Source: Streptomyces sp. NRRL F-2664 (GTDB lineage Bacteria > Actinomycetota > Actinomycetes > Streptomycetales > Streptomycetaceae). Taken from it: 64,000 nt of DNA. Below, in pieces: positions 1 through 64,000 of the stretch. The translations under genes were made by a program, and so were the position numbers. Position 1 is the first letter of the stretch, and each line of letters opens with the position of its first letter. The DNA lies in assembly GCF_000719345.1 (NCBI RefSeq), contig NZ_JOFX01000004.1, forward strand, positions 124,001 to 188,000. The letters run 5' to 3'. The notes beneath the pieces were generated by a model, which did not search any database, was not told the origin of the DNA, and saw nothing but the letters and a program-made list of their open reading frames with translations.

Positions 1-1
1 G

Positions 2-1009
2 ACGGTGGTACCGGACCTGCCGTCCGAGCGTGGGGTCGCGGCGGCGAAGCTCGCGGCGCTGGCGCAGGCCGATGTTTCACGTGAAACATCGATGTCCGTC
101 GTGCTGGTCGAGGAGCCGACAGCACCGCGAGAGCCGGAGCGCGAGACCGAGCCGGCGGCGAACGCGGCGGCGGGAGCGACGTTCGCAGAGCTTCCGATGG
201 ACGCGATCACGCCGAATCCGCGGCAGCCGCGCGAGGTGTTCGACGAGGACGCGCTCGCCGAGCTCGTGACCTCCATCCAGGAGGTGGGGCTGCTCCAGCC
301 GGTCGTCGTGCGCCAGTCGGCACCCGGCCGATACGAGCTCATCATGGGTGAGCGCCGCTGGCGTGCCTGCCGCGAGGCCGGGCTGGAGGCCATTCCGGCG
401 ATCATCCGCGCTACGGACGACGAGAAGCTACTGCTGGACGCCCTGCTGGAGAATCTGCACCGGGCGCAGCTCAACCCGCTGGAAGAGGCCGCGGCCTACG
501 ACCAGCTGCTCCAGGACTTCAACTGCACGCACGACCAGCTGGCCGACCGGATCGGCCGTTCCCGGCCCCAGGTGTCGAACACGCTGCGCCTGCTGAAGCT
601 GTCGCCGCCGGTGCAGCGCCGGGTGGCCGCCGGGGTGCTCTCCGCCGGACACGCGCGGGCGCTGCTCTCGGTGGAGGACTCCGCGGAACAGGACCGGCTG
701 GCCCACCGCATCGTGGCCGAGGGCCTGTCGGTGCGTGCGGTCGAGGAGATCGTGACGCTGATGGCGTCGGAGCCTTCGAGCACGGTCAAGCCGAAGGGTC
801 CGCGTGCCGGAGCCCGGGTGTCTCCGGCGCTCAGTGAGCTGGCGACGCGGCTGTCGGACCGGTTCGAGACGCGGGTGAAGGTGGATCTGGGCCAGAAGAA
901 GGGCAAGATCACCGTCGAGTTCGCTTCGATGGAGGACCTGGAGCGCATCCTGGGCACGCTGGCCCCGGGCGAGGGCCGGGTGCTGGACCAAGGCGTCGCC
1001 GGGGAGTGA
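2..1009 (+). CDS. parB: Chromosome-partitioning protein ParB (5' end outside window)
   Basis: ParB binds parS and spreads on flanking DNA, and with ParA organises origin segregation during sporulation. The visible 335 codons lack the N-terminus: no start or RBS is visible, and the usual N-terminal ParA-interaction segment (GLGRGLGALIP type) is missing. The CTPase/ParB_N domain starts near residue 60 of the visible part, with the GERRWR box at about 115-120. The helix-turn-helix lies at about 176-198 ([19 protein letters not shown]). A C-terminal dimerisation segment ends near [14 protein letters not shown]. Unusually, a perfect parS lies inside the coding sequence and encodes V-S-R-E-T in the variable linker before the conserved domain. 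A strong hairpin follows the stop codon. Family assignment is very secure; the gene is truncated only by the window edge. Confidence 0.97.
74..87. other. parS centromere site 1 (inside parB)
   Basis: Perfect 14-bp palindrome GTTTCACGTGAAAC, the ParB-binding sequence. It is translated within parB as Val-Ser-Arg-Glu-Thr, so ParB can bind its own gene. Confidence 0.97.
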
Positions 1010-1024
1010 TCCCCTGCTGGGCGA

Positions 1025-1067
1025 GGGGCGGACCACCGGTGTGAACCGGTGGTCCGCCCCTTCGCTT
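1025..1067 (+). terminator. Intrinsic terminator of parB
   Basis: Perfect 15-bp GC-rich inverted repeat (1025-1039 with 1046-1060) around a 6-nt loop, 16 bp after the parB stop and followed by a short T-containing tract. Confidence 0.85.
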
Positions 1068-1107
1068 TGCTGTCGAAGAACGATGGACCAGTGGATACGA
1101 TGCCGTC

Positions 1108-1725
1108 ATGGGTCGTCGGTTGGTACCGCTCACGCTGGACAACCTCCAGGATCTGCCCCGACGTTGCCGGTCCTGCGTTTTCTGGGAACTGGACCCGGTC
1201 AGCGGTGAGGCCGCCGTGAAGGCGGGCACTTCGGCCACGGAGAAGGAGGCGTGGATCTCCGCCGTCCTGCTGGAGTGGGGGTCCTGCGGCCGCGTGGTGT
1301 ACGTGGACGATGTCCCGGTGGGCTTCGTGCTGTACGCGCCACCTGCCTACGTACCCCGATCGACAGCCTTCCCGACGAGTCCGGTCTCGCCGGACGCCGT
1401 CCAGCTGATCACCGCGTGGATCATGCCTGGCTACCAGGGGCAGGGTTTGGGCCGGGTCATGGTGCAGACGGTGGCCAAGGATCTGCTGCGCCGGGGTTTC
1501 CGGGCGATCGAGGCGTTCGGGGACGCGCGGTGGGAAGGGCCGGCCTGCCTGCTGCCGGCGGACCATCTCCTGGCGGTGGGCTTCAAGACCGTGCGCCCGC
1601 ATCCGGCGCACCCGCGGCTGCGGCTGGAGCTGAGGTCGACCCTGTCCTGGAAGGAAGACGTCGAGCTGGCGCTGGACCGTCTGTTGGGCGGGGCGCGCAA
1701 GGAACCGGCGCTTCGACCGCTCTGA
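1108..1725 (+). CDS. GNAT-family N-acetyltransferase
   Basis: A 205-residue predicted acetyl-CoA-dependent acetyltransferase; the substrate is unknown. The acetyl-CoA-binding signature is visible at about residues 111-122 (MPGYQGQGLGRVMV, the Q/RxxGxG/A loop), followed by the helix of motif A (DLLRRGFRAIEAFGD). The N-terminal third, with several aromatic and cysteine residues (RRCRSCVFWE), is typical of actinobacterial relatives sitting beside parB. It lies between the parB terminator and a terminator shared with convergent trxA, so it is probably a single-gene transcript. In mycobacteria the equivalent interval contains the amidase gene cwlM; no amidase is present here. The fold is confident and the biological role unassigned. 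Confidence 0.8.
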   Translation: MGRRLVPLTLDNLQDLPRRCRSCVFWELDPVSGEAAVKAGTSATEKEAWISAVLLEWGSCGRVVYVDDVPVGFVLYAPPAYVPRSTAFPTSPVSPDAVQLITAWIMPGYQGQGLGRVMVQTVAKDLLRRGFRAIEAFGDARWEGPACLLPADHLLAVGFKTVRPHPAHPRLRLELRSTLSWKEDVELALDRLLGGARKEPALRPL

Positions 1726-1738
1726 AGACGGAACGTGA

Positions 1739-1772
1739 AACGGGCCCGCCCCTCGAAGGGGCGGGCCCGTTC
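1739..1772. terminator. Bidirectional terminator between GNAT gene and trxA
   Basis: A 13-15-bp perfect GC-rich inverted repeat (core 1741-1753 with 1757-1769) around a 3-nt loop, flanked by A residues on the left and T residues on the right. It serves both convergent genes. Confidence 0.85.
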
Positions 1773-1791
1773 CCGTCGAACATGGCCTTCG

Positions 1792-2133
1792 TCAGGCCGT
1801 CTTGACCTCGACGAAGTCGGAGAGGTCGCGCAGGATGGCGGCCTTCGGCTTCGCGCCGACGATCGTCTTGGCGACCTCGCCGCCCTGGTAGACGTTCAGC
1901 GTCGGGATGGACATGACGCCGTACTTGGCGGCCGTGGCCGGGTTCTCGTCGATGTTGAGCTTGACGATCTCGATCTGGTCGCCGTACTCGGCGGCGATGG
2001 CCTCCAGGGACGGCGCGATCTGGCGGCACGGTCCGCACCAGGCGGCCCAGAAGTCCACCAGTACGGGCTTGTCGCTCCTGAGGACCTCGGCGTCGAAGTC
2101 GGCGTCGGTCACGTTCTTGAGGGTGCCGGCCAC
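1792..2133 (-). CDS. trxA: Thioredoxin
   Basis: Cytoplasmic disulfide reductase of 113 residues, recycled by the TrxB encoded just upstream. The active site WCGPC is at about residues 32-36 in the context VDFWAAWCGPC, and the conserved cis-proline segment SIPTLNVY follows. Length and fold are canonical. The GTG start is supported by AAGGAGG about 6 nt upstream. It is the last gene of the leftward sigM-type/trxB block, 57 bp after trxB, so co-transcription from the SigR-type promoter ahead of trxB is likely. Confidence 0.96.
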   Translation of the reverse strand: MAGTLKNVTDADFDAEVLRSDKPVLVDFWAAWCGPCRQIAPSLEAIAAEYGDQIEIVKLNIDENPATAAKYGVMSIPTLNVYQGGEVAKTIVGAKPKAAILRDLSDFVEVKTA

Positions 2134-2190
2134 AGCGGCCTCCTTGTTCTTCCTGCGGGTGGGGTGTGGGGCTGGTGCGGGTCGGGTCGG

Positions 2191-3153
2191 TCAGACCGCG
2201 GCGTGGGCCGCCTTCTCGGCGTCCGCAAGGGCGGCGAGGAATCGCTCGGCGTCGAGAGCGGCCGAGCAGCCGGTGCCGGCGGCGGTGATGGCCTGACGGT
2301 AGGTGTGGTCCACGACGTCGCCGGCGCCGAACACACCGGTGACGCTGGTGCGGGTGGAGGGGGCGTCGACCTTGAGGTAGCCCTCGTCGTCGAGGTCCAG
2401 CTGGTCCTTGAACAGCTCGGTGCGCGGGTCGTGGCCGACGGCGATGAACAGGCCGGTCACGGGCAGTGCGGAGGTCTCACCGGTCTTGGTGTTGCGCAGG
2501 GTGAGACCGGAGAGCTTCTGCTCGCCGTGGATCTCGGCGACCTCGCTGTCCCAGGCGAACTTGATCTTCGGGTCGGCGAAGGCGCGGTCCTGCATGGCCT
2601 TGGAGGCGCGCAGAGTGTCCCGGCGGTGGACGATCGTGACGGACTTGGCGAACCGGGAGAGGAAGGTGGCCTCCTCGATCGCGGTGTCACCCCCGCCGAC
2701 GACGGCGATGTCGTGGTCCTTGAAGAAGAAGCCGTCGCAGGTGGCGCACCAGGAGACACCGCGTCCGGAGAGCGCGTCCTCGTTCGGCAGGCCGAGCTTG
2801 CGGTGCTGCGAGCCGGTGGTGACGATGACGGCCTTGGCGCGGTGCACCGTGCCGGCGGTGTCGGTCACGGTCTTGATCTCACCGGTGAGGTCCACCGACA
2901 CAATGTCGTCCGGGACCAGCTCGGCCCCGAAACGCTCGGCCTGGGCCCGCATGTTGTCCATGAGGTCCGGACCCATGATGCCGTCCTGGAAGCCGGGGAA
3001 GTTCTCCACGTCGGTGGTGTTCATCAGAGCGCCACCGGCGGTGACGGCACCTTCGAAGACCAGCGGCTTGAGCGAAGCGCGTGCGGTGTACAGGGCGGCG
3101 GTGTAACCGGCCGGCCCGGAGCCGATGATGATCACGTTTCGAACGTCGCTCAC
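2191..3153 (-). CDS. trxB: Thioredoxin reductase (NADPH)
   Basis: FAD-dependent enzyme that reduces thioredoxin with NADPH. The N-terminal FAD motif [12 protein letters not shown] is near residue 10. The redox pair CATC is near residues 134-137. The NADPH-binding [10 protein letters not shown] follows, and the C-terminal FAD segment [14 protein letters not shown] precedes the end of the protein. The GTG start at 3153 (V-S-D-V-R-N-V) gives 320 residues, the family norm, with GAGGA upstream. The open frame extends 36 codons further upstream, but that stretch is not conserved-looking and contains the promoter. It forms an operon with trxA. Oxidative (disulfide) stress control is expected from the SigR-like promoter. 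Confidence 0.96.
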
Positions 3154-3222
3154 GGGTTTCTTCCTCGTCTCTGCGGACTGCGTGCTGCCTACCGGGGGCC
3201 GGTCGGGACTCTCACCCCACCC

Positions 3223-3249
3223 AACGGATCCTACGGCGCCTGCATTCCC
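3223..3249 (-). promoter_or_regulatory. SigR-type promoter of trxBA
   Basis: Reading leftward, GGGAAT is followed after exactly 18 nt by GTTG. This matches the disulfide-stress sigma factor SigR consensus (GGAAT-N18-GTT) known at Streptomyces trxBA. It lies 70-96 bp ahead of the trxB start, between trxB and the anti-sigma gene. Confidence 0.8.
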
Positions 3250-3276
3250 CACCCGTCGCACGGCGGTCCGGAACCG

Positions 3277-4188
3277 TCAGCTTCGGGGGAAGGTGTTCTC
3301 CAGCAGGACCTTCCCCGGGGTGGCCGAGCCGGTGCTCTCGCACGCCGTGTCGACGAGGTAGGCGTCCACCCGTGCGGCATCGCCCGGGTGCGGCAGGACC
3401 AGGAGATGTACGGCCGTTCCCTGGAAACGGCCGCGCTCCGCAGCGAGTGGCGTCTCCGACCGGCCGGTTGCCTCCTGGACGCAGGCGGGGACCTCGGAGG
3501 CCACCCGCCGGTCGCCGGGAGCGGCGCCGGGAGCGCTGGGACTCTCGTCCATTCCGAGGGTGTTGTTCTGTGCACCGGGGTCGGTCTCGGCCGTCGTTCC
3601 CGGAGCGATGAGTCGCTGGACGGCGCCCTGGAGGCCCTGCGCGGTGTAGGTGCCGGAGGGTGCACCGACGGATGGATGGGCGGCTGCGTCCGACGCCGCG
3701 CTGTTGGGGTGGGGGGTGCCGGAGAAGTCGACGAAGAGGAAGAGGCCCAGGGCGCAGGCGGCGGCCCCGGCGAGGCCGCCGAGCACCGCGATCCGGCGGC
3801 GGGCGCGGCGCCGCCCGGGACCGGTTGGGCCACTCGGGTGACCGGAAGGCGATGTTTCACGTGAAACATCGCGGTGGGTGGCGCGGGGCCGTGCGGACGG
3901 TTCGGTCTCGTCCCGTGGCTGGGTCGCGTCGAGGAGTGCCTCGGCGGCGAGGGCCGCGTCGATCCGGCCCGCGATGTCCCCGGGCATGCGAGCGGGCCCG
4001 GGGAGGGTGCCCAGCAGCCCCCGGATCTCTGCCAGGGAGGCACGGACGTCGGCGCACAGCGCGCAGTCGTCGAGGTGTCGGCGGATCTCCGCGCTGCGGG
4101 CCGGGGAGAGCAGGCCTTCGGTGAGGTCGGAGATCTCCGAGACGTCCGGGTGCCGGATCGTGCCGGGCGTGCCGGTCGCAGGGCTCAC
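3277..4188 (-). CDS. Membrane-anchored anti-sigma factor of the adjacent ECF sigma factor
   Basis: A predicted anti-sigma factor that should hold the upstream-encoded sigma factor inactive at the membrane. It is 303 residues. The cytoplasmic N-terminus carries a zinc-type anti-sigma motif H38-x3-C42-x2-C45 (RHLDDCALC). A basic stretch precedes one transmembrane segment at about residues 133-155, and the C-terminal region is probably extracytoplasmic. Its start overlaps the sigma-factor stop by 4 bp, so the two are translationally coupled. A perfect parS sits in the linker, translated V108-S-R-E-T112. Position between the sigma gene and trxB equals that of mycobacterial rsmA. The role is inferred from motif plus context; the activating signal is unknown. 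Confidence 0.85.
   Translation of the reverse strand: MSPATGTPGTIRHPDVSEISDLTEGLLSPARSAEIRRHLDDCALCADVRASLAEIRGLLGTLPGPARMPGDIAGRIDAALAAEALLDATQPRDETEPSARPRATHRDVSRETSPSGHPSGPTGPGRRRARRRIAVLGGLAGAAACALGLFLFVDFSGTPHPNSAASDAAAHPSVGAPSGTYTAQGLQGAVQRLIAPGTTAETDPGAQNNTLGMDESPSAPGAAPGDRRVASEVPACVQEATGRSETPLAAERGRFQGTAVHLLVLPHPGDAARVDAYLVDTACESTGSATPGKVLLENTFPRS
3854..3867. other. parS centromere site 2 (inside anti-sigma gene)
   Basis: Perfect GTTTCACGTGAAAC within the coding sequence of the anti-sigma factor, in the hydrophilic linker ahead of its membrane segment. Confidence 0.97.
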
Positions 4189-4880
4189 GGTCGTCCACCT
4201 CCGCCCTTCACAGCGTCTGGGTCTGGTTGCCTGGGGCCTGTCGCTGGTGGGACGGGCGGGCCCGGCGTCCGGTTCCTTCCCCGCTCGGTACTGCTGTTAT
4301 CCCCGGCATTCGTGCGCAGATGAGTGAGGAGCGGCAGCAGTTTGGCCCGGCCGCGCGCACACCGGCTTTTCACGGTGCCGGTGGGCACGTCGAGGATGTC
4401 GGCGGCCTCGGCCACGGGGTATCCCTGCATGTCGACCAGGACCAGCGCGGCCCGCTGCTCCTCCGGGAGGGTCCGGAGGGCGGCCAGGAGCTGGCGGTGG
4501 AGGTCCTGGCGCTCCGCGGGTGCCTCGGCGGACTCGTGGGGCTCCAGGAGCCGCTCCAGGCGCTCCGTGTCATCGATCGGCGCGGTCCTGCGCGAGGCGG
4601 CCTTGCGGGCCCGGTCGAGGCAGGCGTTGACGGTGATCCGGTGCAGCCATGTGGTGACGGCGGACTCCCCGCGGAAGGTCCGCGCGGCCCGGTAGGCGGA
4701 GACCAGGGCATCCTGCACGGCGTCCGCGGCCTCCTCCCGGTCCCCGAGCGTGCGCAGCGCCACGGCCCACAACCGATCGCGATGGCGCCGCACCAGCTCC
4801 CCGAAGGCATCGGGATCACCACCGACGTGCCGGGCCAGGAGCTCCTGGTCGCTGGCACCCTCGGCTTTCGCGTCGTTCAA
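4185..4880 (-). CDS. sigM: ECF RNA polymerase sigma factor, SigM type
   Basis: Extracytoplasmic-function sigma factor of 231 residues. Sigma region 2 spans about residues 22-95, with DREEAADAVQDALVSAYR and the helix TWLHRITVNACLDRARK that contacts the -10 element. Region 4 spans about 132-180, ending in the helix-turn-helix VPTGTVKSRCARGRAKLL. A proline-rich tail of about 50 residues is longer than in most ECF factors. The start is TTG, weakly supported by a GGGAGGGG run upstream. It overlaps its anti-sigma gene by 4 bp. The symbol follows the conserved order murJ-sigM-antisigma-trxB-trxA shared with mycobacteria; the regulon here is unknown. Confidence 0.88.
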   Translation of the reverse strand: MNDAKAEGASDQELLARHVGGDPDAFGELVRRHRDRLWAVALRTLGDREEAADAVQDALVSAYRAARTFRGESAVTTWLHRITVNACLDRARKAASRRTAPIDDTERLERLLEPHESAEAPAERQDLHRQLLAALRTLPEEQRAALVLVDMQGYPVAEAADILDVPTGTVKSRCARGRAKLLPLLTHLRTNAGDNSSTERGRNRTPGPPVPPATGPRQPDPDAVKGGGGRP

Positions 4881-4905
4881 CGGTGAGCCCCTCCCGGTCG
4901 TGCGG

Positions 4906-6630
4906 TCAGCCCGAGAACTTCACGTCCGTGATCGCCTGCTTGTACCCGGAACCGCTGAAGTCGTCGGCCGGCGCGTGCGGCATGGCGGTGATCCACACGA
5001 GTACGTACCGAGTGGTGACCGGCTTCTCGGCGGTCAGCTGAAGGCTGGTATCCGAGGTGGTGGTCTGGGCGATCTTCACCATGGAGTCCACGGACCCCTT
5101 GGGGGACTTGGCGTCGGTGGCGTACATCGTCAGCGTGGTGCGCGCACCGCCGTACTTCAGCGCTATCGAGGCTGCGCTGACATCCTGCTCGGACCCGAGG
5201 TCGTAGACGATGCCCAGGCCGTCCTTGATCTTCACTTCGGGTCCGTCGATGTAGCTCTTGGTCCGCCAGTAGGAGGAGGCATCCGTGTCGTACGTCTTCT
5301 CGACGTCCTCGGCATTCTGCGGCTTGCCGTCAGGGGCGTACTCCTGAGCACCAGTGATCTTGAGCGGGGTCGGCTCCTTCTTCTCCCCGCTGTCATCGGT
5401 GCCGGGCTTGGTGTTGTTGCTGGTGCCGCTGTTGCCCTTCTGGGTGCCGCGTTCCAGGAGGGTGTCGGCCAGCTGCCAGCTGCCCAGACCGAGGGCGGCG
5501 ATCAGCAGGGCGGCGACGCCCCACTTGAGCGCACGGCCGGTACGGCTCTGCAGGGGCGGCGGCGGAGGCGCCACGGGCAGGCTCTGCACGGTGGTCACGC
5601 CGGGCGGCGTGGTCCGGCCGTAGCTGCCCTGCTGGTAGGTGGTGTGCTGGTACTCCGGAGGGGCGGTGAAGGCGGGCTCCGGCGGCCGGATGCGCGGCAT
5701 CGCGGCCACGGCCTTGGAGAGCTCCTCCGGGGTGGTGCAGGGCGGTTCCTGCCGGGAGGCGGTGGCCCCGTCGTTCGCGAGTGCCCGCATGGCGAGTTCG
5801 CCCAGGCCGCGGTGGACCCCGGCGCGGACCTGGTCGGGGGCGATCAGACCGACCCCCTTGGGCAGACCGGTGAGGCCGTACGCGTCGCTCTCGTAGGGCC
5901 AGCGCTGCGTCAGCGCGGCGTACAGCAGCGCGCCGATGGCTTCGGTGTCGGCGCGCTGGGGGGTATCGCTCGTGATGCCGCGCAGCGCGGCGTTCACGGC
6001 GAGTCCGCGGATGCGCCACTGGCCGGTGGACGTCCGCAGTATCGCGCTGGGCGTCAGCCGCAGGTGCGCGAGGCCCTCGCGGTGCGCGGCGGCCATCGCC
6101 TGGGAGACCTGGCTGACGAGCTGGTAGGCCTCGTGGGCCTCCAGCGGGCCCATGGCGAGGAGGGCGGTGAGTTCGGTTGCGTCGGGCAGCCACTCGTGGA
6201 CGACGTAGACGAGGTCGTTCTCCTCCACGGCATCGAGCACTTGGACGAACCGCGGGTCGCCGAGGAGGGCGGAGGAGCGGGCGGCGGCCAGGACGGAGCG
6301 CGCCCGGGAGTGGTCCGCGGGCATGAGGTGCACGCCCACGGCCCGGCGCAGCTTCTCGTCCATCGCGCGCCAACTGCTGAAACCGTCCACACGGGTGACG
6401 CACTCTTCCAGCCGGTACCGTCTGGCGAGCTTGTGACCGCTGTGGAGTTCGGGTGCGGCCGTGGAGGCCGGGTGCGTGCGTTCGCCGTCCTTGTCGGGCA
6501 TGGGTCCGTCCGCGGCTCGTCCGTTCTGGGTGTCCACCCCGTCGGACGTGGCCCGTGCCGCCTGAGCGGCAGACGGCTCGTCGCCGTCGTTGTCGGCCAC
6601 GTCGACGGCAGCCGTGCTACGTTCCGCCAC
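4906..6630 (-). CDS. Membrane-anchored pseudokinase (MviN C-terminal-like) with extracytoplasmic discoidin-like domain
   Basis: Residues about 60-310 resemble a serine/threonine kinase fold, but catalytic residues are missing: the beta-3 lysine motif reads VGVHLMPA, the HRD-type loop is HLRLTPSAIL, and DFG is replaced by IRGLAVNAA. One transmembrane segment (ALKWGVAALLIAALGLGSW) follows a proline-rich stretch. The last 150 residues look like a secreted beta-sandwich (DASSYWRTKSY, YDLGSEQDVSAASIAL, YVLVWIT). This is the architecture fused to MurJ in mycobacterial MviN, here a separate gene directly downstream of murJ. GTG at 6630 is chosen for its GGAGG/CAGGA upstream; GTG 6699 or ATG 6684 are alternatives. 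It probably regulates lipid II flipping; that is inference. Confidence 0.82.
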   Translation of the reverse strand: MAERSTAAVDVADNDGDEPSAAQAARATSDGVDTQNGRAADGPMPDKDGERTHPASTAAPELHSGHKLARRYRLEECVTRVDGFSSWRAMDEKLRRAVGVHLMPADHSRARSVLAAARSSALLGDPRFVQVLDAVEENDLVYVVHEWLPDATELTALLAMGPLEAHEAYQLVSQVSQAMAAAHREGLAHLRLTPSAILRTSTGQWRIRGLAVNAALRGITSDTPQRADTEAIGALLYAALTQRWPYESDAYGLTGLPKGVGLIAPDQVRAGVHRGLGELAMRALANDGATASRQEPPCTTPEELSKAVAAMPRIRPPEPAFTAPPEYQHTTYQQGSYGRTTPPGVTTVQSLPVAPPPPPLQSRTGRALKWGVAALLIAALGLGSWQLADTLLERGTQKGNSGTSNNTKPGTDDSGEKKEPTPLKITGAQEYAPDGKPQNAEDVEKTYDTDASSYWRTKSYIDGPEVKIKDGLGIVYDLGSEQDVSAASIALKYGGARTTLTMYATDAKSPKGSVDSMVKIAQTTTSDTSLQLTAEKPVTTRYVLVWITAMPHAPADDFSGSGYKQAITDVKFSG

Positions 6631-6747
6631 CGTCGTTCCTGCCTCCCCATCCGTTGCGCGCTGTAGGCCAGTCTGCGAAGCCATGCCAATTGTGCCCACA
6701 GTCCGACGCTATGCACGACACACGAAAGGGGGCGACGGTTGTGCGCA

Positions 6748-8922
6748 TCAGCGCCCCAAACGTCCGCGGACCATCCCGACCATCGCGTTGAGCTCCTCGA
6801 TCCGCATCCGCTTGGCGGCGAGGAGGAAGACGGCCGCCAGGGCGGTTCCGCCGGCGAGCAGGGCCGTGGCGGAACCGAGAACTCCGCTGCCCAGCCACTG
6901 GGTGACGGCGAAGGCAGCCGCTCCTGCCACGGCCGCCGCGGGCACGCAGGCGCCCGTGAGACGGGCGTAGGTACGCATCACGTGGGCGCCGTCGAGGTCG
7001 CCGCCGAGCCTGGTGCGCAGTCGGCGCCAGGCCACGCCGACACCGACGGCGTAGCCGAGACCGTACGAGGCGGCCATGCCGACGACCGCCCAGCGCGCGG
7101 GCAGCACGAAGAAGGAGATCGCCGAGCCTGCCGCGTTGACGGCGGCGACGATGACGGTGTTGTAGAAGGGCGTGCGGGTGTCCTCGTAGGCGTAGAAGCC
7201 GCGCAGGACGACGTACTGGACGGAGTACGGGACGAGTCCGAGGCCGAAGGCCATCAGGACGTAGCCGATGTTCTGGGCGCCGGAGCCGGAGCCGGCGTAG
7301 AGCAGGGTGGCCATCGGGACGCCGAGCGCGAGGAACGCGAAGGCGCAGGGCACGATCGCGACGGCCGAGGTGCGCAGACCGTAGGAGATGTCGTCGCGGA
7401 CCGCGGCGGCGTCGCCGTCGTGGGCGGAGCGGGAGATGCGGGGCAGGACGGCCGTCATGACGGAGACGGTGATGATCGCCTGCGGCATCTGCCAGAGCAG
7501 CAGCGCGTAGTTGTAGGCGGTGATACCGGTACCGGGGTGGCCCTGCTTCTCGGCGACCGCACCGGCCCAGGTGGCGAGCTGGGTGACGATGACGAGGCCG
7601 ATCTGGTTGGCGAGGACGAAGAAGAACGTCCACTTGGCCAGGCGGGCGGCCTTGCCGAGGCCGTGGCCCTTCCAGTCGAAGCGCAGGCGCGGCGTGAAGC
7701 CGGCGTCACGCAGGTACGGGAGCATCGCGAGGGCCTGGACGGTCAGGCCGAGCAGGGTGCCCAGACCCAGCAGGCGGACGCCTTCCGGGGTGACGGTGGC
7801 GGCATTGACGCCCGAGGTGGTGAAACCTCCGAAGGCCCAGATGAAGGCGCCGAAGGTGGCGATGACCACGATGTTGTTGAGGACCGGGGTCCACATCATC
7901 GCGCCGAAGCGGCCGCGGGCGTTCAGGATCTGACCGAGCACCACGTGGACGCCCATGAAGAACATGGTGGGCAGGCAGTAGCGGGCGAACGCGACGGCCA
8001 CGTCCATCTGCTGCGGGTCGGAGGCGATCTTCGGCGACATCATCGTGATGAACACCGGTGCTGCCAGCACGCAGATGGTGGTGATGCCGGCCAGCAGGAC
8101 CACGACGAGGGTCAGCAGCCGGTTGGCGTACGCCTCTCCCCCGTCGTCGTCGTTCTTCATCGCGCGGACGAGCTGCGGGATGAAGACGGCGTTGAGGGCG
8201 CCGCCGCCGACCAGCACGTAGATCATCGTGGGCAGCGTGTTGGCGATCTGGTAGGTGTCGTTGAAGGTGCCGACGCCGATCGCCCCGGCGATGACCAGGG
8301 TTCTCAGGAAACCGGTGATGCGGGAGACGATCGTCCCCGCGGCCATGAGCGCGCTCGACTTGAGCAGGCCGGCGGCGCGTCCGGCCGGCTTGCTCGGCGC
8401 CGGGGCGGCGACGGGAACGTCTTCGGCGGGAGTGCGGGGTGCCGCCTCCTGGTCCCGGTAGAGGTGCGCGAAGGCATCCGGTGCGGGCTGCTCCTCAGCG
8501 GCCCGCGTGACGAGGGAGTCCACGCCCACGAACTCGGTGGTCGTGGCGCGGTCGCCGTACGGCAGGTGCCGGGAGGGGCCGTCCGGCTCGGGCGGCGGGG
8601 TCTGGGCCCAGACGCGCGGGTCGGGGGAGTACATGGGCTCGGACGGCGCCGCGTAGAGCGGGCCGGGCTCCTGGAAGGTGCCGGGGGGCGGCGGCGGGTG
8701 CGCGGCGCGGTCGTAGAGGACCTCGCCGACGGGGTCCTGGGCGGACAGGTCCTGGGACCGGTACGGGTCGTAGTCGTAGGCATCCTGGACATACGGGTCG
8801 TGTTCCGGCGCGGGCGCAGGCGCGGGAACCTGCCCGGGCACCGGGGCGCCCGGGGCAGTGCCCTGCGCGGGCGCAGGCCCGCCAGTGCCCTGCGCGCGGT
8901 CACCGTCGTACGGCGCGTTCAT
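6748..8922 (-). CDS. murJ: Lipid II flippase MurJ (MviN)
   Basis: Polytopic membrane protein of 724 residues that moves lipid-linked peptidoglycan precursor across the membrane. The first 170 or so residues are a Pro/Gln/Asp-rich, probably disordered cytoplasmic extension. The MOP-superfamily core follows, starting at AGTIVSRITGFLRTLVIAGAIG with the conserved early arginine-rich segment and NxxPTM-like NTLPTMIYVLVGGGALNAVF. About 14 membrane helices are visible. ATG at 8922 has AGGTGGGG upstream. It is flanked by the DUF6049-type gene (46 bp upstream) and the pseudokinase gene (117 bp downstream), all leftward and likely one transcript. The long N-terminal extension is common in actinobacterial relatives. 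Confidence 0.93.
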   Translation of the reverse strand: MNAPYDGDRAQGTGGPAPAQGTAPGAPVPGQVPAPAPAPEHDPYVQDAYDYDPYRSQDLSAQDPVGEVLYDRAAHPPPPPGTFQEPGPLYAAPSEPMYSPDPRVWAQTPPPEPDGPSRHLPYGDRATTTEFVGVDSLVTRAAEEQPAPDAFAHLYRDQEAAPRTPAEDVPVAAPAPSKPAGRAAGLLKSSALMAAGTIVSRITGFLRTLVIAGAIGVGTFNDTYQIANTLPTMIYVLVGGGALNAVFIPQLVRAMKNDDDGGEAYANRLLTLVVVLLAGITTICVLAAPVFITMMSPKIASDPQQMDVAVAFARYCLPTMFFMGVHVVLGQILNARGRFGAMMWTPVLNNIVVIATFGAFIWAFGGFTTSGVNAATVTPEGVRLLGLGTLLGLTVQALAMLPYLRDAGFTPRLRFDWKGHGLGKAARLAKWTFFFVLANQIGLVIVTQLATWAGAVAEKQGHPGTGITAYNYALLLWQMPQAIITVSVMTAVLPRISRSAHDGDAAAVRDDISYGLRTSAVAIVPCAFAFLALGVPMATLLYAGSGSGAQNIGYVLMAFGLGLVPYSVQYVVLRGFYAYEDTRTPFYNTVIVAAVNAAGSAISFFVLPARWAVVGMAASYGLGYAVGVGVAWRRLRTRLGGDLDGAHVMRTYARLTGACVPAAAVAGAAAFAVTQWLGSGVLGSATALLAGGTALAAVFLLAAKRMRIEELNAMVGMVRGRLGR

Positions 8923-8968
8923 CGAAACCCCACCTCATCGTCCCCAGGCCGACCGGCCACGGCATCGC

Positions 8969-11233
8969 TCAACGGTCCACTGTCTCACTCGTGCCGGACC
9001 CCTCGGTGCTTTGCGGTTCGGTGTCCGGGGACTCGTCACTCGGCTGCGTGCTCTCTTCGGCAGCGGCGCGGGCCGCGACACGCTTGCGACTGGCGTACAT
9101 CTTGATGCCCGCCAGGACCAGGAGGAGCACACCGCCGGCGATCACGAGCATCACGGTGGGAGTGATCTCGGTGGCCTCGACGGTGAACCGGCGTTCCTTG
9201 CCGTAGGGGATGCCGTCCTTGGTGAACAGCTGGGCGGTCACTTCGACGGGTCCGCTCGCGGTGGCGTTGGCGGGGAACTTGACCGTCTGCGTGTGGTCGC
9301 CCTGGACGGTGACCTGCTGTTCCGCCTGGCCGCTGCCGTTGAACATCAGGCGGGAGGGGTTGGCGGACTTCACCCGCAGGACCAGGTCGTGCACGTCCTG
9401 CACGAGGCTGTTCTGGACGCTGACGGGGATGGTGGCGCTGTGCCCGGACAGGGTGGCGTCGGACTTCGGGATGACCTTGACCTTCTCGGTGAGACCGATC
9501 AGGTACTCCTGGACCTGGTCCCGGTAGAGGCGGCCCTCGTCGGCGCGTCCGCGCCAGGAGGTCGACATCTCGCGGTTGACGGTGTTGCCGAAGGGGATCT
9601 CGACGCGGTCCGGTGCGGCGAGGATCACCTTGAAGCGGTCGAGCGTGGTCTGCGTGGTGCGGATCTTCTCGAAGGCCGAGACCGGGAGCTCCTGCTTGCG
9701 CAGGTCCTCGGGGTACTGGCCGGCCCCGGGCACCTGGGTCGTGGCGCCCGGGTCGGGCTTGGCGGCCGCGGCCGCCTCCAGGTCCGCCGGCTGCGTCCAG
9801 CGGGCTCCCTGGAGGCCGCGTATGGCGGCGGCCATCGTCTGGGCCTGGCTCACGGTGGGCATCCGCTGCGGAGCCACGACGAAGCTGCGCTGTTCGTCGG
9901 TCTTCTGCAGGGTGAGGGCGAGGCTGTGGGCGAGGAACCGCTGCACGGCGAGCGTCGAGTTCCCGGCGTTCAGCATGTCGCCCTCGAACGCGGTGGACAG
10001 CTCGGCGTCCGCCACGACGGCCGTGGTGCCCGCTCCGATGGGCCGGGCGGCCGAGGGGGTGTAGCCGAGGGCCCCGCTCTCCATGAGGCTGTCGCTGCGG
10101 GTCAGGACGTTGTGGGCACCGGCCGAGGTGGCGACGTTGACGATCGAGGGGTCGATGGCTCCGTCGACGGGCCAGGAGAAGTCGGTGGACGCGGGCACGT
10201 GCAGGACCGTCTCGACGGCCTGCTTCGCCTTGTCGGTGGCCGGGCGCAGCTGCCCCAGGGTGCCGGAGACGTCCTTGCCGTGGTGGGCGAGGGAGGCGAG
10301 GTCGGGGTCGCCGAAGGGCAGGGCGACGACCTTCTTGCCCTGGACGGCTGCCTCCAGGGAGTTCAGCCACTGCTCGGCCACGGCCTTCTTCTTGCCCTGG
10401 ACGGTCTTTCCGTTCGCGGCGCGGACCCGGTAGCCCTTCGTCATCGCGTCGACCGTGTAGAGCAGGTCCGGATCGATGACCCAGGTGATCGGCAGGTCCT
10501 TGCCGAGGGTGACCATCTGCTCCAGGCGGCCGCCCGGCTGGAGCTCGTCGGCGAGGGAGTCGTCGAGGAACACGGGCGTCTGGAGCTCGTCGGAGCCGGT
10601 CTCGGCCGTGACGCGGGTGGTGGAGATCAGCGGCCAGGCGTAGGTGAGCTGGGAGCGCTTGGCGGCGGCCTCCGGCTGCCACGGCAGAAAGGTCCGCTTG
10701 ATGCCCAGCACCTGCTCCGACGGCCGGCTGTCGGTGACTCCGGACAGCGAGACCCCGAGCTGGTAGACGCCGTCCTTGTCGAGTTCGAGCTTGTTGACCG
10801 GGACGGTGAGGGTGAAGTTCTGGGTGACCTTCGCCGGCAGCGAGGCGATCTTCACCGCGTACGCCGAGTCGATCTCGCCGGGGTCCGTTCCGGCCCGGAA
10901 GCCGTTGCGGTCCGCGGTCTCGTCGATGGAGGAGCGGTCCGTGAGCGCGGGTCCGACCCGCAGACCGACGTGGGCGTCGGTGATCGTCTCGGAGCCGGTG
11001 TTGATCACGGTGCCCTGGATGGTGAGGGTGTCGCCCTTCACCGGGGCGCTCGGCGCCATGGAGACGAGCTGGACGTCGACGGAGGAGGCCTGGACGGCCT
11101 CGGCCTCCGGGGCGGGGGCGTAGACGAGGCCGGCGAGCACGGGGGTCCCGGCGAGCAGGACGATCGCGCGCCGCAGCCATCGGCGCCGGACAGGGGCGGG
11201 GGAGGCCCCTTGGATGTCTGCCGCCTCGGCCAC
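8969..11233 (-). CDS. Secreted/membrane protein of DUF6049 type
   Basis: A 754-residue envelope protein of unknown function. An N-terminal signal or anchor segment (RRAIVLLAGTPVLAGLVYAP) lies at about residues 20-40. A large extracytoplasmic region contains beta-rich NEW3-like stretches (DTLTIQGTVINTGSETITDAHVG). One C-terminal transmembrane helix (VMLVIAGGVLLLVLAGIKMY) is followed by a charged cytoplasmic tail. It is the first gene of the murJ block, divergent from pcnA. This is the place of the similarly sized conserved exported protein beside mviN in mycobacteria. The position suggests a partner in peptidoglycan export or septal growth, but no sequence motif demonstrates that. The GTG start is weakly supported. 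Confidence 0.8.
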   Translation of the reverse strand: MAEAADIQGASPAPVRRRWLRRAIVLLAGTPVLAGLVYAPAPEAEAVQASSVDVQLVSMAPSAPVKGDTLTIQGTVINTGSETITDAHVGLRVGPALTDRSSIDETADRNGFRAGTDPGEIDSAYAVKIASLPAKVTQNFTLTVPVNKLELDKDGVYQLGVSLSGVTDSRPSEQVLGIKRTFLPWQPEAAAKRSQLTYAWPLISTTRVTAETGSDELQTPVFLDDSLADELQPGGRLEQMVTLGKDLPITWVIDPDLLYTVDAMTKGYRVRAANGKTVQGKKKAVAEQWLNSLEAAVQGKKVVALPFGDPDLASLAHHGKDVSGTLGQLRPATDKAKQAVETVLHVPASTDFSWPVDGAIDPSIVNVATSAGAHNVLTRSDSLMESGALGYTPSAARPIGAGTTAVVADAELSTAFEGDMLNAGNSTLAVQRFLAHSLALTLQKTDEQRSFVVAPQRMPTVSQAQTMAAAIRGLQGARWTQPADLEAAAAAKPDPGATTQVPGAGQYPEDLRKQELPVSAFEKIRTTQTTLDRFKVILAAPDRVEIPFGNTVNREMSTSWRGRADEGRLYRDQVQEYLIGLTEKVKVIPKSDATLSGHSATIPVSVQNSLVQDVHDLVLRVKSANPSRLMFNGSGQAEQQVTVQGDHTQTVKFPANATASGPVEVTAQLFTKDGIPYGKERRFTVEATEITPTVMLVIAGGVLLLVLAGIKMYASRKRVAARAAAEESTQPSDESPDTEPQSTEGSGTSETVDR

Positions 11234-11419
11234 GCGCTAGCCCGTCCCTCGAAGTGTCAGTGGTCGTCTTTCGTGCGTCCACGAATGGTAACGAGGTGCG
11301 CTGTGTGCGAGTGCCGCCCCTTGCTCCACATGATCGGATCGACCCCGCTGCGGCGGCCGGCCGGGGTCGCCGATAAACGGGGCGGTCCCCGGCGAGCCGG
11401 GCACGTACCCTTTTCAGTT

Positions 11420-12886
11420 GTGCCGAACGCCAACGAAGACAACCCCAGTGCCCTGAGTCAGGTGCAGCGCCGCGCGGTCAGTGAACTGCTGCAGGTCGCT
11501 CCTGTCGCCGACGAGCTCGGCCGCCGGTTCCAGGAGGCGGGCTTCCGCCTGGCCCTGGTCGGCGGGTCCGTGCGCGATGCGCTGCTCGGGCGTCTCGGCA
11601 ACGACCTCGACTTCACCACCGACGCCCGCCCCGAGGACGTGCTGAAGATCGTCCGCCCGTGGGCCGACTCGGTCTGGGACGTCGGCATCGCCTTCGGCAC
11701 CGTCGGGGCCCAGAAGAACGCCCGCGCCGGCGACACCGTGCGGAGCTTCCAGATCGAGGTCACGACGTACCGCTCGGAGGCGTACGACCGGACGTCGCGC
11801 AAGCCGGAGGTGTCCTACGGCGACTCCATCGACGAGGACCTCGTGCGCCGTGACTTCACGGTCAACGCCATGGCCCTGGCCCTGCCCGAGCAGGAGTTCA
11901 TCGACCCGCACGGCGGCCTGGAGGACTTGGCCGCCGGGGTGCTGCGCACCCCGGGGACCCCTGAGGACTCCTTCTCCGACGACCCGTTGCGGATGCTGCG
12001 GGCGGCGCGCTTCTCGGCGCAGCTGGATTTCGAGGTCGCCCCGGAGGTCGTGGCCGCGATGAAGGCGATGTCCGAGCGGATCGAGATCGTCTCCGCGGAG
12101 CGGGTCCAGGGCGAGCTGAACAAGCTGATCCTGTCCGCCAACCCCCGCCGGGGCCTGGGCCTGCTCGTGGACACCGGGCTGGCCGACCGGGTGCTGCCCG
12201 AGCTGCCGGCCCTGCGGCTGGAGAGTGACGAGCACCACCGGCACAAGGACGTCTACGACCACTCGCTGATCGTTCTGGAGCAGGCGATCGCGCTGGAGGA
12301 GGACGGGCCCGACCTCGTGCTGCGGCTGGCCGCCCTGTTGCACGACATCGGCAAGCCCCGCACTCGCCGCTTCGAGAGTGATGGCCGGGTCTCCTTCCAC
12401 CACCACGAGGTGGTGGGCGCGAAGATGACCAAGAAGCGGCTGACCGCGCTGAAGTACTCCAACGAGATGATCAAGGACGTGTCCCGGCTGGTGGAGCTGC
12501 ACCTGCGTTTCCACGGCTACGGTGACGGTGAGTGGACCGACTCCGCGGTACGGCGGTACGTCCGCGACGCGGGGCCGCTGCTGGACCGCCTGCACAAGCT
12601 GACGCGGTCCGACTGCACCACCCGCAACAAGCGGAAGGCCAATGCGCTCTCCCGGACCTACGACGCGCTGGAGGAGCGCATCGCGCAGCTCCAGGAGCAG
12701 GAGGAGCTGGACGCGATCCGGCCCGACCTGGACGGCAACGAGATCATGCGCATCCTGGACGTGGGCCCCGGGCCGGTGATCGGCAAGGCCTACGCCTTCC
12801 TGTTGGACCTGCGTCTGGAGCACGGCCCGATGGGGCACGACGCCGCGGTGGCCGCCCTCAAGGAGTGGTGGGCCTCTCAGCAGTGA
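11420..12886 (+). CDS. pcnA: CCA tRNA nucleotidyltransferase
   Basis: Adds or repairs the 3' CCA end of tRNAs using CTP and ATP. It is 488 residues from the GTG start at 11420; the frame is open far upstream but that part has no coding features. The nucleotidyltransferase head has GGSVRDALLG (about 48-57) and the metal-binding NDLDF (61-65), then RRDFTVNAMA and the DPLRMLRAARFSAQL segment. A C-terminal HD domain (LLHDIGKPRTR) is typical of actinobacterial class II enzymes. No clear Shine-Dalgarno precedes the GTG, so translation may be leaderless. It is divergent from the murJ block, the arrangement also seen in mycobacteria. Confidence 0.95.
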   Translation: MPNANEDNPSALSQVQRRAVSELLQVAPVADELGRRFQEAGFRLALVGGSVRDALLGRLGNDLDFTTDARPEDVLKIVRPWADSVWDVGIAFGTVGAQKNARAGDTVRSFQIEVTTYRSEAYDRTSRKPEVSYGDSIDEDLVRRDFTVNAMALALPEQEFIDPHGGLEDLAAGVLRTPGTPEDSFSDDPLRMLRAARFSAQLDFEVAPEVVAAMKAMSERIEIVSAERVQGELNKLILSANPRRGLGLLVDTGLADRVLPELPALRLESDEHHRHKDVYDHSLIVLEQAIALEEDGPDLVLRLAALLHDIGKPRTRRFESDGRVSFHHHEVVGAKMTKKRLTALKYSNEMIKDVSRLVELHLRFHGYGDGEWTDSAVRRYVRDAGPLLDRLHKLTRSDCTTRNKRKANALSRTYDALEERIAQLQEQEELDAIRPDLDGNEIMRILDVGPGPVIGKAYAFLLDLRLEHGPMGHDAAVAALKEWWASQQ

Positions 12887-12901
12887 CCCGTGGCTGCCTG
12901 T

Positions 12902-12915
12902 GTTTCACGTGAAAC
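12902..12915. other. parS centromere site 3
   Basis: Perfect GTTTCACGTGAAAC, 15 bp after the pcnA stop in the convergent pcnA/MFS gap. It pairs with the next site, 45 bp away centre to centre. Confidence 0.97.
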
Positions 12916-12946
12916 ATCGGTTCCCGCGGACCGGAGGACAGTCGAT

Positions 12947-12960
12947 GTTTCACGTGAAAC
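12947..12960. other. parS centromere site 4 (forms C-terminus and stop of MFS gene)
   Basis: Perfect GTTTCACGTGAAAC. Read leftward it encodes the last Cys-Phe-Thr and the TGA stop of the MFS transporter gene. Confidence 0.97.
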
Positions 12961-14233
12961 ATCGACTGCGCCGGCCGAGCAGTGTCGCGGTCAGGGCGTA
13001 GAGGACGGATACGCAGACGAGTAGGACCACGGACTGCCCGTCGGCGGGGAGCATGAGGGCCGCCACCGCTGCTGCGCCGACGAAGGCCACGTTGAACAGC
13101 ACGTCGTAGACGGAGAACACCCGCCCGCGGTAGGCGTCGTCCACTCGGGACTGCAGTTCGGTATCGGTAGAGATCTTGGCGCCCTGGGTGGCCAGACCGA
13201 GGACGAAGGCAGCGACCAGCATCGGGCCCGGCGCGAAGAACAGTCCGAGGGCCGGTACGAGGACGGCGGAGCCGGCGGCGCAGGCGGTGATCCATCCGAG
13301 GGTGCCCAGCCGCCCCACCATCCAGGGGGTGACGACGGCTGCTGTGAAGAACCCGGCGCCGGAGGCGCCGACCGCGATGCCCAGGAGGGCGAGTCCCTCG
13401 GCTTCGTTGTCCGACCAGGCGTAGCGGCAGAGCATCAGCAGCATGACGAACAGCGCTCCATAGCAGAACCGCATCATCGTCATCGCGGTGAGCGCCTCAG
13501 CCGCGCGGCGCCGGACGGCGAGGTGCCGGAGGCCTTCGGCCATGCCCCGCACCGTGAGGGCCACGCCTTCGGCCACCGAAGGATGGGCCTGCCCCGCGGA
13601 GTGGTCCGGGCCGAGCAACCCGACGGCCAAGCGCAGGGAGACCAGGGCCGCGCAGAGGTAGAGGCATGCTCCGAGCAGTACGACGAGGGCGTTGGAGCCG
13701 GAGGCGAGCAGCCGGACGAGGAAGGCCAACCCTCCGCCGGCGACGGCCGCGAGGGTCCCCGCGGTGGGCGAGAGCGCGTTCGCGGTGACCAGTTGTTCGG
13801 CGCCGACGACGCGGGGCAGGGAGGCGGCCAGGCCGGCCAGCACGAAGCGGTTGACCGCGGTCACGGACAGCGCAGAGGCGTAGAACAGCCAGTCGGGTAC
13901 GTGTGCAACGATCAGCACGGCGGTGATGCAGGCGAGGAAGGCCCGCAGCAGGTTGCCGTAGAGGAAGACCTGGCGGCGGCGCCAGCGGTCGAGCAGCACC
14001 CCGGCGAAGGGACCGATCACCGAGTAGGGCAGCAGCAGTACCGCCATCGCCGAAGCAATGGCCGCGGGGGACGTTTGTTTTTCGGGGGAGAAGACGACAT
14101 AGGTGGCGAGCGCGACCTGGTACACGCCGTCAGCCGCCTGGGAGAGCAGCCGTACGGCGAGCAGGTTGCGGAAATCCCTCAGGCGCAGGAGTACGCGCAG
14201 ATCACGTACGACAGGCATGAGGGACAGGGTCAC
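12950..14233 (-). CDS. MFS transporter
   Basis: A 427-residue major-facilitator exporter with about 12 hydrophobic segments. The motif-A-like loop between helices 2 and 3 reads GPFAGVLLDRWRRRQVFLYG, and a related loop in the second half reads YRGRVFSVYDV. The family resembles MFS_3/enterobactin-exporter-like drug efflux proteins, but the substrate cannot be read from sequence. The last residues (RCFT) and the stop codon are supplied by a parS element. It is isolated from ino1 upstream by a strong hairpin and converges on pcnA. A regulator is not adjacent. Confidence 0.88.
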   Translation of the reverse strand: MTLSLMPVVRDLRVLLRLRDFRNLLAVRLLSQAADGVYQVALATYVVFSPEKQTSPAAIASAMAVLLLPYSVIGPFAGVLLDRWRRRQVFLYGNLLRAFLACITAVLIVAHVPDWLFYASALSVTAVNRFVLAGLAASLPRVVGAEQLVTANALSPTAGTLAAVAGGGLAFLVRLLASGSNALVVLLGACLYLCAALVSLRLAVGLLGPDHSAGQAHPSVAEGVALTVRGMAEGLRHLAVRRRAAEALTAMTMMRFCYGALFVMLLMLCRYAWSDNEAEGLALLGIAVGASGAGFFTAAVVTPWMVGRLGTLGWITACAAGSAVLVPALGLFFAPGPMLVAAFVLGLATQGAKISTDTELQSRVDDAYRGRVFSVYDVLFNVAFVGAAAVAALMLPADGQSVVLLVCVSVLYALTATLLGRRSRCFT

Positions 14234-14237
14234 ATAC

Positions 14238-14276
14238 GCGGAGGGTCCCCGGGCACATTGCCCGGGGACCCTCCGC
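14238..14276 (-). terminator. Terminator downstream of ino1
   Basis: Perfect 17-bp GC-rich inverted repeat (14238-14254 with 14260-14276) around a 5-nt loop, between the ino1 stop and the MFS start on the same strand. Confidence 0.85.
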
Positions 14277-14323
14277 GGAAGAACAGCCGAAGTCCGGGTG
14301 TCGCCCGGACCCGCCGCCTTCGA

Positions 14324-15406
14324 CTAGCGCTCGACCTCGCCCTTGATGAACTTCTCGACGTTGGCCAGGGCCTCGTCGTCGAAGTACTGGACCGGCGGGG
14401 ACTTCATGAAGTAGCTCGACGCCGACAGGATCGGGCCGCCGATACCGCGGTCCTTGGCGATCTTCGCGGCGCGCAGGGCGTCGATGATGACACCGGCGGA
14501 GTTCGGGGAGTCCCACACCTCGAGCTTGTACTCGAGGTTCAGCGGGACGTCGCCGAACGCGCGGCCTTCGAGGCGGACGTAGGCCCACTTGCGGTCGTCG
14601 AGCCACGCGACGTAGTCGGACGGGCCGATGTGGACGTTCTTGTCACCGAGCTCGCGGTCGGGGATCTGCGAGGTGACGGCCTGCGTCTTGGAGATCTTCT
14701 TCGACTCGAGGCGGTCACGCTCGAGCATGTTCTTGAAGTCCATGTTGCCGCCGACGTTGAGCTGCATGGTGCGCTCGAGACGGACACCGCGGTCCTCGAA
14801 CAGCTTCGCCATCACGCGGTGCGTGATGGTGGCGCCGACCTGCGACTTGATGTCGTCGCCGACGATCGGGACACCGGCCTCGGTGAACTTGTCCGCCCAC
14901 TCCTTGGTGCCGGCGATGAAGACCGGGAGGGCGTTGACGAAGGCGACCTTGGCGTCGATGGCGCACTGGGCGTAGAACTTCGCCGCGTCCTCGGAGCCGA
15001 CGGGCAGGTAGCAGATCAGGACGTCGACCTGGCGGTCCTTGAGGATCTGGACCACGTCGACGGGAGCCTCGGCGGACTCCTCGATCGTCTGGCGGTAGTA
15101 CTTGCCCAGGCCGTCCAGGGTGTGGCCGCGCTGGACGGTGACACCGGCGTTCGGGACGTCGCAGATCTTGATGGTGTTGTTCTCGCTGGCGCCGATGGCG
15201 TCCGAGAGGTCGAGGCCGACCTTCTTCGCGTCGACGTCGAACGCGGCGACGAACTCGATGTCACGCACGTGGTAGTCGCCGAACTGGACGTGCATCAGCC
15301 CGGGGACCTTGGACGCCGGGTCGGCGTCCTTGTAGTACTCGACGCCCTGCACCAGCGAGGCGGCGCAGTTGCCCACGCCGACGATGGCTACGCGAACCGA
15401 ACCCAT
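14324..15406 (-). CDS. ino1: Inositol-3-phosphate (myo-inositol-1-phosphate) synthase
   Basis: NAD-dependent isomerisation of glucose-6-phosphate to inositol-3-phosphate, the entry step to phosphatidylinositol and mycothiol. It is 360 residues, the actinobacterial size. The NAD-binding turn [16 protein letters not shown] is at residues 5-20. The conserved core includes [15 protein letters not shown] and [16 protein letters not shown], and the C-terminal segment reads [19 protein letters not shown] at 15406 has AGGGAGC upstream; the frame extends 36 codons further into the PadR gene's 3' end but lacks family similarity. It is 49 bp downstream of the PadR-type regulator gene on the same strand, so co-transcription is plausible. 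Confidence 0.95.
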
Positions 15407-15455
15407 TCCGGTTGCTCCCTGTTTGTTCTCGGACGAGGTCTGCGAGGTGCAGCCC

Positions 15456-16058
15456 TCATTTTTCGGTTTCGTCGGACGGACCTGATCGTCTCCGATCGCG
15501 TCCCGCCCGCTCACTCTCGATGAGCTCGTTCAGCCAGCGCACTTCGCGCTCCACGGACTCCATGCCGTGCCGCTGCAGCTCAAGCGTGTAGTCGTCGAGG
15601 CGCTCCCGCGTCCGGGCGAGTGAGGCGCGCATCTTCTCCAGGCGCTCCTCCAGCCGGCTGCGGCGGCCCTCCAGTACCCGCATGCGCACGTCTCGTTCGG
15701 TCTGGCCGAAGAAGGCGAAGCGGGCGGCGAAGGACTCGTCCTCCCACGTCTCGGGGCCTGTGTGGGAGAGGAGCTCCTCGAAGTGCTCCTTACCCGCGGC
15801 TGTCAACCGGTAGACGATCTTGGCGCGGCGCCCTGCGAGTGAAGCGGCGAGAGCGTCTTCCGGGGCGTTGCCCGGTTCTTCGATCAACCAGCCGTTGGCG
15901 ACGAGCGTCTTGAGGCAGGGGTAGAGCGTCCCGTAGCTGAAGGCTCTGAACACCCCCAGCGACGTGTTGAGCCGCTTGCGCAGCTCATAGCCGTGCATGG
16001 GGGATTCACGGAGCAGTCCGAGGACGGCGAACTCGAGGATGCCGGAGCGTCTGCTCAT
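15456..16058 (-). CDS. PadR-family transcriptional regulator
   Basis: A 200-residue repressor-type regulator. The N-terminal winged helix-turn-helix spans about residues 5-90 ([52 protein letters not shown]). The C-terminal half is a long charged coiled coil ([23 protein letters not shown]) typical of the dimerisation arm of PadR/Vir proteins. A 9-bp inverted repeat of the ATGT/ACAT type lies 42 bp upstream of the start, consistent with autorepression. The gene immediately precedes ino1, so it may couple inositol synthesis to an unknown ligand. Confidence 0.9.
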
Positions 16059-16099
16059 TCGCCTGCCTCTCCTCCACCCCTGAGTCTTTATGTCGAGCT

Positions 16100-16120
16100 G
16101 ATGTATCGGCTCGATACATC
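16100..16120. promoter_or_regulatory. Putative PadR operator
   Basis: Perfect inverted repeat GATGTATCG/CGATACATC separated by GCT, carrying the ATGT...ACAT ends characteristic of PadR sites. It sits in the gap between the divergent PadR and PBP genes, closer to PadR. Confidence 0.7.
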
Positions 16121-16333
16121 CAGACGATAGAACGGGCTGCCAACATCGACAAGGGGAGACGTGGTGACCGGCATCACATCACCGATTCGCACCAGGCAGG
16201 TTGCCTGATTTGGGGTGAACTTCGGCACTGGGCGGGTCTTGAGCGTGCGTAGTCTGTGGGCCATGACACCGGGGGGAACCGGAATTCATCTGCCGCTTCC
16301 AGGCCACTCGCCTGCCCGAGGAGTAGTCGTTCG

Positions 16334-18910
16334 ATGAGCGAGCACCGCCGCAAACCGCCGCAGCCCCAGGGCGGGGGGCGGGCCTCCGCCCGCCGCGCCG
16401 CCCAGCAGCGCCCCCACAGGGGCGCCCCGGGCGGACGTGACGTCCCCACCGCGTCGCACAGCGGCCCGTACGCACAGCAGCCCTCGCCGGGCAGTCGCGC
16501 CGATGCCCGCCGGGCCGCGCAGAGAGGCCCCTCGGGCCGCGGCAGAGGCGCCGGACGCCCGGACAAGCGGCTCATCAACTACCCGCGGTCCGACCGGGAC
16601 GGCTGGAAGCGCTTCGTGCCCTCCTGGAAGCTGGTCTCCGGCACCGCCCTCGGCTTCTTCGCGGTCATCATCGCCGGCGCCGGCATCGGTATCGCCATGG
16701 TGAGCACACCCGACCCGAACAAGGCCGCCCAGGCGCAGAACAACGTCTTCTACTGGGCCGACGGCAGCCAGATGGTGGCGACGGGCGGTTCGATGAACCG
16801 GCAGATCGTCCCCATTTCCAGCATTCCCCGGTCGATGAGGGACGCCGTGATCGCGGCGGAGAACGAGTCCTTCGAGACGGACAAGGGCGTGGACCCGATG
16901 GGCATCGCCCGCGCCGTGTGGAACATGGGCACCGGCGGTTCCACCCAGGGCGGCTCCACCATCACCCAGCAGTACGTGAAGAACACGTACCTGGACTCCG
17001 ACCAGACGCTCAAGCGCAAGGTCACCGAGCTCTTCATCGCGCTGAGGCTCGGCGTCTCCGAGGAGAAGGACACGGTCCTCGCCGGATACCTCAACACCGC
17101 CTACTACGGGCGGGACGCCTACGGCATCCAGGCCGCGGCCCGCGCCTACTTCGGCAAGGACAGCCAGGACCTGAACCCCTCCGAGTGCGCGTTCCTGGCC
17201 GCCGTCCTGAAGGGCCCCAACCTCTACAACCCGGACGGCGGCATCGGCGCCGCCGCCACCCCCGAACTCAACGAGGACCGCGCCAGGAAGCGCTGGGCCT
17301 GGGTGCTGGACCGCGAGGTCGAGGTGGGCCGCATGGAGGCGTCGGAGAGGGCGAAGTACACGGAATTCCCGCCGCGCGTGGAGTCCGAGCAGGCCCGCGG
17401 GATGACCGGTCAGATCGGCTACCTCGTCGACACGGCCAAGGCGTACGTGATGAAGACCAAGGGCATCACCGCCGAGCAGATGGCCCTGGGCGGGTACCGG
17501 ATCAAGACCACCTTCGAGAAGCCCAAGGTGGAGGCCATGGTCAAGGCGGTCGAGGACATCCGCGCCGGGCTGATCGACGAGAAGAGGCGCCCCGAGACCG
17601 ACACGTTCGTCCAGTTCGGTGCCGCGTCCGTGGACGTGAAGACGGGCGCGCTCGTCGCCCTGTACGGCGGCCCGGGCTGGGACAAGAAGTACTTCAGCAA
17701 CAACGCCAACACCAGCGGTGTCCCGGTCGGCTCGACGTGGAAGCCGTACGTCCTCGCGGCGGCCATGGAGTACGGAACCCAGAATTCCAACGGCAAGGGC
17801 ATCTCGGTCGACAGCAAGTACCAGGCCAACGACCTCACCGTGATCAACAACCGTGAGGGCAAGCCGCTGCGCGACGCCTCGGGCAACCCCTTCCGGCAGA
17901 AGAACGAGAGCCCCACCCCCTTCGGGTACGTGACCCTCAACGAGGCGATGGAGAAGTCCATCAACGTCCCCTTCGCCCAACTCGTCTTCGACGTCGGCCA
18001 CGACAAGGTCAGGAACGTGGCGAAGGCCACGGGCATCCTGGAGGAGTCGATCAACCCCAACGCCGACGCCTCCTTCGCCCTGGGCACCTCGACGCCCAGC
18101 GCCATCCGCATGGCCGACTCGTACGCGACCTTCGCCGCCTCCGGCACCCACCGCGAGCCGTACTCCGTGACCGCGGTCGAGAAGAACGGCGAGAAGCTGA
18201 CCGGCTTCGAGGCGCCCAAGGACCAGCGGGCCATGGACAACGCGGTCGCGGACAACATCACCAAGGTGCTGCAGAACGTCGTCGAGAACGGCACCGGCAA
18301 GAAGGCCAAGAAGCTGGGCCGTCCCGCCGCCGGCAAGACCGGTACCACCGACGAGAACAAGTCGGCCTGGTTCGTCGGCTACACCCCGGAGCTGTCCACC
18401 TCCGTGGTCCTCTTCCGCACCGACCCCAACTCCGCCGAGAAGGCGTTGATCTCCATGAAGGGCGTGGGCGACATCCCCTCCCTCCACGGTGGTGACATCC
18501 CGGCCGAGATCTGGACCGAGTACATGGGCCTGGCCCTCAAGGGCAAGCCCGTCACGCAGTTCCCGGAGGCCGAGGCCATCGGCGTCGACGCCCACTCCGC
18601 GGGCGCTCCCTCCCCCACCCCGGTGGCGCCCGTGACGCCGTCCCAGTCCCCGTCCTCGCTCCCGCCCAGCTCCCCGCCGCCGTCCCCGACCCCCTCCAAG
18701 GGCACCGGCCGGCCGTGCAAGCCGTGGGAGCTGTACTGCGACCCGGACACCACGCGCGGCGGTACCAACGAGGGCGGTACCAACTCCGGCACCACCAGCG
18801 GGATCATCGGCGGGCCCAGCGGATCGCCGTCCCTGTCGCCCAGCGGCAGACCGGGCCGCCCGGGCGGACTGACCGGAGACACCAGCACCACCGGCACCAC
18901 CCAGGACTGA
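16334..18910 (+). CDS. Class A penicillin-binding protein (transglycosylase/transpeptidase)
   Basis: Bifunctional peptidoglycan synthase of 858 residues. A disordered basic N-terminus of about 90 residues precedes one transmembrane anchor (about 101-125). The GT51 domain has its catalytic glutamate in ENESFE (E176), then GGSTITQQYVKN. The transpeptidase domain shows S467-T-W-K470, S542-I-N544 and K668-T-G670. The C-terminus is a Ser/Pro/Gly-rich tail of about 100 residues after the penicillin-binding fold. ATG at 16334 is preceded by GAGGAG 10 nt upstream. It is followed by a strong hairpin terminator. It is divergent from the PadR/ino1 pair and near FemX, consistent with an envelope-synthesis neighbourhood. 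Confidence 0.94.
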   Translation: MSEHRRKPPQPQGGGRASARRAAQQRPHRGAPGGRDVPTASHSGPYAQQPSPGSRADARRAAQRGPSGRGRGAGRPDKRLINYPRSDRDGWKRFVPSWKLVSGTALGFFAVIIAGAGIGIAMVSTPDPNKAAQAQNNVFYWADGSQMVATGGSMNRQIVPISSIPRSMRDAVIAAENESFETDKGVDPMGIARAVWNMGTGGSTQGGSTITQQYVKNTYLDSDQTLKRKVTELFIALRLGVSEEKDTVLAGYLNTAYYGRDAYGIQAAARAYFGKDSQDLNPSECAFLAAVLKGPNLYNPDGGIGAAATPELNEDRARKRWAWVLDREVEVGRMEASERAKYTEFPPRVESEQARGMTGQIGYLVDTAKAYVMKTKGITAEQMALGGYRIKTTFEKPKVEAMVKAVEDIRAGLIDEKRRPETDTFVQFGAASVDVKTGALVALYGGPGWDKKYFSNNANTSGVPVGSTWKPYVLAAAMEYGTQNSNGKGISVDSKYQANDLTVINNREGKPLRDASGNPFRQKNESPTPFGYVTLNEAMEKSINVPFAQLVFDVGHDKVRNVAKATGILEESINPNADASFALGTSTPSAIRMADSYATFAASGTHREPYSVTAVEKNGEKLTGFEAPKDQRAMDNAVADNITKVLQNVVENGTGKKAKKLGRPAAGKTGTTDENKSAWFVGYTPELSTSVVLFRTDPNSAEKALISMKGVGDIPSLHGGDIPAEIWTEYMGLALKGKPVTQFPEAEAIGVDAHSAGAPSPTPVAPVTPSQSPSSLPPSSPPPSPTPSKGTGRPCKPWELYCDPDTTRGGTNEGGTNSGTTSGIIGGPSGSPSLSPSGRPGRPGGLTGDTSTTGTTQD

Positions 18911-18932
18911 TCCGCCCCGATCCGCGGACCGA

Positions 18933-18967
18933 GGAAGGCCGTCGCACGCACGGTGCGGCGGCCTTCC
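18933..18967 (+). terminator. Terminator of the class A PBP gene
   Basis: A 15-bp inverted repeat with one G-T pair (18933-18947 with 18953-18967), 5-nt loop, starting 22 bp after the PBP stop. Confidence 0.8.
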
Positions 18968-19001
18968 CCCGTCCCCGGCCCCGTACGGCAGGATGAGCCC
19001 C

Positions 19002-20462
19002 ATGACGAAGGTGCACGAGGACCGCCCCGTACTGCCCACACAGCAGGACGAGGTCGCCGCAGCCGGCAGTGAGCTCATCGGCGGCCCGCTCGGCCGCTAC
19101 GCCCGGCTCGGCGGCCACTGGCTGGGACCGGTGCGCGTCGTCGCCCTCATCGCCATCGGCATGTTCGCGCTCGGCATGGTGCAGAAGCTGCCCTGCTACG
19201 AGTGGGCCTGGTTCCGCGGGGCGACCTCGCAGTACACCCACGCCTGCTACTCCGACATCCCGCACCTGTACGCGGTCCGCGGCTTCGCCGACAACCTGAC
19301 GCCCTACCTCGACCGCTTGCCGGGCGACATGGAGTACCTGGAGTACCCGGTGCTCACCGGGCTGTTCATGGAGGTCGCCTCCTGGCTGACCCCCGGCAGC
19401 GGCTCCATGCAGCACCGCGAGCAGATGTACTGGATGGTCAACGCGGGCATGCTGATGGCCTGCGCGGCGGTCATCGCCGTCTGCGTCGCCCGCACCCACC
19501 GCCGCCGGCCCTGGGACGCCCTGCTCTTCGCCCTCGCACCCGCCTTCGCCCTGACGGCGACCATCAACTGGGACCTGCTGGCCATCGCCCTGACCGCGGC
19601 CGGGATGCTCATGTGGTCCCGCGGTCGCACGGTCCTGTTCGGCGTCCTCATCGGCCTGGCCACCGCCGCCAAGCTGTATCCGGTGCTGCTGCTCGGCGTC
19701 CTCTTCGTCCTCTGCTGGCGCGCCGGAAAATGGCGTTCCTTCGGCGCGGCCGCCCTCGGCGCGGCCGTGTCCTGGCTGGTGGTGAACGTGCCCGTCATGT
19801 TCCTCGCCTGGGAGGGCTGGACGAAGTTCTACACCTTCAGCCAGGAACGGCCCATCGACTTCGGCTCTGTGTGGCTGCTGATCTCCCAGCGCTCGGGCAA
19901 CCCCCTGCACGACGCCAACACATACGCCACCGGGCTGACGCTCCTGCTCTGCGGGGCCATCGGGCTGCTCGCCCTGACCGCCCCCCGCCGCCCCCGCTTC
20001 GCCCAGCTGGCCTTCCTGGTCGTCGCCGCCTTCATCCTCTGCAACAAGGTCTACTCGCCGCAGTACGTGCTGTGGCTCATCCCGCTCGCCGCGCTGGCCC
20101 GGCCCCGCTGGCGGGACTTCCTGATCTGGCAGGCCGGCGAGGTCGCCTACTTCCTCGGAATCTGGTCCTACCTCGCGTACATCAACAGCGGCGACAAGCA
20201 CCAGGGCCTGCCCGCCGAGGGCTACCAGCTGGCCATCGCCGCCCACCTGCTGGCCACGCTCTACCTGTGCGCCGTCATCGTCCGCGACGTGCTCCTGCCG
20301 GAGCGCGACGTCGTCCGCCAGGACGGTTCGGACGACCCGTCCGGAGGCGTCCTGGACGGCGCCGAGGACGTGTTCGTGCTGTCGGACGCAGCGAGGGCGC
20401 CGCGATACGCGACGCCCTCGGAGGGACAGCGGGTCGACTGGGGCGCCGGCCCCGGTCACTGA
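19002..20462 (+). CDS. GT87-family (DUF2029) membrane glycosyltransferase
   Basis: A 486-residue polytopic protein with about 10-12 membrane helices, resembling polyprenol-phosphate mannose-dependent alpha-mannosyltransferases of GT87. The acidic residue in DMEYLEYPVLTG after the first large loop corresponds to the family's catalytic Asp region. NWDLLAIAL and AAKLYPVLLL are typical membrane-embedded motifs. Substrate and product are unknown; envelope mannoconjugates are likely. ATG at 19002 is preferred over ATG 18993 because CAGGA lies at the right distance. A small hairpin spans its stop codon, shared with the convergent racemase-like gene. Confidence 0.82.
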   Translation: MTKVHEDRPVLPTQQDEVAAAGSELIGGPLGRYARLGGHWLGPVRVVALIAIGMFALGMVQKLPCYEWAWFRGATSQYTHACYSDIPHLYAVRGFADNLTPYLDRLPGDMEYLEYPVLTGLFMEVASWLTPGSGSMQHREQMYWMVNAGMLMACAAVIAVCVARTHRRRPWDALLFALAPAFALTATINWDLLAIALTAAGMLMWSRGRTVLFGVLIGLATAAKLYPVLLLGVLFVLCWRAGKWRSFGAAALGAAVSWLVVNVPVMFLAWEGWTKFYTFSQERPIDFGSVWLLISQRSGNPLHDANTYATGLTLLLCGAIGLLALTAPRRPRFAQLAFLVVAAFILCNKVYSPQYVLWLIPLAALARPRWRDFLIWQAGEVAYFLGIWSYLAYINSGDKHQGLPAEGYQLAIAAHLLATLYLCAVIVRDVLLPERDVVRQDGSDDPSGGVLDGAEDVFVLSDAARAPRYATPSEGQRVDWGAGPGH

Positions 20463-20472
20463 CCGGGACGGC

Positions 20473-21504
20473 TCAGGCGTCCAGCACCCGGTCGAACTGC
20501 GTGGTGGTGTGCCGCAGGTGCGCCACCAGCTCGTCCCCGACCTTCGGCTCGGGCGCGTCGGCGGGCACGAACAGGATCGACACCTGCATGTGCGGCGGCT
20601 CGGCGAACCAGCGCTGCTTGCCCGCCCACACGAACGGCGACAGGTTCCTGTTGACCGTGGCCAGCCCGGCCCGGGCGACTCCCTTGGCACGCGGCATCAC
20701 CCCGTGCAGCGCCTTCGGGGCCTCCAGTCCCACACCGTGGGAGGTACCGCCGGCGACGACGACCAGCCAGCCGTCGGAGGCGGCCTTCTGCTGGCGGTAG
20801 CCGAACCGGTCCCCCTTGGCGACGCGCGTGACGTCGAGCACCGAGCCGCGGTACTCGGTCGCCTCGTGGTCGCCCAGCCACAGCCGGGTGCCGATCCTCG
20901 CCCGGAAGCGGGTCTGCGGGAACTGCTGCTGGAGCCGTGCCAGCTCCTGCGCCCGCAGGTGGCTGACGAACATGGTGTGCAGCGGCAGCCGGGCCGCGCG
21001 CAGCCGGTCCATCCAGCCGATGACCTCCTCGACGGCGTCCGAACCGTCCGGGCGGTCCAGCGGCAGGTGCAGGGCGAAGCCCTCCAGCCGCACGTCCTCG
21101 ATCGCGCCGTGCAACTGGCCCAGGTCCTGCTCGGAGATCCCGTGGCGGCGCATCGAGCTCATGCACTCGATGACCACGCGGGCGCCGACCAGGCCGCGGA
21201 CCCCCTCCAGCGAGGACACCGAGCGGATGACCCGGTCCGGCAGCGGCACCGGCTCCTCGCCCCGGCGGAACGGGGTGAGGACCAGCAGGTCGCCGCCGAA
21301 CAGGTCCTTGATGCTCGCGGCCTCGTACGTGGTGCCGACGGCCAGTACGTCGGCACCCATCCGGGTCGCCTCCTCGCACAGCCGCTCGTGCCCGAAGCCG
21401 TAGCCGTTCCCTTTGCAGACCGGGATCATCCCGGGGAACTGGTCCTGGACCTGCTTCTGGTGCGCACGCCAGCGCGCGGTGTCGACGTAGAGCGTGAGCG
21501 CCAT
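20473..21504 (-). CDS. Alanine-racemase-family PLP enzyme
   Basis: A 343-residue fold-type III PLP protein. The PLP lysine lies in VCKGNGYGFG near residue 31, matching the alanine racemase signature, and a C-terminal beta domain follows (RVAKGDRFGYRQQ). It is not the classical alr: it lacks the usual long barrel motifs and the canonical catalytic Tyr/Met-Asp loop is not evident. It is 73 bp downstream of femX on the same strand, a pairing that suggests a role in preparing or sensing amino acids for lipid II bridge formation. Substrate specificity is inference; it could act on other amino acids. Confidence 0.78.
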   Translation of the reverse strand: MALTLYVDTARWRAHQKQVQDQFPGMIPVCKGNGYGFGHERLCEEATRMGADVLAVGTTYEAASIKDLFGGDLLVLTPFRRGEEPVPLPDRVIRSVSSLEGVRGLVGARVVIECMSSMRRHGISEQDLGQLHGAIEDVRLEGFALHLPLDRPDGSDAVEEVIGWMDRLRAARLPLHTMFVSHLRAQELARLQQQFPQTRFRARIGTRLWLGDHEATEYRGSVLDVTRVAKGDRFGYRQQKAASDGWLVVVAGGTSHGVGLEAPKALHGVMPRAKGVARAGLATVNRNLSPFVWAGKQRWFAEPPHMQVSILFVPADAPEPKVGDELVAHLRHTTTQFDRVLDA

Positions 21505-21577
21505 GCCCGTCCGGGACCTCTCCTGTGAAGCTGCGCGGTGCAGCGGGGCTGTAGGGGTGAAAGCGGGTGGATCCGGG

Positions 21578-22696
21578 TCAGCGACGCGACATGTAGATGT
21601 CGAGCGCCTTGTGCAGCACCTTGTTCAACGGGAAGTCCCATTCGCCGACGTACTCCACGGCCTCGCCGCCCGTACCGACCTTGAACTGGATCAAACCGAA
21701 CAGGTGGTCGTTCTCGTCCAGCGTGTCAGAAATTCCGCGCAGGTCGTAGACGCTCGCACCGAGGGCGTACGCGTCGCGCAGCATGCGCCACTGCATCGCG
21801 TTCGAGGGACGCACCTCGCGCTTGTGGTTGGCGGAGGCGCCGTAGGAGTACCAGACGTGCTGGCCGACGGTGAGCATCGTGGCGGCGGCCAGCGGCTCTC
21901 CCTCGTGGGTGGCGATGTACAGGCGCATCCGGTTGGGGTCCTCGGAGTTGAGGGCCGTCCACTGGCGCTGGAAGTAGCTGAGGGGGCGCGGGCGGAACTT
22001 GTCGCGCTCGGCCGTGATCTCGTAGAGGTGCTGCCAGGTCGGCAGGTCGTCGTAGCCGCCCTGGACGACCTCCACGCCGGCCTTCTCCGCCTTCTTGATG
22101 TTGCGGCGCCACAGCTGGTTGAAGCCCTTGAGGACGTCGTCCAGGGAGCGGTTGGCCAGCGGCACCTGGAAGACGTAGCGGGGCTGGACGTCGCCGAAGC
22201 CGGCGCCGCCGTCCTCGGCCTGCTGCCAGCCCATCCGGCGCAGCTTGTCGGACACCTCGAAGGCGCGCGGCTCGATCACCGAGGCCTCGACGTCGCGCAG
22301 GCGCTTCACGTTCGGGTCCTGGATGCCCGCCTTGATGGCGGCGGAGTTCCAGCGGCGGATGACGACGGGCGGGCCCATCTTCACGGTGAAGGCGCCCTGC
22401 TGCTTGAGGTGGGCCAGCATCGGCTGGAGCCACTCCTCCAGGTTCGGGGCGTACCAGTTGATGACCGGCCCCTCGGGGAGGTACGCGAGGTAGCGCTTCA
22501 CCTTGGGCAGCTGCCGGTACAGCACGAGTGCTGCTCCGACGAGTTCCTCGGACTCGTTGAACCAACCGAGGTTCTCGGAACGCCACTCGTTCTTCACGTC
22601 GGCCCACGCCGGGACCTGGCAGTGGCTCGCCGAGGGCAGGCTCTGGAGGTAACCCAGATGCTGCTCTCGGCTGATGGTCCTCAGGGACAGGCTCAT
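21578..22696 (-). CDS. femX: FemX-type lipid II amino acyltransferase
   Basis: FemABX-family enzyme of 372 residues. In Streptomyces, FemX attaches the single bridging glycine to lipid II from glycyl-tRNA. The double-GNAT fold is visible: YLPEGPVINWYAPNLEEWLQPML in the first half, and LWRRNIKKAEKAGVEV with LAAATMLTVGQHVWYSYGAS in the second. The C-terminal motif AYALGASVYDLRGI, then GLIQFKVGTGGEAVEYVGEWD, is typical. The ATG start at 22696 follows GAGACGCC; no strong Shine-Dalgarno. The racemase-like gene lies downstream and a small membrane protein upstream, all leftward. Confidence 0.92.
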   Translation of the reverse strand: MSLSLRTISREQHLGYLQSLPSASHCQVPAWADVKNEWRSENLGWFNESEELVGAALVLYRQLPKVKRYLAYLPEGPVINWYAPNLEEWLQPMLAHLKQQGAFTVKMGPPVVIRRWNSAAIKAGIQDPNVKRLRDVEASVIEPRAFEVSDKLRRMGWQQAEDGGAGFGDVQPRYVFQVPLANRSLDDVLKGFNQLWRRNIKKAEKAGVEVVQGGYDDLPTWQHLYEITAERDKFRPRPLSYFQRQWTALNSEDPNRMRLYIATHEGEPLAAATMLTVGQHVWYSYGASANHKREVRPSNAMQWRMLRDAYALGASVYDLRGISDTLDENDHLFGLIQFKVGTGGEAVEYVGEWDFPLNKVLHKALDIYMSRR

Positions 22697-22837
22697 GCGG
22701 GGCGTCTCCTCGGCGGCTTCGCTGGCTATGCCGCGAAGCCTACTGCGACAGGGGCGCCACCCTTCTGGGGGACGGGCCGTGCGCCCGGACCGGAGTGCGG
22801 CCGGCGCCCTGCCGCGGAGGTGCCCCGCGCGGCCCCG

Positions 22838-23140
22838 TCAGCCCCCGAACAGGCCGCCGTGGAACATGCCGAGGTAGAAGCCGATGGCAGACGCGCCAAG
22901 GCCGATGATCAGCGCGAAGCGCTCGCGTGTCGTGACGGAGACGAACTGTCCGTACGCGCCGGTCAGGATCCCGATCAGCCCGGCCCACGAGCTGAGCAGG
23001 TGCAGGTTGTGGAAGAAGGCCGTGACGAACGCCACGACGCCCAGCGTCAGAGTGACCGCCATCAGGGCGTCCTGCAGCGGGTGGGGCTTTCCGTCGGTGG
23101 AGAGCAGGGAGATCTGAGGGGACCGCATTGCCTGTGCCAT
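22838..23140 (-). CDS. Small membrane protein, unknown function
   Basis: A 100-residue protein with three predicted membrane helices (LQDALMAVTLTLGVVAFVTAF, WAGLIGILTGAYGQF, RFALIIGLGASAIGFYLGMF). The frame is open further upstream, but ATG at 23140 has an ideal AGGAGGT about 8 nt before it and marks the start of the conserved-looking part. It sits alone, divergent from rpsF and upstream of femX. No catalytic motif is visible. Confidence 0.8.
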   Translation of the reverse strand: MAQAMRSPQISLLSTDGKPHPLQDALMAVTLTLGVVAFVTAFFHNLHLLSSWAGLIGILTGAYGQFVSVTTRERFALIIGLGASAIGFYLGMFHGGLFGG

Positions 23141-23385
23141 CGGAAGGCACCTCCTGAGCTGACGGTGCTGCGGGCTGCCTCCGGCAGGGGGCCGGGGGCA
23201 TAGCACCGAGCACACCCGATGGATACAGATTGTGGTCCTCTCCGGCCGGATTTCAACCGGAAGGATGCGAGCAGGTAGTCTGTACAGCTGCGCGGTGTCT
23301 GCTCTGCGGACGCCGTGCTCACGCATCACGACCCTCCTGCCACGGAACGACCGTGGCCGCTGAGTCCAAAGGAGGTGGGTTCCAC

Positions 23386-23676
23386 ATGCGTCACTACGAA
23401 GTGATGGTCATCCTCGACCCCGATCTCGAGGAGCGCGCTGTCTCCCCGCTGATCGAGAACTTCCTCTCCGTCGTCCGTGAGGGCAACGGAAAGGTCGAGA
23501 AGGTCGACACCTGGGGCCGTCGTCGTCTCGCTTACGAGATCAAGAAGAAGCCCGAGGGCATCTACTCGGTCATCGACCTCCAGGCCGAGCCTGCGGTCGT
23601 CAAGGAGCTTGACCGACAGATGAACCTGAACGAGTCGGTTCTCCGGACCAAGGTCCTTCGCCCCGAGACCCACTGA
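23386..23676 (+). CDS. rpsF: 30S ribosomal protein bS6
   Basis: A 96-residue ribosomal protein that binds 16S rRNA with bS18. The typical N-terminus [16 protein letters not shown] and the segment [20 protein letters not shown] identify it. A perfect AAAGGAGGT sits about 9 nt upstream of the ATG. First gene of the rpsF-ssb-rpsR-rplI operon. Confidence 0.98.
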
Positions 23677-23748
23677 ACTTCGGTTCAGCGGTAATCGGGA
23701 TCGAGTAGCACAGCAGCCCAGCAGCAATCCCCGCCGAGAGGTTCACCC

Positions 23749-24339
23749 ATGGCAGGCGAGACCGTCATCACGGTCGTCGGCAATCTCGTCGACGACCCCG
23801 AGCTGCGCTTCACCCCCTCGGGTGCGGCGGTCGCGAAGTTCCGTGTCGCGTCCACCCCCCGCACCTTCGACCGCCAGACGAACGAGTGGAAGGACGGCGA
23901 GAGCCTGTTCCTGACCTGCTCGGTGTGGCGGCAGGCGGCGGAGAACGTCGCCGAGTCCCTCCAGCGAGGCATGCGCGTGATCGTGCAGGGCCGGCTGAGG
24001 CAGCGGTCGTACGAGGACCGTGAGGGTGTCAAGCGCACGGTCTACGAGCTGGACGTCGAGGAAGTCGGCCCCAGCCTGAAGAACGCCACGGCCAAGGTCA
24101 CCAAGACCACCGGTCGCGGTGGCCAGGGCGGATACGGCGGCGGCGGTCAGCAGCAGGGTGGCGGCGGTGGCTGGGGCGGAGCCCCCAGCGGCGGCCAGCA
24201 GGGCGGCGGAGCACCCTCCGACGACCCGTGGGCGTCCAGCGCGCCGGCCGGTGGCCAGCAGCAGGGCGGCGGCGGGGGCGGTTGGGGCGGAAGCTCCGGC
24301 GGCTCCGGCGGTGGCTACTCGGACGAGCCGCCCTTCTAG
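23749..24339 (+). CDS. ssb: Single-stranded DNA-binding protein
   Basis: A 196-residue SSB. The OB fold covers about residues 1-115 ([61 protein letters not shown]). A Gly/Gln-rich linker with repeated [17 protein letters not shown] units follows. The last residues are DEPPF, the acidic tip that recruits replication and repair partners. It sits between rpsF and rpsR, the standard location of the essential copy. Co-transcribed with the ribosomal protein genes. Confidence 0.98.
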
Positions 24340-24381
24340 GGCAGCTCACCCCACACTTCTTGATCACACAGGAGAGACACT

Positions 24382-24618
24382 ATGGCGAAGCCGCCTGTGC
24401 GCAAGCCTAAGAAGAAGGTCTGCGCGTTCTGCAAGGACAAGACCGCGTACGTGGACTACAAGGACACGAACATGCTGCGGAAGTTCATTTCCGACCGCGG
24501 CAAGATCCGTGCCCGCCGCGTCACCGGCAACTGCACGCAGCACCAGCGTGACGTCGCCACGGCCGTGAAGAACAGCCGTGAGATGGCGCTGCTGCCCTAC
24601 ACGTCCACCGCGCGATAA
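24382..24618 (+). CDS. rpsR: 30S ribosomal protein bS18, zinc-binding (C+) form
   Basis: A 78-residue bS18 with the Cys pair CAFC and the later NCTQHQ, the ligand pattern of the zinc-ribbon (C+) paralogue. Streptomycetes often also encode a cysteine-free copy elsewhere, used under zinc limitation. CAGGAGAG lies upstream of the ATG. Confidence 0.97.
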
Positions 24619-24636
24619 GGAAAGGGTGACCGACCA

Positions 24637-25083
24637 ATGAAGATCATCCTGACCCACGAGGTTTCTGGCCTCGGCACCGCCGGCGACGTCGTCGACGTCA
24701 AGGACGGCTACGCTCGCAACTACCTGGTCCCGCGTGGTTTCGCGATCCGTTGGACCAAGGGCGGCGAGAAGGACGTGGCGCAGATCCGCCGCGCCCGCAA
24801 GATCCACGAGATCGCGACCATCGAGCAGGCCAACGAGGTCAAGGCCAAGCTCGAGGGCGTGAAGGTCCGTCTGGCCACCCGCGCGGGTGAGGCCGGTCGT
24901 CTCTTCGGTTCCGTGACCCCGGCCGACATCGCCACGGCGATCGAGGCTTCCGGTGGCCCGAAGGTCGACAAGCGCCGCGTGGAGCTGGGCTCCCCGATCA
25001 AGACCCTCGGTTCGCACCAGGTCTCCGTGCGTCTGCACGCTGACGTTGCCGCGAACGTGGGCATCGAGGTCGTCGCCGCCTAA
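24637..25083 (+). CDS. rplI: 50S ribosomal protein bL9
   Basis: A 148-residue bL9 with the N-terminal signature [34 protein letters not shown] (read here in parts: [16 protein letters not shown]) and the C-terminal RNA-binding domain. It follows rpsR by 18 bp and is closed by a strong terminator. Confidence 0.98.
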
Positions 25084-25092
25084 GGGCAGCAC

Positions 25093-25133
25093 ACGAAGGG
25101 CCGCACCCCGTCGGGGTGCGGCCCTTCGTCGTT
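25093..25133. terminator. Terminator of the rpsF-rplI operon
   Basis: A 16-17-bp perfect inverted repeat (core 25094-25109 with 25113-25128), 3-nt loop, followed by TCGTTT. It is probably bidirectional with the convergent MATE gene. Confidence 0.88.
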
Positions 25134-25166
25134 TCGCGAAGCATGTGGCTACCGGCGGCAGGCGAT

Positions 25167-25180
25167 GTTTCACGTGAAAC
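25167..25180. other. parS centromere site 5
   Basis: Perfect GTTTCACGTGAAAC in the convergent rplI/MATE gap, 42 bp from the next site. Confidence 0.97.
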
Positions 25181-25208
25181 ACGGTGCGCGGACATGCCGC
25201 CTCGCCGT

Positions 25209-25222
25209 GTTTCACGTGAAAC
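25209..25222. other. parS centromere site 6
   Basis: Perfect GTTTCACGTGAAAC ending 3 bp before the stop codon of the MATE gene. Confidence 0.97.
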
Positions 25223-25224
25223 AC

Positions 25225-26562
25225 CTACCGGGTGGCGCCCGCGACCGCCCATCGGCCGGAGCGGGCACGCAGCTGGAGGGTCACCATCCGGGCCAGCATC
25301 ATGAGGGTCATGGCCCACCACAGCATGGTGAGGCCGCCTCCCAGGGCCGGGACGAGGAGTGCGGCCGGGGTGAACACGGCGAGCGTCACGAGCATGGCCG
25401 CGGCCAGGTAGCGGCCGTCGCCCGCGCCCATCAGGACCCCGTCGAGCACGAAGACGATGCCCGACACGGGTTGGGAGAGGGCCACGACCAGCAGGGCGGG
25501 CAGGAGGGCGTTCTCGACGGCCGGGTCGCTGGTGAACAGCGGAATGAAGACCGGTCGGGCGAGAACCACCAGCAGGCCGAGCACGATGCCGGTCACGATC
25601 CCCCATTGCACCATCCGGCGGCAGACGGCCTTGGCGCCGTCGGTGTCGCCCGAACCCAGGTACCGGCCGATGATCGCCTGTCCGGCGATTGCGATGGCGT
25701 CGAGGGCGAAGGCGAGCAGGCTCCACAGGGAGAGCAGGATCTGGTGGGCCGCGATGTCGGCGTCACCGAGCCGGGCGGCCACGGCGGTCGCGATCATCAG
25801 AATGGCGCGCAGGGACAGGGTGCGGACCAGTAGGGGAGCACCGGCCTGGGCGCAGGCACGGATTCCCGCCGCGTCGGGCCGCAGGGAGGCTCCGTGCCGA
25901 CGGGCGCCGCGTACGACGACGACGAGGTAGGCCGCCGCCATGGCGCACTGGGCGAGGACCGTGCCCCAGGCGGAGCCGGCGATGCCGAGGCCCGCGCCGT
26001 AAACGAGTGCGACGTTCAGGATCGCGTTGAGGGCGAAGCCCCCGATGGCGACGTAGAGCGGGGTGCGGGTGTCCTGGAGGCCGCGGATCACACCGGTCGC
26101 GGCCAGGACCACGAGCATCGCCGGGATGCCGAGCGCGGAGATGCGCAGGTAGGTGAGCGCGTGCGGGGCGACCGTGTCCGAGGCGCCGAACACTGCGATC
26201 AACGAGGGCGCGGCGGGAAGTACCACGGCGATGACGGCCACACCGAGCAGGAGCGCGAGCCAGATGCCGTCCATCCCCTGCCGGATGGCCGCCTGCAGGT
26301 CGCCCGCCCCGACCCGGCGGGAGACGGCCGCCGTGGTGGCGTAGGCGAGGAAGACGAACACGCTCACCGCGGTGGTCAGGAGGGCGGCGGCGATGCCCAG
26401 GCCGGCCAGCTGGGGTGTCCCGAGGTGCCCCACGATGGCACTGTCGGCCATCACGAAGAGGGGCTCGGCGACGAGTGCGCCGAAGGCCGGGACGGCGAGT
26501 GCGAAGATCTCCCGGTCGTGCCGTCTCGGCCCTGCCGGGGGTGCTGCGAGGGCCTGTGTCAT
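25225..26562 (-). CDS. MATE-family efflux transporter (DinF-like)
   Basis: A 445-residue polytopic protein with about 12 helices and the two-fold MatE repeat. The first repeat shows ALAVPAFGALVAEPLFVMADSAIVGHLG, typical of DinF-like cation-coupled drug or metabolite exporters. GVIRGLQDTRTPLYV and AHQILLSLWSLLAFALDAIA are further family motifs. The substrate is unknown. It is leftward and divergent from dnaB; the long gap upstream contains the DnaA-box cluster. Confidence 0.9.
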   Translation of the reverse strand: MTQALAAPPAGPRRHDREIFALAVPAFGALVAEPLFVMADSAIVGHLGTPQLAGLGIAAALLTTAVSVFVFLAYATTAAVSRRVGAGDLQAAIRQGMDGIWLALLLGVAVIAVVLPAAPSLIAVFGASDTVAPHALTYLRISALGIPAMLVVLAATGVIRGLQDTRTPLYVAIGGFALNAILNVALVYGAGLGIAGSAWGTVLAQCAMAAAYLVVVVRGARRHGASLRPDAAGIRACAQAGAPLLVRTLSLRAILMIATAVAARLGDADIAAHQILLSLWSLLAFALDAIAIAGQAIIGRYLGSGDTDGAKAVCRRMVQWGIVTGIVLGLLVVLARPVFIPLFTSDPAVENALLPALLVVALSQPVSGIVFVLDGVLMGAGDGRYLAAAMLVTLAVFTPAALLVPALGGGLTMLWWAMTLMMLARMVTLQLRARSGRWAVAGATR

Positions 26563-26993
26563 GCGACCAATCTAATCTTCCACAGGTAATGGATGCAACC
26601 GGGTCTGGATCCTTACCACCGTGCTGACTTGCGCGTTCTCTCCGGTTCTTCGGCGGCGTTCACGGAAGTGTGGCGAACAAATTTCGCGAGCCGGCTCGGT
26701 GGACGAAGAAATGCCAGGTCAGCGTGGGTAACGGGGGTCCCCGGGTGATTTTGTCCACAGCGTCGTCCCCTGGTCCGTGCACAGCTTCCGGGGAGTTACC
26801 CACAGCATTGGCGCCGTCATCCACACGTCATCCACAGACCCTGTGGATAACAAGATTGGCTGACGCCGCTCCCGGCCCTACCGTGGTGCGTTGCCCGACT
26901 CGCCGACAGCCGATTCGGGTGCCCCAAATGTCAGAGCCGTGTCGTAGAAAGAGTCGCACGGCGAGGTCCGCCTTGCGGACGGGAGGAGGCCCG
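26563..26993. other. Non-coding MATE-dnaB gap with DnaA boxes
   Basis: This 431-bp divergent interval lacks any credible gene. It is less GC-rich than its surroundings (for example GAACAAATTTCG near 26673) and holds the DnaA-box cluster listed separately. A weak DnaA-like TCTTCCACA lies at 26576-26584. Promoters for both genes must be here but none is obvious. Confidence 0.75.
26751..26850. promoter_or_regulatory. DnaA-box cluster upstream of dnaB
   Basis: Five 9-mers matching or nearly matching the Streptomyces DnaA box lie within 100 bp: TTGTCCACA (26751), TTACCCACA (26796), TCATCCACA (26817), TCATCCACA (26828), and TTATCCACA on the minus strand (26842-26850). Two are perfect consensus; TTACCCACA departs by one base. 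This is not oriC, which in Streptomyces lies between dnaA and dnaN, well outside this window. Confidence 0.8.
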
Positions 26994-28472
26994 GTGAGCA
27001 TGCCCCCGGAGCCCATGGACGACCCCTGGGCCGACAGCGGTCCGAGTGACCGTCTGCCCGCTCGTCCGCGCCGCAACAGCGAGGGCCGGGGCCGCGGCGA
27101 CGAGCAGCACGACCGGGGACGCGAGGGTGGCTCCTGGGACGGCGGCGGCTTCGAGCGCGTCCCTCCGCAGGACCTCGATGCCGAGCAGTCGGTGCTCGGC
27201 GGCATGCTGCTCTCCAAGGACGCCATCGCCGACGTCGTCGAGGTCCTCAAGGGCCACGACTTCTACCGGCCGTCGCACGAGACGATCTACCAGGCCATCC
27301 TCGACCTCTACGCCAAGGGCGAGCCGGCCGACCCGATCACTGTCGGCGCCGAGCTGACGCGACGCGGCGAGATCAGCAAGGTCGGCGGGGCCTCCTACCT
27401 GCACACCCTGGTCCAGTCCGTGCCGACCGCGGCGAACGCGGAGTACTACGCGGAGATCGTGCACGAGCGGGCCGTCCTGCGCCGCCTCGTCGCCGCCGGT
27501 ACGAAGATCACGCAGATGGGGTACGCGGCCGACGGCGATGTCGACGAGATCGTCAACAGTGCCCAGGCCGAGATCTACGCCGTCACCGAGCAGCGGACCT
27601 CCGAGGACTACCTGCCGCTCGGCGACATTATGGAGGGCGCCCTCGACGAGATCGAGGCCATCGGTTCGCGCAGCGGCCAGATGTCCGGCGTCCCCACCGG
27701 TTTCACCGACCTGGACTCGCTGACCAACGGCCTGCACCCGGGCCAGATGATCGTCATCGCCGCCCGCCCCGCCATGGGCAAGTCCACGCTGGCGCTGGAC
27801 TTCGCGCGGGCCTGCTCCATCAAGAGCAACCTCCCCAGCGTGATCTTCTCCCTCGAAATGGGACGCAACGAGATCGCCATGCGCCTCCTCTCGGCGGAGG
27901 CCAGGGTGGCACTGCACCACATGCGTTCGGGCACGATGACGGACGACGACTGGACCCGGCTGGCCCGCCGGATGCCCGACGTGTCCGCCGCCCCCCTCTA
28001 CATCGACGACTCCCCCAACCTGTCGATGATGGAGATCCGGGCCAAGTGCCGACGGCTCAAGCAGCGCAACGACCTCTCGCTCGTGGTCATCGACTACCTC
28101 CAGCTGATGCAGTCGGGTGGCTCGCGCCGCCCCGAGAGCCGCCAGCAGGAGGTCTCGGACATGTCGCGAAACCTGAAGCTGCTGGCGAAGGAGCTGGAGG
28201 TCCCGGTGATCGCGCTCTCCCAGCTGAACCGTGGTCCCGAGCAGCGCACCGACAAGAAGCCGATGGTCTCCGACCTGCGTGAGTCGGGCTCGATCGAGCA
28301 GGACGCCGACATGGTGATCCTGCTGCACCGCGAGGACGCCTACGAGAAGGAGTCGCCGCGCGCCGGCGAGGCCGACCTGATCGTGGCCAAGCACCGCAAC
28401 GGCCCCACGGCGACGATCACCGTGGCCTTCCAGGGCCATTACTCGCGCTTCGTGGACATGGCCAACACGTAG
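26994..28472 (+). CDS. dnaB: Replicative DNA helicase DnaB
   Basis: Hexameric 5'-3' helicase of the replication fork, 492 residues. The N-terminal DnaB domain begins at PPQDLDAEQSVLGGMLLS, after a charged, disordered leader of about 55 residues. The RecA-like motor has Walker A ARPAMGKSTLAL near residues 257-268, Walker B SLVVIDYLQLM, and the loop IALSQLNRGPEQR. No intein is present, unlike in some mycobacterial DnaB. GTG at 26994 has GGAGGAGG about 5 nt upstream; ATG at 27000 is an alternative. The DnaA-box cluster ends 143 bp before this start. Confidence 0.97.
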   Translation: MSMPPEPMDDPWADSGPSDRLPARPRRNSEGRGRGDEQHDRGREGGSWDGGGFERVPPQDLDAEQSVLGGMLLSKDAIADVVEVLKGHDFYRPSHETIYQAILDLYAKGEPADPITVGAELTRRGEISKVGGASYLHTLVQSVPTAANAEYYAEIVHERAVLRRLVAAGTKITQMGYAADGDVDEIVNSAQAEIYAVTEQRTSEDYLPLGDIMEGALDEIEAIGSRSGQMSGVPTGFTDLDSLTNGLHPGQMIVIAARPAMGKSTLALDFARACSIKSNLPSVIFSLEMGRNEIAMRLLSAEARVALHHMRSGTMTDDDWTRLARRMPDVSAAPLYIDDSPNLSMMEIRAKCRRLKQRNDLSLVVIDYLQLMQSGGSRRPESRQQEVSDMSRNLKLLAKELEVPVIALSQLNRGPEQRTDKKPMVSDLRESGSIEQDADMVILLHREDAYEKESPRAGEADLIVAKHRNGPTATITVAFQGHYSRFVDMANT

Positions 28473-28481
28473 CATCCGATC

Positions 28482-29867
28482 ATGGATGAGCTTGCTGAGG
28501 ACCTGGAACTGCTTCCCACCACCCGGCGTGCGCTGAGGCACCGGATTGCCGTCGCGCAGAGCGCGGGGCGAGCGCCGTCGGTCGTGGCGGCCGTGCTGCG
28601 CGGCGGGGAGGTGGTCTGGGAGGGCGCCCGAACCTCCGTGGAAGGGCACGGCCCGGACGGGAACGTCCAGTACCGGATCGGGTCCATCAGCAAGACCTTC
28701 ACGGCCGTCCTCGTGATGCGCCTGCGGGACGAAGGCCTGTTGGCGCTCGACGACCCGCTGGAGAAGCACCTCCCGGGAACGGGTGTCGGCCGGGTCACCG
28801 TCGCCCAACTGCTGGCCCATACCGGCGGGCTGGCGGCGGAGACCCCCGGCGAGTGGTGGGAGCGCACCCCCGGCGCGCAGCGTCCCGGGCTCGTCGACGT
28901 CCTGGGGGAGGAGCCCTTCCGGCTCACTCCGGGCACGCGGCACCACTACTCCAACCCCGGTTACACCCTGCTCGGTTCGCTGGTGGAGGCGGTGCGCGGC
29001 AGGCCCTGGGAGGACGTCCTGCGGGCCGAGGTGCTGGAGCCCCTCGGCCTGGACCGGACGAGCGGGCGGCCCCAGGCCCCCCACGCGGGCGGCTGGGCGG
29101 TCCATCCGTGGGCCGACGTGATGATGCCCGAGCCGCTGGAGGACCTCGGGCTGATGGCCGCGGCCGGCCAGCTCTGGTCCACGACCAGGGATCTCGCACG
29201 GTTCGCCGACTTCCTGCTGCGAGGTGACCAGCGGGTCCTGAGCGCGGAGTCCGTAGGGGAGATGCGCCGGCCGGCCGCGCCGCCCGAGCCCGGGCTCGCC
29301 GAACTCGGCTACGGGCTGGGAGTGCAGCTGATGGCCCACGGAACGCGCAGGCTGGCGGGCCACAGCGGCTCGCTGCCGGGGTTCGTCGCCGGACTGTGGC
29401 TGAGCGAGGCCGACGACATGGCGGCGGTGGTCCTGGCCAACTGCACGTCGGGGCCGGCCGTGACGGCCGTCGCCGCCGATCTCATCGGGATCGTGGCGGA
29501 CGCCGAACCGCCGTTCCCCCGGCCGTGGCGGCCGTTCACGGAGGCGGAGCAGGTGCCGCTGGAACTGTGCGGCCCCTGGTACTGGGGCACTGCGCCCCAC
29601 GTCGTGCGGTTGGTCGCGGACGGTTCACTGGAGCTGGGACCCGTCGGCGTTGTGGGCCGCACGGCGCGGTTCCGGGCCGAGCCCGACGGCAGCTGGACCG
29701 GCCTGTCCGGGTACTACGCGGGCGAGACGCTGCGCGCGGTGCGCCGCGAGGACGGCTTTGTGAGCCATCTCGACCTGGCCTCCTTCGTGTTCACCAGGGA
29801 GCCGTACGACCCGGGGGCGCCGGTGCCCGGCGGGGTCGACCCGCAGGGCTGGCGCGGGATCGGCTGA
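28482..29867 (+). CDS. Serine hydrolase of the beta-lactamase/class C PBP family
   Basis: A 461-residue penicillin-recognising serine hydrolase. The nucleophile motif S-x-x-K is in IGSISKTFTA near residue 66. The Y-x-N motif is YSNPGYTLLG and the third motif HSGSLPG, with H in place of K, as in class C/esterase EstB-type enzymes. A C-terminal extension of about 110 residues resembles a lipocalin-like beta domain found in D-aminopeptidase-type relatives. There is no signal peptide, so it is predicted cytoplasmic. It starts 9 bp after dnaB and could be read through from it. Substrate (peptide, ester or beta-lactam) cannot be assigned. Confidence 0.87.
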   Translation: MDELAEDLELLPTTRRALRHRIAVAQSAGRAPSVVAAVLRGGEVVWEGARTSVEGHGPDGNVQYRIGSISKTFTAVLVMRLRDEGLLALDDPLEKHLPGTGVGRVTVAQLLAHTGGLAAETPGEWWERTPGAQRPGLVDVLGEEPFRLTPGTRHHYSNPGYTLLGSLVEAVRGRPWEDVLRAEVLEPLGLDRTSGRPQAPHAGGWAVHPWADVMMPEPLEDLGLMAAAGQLWSTTRDLARFADFLLRGDQRVLSAESVGEMRRPAAPPEPGLAELGYGLGVQLMAHGTRRLAGHSGSLPGFVAGLWLSEADDMAAVVLANCTSGPAVTAVAADLIGIVADAEPPFPRPWRPFTEAEQVPLELCGPWYWGTAPHVVRLVADGSLELGPVGVVGRTARFRAEPDGSWTGLSGYYAGETLRAVRREDGFVSHLDLASFVFTREPYDPGAPVPGGVDPQGWRGIG

Positions 29868-29881
29868 CGGCCGGACCGGTC

Positions 29882-31057
29882 TCAGGCGACGAGCTCACGT
29901 TCCAGCGGTGTGCGGAAGCGCGGGGTGACGCGCGCTTCGCCCACCCAGGCGGAGAGGCGGTCGGCCTCGGCAGTGATCGCCTGCTCGGCCGTACGGCCGG
30001 GGTCGCCCAGCAGCCGCCAGACGATCCCACCGTCCGGTCGCTGGGCCCAGCCGCCGACGATCTCGCCGTTCCACCACACCGTGGGGCCGATGTTGCCCGC
30101 ATAGTCGAAGAGGGCGGAGCGGTGGGCGGGGTCGAGGTGGAAGCTCCGGTCGGCCCATCCCATGCCGCTGGGGTCGAGCGCGGGGAGCAGCGCTGCCCAC
30201 GGCTCAGGAGCAGGCTCGTGTGCGGTGTCTCCGGGGCCTACGAGCGCGGTGCTGCCGTCATCGAGGCGCACCCGGTCGGGACCGACGGCGGCGAGAGCCT
30301 TGCGGACGTCCGTGAGCGTCCACCCGGTCCACCATTTCAGGTCGGCCTCGGTGGCCGGGCCATACGCGTACAGCCAGCGCCGGGCGATCTCCGCGCGCGC
30401 CTCGGCGGCCGGTAGGGCGGGCCACGGTGCGGTGTGGACCCAGCGGAACTGGCTGGAGGTCCACGATCCCCGCGGCCGGTCCCGGCGGATCCGGCCGTCG
30501 GCGGCCAGGAGGCGGATGACCCGGGTGGCGACTCCCTGCTCCGTCTCGTACTTCTTGCCGCGGCTGAGGGTGATCTTCCGTCGCAGGGCGGGCACGGCGG
30601 CGGACAGTTGACTGCCGGTGAGGGGCCCCTCGGTGTCGAGCGTGTCCAGCGCCTCGGCCTCCACGCCGGCCAGCCAGGCGGCGTCGAGTCCCTGCCCGTC
30701 CTCGTCGAGGTGCTTGAGGAAGGTACGGCGCTCCTTGGCCGCGATGGCGCGTGCACTTGCCGCGTCGACGTAGGGGGCCAGTTCCGCCGAGACCGCGAAG
30801 AGGGTGTTGCGCATGCTGAGCAGCCGCACGAGCCGTACCTCCTCGTACAGCGCCTGCTCCACCACGGCGGGGCTGCCTCCGGCGAGCCGGGCCCGCGCGG
30901 AGAGGAAGACCGTCGCGGCGTCGGTCGCGTGCAGGGCGACGACGGAGTCCGCCGTCTCCGCGACCGTCGTGGCGCGGGCCGACGGGGCCAGCCGGTGGCG
31001 TCGGCCCAGCCGGTACCTGCGCTCGGTGGTGGTGATGAGGGGGAGACGGGCGCTCAT
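29882..31057 (-). CDS. Winged-helix DNA-binding protein of the AlkZ/YcaQ-like family
   Basis: A roughly 391-residue protein of the winged-helix DNA-binding domain family that includes the DNA glycosylase AlkZ/YcaQ. Recognisable parts are VVALHATDAATVFLSARARL, VRLLSMRNTLFAV, and the C-terminal GNIGPTVWWNGEIVGGWAQR, which corresponds to the beta-rich substrate region. Whether it removes alkylated or crosslinked bases is unproven here: the catalytic Gln-x-Gln/Asp motif of AlkZ is not clear. ATG 31057 is adopted, although GGGAGG abuts it directly; GTG at 31087 is an alternative. It converges on the serine hydrolase gene with a 14-bp gap. Confidence 0.75.
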   Translation of the reverse strand: MSARLPLITTTERRYRLGRRHRLAPSARATTVAETADSVVALHATDAATVFLSARARLAGGSPAVVEQALYEEVRLVRLLSMRNTLFAVSAELAPYVDAASARAIAAKERRTFLKHLDEDGQGLDAAWLAGVEAEALDTLDTEGPLTGSQLSAAVPALRRKITLSRGKKYETEQGVATRVIRLLAADGRIRRDRPRGSWTSSQFRWVHTAPWPALPAAEARAEIARRWLYAYGPATEADLKWWTGWTLTDVRKALAAVGPDRVRLDDGSTALVGPGDTAHEPAPEPWAALLPALDPSGMGWADRSFHLDPAHRSALFDYAGNIGPTVWWNGEIVGGWAQRPDGGIVWRLLGDPGRTAEQAITAEADRLSAWVGEARVTPRFRTPLERELVA

Positions 31058-31124
31058 CCTCCCGATCGTAGGCCGGACCGCCGACACAACGGCCCGGTTC
31101 GGCCCGGCCCACGGATGCGGGATG

Positions 31125-31586
31125 TCAGAGCAGGAGTTTGAAGCCGACGTGCGATGCGGTGAACCCGAGCCGTTCGTAGAAGCGGTGGGCGTCGGTGCGG
31201 GTCACGTCGGACGTCAACTGGACGAGCGTGCAGGCCTCGGCGCGGGACTTCTCGATGGCCCACTCGATGAACCGGGTGCCGAGTCCGCTGCCGCGCTCGT
31301 CCGCGTGGACGCGGACGCCCTCGATGACGGAGCGCGTGGCGCCCTTGCGGGAGAGGCCGGGAACGATCGTCAGCTGGAGGGTCCCCACGACCCGGCCGGC
31401 CCGGACCGCGACGACCAGATGCTGGTGGGGGTCACCGGTGAGCCGCTGCAGGGCCGTGCGGTACGGGGTGAGGTCTTCCGGTGATTCGCGGGTGGCGCCG
31501 AGCGGGTCGTCGGCCAGCATGGCGACGATGGCCGGCAGATCAGCCTCGGTGGCGGGCCGGATCGCCACCTCGCAGGGATCGGTCAC
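31125..31586 (-). CDS. GNAT-family acetyltransferase
   Basis: A 153-residue single-domain GNAT. The acetyl-CoA loop is in VRVHADERGSGLGTRFIEWA, and the C-terminal motif B is DAHRFYERLGFTASHVGFK, both very close to small-molecule or antibiotic-type acetyltransferases. The GTG start at 31586 has GAGGGGGT about 10 nt upstream. It lies 14 bp from the larger GNAT gene on the same strand, so they are probably co-transcribed. Substrate unknown. Confidence 0.88.
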   Translation of the reverse strand: MTDPCEVAIRPATEADLPAIVAMLADDPLGATRESPEDLTPYRTALQRLTGDPHQHLVVAVRAGRVVGTLQLTIVPGLSRKGATRSVIEGVRVHADERGSGLGTRFIEWAIEKSRAEACTLVQLTSDVTRTDAHRFYERLGFTASHVGFKLLL

Positions 31587-31600
31587 GATGATGTACCCCC

Positions 31601-32512
31601 TCAGCCGGCGGCCACGGTCAGCGGCGCCCAGCGACGCGTCCAGTCACCGGGCAGATCGGGGATGTCTCGGGTCATGACGGCATTGAAGGCCACGGACTCC
31701 AGTCCCCGCTGCTTGAGCCAGGCCAGCAGTTCCTCATGCCGTACGTCGACATCGGTACGCAGCGGCCGGGTTGTGCCCCTGGCGAGAGCGGTGATCAGGG
31801 CTTTGGCGGTGCCGGTGTCGCGAGCGATGAGCGGACCGACGACGTGGGTGTGCATGTTGGGCCAGGCCGCGGCGAACCCGGTGAGCATGCCTTCCGCGCC
31901 ATGGTCCTCGGAGACGAGCAGCTGGTCGGCGAAGGCCGGCAGCCGCGTGATCATGTGTGTGCGGTCGGCACCGAAGACCTCCGCGTCCAGACGCAGGATG
32001 CGGGGGAGGTCGTCGGCAACCGCCGGCCGGATGTGCGGGGCGTCCTCCGTGTCGGCGGCGCCCTCCTGCTGGAAGGTGCCCACCAGCATCTCGGCGCGCC
32101 CCGTGGTCGCGAAGCCGAGTTCTTCGTAGAGAGGGCGACCGTGCGGCGTGGCGTGCAGGGTGAGCGCAGTTCCCTTGAGGACGCCGTCACAGACATGGGT
32201 CATCAGGGCCCGCCCCAGTCCCTGGCGGGCGTAGCGGTCGGCCACGAGGACCATGCCGATGGCAGCGAGGTCTGGTCCGGCAGAGGTGTTGCCGTACCGG
32301 GTGACGACGCAGGCGGCGGCGAGGCCCCGGCCGTCCGGGGCGTCCACGCCGAAGCCGTTCCCGGCGGCGAGGAGCAGTCCCCACTTGTGGTCCTCGCGGA
32401 GCCAGCCACGATCTTCGGACAGGTCGGCGCAGCGGTGGAGGTCGTCCACGGTCAGCGCCCGGATCGGCAGATCGGTGATGTGTGGTGGTGTCACCGGCCC
32501 AGACTGGATCAT
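31601..32512 (-). CDS. Two-domain GNAT acetyltransferase
   Basis: A 303-residue protein with an N-terminal GNAT domain (acetyl-CoA motif VADRYARQGLGRALM near residues 90-104, then RPLYEELGFATTG) and a second, divergent GNAT-like half from about residue 160 (HIRPAVADDLPRILRLDAEVFGADR...). This YitH/DUF1248-like organisation is usually of unknown substrate. The end of its upstream region carries parS sites. Start ATG 32512 lacks a clear ribosome-binding site; GTG 32494 is possible. Confidence 0.82.
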   Translation of the reverse strand: MIQSGPVTPPHITDLPIRALTVDDLHRCADLSEDRGWLREDHKWGLLLAAGNGFGVDAPDGRGLAAACVVTRYGNTSAGPDLAAIGMVLVADRYARQGLGRALMTHVCDGVLKGTALTLHATPHGRPLYEELGFATTGRAEMLVGTFQQEGAADTEDAPHIRPAVADDLPRILRLDAEVFGADRTHMITRLPAFADQLLVSEDHGAEGMLTGFAAAWPNMHTHVVGPLIARDTGTAKALITALARGTTRPLRTDVDVRHEELLAWLKQRGLESVAFNAVMTRDIPDLPGDWTRRWAPLTVAAG

Positions 32513-32545
32513 GGGCCGAGAGCCGTCCAGAGGATTTGAGTCGAT

Positions 32546-32559
32546 GTTTCACGTGAAAC
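32546..32559. other. parS centromere site 7
   Basis: Perfect GTTTCACGTGAAAC in the divergent gap between the two-domain GNAT and the HAD gene. Confidence 0.97.
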
Positions 32560-32614
32560 ATGACTCTCCAGCCGGCCTTACCGCCCAGAGCGCCGCGTGA
32601 AACACCCACGCGGT

Positions 32615-32628
32615 GTTTCACATGAAAC
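32615..32628. other. Degenerate parS (one mismatch)
   Basis: GTTTCACATGAAAC: the central CG is CA, so the palindrome is broken at one position. It is 19 bp from the perfect site that follows. A further right-half match (CGCGTGAAAC) ends at about 32603. Confidence 0.7.
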
Positions 32629-32633
32629 ACGGT

Positions 32634-32647
32634 GTTTCACGTGAAAC
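32634..32647. other. parS centromere site 8
   Basis: Perfect GTTTCACGTGAAAC, 22 bp before the start codon of the HAD gene. Confidence 0.97.
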
Positions 32648-32669
32648 CAACCCACTAACCTCGACGGCT

Positions 32670-33320
32670 ATGACGCGCCTGCACCTCTTCGACCTCGACG
32701 GAACGCTGATGTACGGCTCGGCGGCTCCGGCGGAGATCTCCCGCCAGCTCGGGATGAGTGCCGAGATCACCGAGTTGGAGCGGTCCTTCGCCGCGCGGGA
32801 GATCGAACCTCACCAGTTCTCGGTTGCGGTCCATGCGCTGTGGGCCGCGCTGACGCCGGAGCACGTCAGGGCCGCGTTCGACGGGGCTCCCTGGTTGGCG
32901 GGCATCCGGGACGTCTGGCAGGAGATCCGGCAGCGCGGTGAGTACTGCGCCGTGGTCTCCCTGTCGCCGTCCTTCTTCGTGGAGCTGCTGCTGGAGTGGG
33001 GCGCCCATGCCGCCCACGGGTCCGTCTTCCCCGAAGTGCCGTTCACCCGGCCCGTGGAAGCGGCCGGAATCCTGACTCCCGAGGGCAAGGTCGCGGTGGC
33101 CGACCGGTTGTGCGAGCAGTTCGGCGTGACCCGGAGCGACTGTGTGGCGTACGGGGATTCAGGGACCGACATCCACCTTTTCGAGGCCGTGTCCGTCTCG
33201 GTGGCGGTCAACGCACGACCTCATCTGGCCGCTCGTGCGACCCATGTCTATGAGGGACGCGATCTGCGGGAGGTATACCAGCTCGTGGCCGTGGCGCGCC
33301 CGGGAGTTGCGGCATCTTAG
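32670..33320 (+). CDS. HAD-superfamily phosphatase (HAD-IB, SerB-like)
   Basis: A 216-residue HAD phosphatase. Motif I is FDLDGTLM at the N-terminus, motif II the serine in VVSLSPSFF, motif III the lysine of TPEGKVAVADRL, and motif IV CVAYGDSGTDIHLF. The cap is small and alpha-helical, as in phosphoserine phosphatase-like enzymes. Substrate unknown. The frame runs upstream through the parS sites to an ATG at 32613, but ATG 32670 begins the conserved domain. No strong Shine-Dalgarno. Confidence 0.87.
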   Translation: MTRLHLFDLDGTLMYGSAAPAEISRQLGMSAEITELERSFAAREIEPHQFSVAVHALWAALTPEHVRAAFDGAPWLAGIRDVWQEIRQRGEYCAVVSLSPSFFVELLLEWGAHAAHGSVFPEVPFTRPVEAAGILTPEGKVAVADRLCEQFGVTRSDCVAYGDSGTDIHLFEAVSVSVAVNARPHLAARATHVYEGRDLREVYQLVAVARPGVAAS

Positions 33321-33462
33321 GAGGAAAGTGGGTTCGAAACGCGGATTTTCCTCGTTTCCCCGCAGGCGTCGAAGACGGCTGGCACGCTGTGAAACCCGGA
33401 ACCACGGCTTCATGGACCGTGGCGTGTGCACACCGACCGAGATGCTCGAAGCGAGGCACCGC

Positions 33463-34650
33463 ATGGACGCTCCGCCCACCAGATCGGCCAGACGCGAAGC
33501 GGCCCGGATACCTGCCGAGGGCGGTGCGGCCGAGCCCTCACCGGATGCCGTGCTCATCCGCCGGACCCTCGCGGAGATCGCCCCGGTCGCCGACAGGGTG
33601 ACCTCCTACTTCTACGCCCTGGTCTTCACCGGGCACCCGGAAGTGCGGGGCATGTTCCCGGCAGCCATGGACACCCAGCGCGACCGGTTGCTGAAGGCCC
33701 TGCTGACCGCCGCGGAGCACATCGACAATCCTGAGGTCCTCGCCCCCTACCTCTGCCGACTGGGCACGGGGCACCGCAAATACGGCACCATGGCCGGCCA
33801 CTACCCCGTGATCGGAGAGGCCCTCATCGGGGCGCTGGCCCGCTTCGCAACGCAGAGCTGGGGGTCGCAGACCCAGGCCGCGTGGGTGCGGGCATACACC
33901 GCGATCTCCCAGATCATGATCGACGCCGCGGCGGCGGACGAGGTGAAGGCCCCTGCGTGGTGGCACGCCGAAGTGGTCTCCCACGACCTGCGTACCCCTG
34001 ACATCGCCGTGCTGACCGTCCGCCCCGACCAGCCCTACCCCTTCCTGGCGGGCCAGTACGCGAGCCTGGAGACCCCGTGGTGGCCCCGGGTGTGGCGGCA
34101 CTACTCCTTCGCCTCGGCCCCCCGGGCCGACGGCCTGCTCTCCTTCCATGTCAAGGCCGTCCCCGCGGGCTGGGTCTCCAACGCCCTGGTACGCCATGCC
34201 CGGCCCGGTGACGTGCTGCGCCTGGGGCCGCCCGCCGGGTCCATGGTGGTCGACCACACCACGGACAACGGCATGCTCTGCCTGGGCGGGGGGACCGGCA
34301 TTGCCCCCATCAAGGCGCTCATCGAGGACGTGGCCGGGCACGGTGAGCGGCGCCCGGTGGAGGTCTTCTTCGGGGCGCGCAGCGACAACGACCTCTACGA
34401 CAAGGACACCCTCCTGGGCCTCCAGCGCTCGCACCCGTGGCTGTCGGTACGGCCCGTCGTGGGCGACGGGCTGGCGGGACAGCTGCCGCACGCGGTGGGT
34501 GAGCACGGGCCCTGGAGTTCGTACGACGCGTTCATCTCGGGCCCTCCGGCGATGATCCGCAGCGGGGTGGACGAACTCCTGCGCATCGGCATTCCCGGCG
34601 AGCGGATCCGGCACGACGCGGTCGAGGAACTGGTGGGCAGCGACGGGTGA
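33463..34650 (+). CDS. Flavohaemoglobin-type protein (globin plus ferredoxin-NADP reductase domains)
   Basis: A 395-residue fusion. The globin domain spans about residues 25-160: tyrosine B10 in SYFYALVF, the proximal histidine in TGHRKYG, and the E-helix region KALLTAAEHIDNP. The reductase half has the FAD-binding RHYSFAS, the NAD(P)-binding GGGTGIAPIKALI and GPPAMIRSGVDELL. Family members oxidise nitric oxide to nitrate. ATG 33463 is chosen for GCGAGG upstream; ATG 33442 or 33412 would add 7 or 17 residues. Its own gap of 142 bp upstream shows no clear NsrR-type site. Confidence 0.88.
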   Translation: MDAPPTRSARREAARIPAEGGAAEPSPDAVLIRRTLAEIAPVADRVTSYFYALVFTGHPEVRGMFPAAMDTQRDRLLKALLTAAEHIDNPEVLAPYLCRLGTGHRKYGTMAGHYPVIGEALIGALARFATQSWGSQTQAAWVRAYTAISQIMIDAAAADEVKAPAWWHAEVVSHDLRTPDIAVLTVRPDQPYPFLAGQYASLETPWWPRVWRHYSFASAPRADGLLSFHVKAVPAGWVSNALVRHARPGDVLRLGPPAGSMVVDHTTDNGMLCLGGGTGIAPIKALIEDVAGHGERRPVEVFFGARSDNDLYDKDTLLGLQRSHPWLSVRPVVGDGLAGQLPHAVGEHGPWSSYDAFISGPPAMIRSGVDELLRIGIPGERIRHDAVEELVGSDG

Positions 34651-34720
34651 GACCGGCGGCCCGGGGCCGCCGGCCGTGTCCGCCGGCCCCGGAGGCCTCG
34701 GCCCGAGCCCGGAGGGGGTG

Positions 34721-35200
34721 TCAGCCGAGGTCGGGGGCGTGCATGGCGCGTACGCCCTCGATGTTGCCGTCCAGGTAGTGGCGGAGGGACAGCGGCACGA
34801 GATGGACCGCTGCGATGCCCACCCGGCTGAAGGGCACGCGGACGATCTCGTACTCTCCGGCGGGCTCGTCGACTTCGGGGCCGTGCCGGAGGCCGGGGTC
34901 CATGGATTCGAGGCGGCAGACGAAGAAGTGCTGCACCTTCACGCCGGTCACTCCGCCGCCGACGATGTGCTCGACGGTGTCGACGAAGCAGGGCACCACA
35001 TCGGTGATCTTCGCGCCCAGTTCTTCGTCGACCTCTCGGTGGAGGGCGTCGACGACGGTGGCGTCGGTGGGTTCCACTCCCCCACCAGGGGTGACCCAGT
35101 ACGGGTCCACGTCGGGCTTGGTGCGTTTGATGAGGATCAGGTCATCACCGTCGAGCAGGATCGCGCGGGCGGTGCGTTTGACCACGGGACGTTCGGTCAT
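34721..35200 (-). CDS. NUDIX hydrolase
   Basis: A 159-residue NUDIX protein. The box runs from GGGVEPTDATVVDALHREVD to EELGAKI; the REVDEELG core is intact, although the conserved first Glu position is Asp. The substrate (nucleotide, sugar or other diphosphate) cannot be told. It lies leftward between the flavohaemoglobin gene and the LysR gene with about 60-70 bp on each side. Confidence 0.88.
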   Translation of the reverse strand: MTERPVVKRTARAILLDGDDLILIKRTKPDVDPYWVTPGGGVEPTDATVVDALHREVDEELGAKITDVVPCFVDTVEHIVGGGVTGVKVQHFFVCRLESMDPGLRHGPEVDEPAGEYEIVRVPFSRVGIAAVHLVPLSLRHYLDGNIEGVRAMHAPDLG

Positions 35201-35259
35201 GGGAGAAGAGTGGCCCACCGCTCCGCTTCTGAAACGCGCCGGGGCCGGAAACAGGGGGC

Positions 35260-36165
35260 TCACCAGTGCACGGCGGCGTCCAGCAGGCGCTGACGCGCCC
35301 GGGCGAGGTGGGCGAGGGCCGGGCTGCCGGCCCGTAGGACCAGGAACCACGTGCGCAGCGGTGGCACGGCAGGCTCGGCGACGGCCGCGATCCGGCCGCT
35401 GTCGAGGGCGTCCTGGCACAGGTACCGGGGCAGCACCGCGAGCCCGGCGCCCGCCAGCACGCACTGCAGTACGGCGCGCAGGTCCGGTGCGACGACGGTG
35501 GCGGTCAGCGACCGGCCCGCGGGCAGGACGTCGAAGACGGCACTCCAGTACCGGGTGACGAGCGGCAGGGTCTCGTGGACCTCGACGAGCGGGATGCCCT
35601 CCAGGGCCACGGGCCCGTCGTCCCGCAGTCGGTCCGTGTCGACGAGGGCGGCCCAGTAGGGCGCGCCGACCAGGACGTGCTCCTCGTCGCACAGTGCCGT
35701 GGTGGTGAAGGGGCCCCCGCGGGGATGTGCGGTGGTGACGACGAGGTCGTGGTGACCGGCGGCGAGGCCGTCGAGCACGGCTGCGGCGTCGCTCTGCAAG
35801 GTCGCACGCAGAGTGTGGCCCTGGCCGACCAGGGGCGCCAGGGCGGGCAGCACGCGCAGCGACAGGAACTCGGGCGGTCCGGCGACGTGCAGGGACCGCA
35901 GTCCTCCGGTGTCCTCCCGCTCGGCCTCGGTGATCCGCAGCAGGGCGTCGAGGTGCGGGGCGGCCTTGTGGGCGAGTTCGTCGCCGACGGTGGTCGGGGT
36001 GACCCCGCGGGCCCGGCGGTGGAACAGCGGGCGCCCCAGCTGCCTTTCCAGGGTGCGGATCTGTGAGGTCACGGCGGGTTGGGACAGCCCGAGGAGGGCA
36101 GCGGCGCGGGTGAACGAACCCGCCCGGTGGACGGTGACGAAGGTGCGCAGCAGGGCCAGATCCAT
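35260..36165 (-). CDS. LysR-family transcriptional regulator
   Basis: A 301-residue LTTR. The N-terminal helix-turn-helix is DLALLRTFVTVHRAGSFTRA followed by ALLGLSQPAVTSQIRTLERQ. The substrate-binding domain begins near residue 90. The ATG at 36165 has GAGAGGTG upstream. Upstream lies an AT-rich stretch (CTATAAATATGC) and an inverted repeat, probably its own operator. It has no divergently transcribed partner: both neighbours run leftward, so the target genes cannot be deduced. Confidence 0.92.
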   Translation of the reverse strand: MDLALLRTFVTVHRAGSFTRAAALLGLSQPAVTSQIRTLERQLGRPLFHRRARGVTPTTVGDELAHKAAPHLDALLRITEAEREDTGGLRSLHVAGPPEFLSLRVLPALAPLVGQGHTLRATLQSDAAAVLDGLAAGHHDLVVTTAHPRGGPFTTTALCDEEHVLVGAPYWAALVDTDRLRDDGPVALEGIPLVEVHETLPLVTRYWSAVFDVLPAGRSLTATVVAPDLRAVLQCVLAGAGLAVLPRYLCQDALDSGRIAAVAEPAVPPLRTWFLVLRAGSPALAHLARARQRLLDAAVHW

Positions 36166-36233
36166 CGCGACACCTCTCGGTGGGGGTCTACAACTATAAA
36201 TATGCAGATAGGCCCCTGTCGCTACCGTGATTG

Positions 36234-36250
36234 GACTCTGACGCAGAGTC
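36234..36250. promoter_or_regulatory. Inverted repeat upstream of the LysR gene
   Basis: GACTCTG-ACG-CAGAGTC, a 7-bp perfect inverted repeat with a 3-bp spacer, 69 bp upstream of the LysR start. It could be an autoregulatory site; it lacks the usual T-N11-A LTTR look, so it is tentative. Confidence 0.45.
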
Positions 36251-36290
36251 AATTAGCCTTGTGGCGTGGTTCTTCGCGCGCGGAACCCGG

Positions 36291-36327
36291 GGCGGTCCGA
36301 GCCACTAGGGGGGAGGCTCGGACCGCC
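36291..36327 (-). terminator. Terminator of the PLP lyase gene
   Basis: Perfect 13-bp inverted repeat (36291-36303 with 36315-36327) with an 11-nt loop, just beyond the stop codon of the leftward PLP lyase gene. Confidence 0.75.
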
Positions 36328-36343
36328 CTTCACCGCGGTCCGC

Positions 36344-37513
36344 TCAGTGTTTCCGACCAGCCGCGTCGAGGGCGTGGTCGAGGGCGCGCAGCACGTCCGC
36401 GACCAGATCCTCGGTGTCCTCCGCCCCGGCCGAGAAGCGGATGAAGCCCTCGGACACGGCGTCGCCGCCCCACCGCCCGCGCCGCTCGGCGGTGGACCGT
36501 ACGCCCCCGAAACTCGTGGCGTCCTCGACGAGGTGCAGGGCGGCCATGAACCGTTCGGCGTGGGCCCGGTCGGGCAGCGTGAAGGAGACCACCGAGCCGA
36601 AGCCCCGCATCTGGCGGGCGGCCGTCTTGTGGGACGGGTCCGTGGGGAGGCCGGGGTAGCGCACCCCGCTCACGTCCCGGCGTCCGTTCAGCGCCTCCGC
36701 GACGGCCAGGGCGTTGGTCCACTGGCGCTGCGCGCGCAGCTGGATCGTGGCCAGCGAACGGTGGGCGAGCCAGGCCTCCATGGGACCGGGGATCGCGCCG
36801 ACGATCTTGCGCCATCCGCGGACGCGGGCCGCGAGTTCCGGGTCGCGGCACACGACGTACCCGAGCAGCAGGTCCCCGTGGCCCGTGAGTCCCTTGGTGC
36901 CGCTCGCGACCGAGAAGTCCGCCCCGAGCTCCAGGGGCCGCTGCCCCAGGGGCGTGGCGAGGGTGTTGTCCACGGCGACCAGGGTCCGGCCGGCGTGCGC
37001 GGCCGCCACGAGGTGCCGGACGTCGCACACGTCGAGCCCCGGGTTGGAGGGCGTCTCGATCCACAGCATCCGGGCGCCGTCGAGCACCTCCATCTGGGCG
37101 TCCCCGCCGGTGGGGGCGGTGCGGACATGGATCCCGTACGCCTCCAGCTGCTCCCGCAGCAGGGGCAGCGCCTGGTAGCCGTCGTCCGGCAGGACGACGG
37201 TGTCACCCGTGCGCGTCTGGGAGAGGAGGACCGCGGACACGGCCGCCATGCCGGAGGCGAAGACGATCGTGTGGACGTCCTGGCCGGGGGCCTCCAGCTC
37301 TCCGACGGCCCGTTCCAGCAGGGTCCAGGTCGGGTTGGTGTCCCGGCCGTAGGCGTACGGTCCCTCGACGTCCCCGGGGAGGTGGAAGTGCGCGGCGAAG
37401 ACCGGTCCCGGCAGGGGCGGTTCGTTCTTGACGGCCTCGGGCAGGCCGGCCCGGACGGCGCGGGTGCCGTCGCCGATCGCCCCGCCGGTTGCTTCGGGGA
37501 AGTGCTCATTCAC
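36344..37513 (-). CDS. Cystathionine gamma-synthase/lyase-type PLP enzyme
   Basis: A 389-residue Cys/Met-metabolism PLP enzyme. PLP-binding lysine lies in ASGTKGLTGHGD. The family motifs YGRDTNPTWTLLE, ASGMAAVSAVLL and WIETPSNPGLDV are present, with AVDNTLATP following. It is likely a cystathionine gamma-lyase or a related gamma-elimination enzyme; the exact reaction is not fixed by sequence. It overlaps nothing and is 54 bp from the small holin-like gene upstream on the same strand. Confidence 0.9.
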   Translation of the reverse strand: MNEHFPEATGGAIGDGTRAVRAGLPEAVKNEPPLPGPVFAAHFHLPGDVEGPYAYGRDTNPTWTLLERAVGELEAPGQDVHTIVFASGMAAVSAVLLSQTRTGDTVVLPDDGYQALPLLREQLEAYGIHVRTAPTGGDAQMEVLDGARMLWIETPSNPGLDVCDVRHLVAAAHAGRTLVAVDNTLATPLGQRPLELGADFSVASGTKGLTGHGDLLLGYVVCRDPELAARVRGWRKIVGAIPGPMEAWLAHRSLATIQLRAQRQWTNALAVAEALNGRRDVSGVRYPGLPTDPSHKTAARQMRGFGSVVSFTLPDRAHAERFMAALHLVEDATSFGGVRSTAERRGRWGGDAVSEGFIRFSAGAEDTEDLVADVLRALDHALDAAGRKH

Positions 37514-37567
37514 GCGGTGTGCTCCTTCATCGCCTCGCGTACGGCGTCCGGCAGACCGGCGGCCTGT

Positions 37568-37948
37568 TCAGTCCTTGTCGGGAAGGACCAGGTTCACGGC
37601 CCAGGACACGACGGAGATGATCAGGCCGCCCAGCAGCGCGGTCCAGAACCCGTCGACGTGGAAGCTGAGGTCGAGCTGATCGGCCAGCCACGAGGTCAGG
37701 AGCAGCATCAGGGCGTTCACGACCAGGGTGAACAGCCCCAGGGTGAGGACGAAGAGGGGCAGCGACAGCAGCTTCACGAGCGGCTTGACGATCAGGTTGA
37801 CCAGGCCGAAGACCAGTGCGACGAGGATCAGGGTGAGGGTCCGGCGGCCGAGGCTGCTGCCGTCGTCGAGGGTGATGCCGGCGAGCAGCCACACGGCGAC
37901 GGCCAGGGCCGCCGCGTTGGCGAGCGTCTTGACTACGAAATTCGTCAT
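37568..37948 (-). CDS. Small four-helix membrane protein, phage-holin (DUF) family
   Basis: A 126-residue protein with about four transmembrane helices. The sequence VFGLVNLIVKPLVKLLSLPL followed by VLTLGLFTLVVNALMLLL is the hallmark of the widespread bacterial holin-family-4-superfamily membrane proteins of unknown function. ATG 37948 is chosen at the start of the conserved part; the frame extends upstream. No convincing Shine-Dalgarno is present. It is divergent from the cupin gene. Confidence 0.82.
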   Translation of the reverse strand: MTNFVVKTLANAAALAVAVWLLAGITLDDGSSLGRRTLTLILVALVFGLVNLIVKPLVKLLSLPLFVLTLGLFTLVVNALMLLLTSWLADQLDLSFHVDGFWTALLGGLIISVVSWAVNLVLPDKD

Positions 37949-38037
37949 GTGTCTGATCGTGGCAGAGAAGATCCCGGCGGGACATCCGCAGATCAGCGGA
38001 TGCGAAGGAACGATCGAGTACAAGGGGCACAACCACG

Positions 38038-38355
38038 ATGAAAGCCTTCCGGCTTGACGAGCTCGAAGCGGAACGGGCCGCCAACGACGGCGCCTATCTG
38101 CAGTTCCTGCGCGAGCGGAACATGTCCGTCGGGCTGTACGCGCTCGATGCCGGCCAGAGCGACCCGCAGCGGCCGCACGGACAGGACGAGGTGTACTTCG
38201 TCGTGAGCGGCAGGGCCTCGATCACGGTCGGGGAGGAGACCACCACCGTGGCGCGGGGCAGCGTCGTCTACGTCCCGGCGGGCGTCCCGCACAAGTTCCA
38301 CCACATCACCGAGGACCTGAGGGTGATGGTGGTGTTCTCCCCGCCGGAGGCCTGA
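38038..38355 (+). CDS. Cupin-domain protein
   Basis: A 105-residue single-domain cupin. The two conserved boxes are PHGQDEVYFVVSGRASITVG, which gives the metal-binding His and Glu, and VPAGVPHKFHHITEDL, which gives the last histidine. Enzyme or binding role unknown. Small size suggests a stand-alone metal-binding cupin, possibly with an isomerase or sensor role. Confidence 0.88.
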   Translation: MKAFRLDELEAERAANDGAYLQFLRERNMSVGLYALDAGQSDPQRPHGQDEVYFVVSGRASITVGEETTTVARGSVVYVPAGVPHKFHHITEDLRVMVVFSPPEA

Positions 38356-38514
38356 GCGGCCTGGGGGTGCGGGGCGGTGGGGGGCGCGGCCCCTGTCCCC
38401 CTAAGGGGCGGATCAGGGGACTCCGGGGGCTCGCGGGCCCCGATCCGATCCCGCCCGCTCCTAGCATCGGGAGCAGGAAGTCACCGACGGGAAGACCAGG
38501 AAGAGGTCGAGGAC

Positions 38515-38742
38515 ATGAACGGCATCCGAGAGATATTCGCAGGCATGCCCTGGTGGGTTAAGTGGGTCGCCGTTCCGCTGCTGGCCCTGTTCGTCTTCGG
38601 CGGCGTCATCACCAGCATCCTGGGCGCACTGATCTCGTTCGCCTTCAAGCTGCTCCTCTTCGTCGGCCTCGTCGCGGGTCTGATCTTCGTCGTGAAGAAG
38701 GTCGGCGGCGGCACGTCGAAGTCCTCGTCCGGCGAGTGGTAG
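38515..38742 (+). CDS. Small membrane protein (DUF5326-like)
   Basis: A 75-residue protein with two hydrophobic segments (WWVKWVAVPLLALFVFGGVI and LISFAFKLLLFVGLVAGLIF) and a Gly/Ser-rich C-terminus. The start MNGIREIFAGMPWWVKW and overall length fit the streptomycete DUF5326 family, recalled by pattern only. GAGG lies upstream of the ATG. Function unknown. Confidence 0.75.
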   Translation: MNGIREIFAGMPWWVKWVAVPLLALFVFGGVITSILGALISFAFKLLLFVGLVAGLIFVVKKVGGGTSKSSSGEW

Positions 38743-38993
38743 GTGACGGTCCGGGGCGGCTCGGCGTTAACCCGGCTGAGGGAACGTGACGCCCCGAACC
38801 GCTCACGGCCACGGAATCGGTGGATAGAGTCGCGAGGTGTGCCGTCCCTGGGCACCAAGAGCCGGTATCACCTCCTGACCTGTGGTGATGCCGACGACCC
38901 GCCGAGCGCGACCCCAGGAACGGGCATGTGCGGGGGCGGCCCCCGCCGAGCGGGTCACCCCTGAAGGCCCGCCACCACGCCTGGGGGTGAGCT

Positions 38994-39764
38994 GTGTCTC
39001 CGGTCCACAATGCCGGTGTGCCGACACTGATCGGTTCGGTGCAGAGGGCGCTGAGGCTGCTCGAAGCCGCGGGATCCCACAGCGGGGGAGCCCCGGCGAA
39101 GCAGCTGGCGCGTGAGGCCGGGCTCCCCCTTCCCACCGCGTACCACCTGTTGCGCACCCTGACCCACGAGGGCTATCTGCGCCGGGAGGGCGGAGTCTTC
39201 GTACTCGGCGAGGCAGCCGGGAGGCTGGCCGCCGGGGGACTCCAGCAGAAACGTCGCAGCATAATCCTCGACTCGCTCGCGCACTTCCGTGACGCGGTCG
39301 GGGCGCCCGTCTACTTCGCGGTCTACCGCGAGGGTGAGATCGAGGTCGTGGGCGTCTCCGACACCCCGGGCAGCCCGGCGTGCGAGGAGTGGGCCGACTT
39401 CCGCCAGACCGGATACGCACACGCCATCGGGCAGTGCCTGCTCGGACAGCTCGACGAGGATGCGCGCCGGGACTATTACGACCGTCACCCGGTGGACGCC
39501 ATCACCCCTTATACCGTGCGCGATCTTCGCTCCTTGGAGAACCGGATCGGGGCCCTCGGGCGAATGCAGACGGTAATCGAGCGGCAGGAATATGCCCTCG
39601 GCACGGTCTGTGCCGCGATCCCCATCACCGCCGGGGATGCGGTCGCGACTATGGCCATTTCCTTGCCCTTGCATCACCAAGATCGATTGCTGTGTGTAGT
39701 CGATCGACTACGCTGTGAAGTAGGCGCGCTGTTGAGCACCCTCTCGTTCTCTATCAGTATCTGA
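38994..39764 (+). CDS. ssgR: IclR-family regulator SsgR
   Basis: A 256-residue IclR-type regulator. The N-terminal winged helix-turn-helix is IGSVQRALRLLEAAGSHSGG followed by PTAYHLLRTLTHEGYLRREG. The C-terminal effector domain (DAVGAPVYFAVYREGEIEVVG) follows. It lies directly upstream of ssgA on the same strand. That is the arrangement in which SsgR activates ssgA in Streptomyces, so the name follows from family plus context. GTG at 38994 is preceded by GGGGGTGAG. Confidence 0.92.
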   Translation: MSPVHNAGVPTLIGSVQRALRLLEAAGSHSGGAPAKQLAREAGLPLPTAYHLLRTLTHEGYLRREGGVFVLGEAAGRLAAGGLQQKRRSIILDSLAHFRDAVGAPVYFAVYREGEIEVVGVSDTPGSPACEEWADFRQTGYAHAIGQCLLGQLDEDARRDYYDRHPVDAITPYTVRDLRSLENRIGALGRMQTVIERQEYALGTVCAAIPITAGDAVATMAISLPLHHQDRLLCVVDRLRCEVGALLSTLSFSISI

Positions 39765-39891
39765 AAACTCACTCCTTGTGATCCGCGTGCGCGTCCACCA
39801 CTCTTGTCAAGAGGGCCCTGGGGGTTCATTCCTGGCCACTTCCACTACAGCGGGGTAGGCAATGCGCGAGTCGGTACAGGCAGAGGTCATG

Positions 39892-40311
39892 ATGAGCTTC
39901 CTCGTTTCCGAGGAGCTCTCGTTCCGGATCCCGGTGGAACTCCGGTATGACGCCCGTGATCCCTACGCAGTCCGCCTGACCTTTCACCTTCCCGGAGACG
40001 CGCCCGTGACCTGGGCGTTCGGCCGGGAACTCCTCCTCGACGGCATCAACAAGCCGTGCGGCGACGGCGATGTGCACGTCGCCCCCACCAGCCCCGAGGA
40101 GTTGTCCGACGTCCACATCCGACTCCAGGTCGGCACAGACCGGGCGCTGTTCCGTGCCAGCGCGGCTCCACTCGTAGCCTTCCTCGACCGCACCGACCGG
40201 CTCGTTCCACTCGGACAGGAGCGGAACACCGGCGACTTCGAGGTGCACTTGGACGAGGCGCTCGGCCGGATCCTGGCCGAGTCGAAGCAGAACGAGCAGA
40301 ACGCAGGCTGA
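39892..40311 (+). CDS. ssgA: Sporulation cell-division activator SsgA
   Basis: A 139-residue SsgA-like protein that controls septum-site selection during sporulation and branching. MSFLVSEELSFRIPVELRYDARDPYAVRLTFHLPGDAPVTWAFGREL (seen in parts, e.g. HLPGDAPVTWAFGRELLLDG) is the SALP core, and LVPLGQERNTGDF follows. The start is ambiguous among ATG 39862, 39889 and 39892; AGAGG lies shortly upstream of the last. It is directly downstream of ssgR. This is a streptomycete-restricted family, which supports the taxonomic placement. Confidence 0.96.
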   Translation: MSFLVSEELSFRIPVELRYDARDPYAVRLTFHLPGDAPVTWAFGRELLLDGINKPCGDGDVHVAPTSPEELSDVHIRLQVGTDRALFRASAAPLVAFLDRTDRLVPLGQERNTGDFEVHLDEALGRILAESKQNEQNAG

Positions 40312-40400
40312 ACCGCCCCCGCACCGACCCGTCGGCGCGCTGACCAGCACCGGCGCGCGCAAGCAGCGTCAGTGCGTGCACCGCCGCGCGCAGGGGCCGT

Positions 40401-41780
40401 TCAGCGCTTGCGCCGGCGGCCCCGGCCGCCGCGGGCCTGCCCCGAGGCCGCTGCGCCGGCCGGGGACTCCGGCCGGTCGGCCGATACCACCAGGGCGGCG
40501 AGCGCCGTCGTCACGGGCACCGAGGCCACCAACCCGATCGAGCCCACGAGCGTCCGGACGATCTCCACCGCGACCAGCTCGCTGTTCGCCACCGATCCCA
40601 CACTGCTGTTGGCGATCGAGAACAGCAGGAGCAGCGGCAGCGCGGCGCCCGCGTAGGCCAGCACCAGGGTGTTGACCACCGACGCGATGTGGTCGCGCCC
40701 GATCCTGATGGCCGCCCGGTACAGGGACCGCGGCCCCATCGACGGGTCGGCCTGGTGCAGCTCCCAGACCGCCGAGGTCTGGGTGACCGTCACGTCGTCG
40801 AGCACGCCGAGCGATCCGATGATCACGCCCGCGAGCAGCAGGCCGCTCATGTCGATGTCCGGGTAGAGCCCGTGGATCAGCCCGGTGTTGTCGTCCGTGT
40901 TGCCGCTGAGGAACGCCCAGTCGATGAACACCGAGCCCAGCAGGCCGATCAGCAGCAGCGACACGAGCGTCCCGAGGACGGCCACCGATGTGCGGGCCGT
41001 CAGGCCGTGGCACATGTAGAGCGCGATCAGCATGATCGCGCTCGCCCCCACCACCGCGACCACCAGCGGGTTCGAACCCTGCAGGATGGCGGGGAGGATG
41101 AAGAGCGTCAGCACGCCGAAGCTGACCACCAGGGCGATCAGCGCGAACAGCCCGCGCATCCGCCCCACGAGCACGACGGCGAGCGCGAAGATGCCGGCCA
41201 GCACCGCCAGCGGCAGCTTCCGGTTGACGTCGATCACCGAGTACTGGAGGTCCCGGGGCGCGTCCGGGGCATAGGCCACCACCACCTCCTGGCCGTCCGC
41301 CAACTGCCTGGGCGCGCCCGGCTGGACGATCTCCACGAAGGTGCGTCCCTTGTCCGGGCCGGTCCCGATCTCGACGGTGGCCTTCTTGCACTCGCCGGCC
41401 TGCGCACCCCGGGCCGCGCCGCCCGGCGGGGTCGAGGCGCCTTCGCCCGACGGCACCTGCGAGGCGTTCACGGACTTGCAGTCGACCTGCTCCAGCGAGA
41501 CCACCGTGGCCTGCTGGGTCTGCCGGTCGAAGCCCACCCCCGTCCGCTCGTGGCCCGGGGTGCCGCCCGGCCACAGCACCACGAGGCCGACGAAGACAGC
41601 GGCGGCGAAGGGGATCAGGACGGCCGCGATGACCTTGCGCAGGTGCTTCGAGACGGGCGCGGCCGGCCCGTGACCGTGGCTGTGGGAATGGCCGGAGGAG
41701 TGCCCGTGGCCGTCGTGCGCGTGGCCGGAGTGGGCACTGGGCTCAGTGGGCTCGGAGGGAGGCTGCGGCGATGACGTCAC
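40401..41780 (-). CDS. YibE/F-family membrane protein
   Basis: A protein of about 459 residues. A His-rich N-terminal tail (HSGHAHDGHGHSSGHSHSHG) precedes the first transmembrane helix, then an extracytoplasmic region with the Cys-containing segments GECKKATVEIGTGPDKGR. Seven or so further helices form the YibE/F domain (GRMRGLFALIALVVSFGVL, LGSVFIDWAFLSGNTDDNTG, LGVLDDVTVTQTSAVWEL). The function of the family is unknown. The His-rich tail could bind metal. GTG 41780 is preferred; GTG 41813 adds 11 residues. It is divergent from thiC. Confidence 0.85.
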   Translation of the reverse strand: MTSSPQPPSEPTEPSAHSGHAHDGHGHSSGHSHSHGHGPAAPVSKHLRKVIAAVLIPFAAAVFVGLVVLWPGGTPGHERTGVGFDRQTQQATVVSLEQVDCKSVNASQVPSGEGASTPPGGAARGAQAGECKKATVEIGTGPDKGRTFVEIVQPGAPRQLADGQEVVVAYAPDAPRDLQYSVIDVNRKLPLAVLAGIFALAVVLVGRMRGLFALIALVVSFGVLTLFILPAILQGSNPLVVAVVGASAIMLIALYMCHGLTARTSVAVLGTLVSLLLIGLLGSVFIDWAFLSGNTDDNTGLIHGLYPDIDMSGLLLAGVIIGSLGVLDDVTVTQTSAVWELHQADPSMGPRSLYRAAIRIGRDHIASVVNTLVLAYAGAALPLLLLFSIANSSVGSVANSELVAVEIVRTLVGSIGLVASVPVTTALAALVVSADRPESPAGAAASGQARGGRGRRRKR

Positions 41781-41840
41781 CAGCAGATCATCGCAAGAGA
41801 TGAGGGGGCCCACTGTTCAGCACGCCATGGAGGACGCTAG

Positions 41841-43778
<1,938 letters not shown>

Positions 43779-43817
43779 CGCCGTCCCGGCACGGCAGGCC
43801 CGGCAGGGCCGGCTGAA

Positions 43818-43865
43818 CGGGCGGACCCGCGACCCATGGGGGGAGTCGCGGGTCCGCCCGTTTTT
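43818..43865 (+). terminator. Terminator of thiC
   Basis: Perfect 16-bp GC-rich inverted repeat (43818-43833 with 43845-43860) around an 11-nt loop, followed directly by TTTTT. This is a textbook rho-independent signal. Confidence 0.95.
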
Positions 43866-44064
43866 CGTGTTGCCGGGGCGACCGGGCGGGCGGGGCGGAT
43901 CGGTGGAGCGGGAGACCGGGGGCCATTGGTGTCGCATTGATAGTCCGATAAGTGGACTTATCTGCGAGGGTCGCGCGGCGGCGCGGCGGTGGTTTCCACG
44001 CTACCGATGTGGCCGGAGAGGCCACCCCACCACCGTGGTTCGATCGGTTCCGAGAAGGAGTGGT

Positions 44065-44985
44065 ATGCGCCCCGAGAACAGGACCGGGTCGGCGCTCGGC
44101 CCGCTGCCGAAGAGCAGTTGGCGCAGGGCCGGCACGCTGGCATCGCTCGCCCTGGTGATGACGGGAGTGGCCGTCGGGCCCGCCGTCGCACTGGCGCAGA
44201 ACGTACAGACCGCCGAGCGGTTCGGCGCGGCGGCCCCGAGCGGCGGTGACGCCTGCGAACCGGGGTCCGATCATGAGCCCGACCGGCGGCCGGAGTTCGA
44301 CCCGGACCGGGGACCGGACGAGGGCCCGTGGTCGCCGCCCCTCATGGGCCACCCCCATGGTGACGACCGGTGCGAGCCGGGCCGACCCGGACCGACGGGC
44401 CCCACCGGCCCGAGGGGCCCGATGGGAGCCACGGGCGCGGACGGTGCCGATGGCGCGGACGGTGCGACGGGCGCTACGGGTGCCACCGGCGCGGACGGTG
44501 CCACCGGCGCCACCGGGGCTACGGGTGCTGATGGCGCGGACGGTGCGACCGGACCCACGGGTGCGACCGGGGCCACCGGCCCCACCGGGGCTACGGGTGC
44601 CGATGGCGCGGACGGTGCGACCGGACCCACGGGTGCGACCGGGGCCCCGGGTGCCACGGGCGCGACCGGTGCCTCGGGGGCCACCGGTCCTTGCAGCGCC
44701 ATCGACAGCACCGCGCCGTCCAACACCGTGTCGTTCAACGCCGTCCTCACGAACGGCATCGCCTACGCCGGCCGGGCGGCCTCCCCCGGCGGCCTGCCCG
44801 TCTGGCAGGACCTCACCGACGCGGACAACCCGGACTTCCCGTTCGGCAGGGCCTGCGGCATCTCGATCGTCGCCCAGGGCCCGAACTCGTACATCAAGGT
44901 GCTGACGACGGACAAAGGGTCTACCAGACGCACGGCGACACCAACGGCGCAAACTTCGTCTGGGACGAGCCGTGGGTCGAACTGA
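44065..44985 (+). CDS. Secreted collagen-like protein, C-terminus frameshifted
   Basis: A 306-residue product in the annotated frame. A signal peptide is visible at about residues 20-44 ([20 protein letters not shown]). An acidic/proline region follows. Then 35 uninterrupted Gly-X-Y triplets span residues 106-210, mostly GAT, GAD and GPT. The C-terminal globular domain starts at [15 protein letters not shown] and resembles that of the second collagen-like gene at 46495. In the annotated frame it ends in unrelated sequence ([14 protein letters not shown]). In the -1 frame the homologous [20 protein letters not shown] continues to a stop at 45066-45068, so a 1-bp or 4-bp deletion near 44908-44914 is likely. 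GAGAAGGAG lies just upstream of the ATG. Function unknown; the collagenous repeat suggests a triple-helical surface protein. Confidence 0.85.
44518..44653. repeat. 72-bp tandem repeat within the collagen-like gene
   Basis: Two near-identical units, 72 bp apart (starting 44518 and 44590), each encoding 24 residues of Gly-X-Y triplets including [17 protein letters not shown]. The unit length is a multiple of 9, so copy-number change preserves the triplet phase. Confidence 0.8.
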
Positions 44986-45083
44986 CCCCCGGTCCGACCG
45001 GAACCCTCCGGGGCAAGGACCTCAAGCAGGACTCGCTGCGCAGAACTCCCCTCGACCGCGCCCGCTGACCGCCCTCGCGGCGA

Positions 45084-45123
45084 GGGGCCGGACGCATCCC
45101 GTGCTGTGGATGCGTCCGGCCCC
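45084..45123 (+). terminator. Terminator downstream of the first collagen-like gene
   Basis: Perfect 16-bp GC-rich inverted repeat (45084-45099 with 45108-45123) around an 8-nt loop. It begins 15 bp after the -1-frame stop at 45068 but 98 bp after the annotated stop, which supports the frameshifted reading. It may also serve the convergent glycosyltransferase. Confidence 0.85.
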
Positions 45124-45146
45124 CGGCCGGGGTGCGAGCGGGGGCC

Positions 45147-46259
45147 TCAGGCCACCACCTGGTATTCCGGCCCCAGCTTGGCCAGGGCGAACGCGCGGTT
45201 CTCGACGACCCGTTCGCGCTGGCTCTCCGGAAGGCCGCCCTCCCGCAGGAGGCGGTCGCAGCACTGGAGCGACTCCTCGTACGCGCCGACCCAGTAGGCG
45301 GCGACCGCGAGCTCGTCGAGTGCGCGCCACGCGTACCAGTCGAACTCCACGAACAGGATGTCGTCGGGGCGCGGGATCTGCGCCGCCTGGCGGGCGAACA
45401 GGTACGCGAGCGGGAAACGGCCTTCGAGACGGCACAGGCGCGCGAGGTCGCCGAGTGCCTCGGCCCGCCCGGGGCGGCTCTCATGGGCGCGGAGATAGCG
45501 GTCCATCACCTCGGCCGGCGGGCGCTTGAGGCCCGCCGCGAGCCGCGCCGCGTACAGCCGGGCGCAGAAGACCTCCTCGGCGAAGCCGCCCATGTCCGCC
45601 CGGCGGTCGTAGGCGGCCAGGGACTTCTCCGGCTCACCCGCGTCACGCCAGCTCTGTGCGAGATAGAAGGCATAGCGGGCGTTGTCCGGTTCTTCGGCCA
45701 GCCCCTTTTCGAGGATCCCGGCATCGCGGAGGTACTTCTCCCGGTCGCTCCCGTCGCCCTTGCGGGCTCCGCCCCCGACGACGCGGATGTGGAATCCCTC
45801 GACCACTCCCCGGGTGAAAGGCGCTTCGCAGTCGAGGTACTCGTGCAGCACGCCGACGTATTTCCAGGGCAGGCGGGTGGAGACGAGGGCGGGACGCCAG
45901 TGGATGACCGGCCGGTGGTGGACCGCGACGCCGTACGAATCGAGAGTCAGCTCCGGCATGACGAAACCGGGGTCGACCTCGATCACGTCGTCCGCATCGA
46001 TGAACAGCAGGTAGTCGGCGCTGGAGCGCGCCAGTTCGATGGCCTCGCTGCGGCTGCCGTCGAATCCCTTCCAGGAGCGTTCGTACAGGACTCCGGGAAT
46101 ATCACGGAAGAACTCGCGGATGATCTCCTGGGTGCCGTCCGTCGACCCGGTGTCCACGATCACCCAGGTGTCGATCAAAGGGCGTACGGAGGCGAGACAG
46201 CGCCTGATCACCGCGGCCTCGTTCTTCACGATCATGTTCAGGCAGATTTTTGCTTTCAC
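45147..46259 (-). CDS. Family-2 glycosyltransferase with C-terminal TPR-like region
   Basis: A 370-residue GT2 enzyme. The GT-A fold starts at the N-terminus with CLNMIVKNEAAVIRRCLASV, then VIVDTGSTDGTQE and the nucleotide-sugar/metal motif DADD at residues 88-91. The C-terminal half has tetratricopeptide-like helices (NARYAFYLAQSWRDAGEPEKSLAAY, ALGDLARLCRLEGRFPLAYLFARQ). TPR-bearing GT2 enzymes frequently glycosylate proteins or peptides, e.g. SunS, and GT2 genes also accompany collagen-like BclA proteins in other bacteria. It lies between the two collagen-like genes on the opposite strand; that they are its substrates is inference. GTG 46259 is chosen as the frame's conserved start. Confidence 0.85.
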   Translation of the reverse strand: MKAKICLNMIVKNEAAVIRRCLASVRPLIDTWVIVDTGSTDGTQEIIREFFRDIPGVLYERSWKGFDGSRSEAIELARSSADYLLFIDADDVIEVDPGFVMPELTLDSYGVAVHHRPVIHWRPALVSTRLPWKYVGVLHEYLDCEAPFTRGVVEGFHIRVVGGGARKGDGSDREKYLRDAGILEKGLAEEPDNARYAFYLAQSWRDAGEPEKSLAAYDRRADMGGFAEEVFCARLYAARLAAGLKRPPAEVMDRYLRAHESRPGRAEALGDLARLCRLEGRFPLAYLFARQAAQIPRPDDILFVEFDWYAWRALDELAVAAYWVGAYEESLQCCDRLLREGGLPESQRERVVENRAFALAKLGPEYQVVA

Positions 46260-46494
46260 GGATCCCGTCCACGGTGGTGGTGAAGTCGATCGTGAGGCGA
46301 CCGTAGGGACCGGGTCGGGGGGGTGCAAGGAAGCCACGGGGAGAGCCGCCACCTGGGCCCTCTTGATGGTCCGATGAGATGACTGCTCAGCGAGGCGGTT
46401 CAGCGTGTTCCTGCTCGATGCCGACGATGCATGAGGCGGCCCGTCCGGGCCGATCGCACATCGTTCGATCCGGTTTTCAGAAGGAGCGGCGCAT

Positions 46495-47286
46495 ATGAGC
46501 CCCGTGAACAGGACCAGGTCATCCCTCGGCCCGGTGGCCCGGCGGAGTGCTGTGGTGAGGGGAGGCGCGCTGGCCTCCCTCGCCCTGGTGATGGCGGGCA
46601 TCGCCAGTCCCGCGTTCGCCACCGCCCAGGGTGTCCAGACGGCCGAGACGGTCCGGTCTGCGAGCCCCACCGGCGGAGGTGACTGCACGACGAAGAAGCG
46701 CGCGAACCACGATCCGGCAGCGACGCAAGCCCAGGCCGGCCCACGCGGCGGCGACGACTGCCAGGGCCAGCGGGGCCCGACGGGCCCCCGGGGCCCGCGC
46801 GGCCCGCAGGGCGAGGACGGCCAGGACGGCGCCACCGGTCCGACGGGCCCCACCGGCCCGAGCCTCTGCCTCGACATCGACGCCGTGCGGGACAACGCCG
46901 ACCGCGAGTTCAAGGCGGTCATCCCCGGTGACGGCAACACCTACGCCGGCGTCCGTGAGCTGTCGGCCGGCGGCGCGACGGTGGGCCCGTGGATCTGGTA
47001 CGACCTGACCACCAACCCCATGGGCAACTACCCGGCCGGCGCGTGCGGCGTCGCCATCAGCCACCAGGCCAACCGGCTGGCGGTCGAGGTGGTGACGCAG
47101 ACGGGGCAGATCTGGGAGACCTTCTGCACCGTCAACCCGGGCACCCCCGACACGCTGACCTGCAACGGCGTGTGGACCCTCGATGTGCCCCAGCCCGACC
47201 CGAACGACCCGGACCTGGGCCGCGCGGCCGACGCCCCGCCGCTCCGCCCGATGGACCCCAACCACCTGCCCAAGACGCTCAAGTAG
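46495..47286 (+). CDS. Secreted collagen-like protein, paralogue of the 44065 gene
   Basis: A 263-residue product. A signal peptide lies at about residues 24-43 ([20 protein letters not shown]). The collagen-like block is shorter here: 11 Gly-X-Y triplets at residues 91-123 ([20 protein letters not shown]). The C-terminal domain runs from LCLDIDAVRDNADREFKAV to the end and contains cysteines; it aligns with the domain of the 44065 gene (ACGVAISHQANRLAVEVVTQ versus [20 protein letters not shown]). The N-terminal coding sequence and the upstream region also match the first gene closely, so the pair arose by duplication. AGAAGGAG lies about 10 nt before the ATG. Confidence 0.85.
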   Translation: MSPVNRTRSSLGPVARRSAVVRGGALASLALVMAGIASPAFATAQGVQTAETVRSASPTGGGDCTTKKRANHDPAATQAQAGPRGGDDCQGQRGPTGPRGPRGPQGEDGQDGATGPTGPTGPSLCLDIDAVRDNADREFKAVIPGDGNTYAGVRELSAGGATVGPWIWYDLTTNPMGNYPAGACGVAISHQANRLAVEVVTQTGQIWETFCTVNPGTPDTLTCNGVWTLDVPQPDPNDPDLGRAADAPPLRPMDPNHLPKTLK

Positions 47287-47306
47287 CCGCCAGCCGCTCG
47301 GATCAC

Positions 47307-48119
47307 TCAGTCCGGCCGGTGCTGCGGGCCGCCGAAGTCCGGGCTCGTGAAGTCCGGGGGCGTGTAGCCGGGAACGGACCCCTCCGAGGGGGGTCCGGGA
47401 CTGGTGAAGTCGGGCCGGGTGTACCCCAGACTGGGGATGCGCCCGGCCCCTGGCGTGCGGGGGGTCGGAAAGCCCGGCCCCGCACTCGGGTCGGCCAACG
47501 CGTCGCGCAGGAACGGGATGATGCCGCGCTCCAGCAGAGCGTGCCGCCAGGCCTCGCGGGCCCGTGCCACCTCGTCGGGTACGGCCTCGGTCTCGTCCGC
47601 CGCCACCTCGGTCGCGCTGTTGCGGACAGCCGTGACCAGCAGCCCGATCACGGCGAAGAGCAGGGCGGCCGCGGTCAGCGCTCCGAAGAGCCAACCCGTC
47701 GTCACCATGGTCTGCGCGAAGGCCGGTTCGGGCTCGATCATCTTCAGGATGTAGCCGACAAGCAGGAAAATCAGCATGGCGGTGCCTGCCAGGACCGGTG
47801 CGAGGACCGCGACCACCGCGCTGACGCCTGCACCGCCGCCGCTGCCCCGGTCGTCGTCCGCGTCCCCCGACGCAGCCGGTGCGGAGAGCACCTCGTCGCG
47901 TCGTTCCTCGCGGACCCTGACGTAGTGGCCGTACTCGGCCGCGGCAGCGGCCGCCAGCAGGGCACTGGCGCCCTGGGCCATGGTGCGCAGCTGCTCGGCG
48001 TTCAGCCGCTCGCCGAGGGTGGCGAGCTCGGGCCGTTCGCTCGCGGCGCGCAGGGCCTCGTCTATGAGCCGGTCGAATTCCGGTCGGTCTTCGGTCAGCA
48101 GGTGCGGAGCGCTGGTCAT
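47307..48119 (-). CDS. Membrane protein with proline-rich C-terminal repeats
   Basis: A 270-residue protein. The N-terminal part is helical and charged; two transmembrane segments follow (VSAVVAVLAPVLAGTAMLIF, LFGALTAAALLFAVIGLLVT), with a cytoplasmic helical region after. The C-terminus has repeats of the type Y-T-x-P-D-F-T-S-P. No domain recognised. ATG 48119 is preferred because GGGGG lies 6 nt upstream. It converges on the second collagen-like gene (20-bp gap), but its role there is unknown. Confidence 0.72.
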   Translation of the reverse strand: MTSAPHLLTEDRPEFDRLIDEALRAASERPELATLGERLNAEQLRTMAQGASALLAAAAAAEYGHYVRVREERRDEVLSAPAASGDADDDRGSGGGAGVSAVVAVLAPVLAGTAMLIFLLVGYILKMIEPEPAFAQTMVTTGWLFGALTAAALLFAVIGLLVTAVRNSATEVAADETEAVPDEVARAREAWRHALLERGIIPFLRDALADPSAGPGFPTPRTPGAGRIPSLGYTRPDFTSPGPPSEGSVPGYTPPDFTSPDFGGPQHRPD

Positions 48120-48273
48120 GTGCATCCCCCGATGCTCCGTAGAAGCCGGTTTGCCCGCGTAGACCCGGGTGCCGGCCGAAACGGAGGAGAGCCTGCTACG
48201 GATAGTGCGATGGTAGAGCGCCCACACCACGCCGTGACAGGGGCTTTCCGGAAATACCCCTCTGCGTGAGCTC

Positions 48274-49635
48274 TCAGTCGCTCAGCGGCAGCCGTACGAC
48301 CAGCAGCTTGCCGGCCATCGTCACGCCGCCGTCCATCGCGATGGCGAGCCCGTCCGCGTAGACGTGAGGGCCGTCCACCTCCGGCCCGCGGGAATCGTCG
48401 CCGTCCTCGGTGCCGACCTCCCCGAGCAGGTACGGGATGGGGCTGTGGCCGTGGACGACGCGGTTCCCGCCGTAGGTGTCGAGGAGTTCGCGGACCGCCT
48501 GCGGGCCGGTCTCCTCGTCGCGGAAGGCGAAGCGCTTGGTGAACTTCCGGAAGAGGTCCCAGGTGATGTCGACGTCGCCCCGGTTGAGCAGCTCGTGGAT
48601 CGTGTCGTTGACGTCCTCGATGGAGTCGCCGTAGTCCAGGTAGGCCGTGGTGTCGGAGTGCAGCAGCAGGTGGCCCTCCTCCAGTACGGCCGCGTCCAGC
48701 CGCGACATCCACTGGATGTGCACGTCCTGCAGACGCTCCATGTCGGTGCGCTGGCCGCCGTTGAGCAGCCAGGCCGCCTGGAAGGTGGCGGTACCGGCGC
48801 CTGAGACCACGGGGGTGTCGCCGAACCGCTTGGCGCCGATGAGCAGCAGTTCGTGATTGCCCATCAGGGCCTTGCAGTAGCCGCCGGCGGCGGCCGCTTC
48901 GGCGGACAGCCGCATCACGAGGTCGATGACGCCGATGCCGTCGGGACCGCGGTCGGTGAAGTCGCCGAGGAACCAGAGCCGGGCGTTGCCGGCGGACCAG
49001 CGGCCTTCCGCGTCGATCAGGCCCTGGGCGTGCAGTTCTGCGACGAGTTCGTCGAGGTAGCCGTGGACGTCGCCGACGACGTACAGCGGGCCCGGGCCGG
49101 CGGTGTCCTGTGGGACGTACTGGACCTGCACGGTGTCGCCGGGGCCGCCGAGTGCGCCGCGGCCGATGACGGGGAGGTCCCGGTAGGTCGGGGTGTAGCC
49201 CTCGGGTTCGTCCTCCTCGGGGCCCTGGCTCATGGCCTGCACCGGTTCGGCGTGGGCGCGGGCGCCGACCGGGTCGTCGGAGCCCGTCCCGGCCGGCGCA
49301 GGGTGGCGCTGCCGGTCCTGCGGCCCCGTGTGCGGGTGTTCCTCGCGGCGCGGGTCCTGGCGGGGGTCGTGCCGCGGATCGCGGTGCGCGGCCGGAGCCG
49401 GAGCGGGCGCGGCGGGCGCGGGCGGTGCCGGCGGCTGCGGCGCGTAGCCGGGCTGCCGGGGTACGGAGGCCTGCGCACCGTCCTCGTAGTACGCCGGGTA
49501 CTCGCCGTACACGGGGGTCTCGTCGGGCAGACCGGTGGATACGGCGTACGGCGCGGCGGGTTCGGTGACTGGCACCCGGAAGTCCCGCAGCGTTTCCGTC
49601 CGCATCGCGGGTCCCTGACCGGCCCCCTGAGTCAT
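48274..49635 (-). CDS. Calcineurin-like metallophosphatase with disordered N-terminus
   Basis: A 453-residue protein. The first 180 residues are a Pro/Ala/Arg-rich low-complexity region. The phosphoesterase domain follows with the classic motifs GDVHGYLDEL, LGDFTDRGP, GNHELLL and VVHGHSPIPYL. It is therefore a dimetal phosphatase, possibly on phosphoproteins or nucleotides. ATG 49635 is chosen for GGAGGGG upstream; ATG 49722 would add 29 residues. It lies leftward behind the LacI gene with a hairpin between. Confidence 0.87.
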   Translation of the reverse strand: MTQGAGQGPAMRTETLRDFRVPVTEPAAPYAVSTGLPDETPVYGEYPAYYEDGAQASVPRQPGYAPQPPAPPAPAAPAPAPAAHRDPRHDPRQDPRREEHPHTGPQDRQRHPAPAGTGSDDPVGARAHAEPVQAMSQGPEEDEPEGYTPTYRDLPVIGRGALGGPGDTVQVQYVPQDTAGPGPLYVVGDVHGYLDELVAELHAQGLIDAEGRWSAGNARLWFLGDFTDRGPDGIGVIDLVMRLSAEAAAAGGYCKALMGNHELLLIGAKRFGDTPVVSGAGTATFQAAWLLNGGQRTDMERLQDVHIQWMSRLDAAVLEEGHLLLHSDTTAYLDYGDSIEDVNDTIHELLNRGDVDITWDLFRKFTKRFAFRDEETGPQAVRELLDTYGGNRVVHGHSPIPYLLGEVGTEDGDDSRGPEVDGPHVYADGLAIAMDGGVTMAGKLLVVRLPLSD

Positions 49636-49671
49636 CGACCCCTCCACCACCGTCGCGCTGCCGTACACCTG

Positions 49672-49705
49672 CGGACCCTCCTTGACCTCCGAGGAGGAGG
49701 GTCCG
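49672..49705. terminator. Hairpin between LacI and metallophosphatase genes
   Basis: 10-bp perfect inverted repeat (CGGACCCTCC and its complement) with a 14-nt loop, about 160 bp after the LacI stop. Plausible terminator for the LacI gene, but it overlaps the possible longer N-terminus of the phosphatase. Confidence 0.45.
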
Positions 49706-49866
49706 TGATGTCGTGCGCCCATCATAGGAATGCGGCTCGCGCTGTGTGACGCACCAGGGGTGGTGAATCCTTTGCGGAGCGTATTGTTCCTACCGTTTTC
49801 TCCCGATATGGGCATTGCTGAGATCCTGGACCGATCGCTGATCGGGCCGACCGGACGGTCCGGCGG

Positions 49867-50982
49867 TCAGTCCTGGGCCGGAGATCGGGGCGGGCTGACG
49901 GTCGTTCGGGGCTGCCTGCGCTGCGACGAGGTACGGATGATCAGCTCGGTCGGGACGACCTGCTCGACCGGGCGTCCGGTGTCCACGCCCTCGATCGCGT
50001 CGATGAGCAGCTGGACGACGGCGGTGCCGATCCGGCGCGGTTTGAGGGACAGCGTGGTGATGGGAGGTTCGGTGTTCGCGTACACGGTGGACTCGCTGCA
50101 GCAGACCAGCAGCAGGTCCTCGGGGACGCGCAGGCCGTAACGGCGGGCGGCGGCGAGCAGGTCGGTGCCGTTGGGGTCGAAGAGGCCGTACACGGCGTCC
50201 GGGCGGTCGGGGCGGGCGAGGAGCCGGTCGGCGGCGACCGCACCCGCGCAGGGGTCGTGCGCGGGGTAGGACTCGTAGACGGGGTCCTGGCCGACGCGTT
50301 CGCACCAGTTGAGGTAGGCGGTGGTCGACAGTCGGGTGTAGGTGTCGGTGGTGGTACCGGTCAGCAGCCCGATCCGGCGCGCGCCGGCGGCCGCGAGGTG
50401 GTCGAGCAGGCCGAGCACGGCCGCCTCGTGGTCGTTGTCCACCCAGGCGGTGACGGGGAGCGAGCCGGCGGGGCGGCCGTCGGAGACCACGGGCAGCCCC
50501 TGGCGGACCAGCTCGGTGACGACGGGATCGTGGTCGGAGGGGTCGATGACGACGGTGCCGTCGAGGGCCACGTTGGACCATACGTCGTGGCGGGAGGTGG
50601 CAGGGAGGATGACGAGGGCGTATCCGCGGGCGAGCGCCGCCGACGTGGCGGCCCTGGCCATCTCCGCGAAGTACGCGAATTCGGTGAAGGTGAAAGGTTC
50701 ATCCCCGTACGTGGTCACGGTCAGGCCGAGGAGGCCGGACTTGCCGGTACGGAGGGTGCGGGCGGCTGCCGACGGGCGGTAGCCCAGCCGGTCGGCGACT
50801 TCGCGAACGTGGCGGCGGGTGGCGTCGGGCAGCCGTCCCTTGCCATTGAGCGCGTCGGAGACGGTTGTGATGGAGACGCCCGCCGCGGCGGCCACGTCCC
50901 TGATGCCGGCCCGGCCCTGTCGGCCGGCGGCCCGCCGGGTGGTCTCGGTCCGGCTCACCTGATGCTTCCCTGCTGCTGTCAT
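49867..50982 (-). CDS. LacI-family transcriptional regulator
   Basis: A 371-residue LacI/GalR regulator. The N-terminal helix-turn-helix and hinge are IRDVAAAAGVSITTVSDALNG and DRLGYRPSAAARTLRTG. The periplasmic-binding-type effector domain follows (GLLTGTTTDTYTRLSTTAY, DAVYGLFDPNGTDLLAAARR). It is divergent from the HisC-like gene, and the intergenic palindromes suggest it controls that gene and itself. ATG 50982 marks the start of the conserved domain; no clear Shine-Dalgarno. Confidence 0.9.
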   Translation of the reverse strand: MTAAGKHQVSRTETTRRAAGRQGRAGIRDVAAAAGVSITTVSDALNGKGRLPDATRRHVREVADRLGYRPSAAARTLRTGKSGLLGLTVTTYGDEPFTFTEFAYFAEMARAATSAALARGYALVILPATSRHDVWSNVALDGTVVIDPSDHDPVVTELVRQGLPVVSDGRPAGSLPVTAWVDNDHEAAVLGLLDHLAAAGARRIGLLTGTTTDTYTRLSTTAYLNWCERVGQDPVYESYPAHDPCAGAVAADRLLARPDRPDAVYGLFDPNGTDLLAAARRYGLRVPEDLLLVCCSESTVYANTEPPITTLSLKPRRIGTAVVQLLIDAIEGVDTGRPVEQVVPTELIIRTSSQRRQPRTTVSPPRSPAQD

Positions 50983-51022
50983 GGCGAGCCGATAGTAGGG
51001 CTCGGTGGGGTGGGCGGTCCGG

Positions 51023-51034
51023 GTGCATATGCAC
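51023..51034. promoter_or_regulatory. Palindrome GTGCATATGCAC, candidate LacI operator
   Basis: A 12-bp perfect palindrome 41 bp upstream of the LacI-family gene. LacI family operators are centred palindromes of this kind; autoregulation is inferred. Confidence 0.55.
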
Positions 51035-51214
51035 GCGTTGACAGGCACGTTTCTGCACGGTTCGCCACCCCCAATGACCTTGGAAAGGAAGGGGATTGCT
51101 CGCTCAGGCTGATGTTGGCGCTTGTCGGCGGGACCGGGCATGCCAAAGCGGCGCGGTTTCGGGTGCGTCGCAACTCACCTGCACGAGGGATGCGCGCCAC
51201 GGCGCAGGCCACCG

Positions 51215-51236
51215 GCGCGCGCATATATGCGCGCGC
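51215..51236. promoter_or_regulatory. 22-bp perfect palindrome, candidate operator or structural element
   Basis: Half-site GCGCGCGCATA followed by its exact reverse complement. The core GCATATATGC resembles the GCATATGC core of the palindrome at 51023. It is 108 bp upstream of the aminotransferase start. Its alternating purine-pyrimidine run could also form cruciform or Z-DNA. Confidence 0.6.
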
Positions 51237-51343
51237 TCCCCCGCATTCCAGGCGCCCCCATTCTCGGGAGGGCGGAATCCTCATAAGGTGAGCAGTATTG
51301 AGTCGACGGCGACGTCGTACGGGACGGTCGAGGAGGACCTGCG

Positions 51344-52423
51344 GTGAGCGAGAACAGCCCGAAGCTGCGCGCCGAGCTGGACGGCATTCCGACATACAAG
51401 CCCGGCAAGCCGGCCGCCGCGGGCGGGTCCGTCGCGTACAAGCTGTCCTCGAACGAGAACCCGTACCCGCCGCTGCCGGGTGTGCTGGAGAGCGCCGTCA
51501 CGGCGGCGGGGACCTTCAACCGGTACCCGGACATGGCCTGCACGGGCCTGGTGAACGAGATCGCCGAGCGCTTCGGCGTGCCGGTCGAGCACGTGGCCAC
51601 CGGCACCGGCTCGGTGGGGGTGGCCCAGTCGCTGATCCAGTCCACGGCGGGCCCGGGCGACGAGGTCATCTACGCCTGGCGGTCCTTCGAGGCCTACCCG
51701 ATCATCACGCAGATCTCCGGCGCGACCTCGGTCCAGGTCCCGCTGACCGAGGGTGACGTGCACGACTTGGACGCCATGGCCGCCGCGATCACCGAGCGGA
51801 CCCGGCTGATCTTCGTCTGCAACCCGAACAACCCCACCGGCACCGCCGTGCGCCGGGCCGAGCTGGAGCGCTTCCTGGACCGGGTGCCCTCGGACGTCCT
51901 GGTGGTCCTGGACGAGGCGTACCGCGAGTTCGTGCGCGACACCGACGTGCCGGACGGTATCGAGCTGTACCGGGACCGCCCCAATGTCGCCGTGCTGCGC
52001 ACGTTCTCGAAGGCGTACGGCCTCGCCGGCCTGCGGGTCGGCTTCGCGATCGCGCACGAGCGGGTGGCGGCGGCTCTGCGCAAGACCGCGGTGCCCTTCG
52101 GCGTCAGCCAGCTCGCGCAGGACGCCGCGGTGGCGTCGCTGCGCGCCGAGGACGAGCTGCTGGGCCGCGTCGGGGCCCTGGTCTGTGAGCGCACGAGGGT
52201 CCACGAGACGCTGCTGGCCCAGGGGTGGACCGTGCCGGACACGCAGGCGAACTTCGTCTGGCTGCGGCTGGGTGAGCGGACCCTGGAGTTCGCGGCCGCC
52301 TGCGAGAAGGCCGGTGTGGTGGTCCGGCCCTTCGCGGGCGAGGGCCTGCGGGTCACGATCGGTGAGACCGAGGCGAACGACCTCTTCCTGCACACGGCGG
52401 AGGCGTTCCTCAAGGAGCTCTAG
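51344..52423 (+). CDS. Histidinol-phosphate-like aminotransferase (HisC family)
   Basis: A 359-residue class I/II PLP aminotransferase. The N-terminal [16 protein letters not shown], the PLP lysine in [16 protein letters not shown], and [11 protein letters not shown] are family motifs. It resembles histidinol-phosphate or aromatic amino acid aminotransferases (HisC/PatA-like) but no his genes are near it, so specificity is uncertain. GAGGAGG lies upstream of the GTG start. It is divergent from the LacI-family gene, whose product is a plausible regulator. Confidence 0.88.
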
Positions 52424-52483
52424 GAGGTTCCCCGAGGGCCGGGGAGCTCGAGCCCGGCCGGGGAGGTGGGGCCGGTGAGGGAA

Positions 52484-52547
52484 GTCCGGCCGGTCGGAGG
52501 TCCGGCCGGTCGGAGGTCCGGCCGGTCGGAGGTCCGGCCGGTCGCGG
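52484..52547. repeat. Tandem 16-bp repeats
   Basis: Three perfect copies of GTCCGGCCGGTCGGAG and a fourth that diverges in its last four bases, in the gap between the convergent aminotransferase and cyclophilin-like genes. Each unit contains the palindrome CCGGCCGG. Confidence 0.9.
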
Positions 52548-52569
52548 AGATCGGACCGGCCGCGCGGGA

Positions 52570-52941
52570 TCAGGCCACCAGTTCCACGCGCACGGGATCG
52601 CCGTCGCGAACGGTGGACAGCAGGCGGGGGTCGCCGTCGAACGAGCCGAGCACGTTGCACGGGCTCGCCAGGCGGCTCTCGCCGCCGCGCGAGATGGGCG
52701 TCGGGCCGTAGGGCAGCGCCAGGGCGTCGCCCTCGGTCCAGAACGCGACGGTGCCGGGCTCGACGACCTGGCGGGCGTCGGGCTCCAGGGCCACGCGGAC
52801 GCCTGTGTCGAAGTAGACCTCCTCGCCCCAGGTGTTGGCGGAGGCGGAGATCGGTAGGGCCTCGGCCAGTGCCTTGCTGGTGGGCGTTTCGTCGAGGGTG
52901 GCGGTGAGCTGGCCCGCAGGCCAGGAGATGCGAATCTGCAT
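52570..52941 (-). CDS. Cyclophilin-like-fold protein, unknown function
   Basis: A 123-residue protein with a beta-rich sequence typical of the small cyclophilin-like domain family (MQIRISWPAGQLTATLDETP, WGEEVYFDTGV, DALALPYGPTPIS, RLASPCNVLG). No catalytic residues are evident. ATG 52941 is preferred; ATG 52950 is within the upstream inverted repeat. It is divergent from cydA. Confidence 0.75.
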   Translation of the reverse strand: MQIRISWPAGQLTATLDETPTSKALAEALPISASANTWGEEVYFDTGVRVALEPDARQVVEPGTVAFWTEGDALALPYGPTPISRGGESRLASPCNVLGSFDGDPRLLSTVRDGDPVRVELVA

Positions 52942-52948
52942 GAGCCGC

Positions 52949-52967
52949 ATTCAACAATCTGTTGAAT
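52949..52967. promoter_or_regulatory. Inverted repeat ATTCAACAATCTGTTGAAT
   Basis: Perfect 8-bp inverted repeat with a 3-bp spacer, 7 bp upstream of the preferred start of the cyclophilin-like gene. The size and TGTTGAA-type half-sites resemble GntR/FadR-type operators, though the regulator is not in the window. Confidence 0.6.
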
Positions 52968-53021
52968 GGATTGGCTAGAGGGGTACCCCGCGTGAAGCCG
53001 CCGAAAGCGATGCGCCATAAT

Positions 53022-53049
53022 GCTTGTGAATGTGAACGCGTTCACAAGC
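53022..53049. promoter_or_regulatory. Rex operator of cydAB
   Basis: Core 53031-53046 reads TGTGAACGCGTTCACA, the exact Rex (ROP) consensus of Streptomyces. An outer pair GCTTGTGAA/TTCACAAGC (53022-53030 and 53041-53049) adds a second, shifted half-site. Rex represses cyd genes when the NADH/NAD+ ratio is low. It is 84 bp upstream of cydA. Confidence 0.95.
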
Positions 53050-53129
53050 GCGTCTGCTTCCTCCCGCTTTGATCAGGATCGGGAGGGGGGACTCCCTTGT
53101 GATCGCGGCGACACGAAGGAGACGAGGAC

Positions 53130-54635
53130 GTGGACCTGGCTCTGGCGCCAGAAACCCTGGCTCGATGGCAGTTCGGCATCACCACCGTCTATCACTTCCT
53201 CTTCGTGCCTCTCACGATCTCGCTCGCCGCGCTGACGGCCGGCCTGCAGACCGCTTGGGTGCGCACCGAGAAGGAGAAGTACCTCAGGGCCACGAAGTTC
53301 TGGGGCAAGCTTTTCTTGATCAATATCGCGATGGGTGTCGTGACCGGCATCGTCCAGGAGTTCCAGTTCGGCATGAACTGGTCCGACTACTCGCGCTTCG
53401 TGGGTGACGTCTTCGGTGCACCCCTCGCCTTCGAGGCGCTGATCGCCTTCTTCTTCGAGTCCACCTTCATCGGGCTGTGGATCTTCGGCTGGGACAAGCT
53501 GCCCAAGAAGATCCACCTGGCCTGCATATGGATGGTGTCCCTGGGCACCGTCCTGTCCGCGTACTTCATCCTGGCGGCGAATTCCTGGATGCAGCACCCG
53601 GTCGGGTACCGGATCAACGAGGAGCGCGGCCGGGCCGAACTCACCGACTTCTGGCTGGTCCTGACCCAGAGCACCGCGCTCACCCAGTTCTTCCACACCA
53701 TCACGGCCGCCTTCCTCGTCGGCGGTGCGTTCATGGCCGGCATCTCCGCCTACCACCTGGCGCGCAAGAAGCACGTCCCCGTGATGCGCAGCTCGCTGCG
53801 CCTGGGGCTGGTCGTCCTGATCATCGCCGGTATGGGGACGGCGATCAGCGGTGACCTCCTCGGCAAGGTCATGTTCAAGCAGCAGCCCATGAAGATGGCC
53901 GCCGCCGAGGCCCTCTGGGACGGTGAGGCGCCCGCCCCCTTCTCCGTCTTCGCCTACGGAGACGTCGAGAAGGGCCACAACAAGGTGGCCATTGAGATCC
54001 CGGGCCTGCTGTCCTTCCTCGCCAACGACGACTTCACCTCCTTCGTCCCGGGCATCAACGACGTCAACAAGGCCGAGCAGGAGAAGTACGGTCCCGGCGA
54101 CTACCGGCCGAACATCCCCGTGGCCTACTGGGGCTTCCGTTGGATGATCGGCTTCGGCATGGCCTCGCTCGGCATCGGCATGCTCGGGCTCTGGCTCACC
54201 CGCCGGAAGTTCCTGCTGCCGCCGGGACTGCGTACCGGGGAAAACGAGGTTCCGCACCTGGTGCTCTTCAGGAAGGCACTGAGCCCCCGGATCGGCAACC
54301 TCTACTGGATCGTCGCCCTGTGGACCATGGGCTTCCCGCTCATCGCCAGCTCCTGGGGCTGGATCTTCACCGAGATGGGCCGCCAGCCGTGGGTGGTCTA
54401 CGGAGTCCTGCGCACCCGGGACGCGGTCTCGCCGCACGTGTCCCAGGGCGAGGTGCTCACCTCGATGATCGGTTTCACCCTGCTCTACGCCGTGCTGGCC
54501 GTGATCGAGGTCAGGCTCCTGGTCAAGTACGTCAAGCTCGGCCCGCCGGAGCTCAGCGAGGGCGACCTCAACCCGCCCACCAGGATCGGCGGGGACGACA
54601 AGAATCCCGACCGGCCGATGGCCTTCTCGTACTGA
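53130..54635 (+). CDS. cydA: Cytochrome bd quinol oxidase subunit I
   Basis: A 501-residue polytopic protein; oxidises quinol with oxygen under low oxygen. The heme b595 ligand histidine is in YHFLFVPLTISLAALTAG near the N-terminus (H22). Conserved segments include GRQPWVVYGVLRT and WMQHPVGYRI, with GFRWMIGFGMASLGIGML. The Q loop is short, as in actinobacteria. GTG 53130 has AAGGAG upstream. First gene of cydAB-cydCD, controlled by Rex. Confidence 0.97.
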   Translation: MDLALAPETLARWQFGITTVYHFLFVPLTISLAALTAGLQTAWVRTEKEKYLRATKFWGKLFLINIAMGVVTGIVQEFQFGMNWSDYSRFVGDVFGAPLAFEALIAFFFESTFIGLWIFGWDKLPKKIHLACIWMVSLGTVLSAYFILAANSWMQHPVGYRINEERGRAELTDFWLVLTQSTALTQFFHTITAAFLVGGAFMAGISAYHLARKKHVPVMRSSLRLGLVVLIIAGMGTAISGDLLGKVMFKQQPMKMAAAEALWDGEAPAPFSVFAYGDVEKGHNKVAIEIPGLLSFLANDDFTSFVPGINDVNKAEQEKYGPGDYRPNIPVAYWGFRWMIGFGMASLGIGMLGLWLTRRKFLLPPGLRTGENEVPHLVLFRKALSPRIGNLYWIVALWTMGFPLIASSWGWIFTEMGRQPWVVYGVLRTRDAVSPHVSQGEVLTSMIGFTLLYAVLAVIEVRLLVKYVKLGPPELSEGDLNPPTRIGGDDKNPDRPMAFSY

Positions 54636-54653
54636 GGCTGAGGAGAACGCACC

Positions 54654-55655
54654 ATGGAGCTCCACGACGTCTGGTTCGTGCTGATCGCCGTCCTCTGGAT
54701 CGGCTACTTCTTCCTGGAGGGCTTCGACTTCGGCATCGGTGTGCTGACCAAGCTGCTCGCCCGCGACCGCACGGAGAAGCGGGTCCTGATCAACACGATC
54801 GGGCCCGTGTGGGACGGAAACGAGGTCTGGCTGCTCACGGCCGGCGGCGCGACCTTCGCCGCCTTCCCCGACTGGTACGCGACCCTCTTCTCGGGCTTCT
54901 ACCTGCCCCTGCTGCTCATCCTGATCTGCCTGATCATCCGCGGGGTGGCCTTCGAGTACCGGCACAAGCGCCCCGAGGACAGCTGGCATACCAACTGGGA
55001 GCACGCGATCTTCTGGACCTCGCTGATCCCCGCCTTCCTGTGGGGCGTGGCCTTCGCCAACATCGTGCGCGGAGTGAAGATCGACCAGCACAAGGAGTAC
55101 GTCGGCAGCGTCCTCGACCTGCTCAACGTCTACTCGCTGCTCGGCGGCCTGGTCACCCTCACCCTCTTCACCTTCCACGGCGCGGTCTTCGCCTCACTCA
55201 AGACCGTCGGCGACATCCGGGAGCGGGCGCGCCGGACGGCGACCGTGCTGGGGCTCGTCACCGCCGTGTTGGCCCTCGTCTTCCTGATCTGGACCCAGGT
55301 CTCGCGGGGCGACGGCAAGAGCCTGGTCGCGATGGCCGTCGCGGTACTGGCCCTGCTCGGGGCGCTCGGCTTCAACCTGGCGGGCCGGGAGGGCTGGTCG
55401 TTCGCCCTGTCCGGGATCACCATCGCGGCGGCTGTCGCCATGCTCTTCCTCACGCTCTTCCCGAACGTCATGCCCTCCTCGCTCGACGCGGCCTGGAACC
55501 TCACGGTCACCAATGCCTCGTCCAGTCCGTACACCCTGAAGATCATGACCTGGCTGGCCGCCGTGGCCACCCCGCTCGTGCTGCTCTACCAGGGCTGGAC
55601 GTACTGGGTGTTCCGCAAGCGGATCGGGACGCAGCACATCGTGGACGCGCACTGA
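54654..55655 (+). CDS. cydB: Cytochrome bd quinol oxidase subunit II
   Basis: A 333-residue protein with eight or nine helices, the partner of CydA. FLEGFDFGIGVL and GPVWDGNEVWLLTAGGA are subunit II motifs. It lies 18 bp after cydA with GAGGAGAA upstream of the ATG. Confidence 0.97.
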   Translation: MELHDVWFVLIAVLWIGYFFLEGFDFGIGVLTKLLARDRTEKRVLINTIGPVWDGNEVWLLTAGGATFAAFPDWYATLFSGFYLPLLLILICLIIRGVAFEYRHKRPEDSWHTNWEHAIFWTSLIPAFLWGVAFANIVRGVKIDQHKEYVGSVLDLLNVYSLLGGLVTLTLFTFHGAVFASLKTVGDIRERARRTATVLGLVTAVLALVFLIWTQVSRGDGKSLVAMAVAVLALLGALGFNLAGREGWSFALSGITIAAAVAMLFLTLFPNVMPSSLDAAWNLTVTNASSSPYTLKIMTWLAAVATPLVLLYQGWTYWVFRKRIGTQHIVDAH

Positions 55656-55667
55656 TCCCGGAGGGAT

Positions 55668-55681
55668 GTTTCACGTGAAAC
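55668..55681. other. parS centromere site 9 (contains likely cydCD start codon)
   Basis: Perfect GTTTCACGTGAAAC between cydB and cydCD. Its central GTG (55675) has GGAGGG 9 nt upstream and probably begins cydCD. Confidence 0.97.
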
Positions 55682-58600
55682 CGATCGACCCGCGCCTGCT
55701 CCGGTACGCCCGCTCCACTCGCCTCTTCCTGGGGGCGGTGGTGGCCCTTGGTCTTGCCGGGGCGGGGCTGGTCGTCGGTCAGGCGATGCTCATCGCCGAG
55801 ATCGTGGTCGGCGCCTTCGAGGACGGCCTCGACGGCGCGGCGCTCCGTACCCCGCTGCTGCTGCTCGCGGCGGTGGCGCTGGGCCGGGCACTGATCGCCT
55901 GGCTGACGGAGCTGGCCGCGCACCGGGCGAGCGCTGCGGTCAAGTCCGAGCTGCGGAGCCGGTTGCTGGACCGGGCCGCAGAACCGGGGTCAGGGCGTCC
56001 GGGCGGCCGGCGCACCGGCTCGCTGGTGTCGTTGGCCACCCGGGGCGTGGACGCGCTCGACGACTACTTCTCCCGCTACCTGCCCCAGCTGGGGCTCGCG
56101 ATCGTGGTGCCGGTGGCGGTGCTCGCCCGCATCGTCACCGAGGACTGGGTCTCGGCGGCCATCATCACGGTCACCCTTCCCCTGATTCCGGTCTTCATGG
56201 TCCTCATCGGCATGGCCACCCAGTCCCGGATGGACCGCCAATGGCGTCTGCTGTCGCGGCTGTCGGGTCACTTCCTCGACGTGGTGGCCGGCCTTCCCAA
56301 CCTGAAGGTCTTCGGCCGGGCGAAGGCACAGGCCGAGTCGATCCGCAAGATCACCGAGGACTATCGGCGGGCGACGATGCGGACGCTGCGCATCGCCTTC
56401 CTGTCGTCCTTCGCCCTGGAACTCCTGGCGACCCTGTCGGTCGCCCTGGTGGCCGTGACCATCGGCATGCGACTCGTCCACGGCGAACTCGACCTCTACA
56501 CCGGGCTGGTCATTCTGATCCTGGCGCCCGAGGCCTACCTGCCCCTGCGGCAGGTGGGAGCGCAGTACCACGCGGCCGCGGAAGGGCTGGCGGCCGCCGA
56601 GGAGATCTTCGAGGTCCTGGAGACCCCGGTTGCCGGCCCGGACGGCACGGCGCCGCTGCCGGACGGCGCTCCCCTGCGCATCGAGATCGACGGGGTCGCC
56701 GTCCGCCACGAGGGGCGGGACGAGGACTCCCCCCGTCCCGTCTCGCTGGCCGTCGCACCGGGCGAGTGTGTCGCACTCACCGGCCCGAGCGGGGCCGGCA
56801 AGTCCACTCTCCTCCAGGTGCTCCTCGGCTTCGTGCGGCCCACCGCCGGGCAGGTCCGGATCGGCGGTGTGGACCTGTCCGAGCTGTCCCCGGAACACTG
56901 GCGGCAGCAGATCGCGTGGGTGCCGCAGCGGCCGCACCTCTTCGCCGGGACCATTGCCGAGAACGTACGGCTGGCCCGGCCGGAGGCCCGCGGCGCCGAG
57001 GTGGCCGCAGCCCTTCAGGACGCCGGTGCCTGGGAGTTCGTATCCGCGCTGCCGCGCGGGCCCGAGACCCTGCTGGGCGAAGGCGGTGTGGGGCTCTCCG
57101 CCGGCCAGCGCCAGCGGTTGGCATTGGCCCGCGCCTTCCTCGCGGATCGGCCGGTGCTGTTGCTGGACGAGCCGACGGCGGCACTGGACGGCGAGACCGA
57201 GGCAGGGATCGTGGACGCGGTCCGACGGCTGTCGGCGGGGCGCACGGTGCTCCTGGTCGTGCACCGGCCGGCCCTGCTCGCCGTCGCGGACCGGGTGGTC
57301 CGCATCGCGGCCGGTCCTGTCGGTGATCCGCGCTCCGTGTCCGATGGTCCGCGAGAGCCGCTCCTTCGCTCCGGCGGATCGTCGGCGCGTGCCGACGAGG
57401 TGGCATCCGGTGGTCCTGGCCCGGACGCCGGGGAGTGGATCCTCGGTGTCGCGCCGGAGCGGGTGCGGATCGGAGGCGGTGGCACGTCCGACAGGGGTGG
57501 CGCCCATCCGCTGCGCCGGGTGCGGGCGGTGGCCAGGGCCTGGCAGGGCCGTTTCCGGCTCGGACTGCTGCTCGGTGCGCTGGCCGTGGGGTGCAGTGTG
57601 GGCCTGATGGCCGTCTCGGGCTGGCTGATCTCCAAGGCCTCCCTCCAGCCTCCCGTTCTCCACCTGATGGTGGCCGTCACGGCGACGCGGGCCTTCGGCA
57701 TGGGCCGCGCCGTCTTCCGGTACGCCGAGCGGCTCGTCTCGCACGATGCCGTGCTGCGGATGCTCGCCGAGCTGCGGGTGTCGGTCTACCGGCGGTTGGA
57801 GCGCATCGCGCCCGCCGGGCTGCGCGAACACCGCCGCGGCGACCTGCTGGCCCGGCTTGTCGCCGACGCCGACGCCCTGCAGGACTACTGGCTGCGCTGG
57901 CTGTTGCCCGTCGGCACCGCCGTGCTCGTCGGAACGGGGTCCGTCGCCTTCACCACCTGGCTGCTGCCCGAGGCCGGAGCAGTGCTTGCCGTCGGCCTCC
58001 TCGCCGCCGGTATCGGGGTCCCGCTTGTCAGCGGTGCCTGTGCCCGCCGCGCGGAGCGCCGACTCGCCCCCGCCCGGGGCGAGCTCGCCACCCGTGTCGC
58101 CGACCTGCTCACCGGTACCGGGGAACTGGCCGTGGCCGGAGCATTGGAGGACCGCAAGGGCCGGACCCGGGAGAGCGACGGCGCGCTGACACGCATCGCC
58201 GCCCGGGGCGCCGCGGCGGGCGGGCTGGGCGGCGGCCTGTCCGCCCTCGTCTGCGGACTGACTGTCGTGGCTGCGGCGGCCGTCGCCGCGAACGCCGTCC
58301 ACGACGGACGGCTGGCCGGGGTCGCCATGGCCGTCGCGGTCCTGACGCCTCTGGCCGCCTTCGAAGCGGTGAGCGGACTCCCCCTCGCCGTCCAGTACCG
58401 CCAGCGGGTGCGCCGCAGTGCCGAACGGGTCTACGAGGTCATCGACGCTCCCGTCCCCGTCGCCGAGCCGGAGCAGCCCGCAGCCGCTCCCGCCTCGCCC
58501 TTCCCGCTGACGCTGACCGGGCTCACCGCCCGCCACCCCGGCCAGGAGCGCGACGCGGTGCACGGCGTGGACCTCACCCTGGAGGCGGGCCGCCGGATTG

Positions 58601-59259
58601 CTGTCGTCGGCCCGTCGGGTTCCGGCAAGACCACCCTGGCCCAGGTCCTGCTTCGGTTCCTGGATCCGGCCGCGGGCTCCTACCACTTGGGCGGCGCCGA
58701 CGCGCGCACCCTCGACGGCGACGACGTACGGGCGCTCGTCGGCCTGTGCGCCCAGGACGCGCACCTCTTCGACAGCTCGGTCCGGGAGAACCTCCGGCTG
58801 GCCCGGACCGGTGCGAGCGAGGAGCAACTGAGGGAGGCGCTGGCCGGTGCCCGGCTGCTGGAGTGGGCGGACGGCCTCCCGGAGGGGCTGGACACACTCG
58901 TCGGGGAGCACGGCGAGCGGATCTCGGGCGGCCAGCGCCAGCGCCTGGCCCTGGCCAGGGCGCTGCTGGCGGACTTTCCCGTCCTGGTCCTCGACGAGCC
59001 GGCCGAGCATCTGGACCTGGCCACGGCGGACGCCCTGACCGCGGATCTGCTGGCCGCGACCGAGGGGCGGACCACCGTGCTGATCACGCACCGGCTGGCC
59101 GGCCTGGAGGCCGTCGACGAGATCCTCGTGCTGGACCGCGGCGAGGTCGTGCAGCGTGGCGGGTACGGGGAGCTGGCCGCCGTCGAAGGACCGCTGCGCA
59201 GGATGCTGGAACGCGAACGGGAAACGGACGCGAATTCGGCCGACTTTCCCGTCCAATAG
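55675..59259 (+). CDS. cydCD: Fused ABC transporter CydDC
   Basis: A 1194-residue fusion of two half-transporters that exports thiols (cysteine/glutathione type) needed for cytochrome bd assembly. Each half has membrane helices followed by an ATPase. The first ATPase shows GPSGAGKSTLLQVL, LSAGQRQRLALARAF and VLLLDEPTAALD. The second shows GPSGSGKTTLAQVL, ISGGQRQRLALARAL and VLVLDEPAEHLD. The start is most likely GTG 55675, inside the parS, giving MKPIDPRLLRYARS; GGAGGG is 9 nt upstream. ATG 55666 directly abuts that GGAGGG and adds three residues. Fusion of cydC and cydD is usual in streptomycetes. Confidence 0.93.
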   Translation: MKPIDPRLLRYARSTRLFLGAVVALGLAGAGLVVGQAMLIAEIVVGAFEDGLDGAALRTPLLLLAAVALGRALIAWLTELAAHRASAAVKSELRSRLLDRAAEPGSGRPGGRRTGSLVSLATRGVDALDDYFSRYLPQLGLAIVVPVAVLARIVTEDWVSAAIITVTLPLIPVFMVLIGMATQSRMDRQWRLLSRLSGHFLDVVAGLPNLKVFGRAKAQAESIRKITEDYRRATMRTLRIAFLSSFALELLATLSVALVAVTIGMRLVHGELDLYTGLVILILAPEAYLPLRQVGAQYHAAAEGLAAAEEIFEVLETPVAGPDGTAPLPDGAPLRIEIDGVAVRHEGRDEDSPRPVSLAVAPGECVALTGPSGAGKSTLLQVLLGFVRPTAGQVRIGGVDLSELSPEHWRQQIAWVPQRPHLFAGTIAENVRLARPEARGAEVAAALQDAGAWEFVSALPRGPETLLGEGGVGLSAGQRQRLALARAFLADRPVLLLDEPTAALDGETEAGIVDAVRRLSAGRTVLLVVHRPALLAVADRVVRIAAGPVGDPRSVSDGPREPLLRSGGSSARADEVASGGPGPDAGEWILGVAPERVRIGGGGTSDRGGAHPLRRVRAVARAWQGRFRLGLLLGALAVGCSVGLMAVSGWLISKASLQPPVLHLMVAVTATRAFGMGRAVFRYAERLVSHDAVLRMLAELRVSVYRRLERIAPAGLREHRRGDLLARLVADADALQDYWLRWLLPVGTAVLVGTGSVAFTTWLLPEAGAVLAVGLLAAGIGVPLVSGACARRAERRLAPARGELATRVADLLTGTGELAVAGALEDRKGRTRESDGALTRIAARGAAAGGLGGGLSALVCGLTVVAAAAVAANAVHDGRLAGVAMAVAVLTPLAAFEAVSGLPLAVQYRQRVRRSAERVYEVIDAPVPVAEPEQPAAAPASPFPLTLTGLTARHPGQERDAVHGVDLTLEAGRRIAVVGPSGSGKTTLAQVLLRFLDPAAGSYHLGGADARTLDGDDVRALVGLCAQDAHLFDSSVRENLRLARTGASEEQLREALAGARLLEWADGLPEGLDTLVGEHGERISGGQRQRLALARALLADFPVLVLDEPAEHLDLATADALTADLLAATEGRTTVLITHRLAGLEAVDEILVLDRGEVVQRGGYGELAAVEGPLRRMLERERETDANSADFPVQ

Positions 59260-59280
59260 GGACTAACTAGGCTCAAGGAC

Positions 59281-61032
59281 ATGTCAGCGCAGCCGTCGCA
59301 GGAATCATCGGATCCGCTGCCGGATCCCTCGCAGGACACGTCGGACCCCCTGGTGGCAGCGACTCAGGCCACCAAGAGCCTGCACGGCCTGTCCACCGAA
59401 CTCACGGCCCGAGTACCGCAGCTGCTGGAGGCCATGCGGTCCGTCGGTACCGGCCTGGAGCTCCACTCCACGCTCGACCGCATCTGCGAGACCGCGGCCG
59501 AGCTGGCGGACGCACGCTACGCGGCGATCGGGGTCGTCGACACCGAGGGCCGCGGCCTTTCCGACTTCGTCACCCACGGGATCAGCCCAGAAGTGGCCCG
59601 GAGGATCGGACACCGTCCGGACGGGAAGCGGGGCCTGCTGGGCGCTCTGATCGCCCACTCCGACACCGTGCGGTTGGCGGACCTGACGAAGGACCCGCGC
59701 GCGGCGGGCTTCCCGCCCCACCACCCTCCCATGAAGACCTTCCTCGGCGTCCCGATCCGGGTGCAGGGGGAGATCTTCGGCAACCTCTACCTCGCCGAGA
59801 AGAACGGCGACGTCGAGTTCAACGACTACGACCTCCACATGGTCCGCGTGCTGGCCACCGAGGCGGGCATCGCCATCGGCAATGCCCGCCTCTACGAGGC
59901 AGCCACCCAGCGCGAACGCTGGATCGACGGCTCGGTCGCCGTCACCACCGCCCTGCTGTCGGGCGGGGACGCGGACGACGCCCTCGCGGTGGTGGCCGAG
60001 CAGGCACGCCGGCTCGCCGACTCCGCCGCCGGGATCGTCCTGCTGCCCGCCGAGGAGGGCGGGATGGAGATCGTCGCGGTTTCCGCGGAGCACCCCGCGA
60101 CCTCGCTCGGCGTGGTGATCCCGGCCGAGAGTCCGGTGGTCGACCACCTGTTGCAGTCAGAGCCGGTCTTCACCGACGACGCTTCTTCGGACCCCCGCAT
60201 GATCAGTCCGCTCACCAGCCCGTACGGCCCCTGCATGATGCTGCCCCTGCACAGCGGCGGGCGGGTGCTGGGCGCCCTGGTCACCCCGCGCGCCCGCGGC
60301 GAGCGGCCCTTCACCGAGGCCGAGCGCACCCTGGCGACGCAGTTCGCCTCGCAGGCCGCGCTCGCGCTGATGATGGCCGAGGCCCAACGCGACCGCGAAC
60401 GGCTCGCGGTCTTCGAGGACCGGGACCGGATCGCCCGTGATCTGCACGACCTCGTCATCCAGCGGCTGTTCGCCACCGGGATGATGCTGGAAGGTGCCCA
60501 GCGCCGTTCGATCGTCCCCGAAGTTCGCGACGGGGTGGGCAAGGCCGTGGACGAACTGGACGTGACGATCCAGGAGATCCGCACGGCGATCTTCGCCCTG
60601 CAGCAGGGGCCTGCGGAAGCTCCGTCCGGTCTGCGCACCAGGGTCCTGCGGGAGATCAACATGGCGGCGGTCCCGTTGGGCTTCAAGCCCGCCCACCGCT
60701 TCCTCGGGCCGATCGACACGGTCGTCGGCGAATTGGTCGGCAAGAACCTGATCGCCGCCCTGCGTGAGGCGCTGTCGAACGCCTTCCGGCACGCCGACGC
60801 GTCCCGCATCGAGGTGGTGCTGGATTCCACCGTCACCCTCCCGGACGGCAGGCCCGGAGTCCGGCTGGAGGTCGCCGATGACGGTGTGGGCATCCCCGCG
60901 AGCGGCCGGCGCAGCGGGTTGCGCAATCTGCGGCGGCGGGCGGAATCACTCGGCGGTACGAGCTCCTACGGCCCGGGGCTCGGGGAGGACGGTGGCGGGA
61001 CCACCCTGGTGTGGGAGGCCCCGCTCCAGTAG
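59281..61032 (+). CDS. GAF-domain sensor histidine kinase
   Basis: A 583-residue orphan kinase with DevS/DosS-like layout. Two GAF domains cover about residues 48-190 and 210-360. The phosphoacceptor H389 is in RIARDLHDLVIQRLFATGM (HisKA_3), and the ATP-binding domain shows LREALSNAFRHADAS and ADDGVGIPASGRRSGLRNLRRR. No transmembrane segment is predicted. DevS-type proteins sense gas or redox through the first GAF domain, and its position 21 bp after cydCD supports a respiratory signal, but no response regulator is adjacent. CAAGGAC lies immediately before the ATG. Confidence 0.9.
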   Translation: MSAQPSQESSDPLPDPSQDTSDPLVAATQATKSLHGLSTELTARVPQLLEAMRSVGTGLELHSTLDRICETAAELADARYAAIGVVDTEGRGLSDFVTHGISPEVARRIGHRPDGKRGLLGALIAHSDTVRLADLTKDPRAAGFPPHHPPMKTFLGVPIRVQGEIFGNLYLAEKNGDVEFNDYDLHMVRVLATEAGIAIGNARLYEAATQRERWIDGSVAVTTALLSGGDADDALAVVAEQARRLADSAAGIVLLPAEEGGMEIVAVSAEHPATSLGVVIPAESPVVDHLLQSEPVFTDDASSDPRMISPLTSPYGPCMMLPLHSGGRVLGALVTPRARGERPFTEAERTLATQFASQAALALMMAEAQRDRERLAVFEDRDRIARDLHDLVIQRLFATGMMLEGAQRRSIVPEVRDGVGKAVDELDVTIQEIRTAIFALQQGPAEAPSGLRTRVLREINMAAVPLGFKPAHRFLGPIDTVVGELVGKNLIAALREALSNAFRHADASRIEVVLDSTVTLPDGRPGVRLEVADDGVGIPASGRRSGLRNLRRRAESLGGTSSYGPGLGEDGGGTTLVWEAPLQ

Positions 61033-61068
61033 CCCCCCTTCAGGGCGGCCCCTCCCGCACCCGGCTCG

Positions 61069-61956
61069 CTAGGCCTGGTGTCGGGCCAGGCGTTCGGCCA
61101 GGATGCGCTCGATGACGAGGGCGACCCCGTCCTCGTTGTTGGCGACCGTACGGCCCGACGCGGCCGCGATCACATCGGGGTGGGCGTTGCCCATGGCGTA
61201 GGAAGTGCCGGCCCAGCTGAGCATCTCCACGTCGTTGGGCATGTCCCCGAAGGCGACGACCTCGGCCGGGGAGATGCCCCGCTCGGCGCAGCACAGCGCC
61301 AGGGTGCTCGCCTTGGACACGCCGTGCCCGCTGATCTCCAACAGGGAGGTGGGGCTGGACCGGGTGATCGACGCGTACGCGCCCGCGGTGGTGCGTGCCA
61401 GCGCGAGGAACTCGTCCGGAGTGATCTCGGGGTGGTGGGCCAGCAGCTTGAGCACGGGTGCGTCGCCGTCCCCCGCAGTCCCGCGGAGCAGCTCCTCGGC
61501 GCCGGCGAGCCTGGCACCCGGGTCCTTGAAGAAGGGCGGGTAACCCGGCTCGTAATTGATGCCGGTGGTCAGCTCGACGGCGAAGGACGTCCCGGGTGCC
61601 GCCGCGCGTAGGGATTCCACGACGGACAGCGCGGCGTCCCGGGGGAGTGACCGCACCTGTACGAACTCCCGCCCGGCGTGCAGGTCGACCACTGCCGCGC
61701 CATTGGCGCAGATCGCGAGGCCGTGCCCGTGGACATGGTCGGCGACCACATCCATCCACCGTGCCGGGCGGCCCGTGACGAAGAAGACCTCGATCCCGGC
61801 CTCCTCGGCAGCGGCCAGGGCGGCGACGGTGCGCGGTGAGACGGACTGGTCGTCGTGCAGCAGGGTGCCGTCGAGGTCGGTGGCGATGAGCCGGGGCGTG
61901 GGGATGGGCCCGTCCGGGCGCTGAGGAGCCGAGGTCACGGCTCCATCTTCACCCAT
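61069..61956 (-). CDS. HAD-superfamily phosphatase, Cof type
   Basis: A 295-residue HAD-IIB hydrolase. Motif I is ATDLDGTLLHDDQSV, motif II FVTGRPARW, motif III the Lys around SGHGVSKASTLALCC, and motif IV AFGDMPNDVEMLSWAG, all canonical Cof motifs. Substrate probably a sugar phosphate or FMN. ATG 61956 is used; GTG 61938 is possible. Divergent from the LLM gene across the double parS. Confidence 0.88.
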   Translation of the reverse strand: MGEDGAVTSAPQRPDGPIPTPRLIATDLDGTLLHDDQSVSPRTVAALAAAEEAGIEVFFVTGRPARWMDVVADHVHGHGLAICANGAAVVDLHAGREFVQVRSLPRDAALSVVESLRAAAPGTSFAVELTTGINYEPGYPPFFKDPGARLAGAEELLRGTAGDGDAPVLKLLAHHPEITPDEFLALARTTAGAYASITRSSPTSLLEISGHGVSKASTLALCCAERGISPAEVVAFGDMPNDVEMLSWAGTSYAMGNAHPDVIAAASGRTVANNEDGVALVIERILAERLARHQA

Positions 61957-62007
61957 GGGGGGCGGAGGACCCGACCATGATCAAGCCAGGCTGTTGCGGG
62001 GGCCGGT

Positions 62008-62021
62008 GTTTCACGTGAAAC
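62008..62021. other. parS centromere site 10
   Basis: Perfect GTTTCACGTGAAAC in the HAD/LLM divergent gap, 19 bp from site 11. Confidence 0.97.
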
Positions 62022-62026
62022 GCACT

Positions 62027-62040
62027 GTTTCACGTGAAAC
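62027..62040. other. parS centromere site 11
   Basis: Perfect GTTTCACGTGAAAC, only 5 bp after site 10 and 24 bp before the start codon of the LLM gene. Confidence 0.97.
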
Positions 62041-62064
62041 ACCGGCCCGCCGTACGCTCGACGC

Positions 62065-62970
62065 ATGAGTCTGCGTCTGAGCACGGTGATCCTCCCGGTA
62101 CGTCGATGGCACGAGGGGGGCCGGGACCAGTGGCTGCGGGCCGAGCAGCTCGGGTTCCACACGGCTTACACCTACGACCACCTGTCGTGGCGGAGCTTCC
62201 GCGACGGCCCCTGGTTCGGTGCGGTGCCGACCCTGACCGCAGCGGCGGCCGCCACCGAGCGGTTGCGCCTGGGGACGCTGGTCACCTCGCCGAACTTCCG
62301 GCATCCGGTCACGCTCGCCAAGGACCTCATCACCTTGGACGACGTCTCGGGTGGCCGTATCACCCTCGGTATCGGGGCCGGCGGCAACGGATTCGATGCG
62401 ACGGCGCTGGGCCAGGAGGCCTGGTCCCCGCGTGAGCGCGCCGACCGCTTCGCCGAGTTCGTTCCGCTGCTGGACCGGCTACTGACCGAAGGCGCCGTGA
62501 GCCATGAGGGCTCGTTCTACTCCGCGGAGGAGGCCCGCAACATCCCCGGTTGCGTGCAGAAGCCGCGACTGCCGTTCGCGGTCGCCGCGACCGGTCCGCG
62601 CGGGCTGCGGCTCGCCGCCCGGTACGGGCAGGCCTGGGTGACCACGGGCGACCCGAAACTCTTCGAGAGCGGCACGCCCGAGCAGTCGGTGGAGGCCCTG
62701 CGCGGCCAGCTCGAACGGCTCGACAAGGCCTTCGTGGAGATCGGCCGGGCCCCGGAGCCCATGGAGAAGATCCTGCTGACCGGCTTCACGCCCGAGGCCA
62801 ACACGGTGCTGTCGTCCGTCGACGCCTTCGTCGACTTCGCAGGACGGCACCGCGAGCTGGGCTTCACCGAGCTGGTCATTCACGCACCCATTCCGGACTC
62901 CGACTTCGCCGCCGACGAGTCCGTCTTCGAGAAGATCGCCACCGAGGCGCCGGCGCAGCTCGACAGCTGA
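62065..62970 (+). CDS. LLM-class flavin- or F420-dependent oxidoreductase
   Basis: A 301-residue luciferase-like monooxygenase-fold protein. RLGTLVTSPNFRHPVTLAKD, RITLGIGAGGNGFD and AARYGQAWVT are family signatures. The typical F420 or FMN specificity and substrate cannot be read from sequence. Its start is only 24 bp after a parS site. Confidence 0.88.
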   Translation: MSLRLSTVILPVRRWHEGGRDQWLRAEQLGFHTAYTYDHLSWRSFRDGPWFGAVPTLTAAAAATERLRLGTLVTSPNFRHPVTLAKDLITLDDVSGGRITLGIGAGGNGFDATALGQEAWSPRERADRFAEFVPLLDRLLTEGAVSHEGSFYSAEEARNIPGCVQKPRLPFAVAATGPRGLRLAARYGQAWVTTGDPKLFESGTPEQSVEALRGQLERLDKAFVEIGRAPEPMEKILLTGFTPEANTVLSSVDAFVDFAGRHRELGFTELVIHAPIPDSDFAADESVFEKIATEAPAQLDS

Positions 62971-62991
62971 CGGGGAGTGGTGGACGGGGCG

Positions 62992-63531
62992 CTAGGGGAA
63001 GCGCAGGAACTGCGCAGGCACGGCGTCCACCAGCCATACTCCGTTGGCGCTGATCCGGAAGACGTGGCCGGCCGCGCGCATCGCGCCCGCGTCCACGCTG
63101 AGCACGACGGGCCGACCCCGGCGTGCGCCGACCCGGGTCGCGGTCTCCCGGTCGGGGGACAGGTGGACGTGGTGGCGGGCCATCGGGCGCAGGCCCTCGG
63201 CGCGGATCGCGCCGAGGGCGGCGGCCACGGTGCCGTGGTAGAGGTACGCGGGCGGTTCTGCCTCCGGCAGGTCCAGGTCCACGGCCACGGTGTGCCCCTG
63301 GCTGGCGCGGATGCGGCTGCCCTCGACGGCGAACCGCTGCTTGTCGTTGGCGGCCACCACGTGGTCGAGCTCGGCGCGGCTGAAAGGGAAGCCGTGCGCG
63401 GCAGCGGCGCCCAGCAGATCGTCGATCTCCACCCACCCGTGGGAGTCGAGCACCAGTCCAATCCGTTCCGGCTGGTGGCGCAGGTGTTTCGAGACGTACT
63501 TGGACACCTTCACGGTGCGTCTTTCATCCAT
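62992..63531 (-). CDS. kptA: RNA 2'-phosphotransferase (Tpt1/KptA family)
   Basis: A 179-residue protein. Family motifs KYVSKHLRHQPERIGL and GWVEIDDLL start the protein; YLYHGTVAAALGAIRAEGL and RHHVHLSPDRETATRVG carry the H-x-x... and RNA-binding residues. The family transfers a 2'-phosphate from RNA to NAD+, but bacterial roles are unclear and may include RNA or nucleotide ADP-ribosylation. Converges on the LLM gene. ATG 63531 has GGGGG upstream. Confidence 0.92.
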   Translation of the reverse strand: MDERRTVKVSKYVSKHLRHQPERIGLVLDSHGWVEIDDLLGAAAAHGFPFSRAELDHVVAANDKQRFAVEGSRIRASQGHTVAVDLDLPEAEPPAYLYHGTVAAALGAIRAEGLRPMARHHVHLSPDRETATRVGARRGRPVVLSVDAGAMRAAGHVFRISANGVWLVDAVPAQFLRFP

Positions 63532-63621
63532 GGCCCCCAGCGTGCCCGCTCAGCGGGTGCTCCGGCAGGCATTTTCCTCGCCCACGCGGTCCGAACACCC
63601 CCTATCGCCCTTCCAAGATGC

Positions 63622-63635
63622 GGAATATATTTTCC
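63622..63635. promoter_or_regulatory. AT-rich imperfect palindrome upstream of the aquaporin gene
   Basis: GGAATATATTTTCC, an imperfect palindrome 28 bp upstream of the aquaporin start, strikingly AT-rich for this genome. It resembles small repressor operators of the ArsR/SmtB kind, but no regulator is visible in the window. Confidence 0.35.
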
Positions 63636-63662
63636 ATTATCGCTTCTGCTCTGGGGGACACC

Positions 63663-64000
63663 ATGTCGGCTCATACCTCTCTGCCACGCCGTGCGGCTGC
63701 CGAACTGATCGGGACCGCCGGTCTGCTGGTGATCGTGATCGGCTCCGGGCTCAAGGCCGCGGAGCTCAGCCCCGACACCGGGGTGGCGCTCCTCGCCAAC
63801 TCCCTCGTGTCGGCGATCGGACTCGGGCTGGTCATCACCCTCTTCGGGCCGCTGTCCGGCGCCCACCTCAACCCGGTGGTGACTCTCACCTCCTGGTGGA
63901 CGCGCCGTACGGGTGGCACCGGGCTCGGCGGCCGCGAGGTGCTCGTCTACGTCGCGGCCCAGACGGCCGGAGCCATCGGCGGGGCCTGCGTGGCGGAAGC
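63663..64000 (+). CDS. MIP/aquaporin-family channel (3' end outside window)
   Basis: The first 112 residues show helix 1 (AELIGTAGLLVIVIGSGL), a second helix, and the first NPA-type loop as SGAHLNPVVTLTSWW, giving NPV instead of NPA. The remainder lies outside the window. NPV-variant MIPs are seen in some bacterial metalloid-transporting relatives, but substrate is not determined here. Confidence 0.85.
   Translation, partial: MSAHTSLPRRAAAELIGTAGLLVIVIGSGLKAAELSPDTGVALLANSLVSAIGLGLVITLFGPLSGAHLNPVVTLTSWWTRRTGGTGLGGREVLVYVAAQTAGAIGGACVAE

Follow-up and report, generated by a model that had tools for sequence, protein, structure and literature searches.

A TPR-containing family 2 glycosyltransferase associated with threonine-rich collagen-like proteins in Streptomyces: a candidate SgtA-type system

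The stabilisation and assembly of bacterial collagens are understood only in part. According to the available excerpts of PMC8968730, these proteins mostly lack proline hydroxylation, yet threonine is favoured at position Y of their Gly-X-Y triplets. A system in which such threonines are glycosylated has been described in Clostridioides difficile, where SgtA, an enzyme of 358 aa with a GT-A domain and C-terminal TPRs, is encoded beside the GPT-rich collagen-like gene bclA3; in the portions of the paper at hand, SgtA puts beta-O-GlcNAc on threonines of BclA3 repeat peptides in vitro and requires Mn2+ (PMC7157674). In the Bacillus cereus group, BclA and F-BclA are collagen-like surface proteins, of which BclA is reported to be O-glycosylated in the accessible part of a preprint (PMC11952670). 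Here, a streptomycete locus was analysed in which two collagen-like genes flank a glycosyltransferase gene (GT), within a window that comprises the whole stretch of 64,000 nucleotides (Table 1).

The locus and its proteins

Gene A carries a single unbroken stretch of 35 Gly-X-Y triplets (triplet count), mostly GAT, and scored 63 bits against the Pfam Collagen model (PF01391), above the cut-off of 27.2. Gene C has one unbroken stretch of 11 perfect triplets with only four threonines at Y, and its 23.3 bits against the same model were slightly below the cut-off. In both proteins a basic N-terminus precedes a hydrophobic stretch of signal-peptide type (judged by eye), the motif LGP[LV] is held in common, and conserved cysteines bracket the Gly-X-Y repeat. 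A frame change was found in gene A near 44915, and the gene matches the family C-terminal domain only up to there; since the conserved continuation lies in the ORF 44691-45068, what is read beyond that point to 44985 is probably not part of the native protein. Intact copies of the domain are present in the relatives L084 and L076; the break may be real and gene A disrupted, or it may come from an error in the draft assembly, which has 672 contigs. The initial annotation had delimited both genes and assigned them a homologous C-terminal domain. Coordinates, strand and triplet count agreed throughout for gene C, and also for gene A except that its 3′ end had been read across the frame change, and the shared domain accordingly holds for gene A up to about 44915 but not to the end at 44985.

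The C-terminal domains of genes A and C found no match in Pfam at E 0.1, neither with the BclA C-terminal domain nor with any other family, and nothing among PDB sequences up to E 10, while the best Foldseek match of the domain model had an E of 0.047; on these grounds the domain was not assigned to a known family. The fold of an RSL-type two-blade propeller lectin is one possibility for this domain; a two-blade internal repeat had no support from sequence, the profile comparison giving a probability of 0.9% and one of 20 column shuffles scoring higher.

The gene on the opposite strand between them had been proposed to encode a GT2 enzyme with a TPR-like C-terminus, which was confirmed by Pfam for the former (56.9 bits, cut-off 23.3) and by model and Foldseek for the latter. 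D88 and D90 of the DxD motif were invariant across 30 GT sequences. In the AlphaFold2 model (mean pLDDT 90.7), a GT-A-like domain leads into a set of ten helices that starts at residue 172, and Foldseek matched this helical part to TPR domains; the TPR sequence models of Pfam all remained below their cut-offs. The nearest solved relatives were SunS/ThuS by fold and OGT for the TPR part, with RmlT and TarS among the lower Foldseek matches, and a GT profile searched against PDB sequences gave GmaR as the best match (22ao, E 4.6e-19) and SunS as the next. The SunS family model TIGR04195 reached 44 bits, far under its cut-off of 350.

Among the ORFs and Pfam matches at about 40.4-51.1 kb of the window no polysaccharide operon was seen, the neighbours being ThiC, a YibE/F-like protein, a phosphoesterase (all by Pfam), one further protein and a LacI-type regulator recognised by eye. 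Upstream regions (26) were scanned with strings that we take to be the WhiG-like and BldN-type consensus sequences: the WhiG-like TAAA-N15-GCCGATAA occurred in none, the shorter GCCGATAA in four against a shuffled mean of 2.0, and the BldN-type string in ten, under the shuffled mean of 12.2. A developmental promoter or spore-specific expression is without support from these scans, and so is the placement on aerial hyphae or spores that the initial annotation considered.

Table 1. Features of the locus (positions within the window)
Feature	Position	Strand	Basis and remarks
TTGATNGTCCGAT motif, 128 bp upstream of gene A	43937..43949	+	upstream-region scan
Gene A, collagen-like, predicted secreted	44065..44985	+	ORF and Pfam; relatives L084, L076; frame breaks near 44915
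Gene A Gly-X-Y run, 35 triplets, ends GPC	44380..44694	+	Thr at 60% of Y positions
Gene A C-terminal domain	44695..45068	+	in gene frame to about 44915, conserved rest in frame of ORF 44691-45068
GT2 glycosyltransferase with TPR-like part (370 aa; start codon GTG)	45147..46259	-	ORF, Pfam, AlphaFold2 model, Foldseek
C-terminal TPR-like helices, residues 172-362	45174..45746	-	model, fold and profile matches
GT-A-like catalytic domain, DTGSxDGT and DxD	45750..46259	-	alignment and model
Intergenic region from which GT and gene C diverge	46260..46494	.	ORF positions
Second TTGATNGTCCGAT copy, 132 bp upstream of gene C	46363..46375	+	upstream-region scan
Gene C, collagen-like, predicted secreted, 263 aa	46495..47286	+	ORF and Pfam search
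Gene C Gly-X-Y run, 11 triplets	46765..46863	+	Thr at 36% of Y positions
Gene C C-terminal domain plus tail	46864..47283	+	all-beta in model; without Pfam family

Linkage of the glycosyltransferase to threonine-rich collagen-like genes

Across 101 Streptomyces genomes, GT was found in 28 (E 1e-20), the gene-C family in 26 (E 1e-5) and both in 25, so that the family was present in 25/28 GT-positive genomes against 1/73 GT-negative ones (Fisher p 2.5e-19, with kinship ignored). Elsewhere in the taxonomic family, 4 of 51 genomes from other genera also contained it. Two GT clades were distinguished in Streptomyces, both paired with the same collagen family (in a tree without L275, L288 and L290).

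In a first set of 30 loci, a GXY gene with threonine in a fraction of at least 0.15 of its Y positions (Y-Thr) was located within 5 kb of GT in 24, and one with at least 0.33 in 22; the other six loci lacked such a neighbour. In the stretches of about 20 kb, the 27 ORFs with Y-Thr of at least 0.30 were without exception no more than 3.1 kb from GT. A second set, composed of 36 of 40 further GT-positive Streptomyces genomes and four other actinobacteria, contained a gene with Y-Thr of at least 0.30 within 5 kb at 28/40 loci (26/36 and 2/4, respectively) and a single such ORF farther away. A third group, the named loci, was formed by the best 80 of 524 confirmed GT relatives, picked by similarity; here a Thr-rich gene was found within 6 kb in only 18 of the 34 Streptomyces loci, a count not added to the others because the genomes overlap. 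At L243, L247, L249, L251 and L252, five of the remaining loci, the GXY genes located about 1-5 kb from GT were Thr-poor and rich in Q, K or N. For the GT-positive genomes G016 and G025, the genome searches made brought up no Thr-rich collagen.

Outside Streptomyces, again among the best 80 of 524 relatives, a Thr-rich collagen-like gene was observed near the GT relative at 33 of 45 loci from seven phyla, with a median gap of 102 bp, Y-Thr of 0.33-1.00, and four layouts plus one overlapping ORF; the 12 loci scored as misses include L269 and L278, which are near contig ends. The pairing was also found in six of ten plasmid or phage loci (ten fetched of 22 matches). When sixteen partner proteins from other organisms were compared by eye, the GXT repeat was common to them and their ends were mostly unlike, some being shared by close kin. 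For the more distant GT relatives L303 and L307 (34% and 28% identity), the neighbours were an autotransporter and a gene of YadA type, with no collagen run present.

These results strongly indicate the functional link between GT and the collagen-like genes that had been supposed when the locus was first annotated, and the refuting case named there, a GT that never co-occurs with collagen-like genes in other genomes, was clearly contradicted. The further idea of a self-contained trio proved too narrow: usually a GT is accompanied by a single collagen-like gene or by two, and the layouts vary; a membrane mannosyltransferase-like gene was also present in 8 of 66 loci.

The threonine content followed this linkage. 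Y-Thr of at least 0.33 was observed in 25/29 proteins at GT loci (median 0.70), 3/19 unlinked proteins of GT-positive genomes (median 0.10) and 1/33 proteins of GT-negative genomes (median 0.00), medians and p-values that must be read with the errors of the filter in mind. Since GPA/GPT repeats in high-GC DNA generate spurious GXY frames on the other strand (e.g., at L061 and L069), frames were kept only if they had a start codon and, upstream, a hydrophobic stretch; this filter loses some real proteins (L069 and L073 are absent from the comparison) and retains false-looking frames (L165, L185 twice, L190, and L215 on the plus strand), whose zeros enter the control groups. PF01391 at E 1e-8 catches only part of the GAT-type proteins, and gene A was therefore added as a query at E 1e-6. 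Under a stricter filter, Y-Thr ranged from 0.00 to 0.29 in GT-negative genomes, and L188 was missed, a predicted secreted GST-repeat protein with Y-Thr 0.95. At the search depth used, the 73 GT-negative genomes yielded no Thr-rich collagen other than L188; this depth covered every place listed for them but G036:C1:55718, together with part of the unlinked places in GT-positive genomes. Chance or an antisense artefact was rejected as the explanation, the co-occurrence counts being beyond chance. Seven unlinked proteins keeping the same C-terminal domain had Y-Thr of 0.00-0.12; an eighth, L076, had 0.59, and its genome has a GT elsewhere. The GPA-rich repeats of L061 and L093 had Y-Thr of 0.16 and 0.24.

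Proposed function and alternative readings

Linkage, co-occurrence, threonine enrichment, the fold class of the model and the conserved cysteines together point to a streptomycete version of an SgtA-BclA type system. We estimate at about five in six the probability that GT is an SgtA-type protein O-glycosyltransferase placing on Y-position threonines, before export, a sugar that stabilises the secreted collagen-like trimer and forms a coat on it. In this scheme, the GT-A domain of a cytoplasmic GT2 enzyme would move one sugar from a nucleotide donor, likely GlcNAc by analogy, to the hydroxyl of the threonine (perhaps serine) at Y of Gly-X-Thr triplets, while the TPR superhelix would grip the extended, not yet folded chain. 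Because the enzyme would be cytoplasmic and its substrate of Sec type, glycosylation would have to precede export; the chains of genes A and C would then be directed out of the cell by signal peptide and assemble as trimers, the three chains being presumably registered and locked by the repeat-bracketing cysteines and the all-beta C-terminal domain. The sugar on threonine may take the stabilising and hydrating role held by hydroxyproline in animal collagen.

GT could instead modify the collagen-like proteins away from the Y-position threonines, for example at Thr/Ser of the C-terminal domain or tail or at cysteine, which we regard as improbable although it is the best placed of the alternatives. 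SunS-type enzymes modify a cysteine of a small bacteriocin, and cysteines flank the repeat here; the repeat of gene C has few threonines, and GPA-rich and GPQ-rich neighbours of GT occur. Against this, repeat threonines are the target of SgtA, as far as the source is available (PMC7157674). Moreover, GXT is constant while the C-terminal parts mostly differ across phyla, and the repeats are poor in threonine in seven of the eight unlinked proteins that carry the family's C-terminal domain.

Many GT2 enzymes act on polysaccharides, and RmlT and TarS, which appeared among the lower fold matches, are wall teichoic acid enzymes. GT might thus make or decorate a cell-envelope polysaccharide, with the collagen-like genes as neighbours of related surface role rather than substrates, and part of the GT loci are indeed without a collagen gene; this is quite unlikely, given that the surroundings show no polysaccharide operon, that the TPR part and the nearest folds belong to protein or peptide glycosyltransferases, and that the partners have the GXT repeat in common, its threonine content following linkage. 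Least probable of all is that Thr-rich repeats are a mere compositional habit (water network) and that the genes are linked through having moved horizontally as a cassette, since Streptomyces collagens that are unlinked or in GT-negative genomes are mostly Thr-poor and the varying layouts and partner ends disfavour a single cassette, even though plasmid copies were found and threonine predominates at Y in bacterial collagens generally, in the available excerpts of PMC8968730.

A broader reading extends the proposed Y-threonine glycosylation to a dedicated pan-bacterial family of TPR-GT2 collagen O-glycosyltransferases, with Y-threonine largely as the acceptor and the sugar in a hydroxyproline-like role; taken as a whole it is tentative, with slightly less than an even chance of being right. 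As parts of it, enzyme-less collagens would have to rely on charged KGD/KGE-type triplets, two GT lineages that separated long ago would have been joined to a single Streptomyces collagen family, and three two-blade C-terminal domains may come together as a trimer in the form of a six-blade propeller, from which the triple helix would be seeded.

The pairing of enzyme and collagen across bacterial groups may explain how collagen is made without animal chemistry. If one enzyme family marks glycosylated collagens, substrates would be predictable from genomes, deletion of a single gene would make the role of the sugar on threonine testable, and co-expression of the matching GT would offer a route to glycosylated collagen materials. 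Streptomyces would gain a class of predicted secreted collagen-like protein; in the literature search, printed descriptions were found neither of this family, with its C-terminal domain and its repeat bracketed by cysteines, nor of the pairing across phyla.

Comparison with known systems

The likeness to SunS and BclA suggested by the initial annotation stands, the fold being nearest to SunS/ThuS and SgtA, whose gene adjoins bclA3, glycosylating repeat threonines in vitro. SunS/ThuS entries (PDB 7msn, 7msp and 7msk, titled S-glycosyltransferase) gave the best fold matches, with Foldseek E of 4e-15 to 2e-13 and TM of 0.54-0.66 by either length, but they are only 14-17% identical to GT; the model fitted 7msp at 3.4-3.5 Å over 282-290 columns and at 13-14 Å over the whole chain, from which a different placement of the domains follows. 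GmaR of Listeria (22ao, 7x9r), the best sequence match, is a flagellin glycosyltransferase, its substrate thus differing from collagen-like proteins, and unlike GT it is also an antirepressor according to the PDB title.

A difference from the proteins of genes A and C is that, in the parts of the preprint available, BclA and F-BclA are described as proteins of the spore and have a C1q/TNF-like domain at the C-terminus (PMC11952670). For the possible role of the sugar, Riftia collagen serves as an analogy only, being an animal collagen; galactosylated threonine is reported in it, and high glycosylation seems to raise thermal stability, in the excerpts available (PMC10141479).

By analogy, the described precedent is SgtA of C. 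difficile acting on BclA3. As in the available description of SgtA, the streptomycete GT is an enzyme of about 360 aa with GT-A and TPR parts and a DxD motif, adjoining a Gly-X-Thr collagen-like gene; SgtA was compared by this description and by its cloning primer alone, which reads MITISLCMIV and resembles the family start ICLCMIVKNE (PMC7157674). Unlike BclA3, a spore protein of a Firmicute in the same excerpts, two streptomycete proteins with N-terminal signal-type sequences occur here, with another C-terminal domain, cysteines that bracket the repeat, mostly GAT triplets in gene A, and a gene order that is divergent or convergent.

Genes A and C and the enzyme between them

The positions of all three genes in the initial annotation were found to be correct, as were its counts of uninterrupted Gly-X-Y (GXY) triplets, 35 in gene A and 11 in gene C, in which threonine occupied 60% and 36% of the Y positions, respectively. 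For gene A, the repeat and the position held, but the reading crossed a frame change near 44915, after which the conserved family continuation sits in a separate ORF. Unlike gene A, its relatives at loci L084 and L076 carry the C-terminal domain in a single frame; the frame change may be real or an error of the 672-contig draft assembly. The motif TTGATNGTCCGAT, derived from two sites of the window, lies 128 bp before gene A and 132 bp before gene C. Allowing up to three mismatches, it was found in 9 of 26 upstream regions (the two source sites counted) versus 1.2 in shuffles, and it is possibly a shared regulatory site. The window's genome encodes another secreted collagen-like protein (L108), of the KGD/KGE type, on a contig other than that of the glycosyltransferase (GT); its fraction of triplets with threonine at Y (Y-Thr) is 0.02.

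Coordinates of the genes and sites considered
Feature	Location	Strand
Gene A, collagen-like, with continuation	44065-45068	+
ORF with conserved continuation of gene A	44691-45068	
GT	45147-46259	-
Gene C, collagen-like	46495-47286	+
Source site of TTGATNGTCCGAT before gene A	43937-43949	
Source site of TTGATNGTCCGAT before gene C	46363-46375	
L108, collagen-like, KGD/KGE type	G000:C29:48997-49512	
Fused GT, Mesorhizobium ciceri plasmid	L302:4998-7796	

The GT contains a GT2 domain (Pfam) with a DxD invariant in 30 sequences. In an AlphaFold2 model built from the same 30 (pLDDT 90.7, pTM 0.80), a GT-A-like part is followed by ten helices starting at residue 172. The best fold matches were SunS and ThuS (Foldseek E 4e-15 to 2e-13), followed by TPR domains of OGT and by designed TPR proteins. 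Against 7msp, a good fit of 3.4 Å extended across ~280 columns; whole chains differed by 13-14 Å, a misfit to SunS/ThuS indicating that the two domains are placed differently in the GT. In sequence comparisons with the PDB, GmaR ranked best and SunS second, with designed TPR proteins and OGT next for the TPR part. No signal peptide was seen by eye in the GT, which is thus presumably cytoplasmic.

Threonine-rich collagen repeats beside the GT in actinobacteria

Among 101 Streptomyces genomes, the GT was found in 28, the gene-C family in 26 and both in 25 (Fisher p 2.5e-19, uncorrected for kinship). Three genomes (G016, G025, G080) had the GT without the family, and another (G093), in which the GT gave no match, had a C-terminal domain but lacked the repeat. 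In the first set, a GXY gene with Y-Thr of at least 0.15 lay within 5 kb of the GT in 24 of 30 loci, and Y-Thr was at least 0.33 in 22; the 24 include G080, where a GPT-repeat protein (L069) has a C-terminal end unlike the gene-C family. All 27 ORFs with Y-Thr of at least 0.30 in the fetched stretches were within 3.1 kb of the GT. The second set comprised 36 of 40 further GT-carrying Streptomyces genomes (G110, G221, G226 and G249 left out) and four other actinobacteria; Y-Thr of at least 0.30 was observed within 5 kb in 28 of these 40, and one such ORF lay farther away. Overall, the GT was present in 68 of 295 Streptomyces genomes and in 9 of 396 sampled actinobacterial genomes, four of the nine outside Streptomyces. 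At one locus (L094, G046:C21) the GT is interrupted, and the adjoining gene begins with a signal-type sequence and has the family's C-terminal domain but no repeat, which looks like joint decay of both genes.

Y-Thr reached at least 0.33 in 25 of 29 proteins of GT loci, versus 3 of 19 unlinked proteins in GT-carrying genomes (L076, L079 and L081, whose genomes have the GT at another place) and 1 of 33 secreted GXY proteins found in genomes lacking it (L188, a GST linker in a protein with a wall-sorting-like tail). Mann-Whitney tests of linked proteins against these groups gave p 8e-6 and 1e-9, respectively, both uncorrected for kinship and with a few control frames that look false (L165, L185 twice, L190, L215). 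A natural control comes from seven proteins (L070-L075, L078) that share the family's C-terminal domain and are encoded away from the GT: their repeats are mostly of GPKGDRG or KGE type, with Y-Thr of 0.00-0.12. Secreted proteins with GNPGNP/GDPGTP/GTPGTP-type linkers were also observed at 11 loci of Streptomyces lacking the GT (L161, L166, L172, L176, L182, L186, L189, L191, L192, L194, L198); these are GXY-like, without threonine in Y, and several have an LAxTG-type tail.

Pairing in other phyla and on mobile elements

GTDB genomes were scanned with a GT profile, and the best 79 of 524 confirmed relatives comprised 34 Streptomyces loci and 45 others, with a threonine-rich gene within 6 kb in 18 and 33, respectively. 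For these 33 non-Streptomyces partners, Y-Thr ranged from 0.33 to 1.00 and the median gap was 102 bp, the partner being upstream in 15, downstream in 7, convergent in 8, divergent in 2 and in an overlapping frame in 1. Judged by organism names among the matches listed, they represent Pseudomonadota, Myxococcota, Acidobacteriota, Planctomycetota, Verrucomicrobiota, Chlamydiota and Actinomycetota. No threonine-rich gene was found within 6 kb in 12 of the 45 listed (L265, L268, L269, L271, L273, L275, L278, L280, L285, L286, L291, L294), which include five Holophagaceae and the only Hydrogenedentota and Cyanobacteriota loci among the matches listed. In 16 partner proteins from other organisms, inspected by eye, the N- and C-terminal parts were mostly unlike, some ends being common to close kin, and what the proteins had in common was the GXT repeat. 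A tree of 72 GT sequences, 30 of them from Streptomyces and 42 from the set of 45 others, was computed by a quick method and rooted at the midpoint solely for display. The clade of the window, with 11 rows, and a second clade of Streptomyces, with 19, each make up one whole side of a starred branch, the former grouping with other phyla and not with the latter.

Plasmids and phages gave 22 GT matches, and 6 of the 10 fetched had a threonine-rich collagen next door. One of the six, a 16 kb Peribacillus plasmid, carries a gene annotated as collagen-like, an exosporium protein and a gene annotated as a glycosyltransferase, with the matched GT stretch behind the last of these. In the Mesorhizobium ciceri plasmid (L302), Anp1 and GT25 domains are fused to the GT, for which the tblastn match covers 97% of the query. 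GT25 is the family to which animal collagen galactosyltransferases belong. A protein with 99 consecutive triplets and Y-Thr of 0.98 lies 1.5 kb away. More distant relatives sit immediately after an autotransporter gene in which a lone GATGPTGPY precedes the barrel (L303, Citrobacter plasmid) and immediately after a YadA-type gene (L307, Acinetobacter plasmid); they may belong to the same enzyme class and act on other substrates. A phage-borne relative (L305, Tunturiibacter phage Tunturi_5) is separated by ~3.8 kb from a tail-fibre gene that contains short runs of GAT.

Proposed action on the repeat and known systems

The simplest account would be that the GT acts on the collagen repeat itself. 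Since the collagen-like proteins have signal-type sequences and the GT has none, the sugar would be added before export. A PMT_2-type membrane mannosyltransferase-like gene (Pfam-tested in three loci) accompanies the GT at 8 of 66 Streptomyces loci; seven of these (L085, L087, L089, L099, L340, L344, L346) have it no more than about 230 bp away, and L341 has it at 2.8 kb. All eight have a threonine-rich collagen gene, and a second sugar step may follow the GT there. The same search found no such gene in the window. Against the proposed action of the GT on the repeat, a collagen neighbour is missing from some GT loci, the gene C repeat is short, and five Streptomyces loci (L243, L247, L249, L251, L252) have GXY genes 1-5 kb from related GTs with little threonine in Y, being rich in Q, K or N instead.

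Should it hold as a rule across phyla, the GT-collagen pairing would be of wider interest. Full-text literature on Streptomyces collagen-like proteins and on glycosyltransferases with bacterial collagens yielded three relevant sources, and earlier reports may exist: a review of prokaryotic collagens (PMC8968730), a Bacillus preprint that mentions one nearby glycosyltransferase gene (PMC11952670), and the paper on SgtA, encoded beside bclA3 in Clostridioides difficile, the precedent for the proposed action on the repeat. According to this paper (PMC7157674), SgtA has four TPRs, requires metal, and puts beta-O-GlcNAc on threonine of BclA3 repeat peptides, serine being accepted too.
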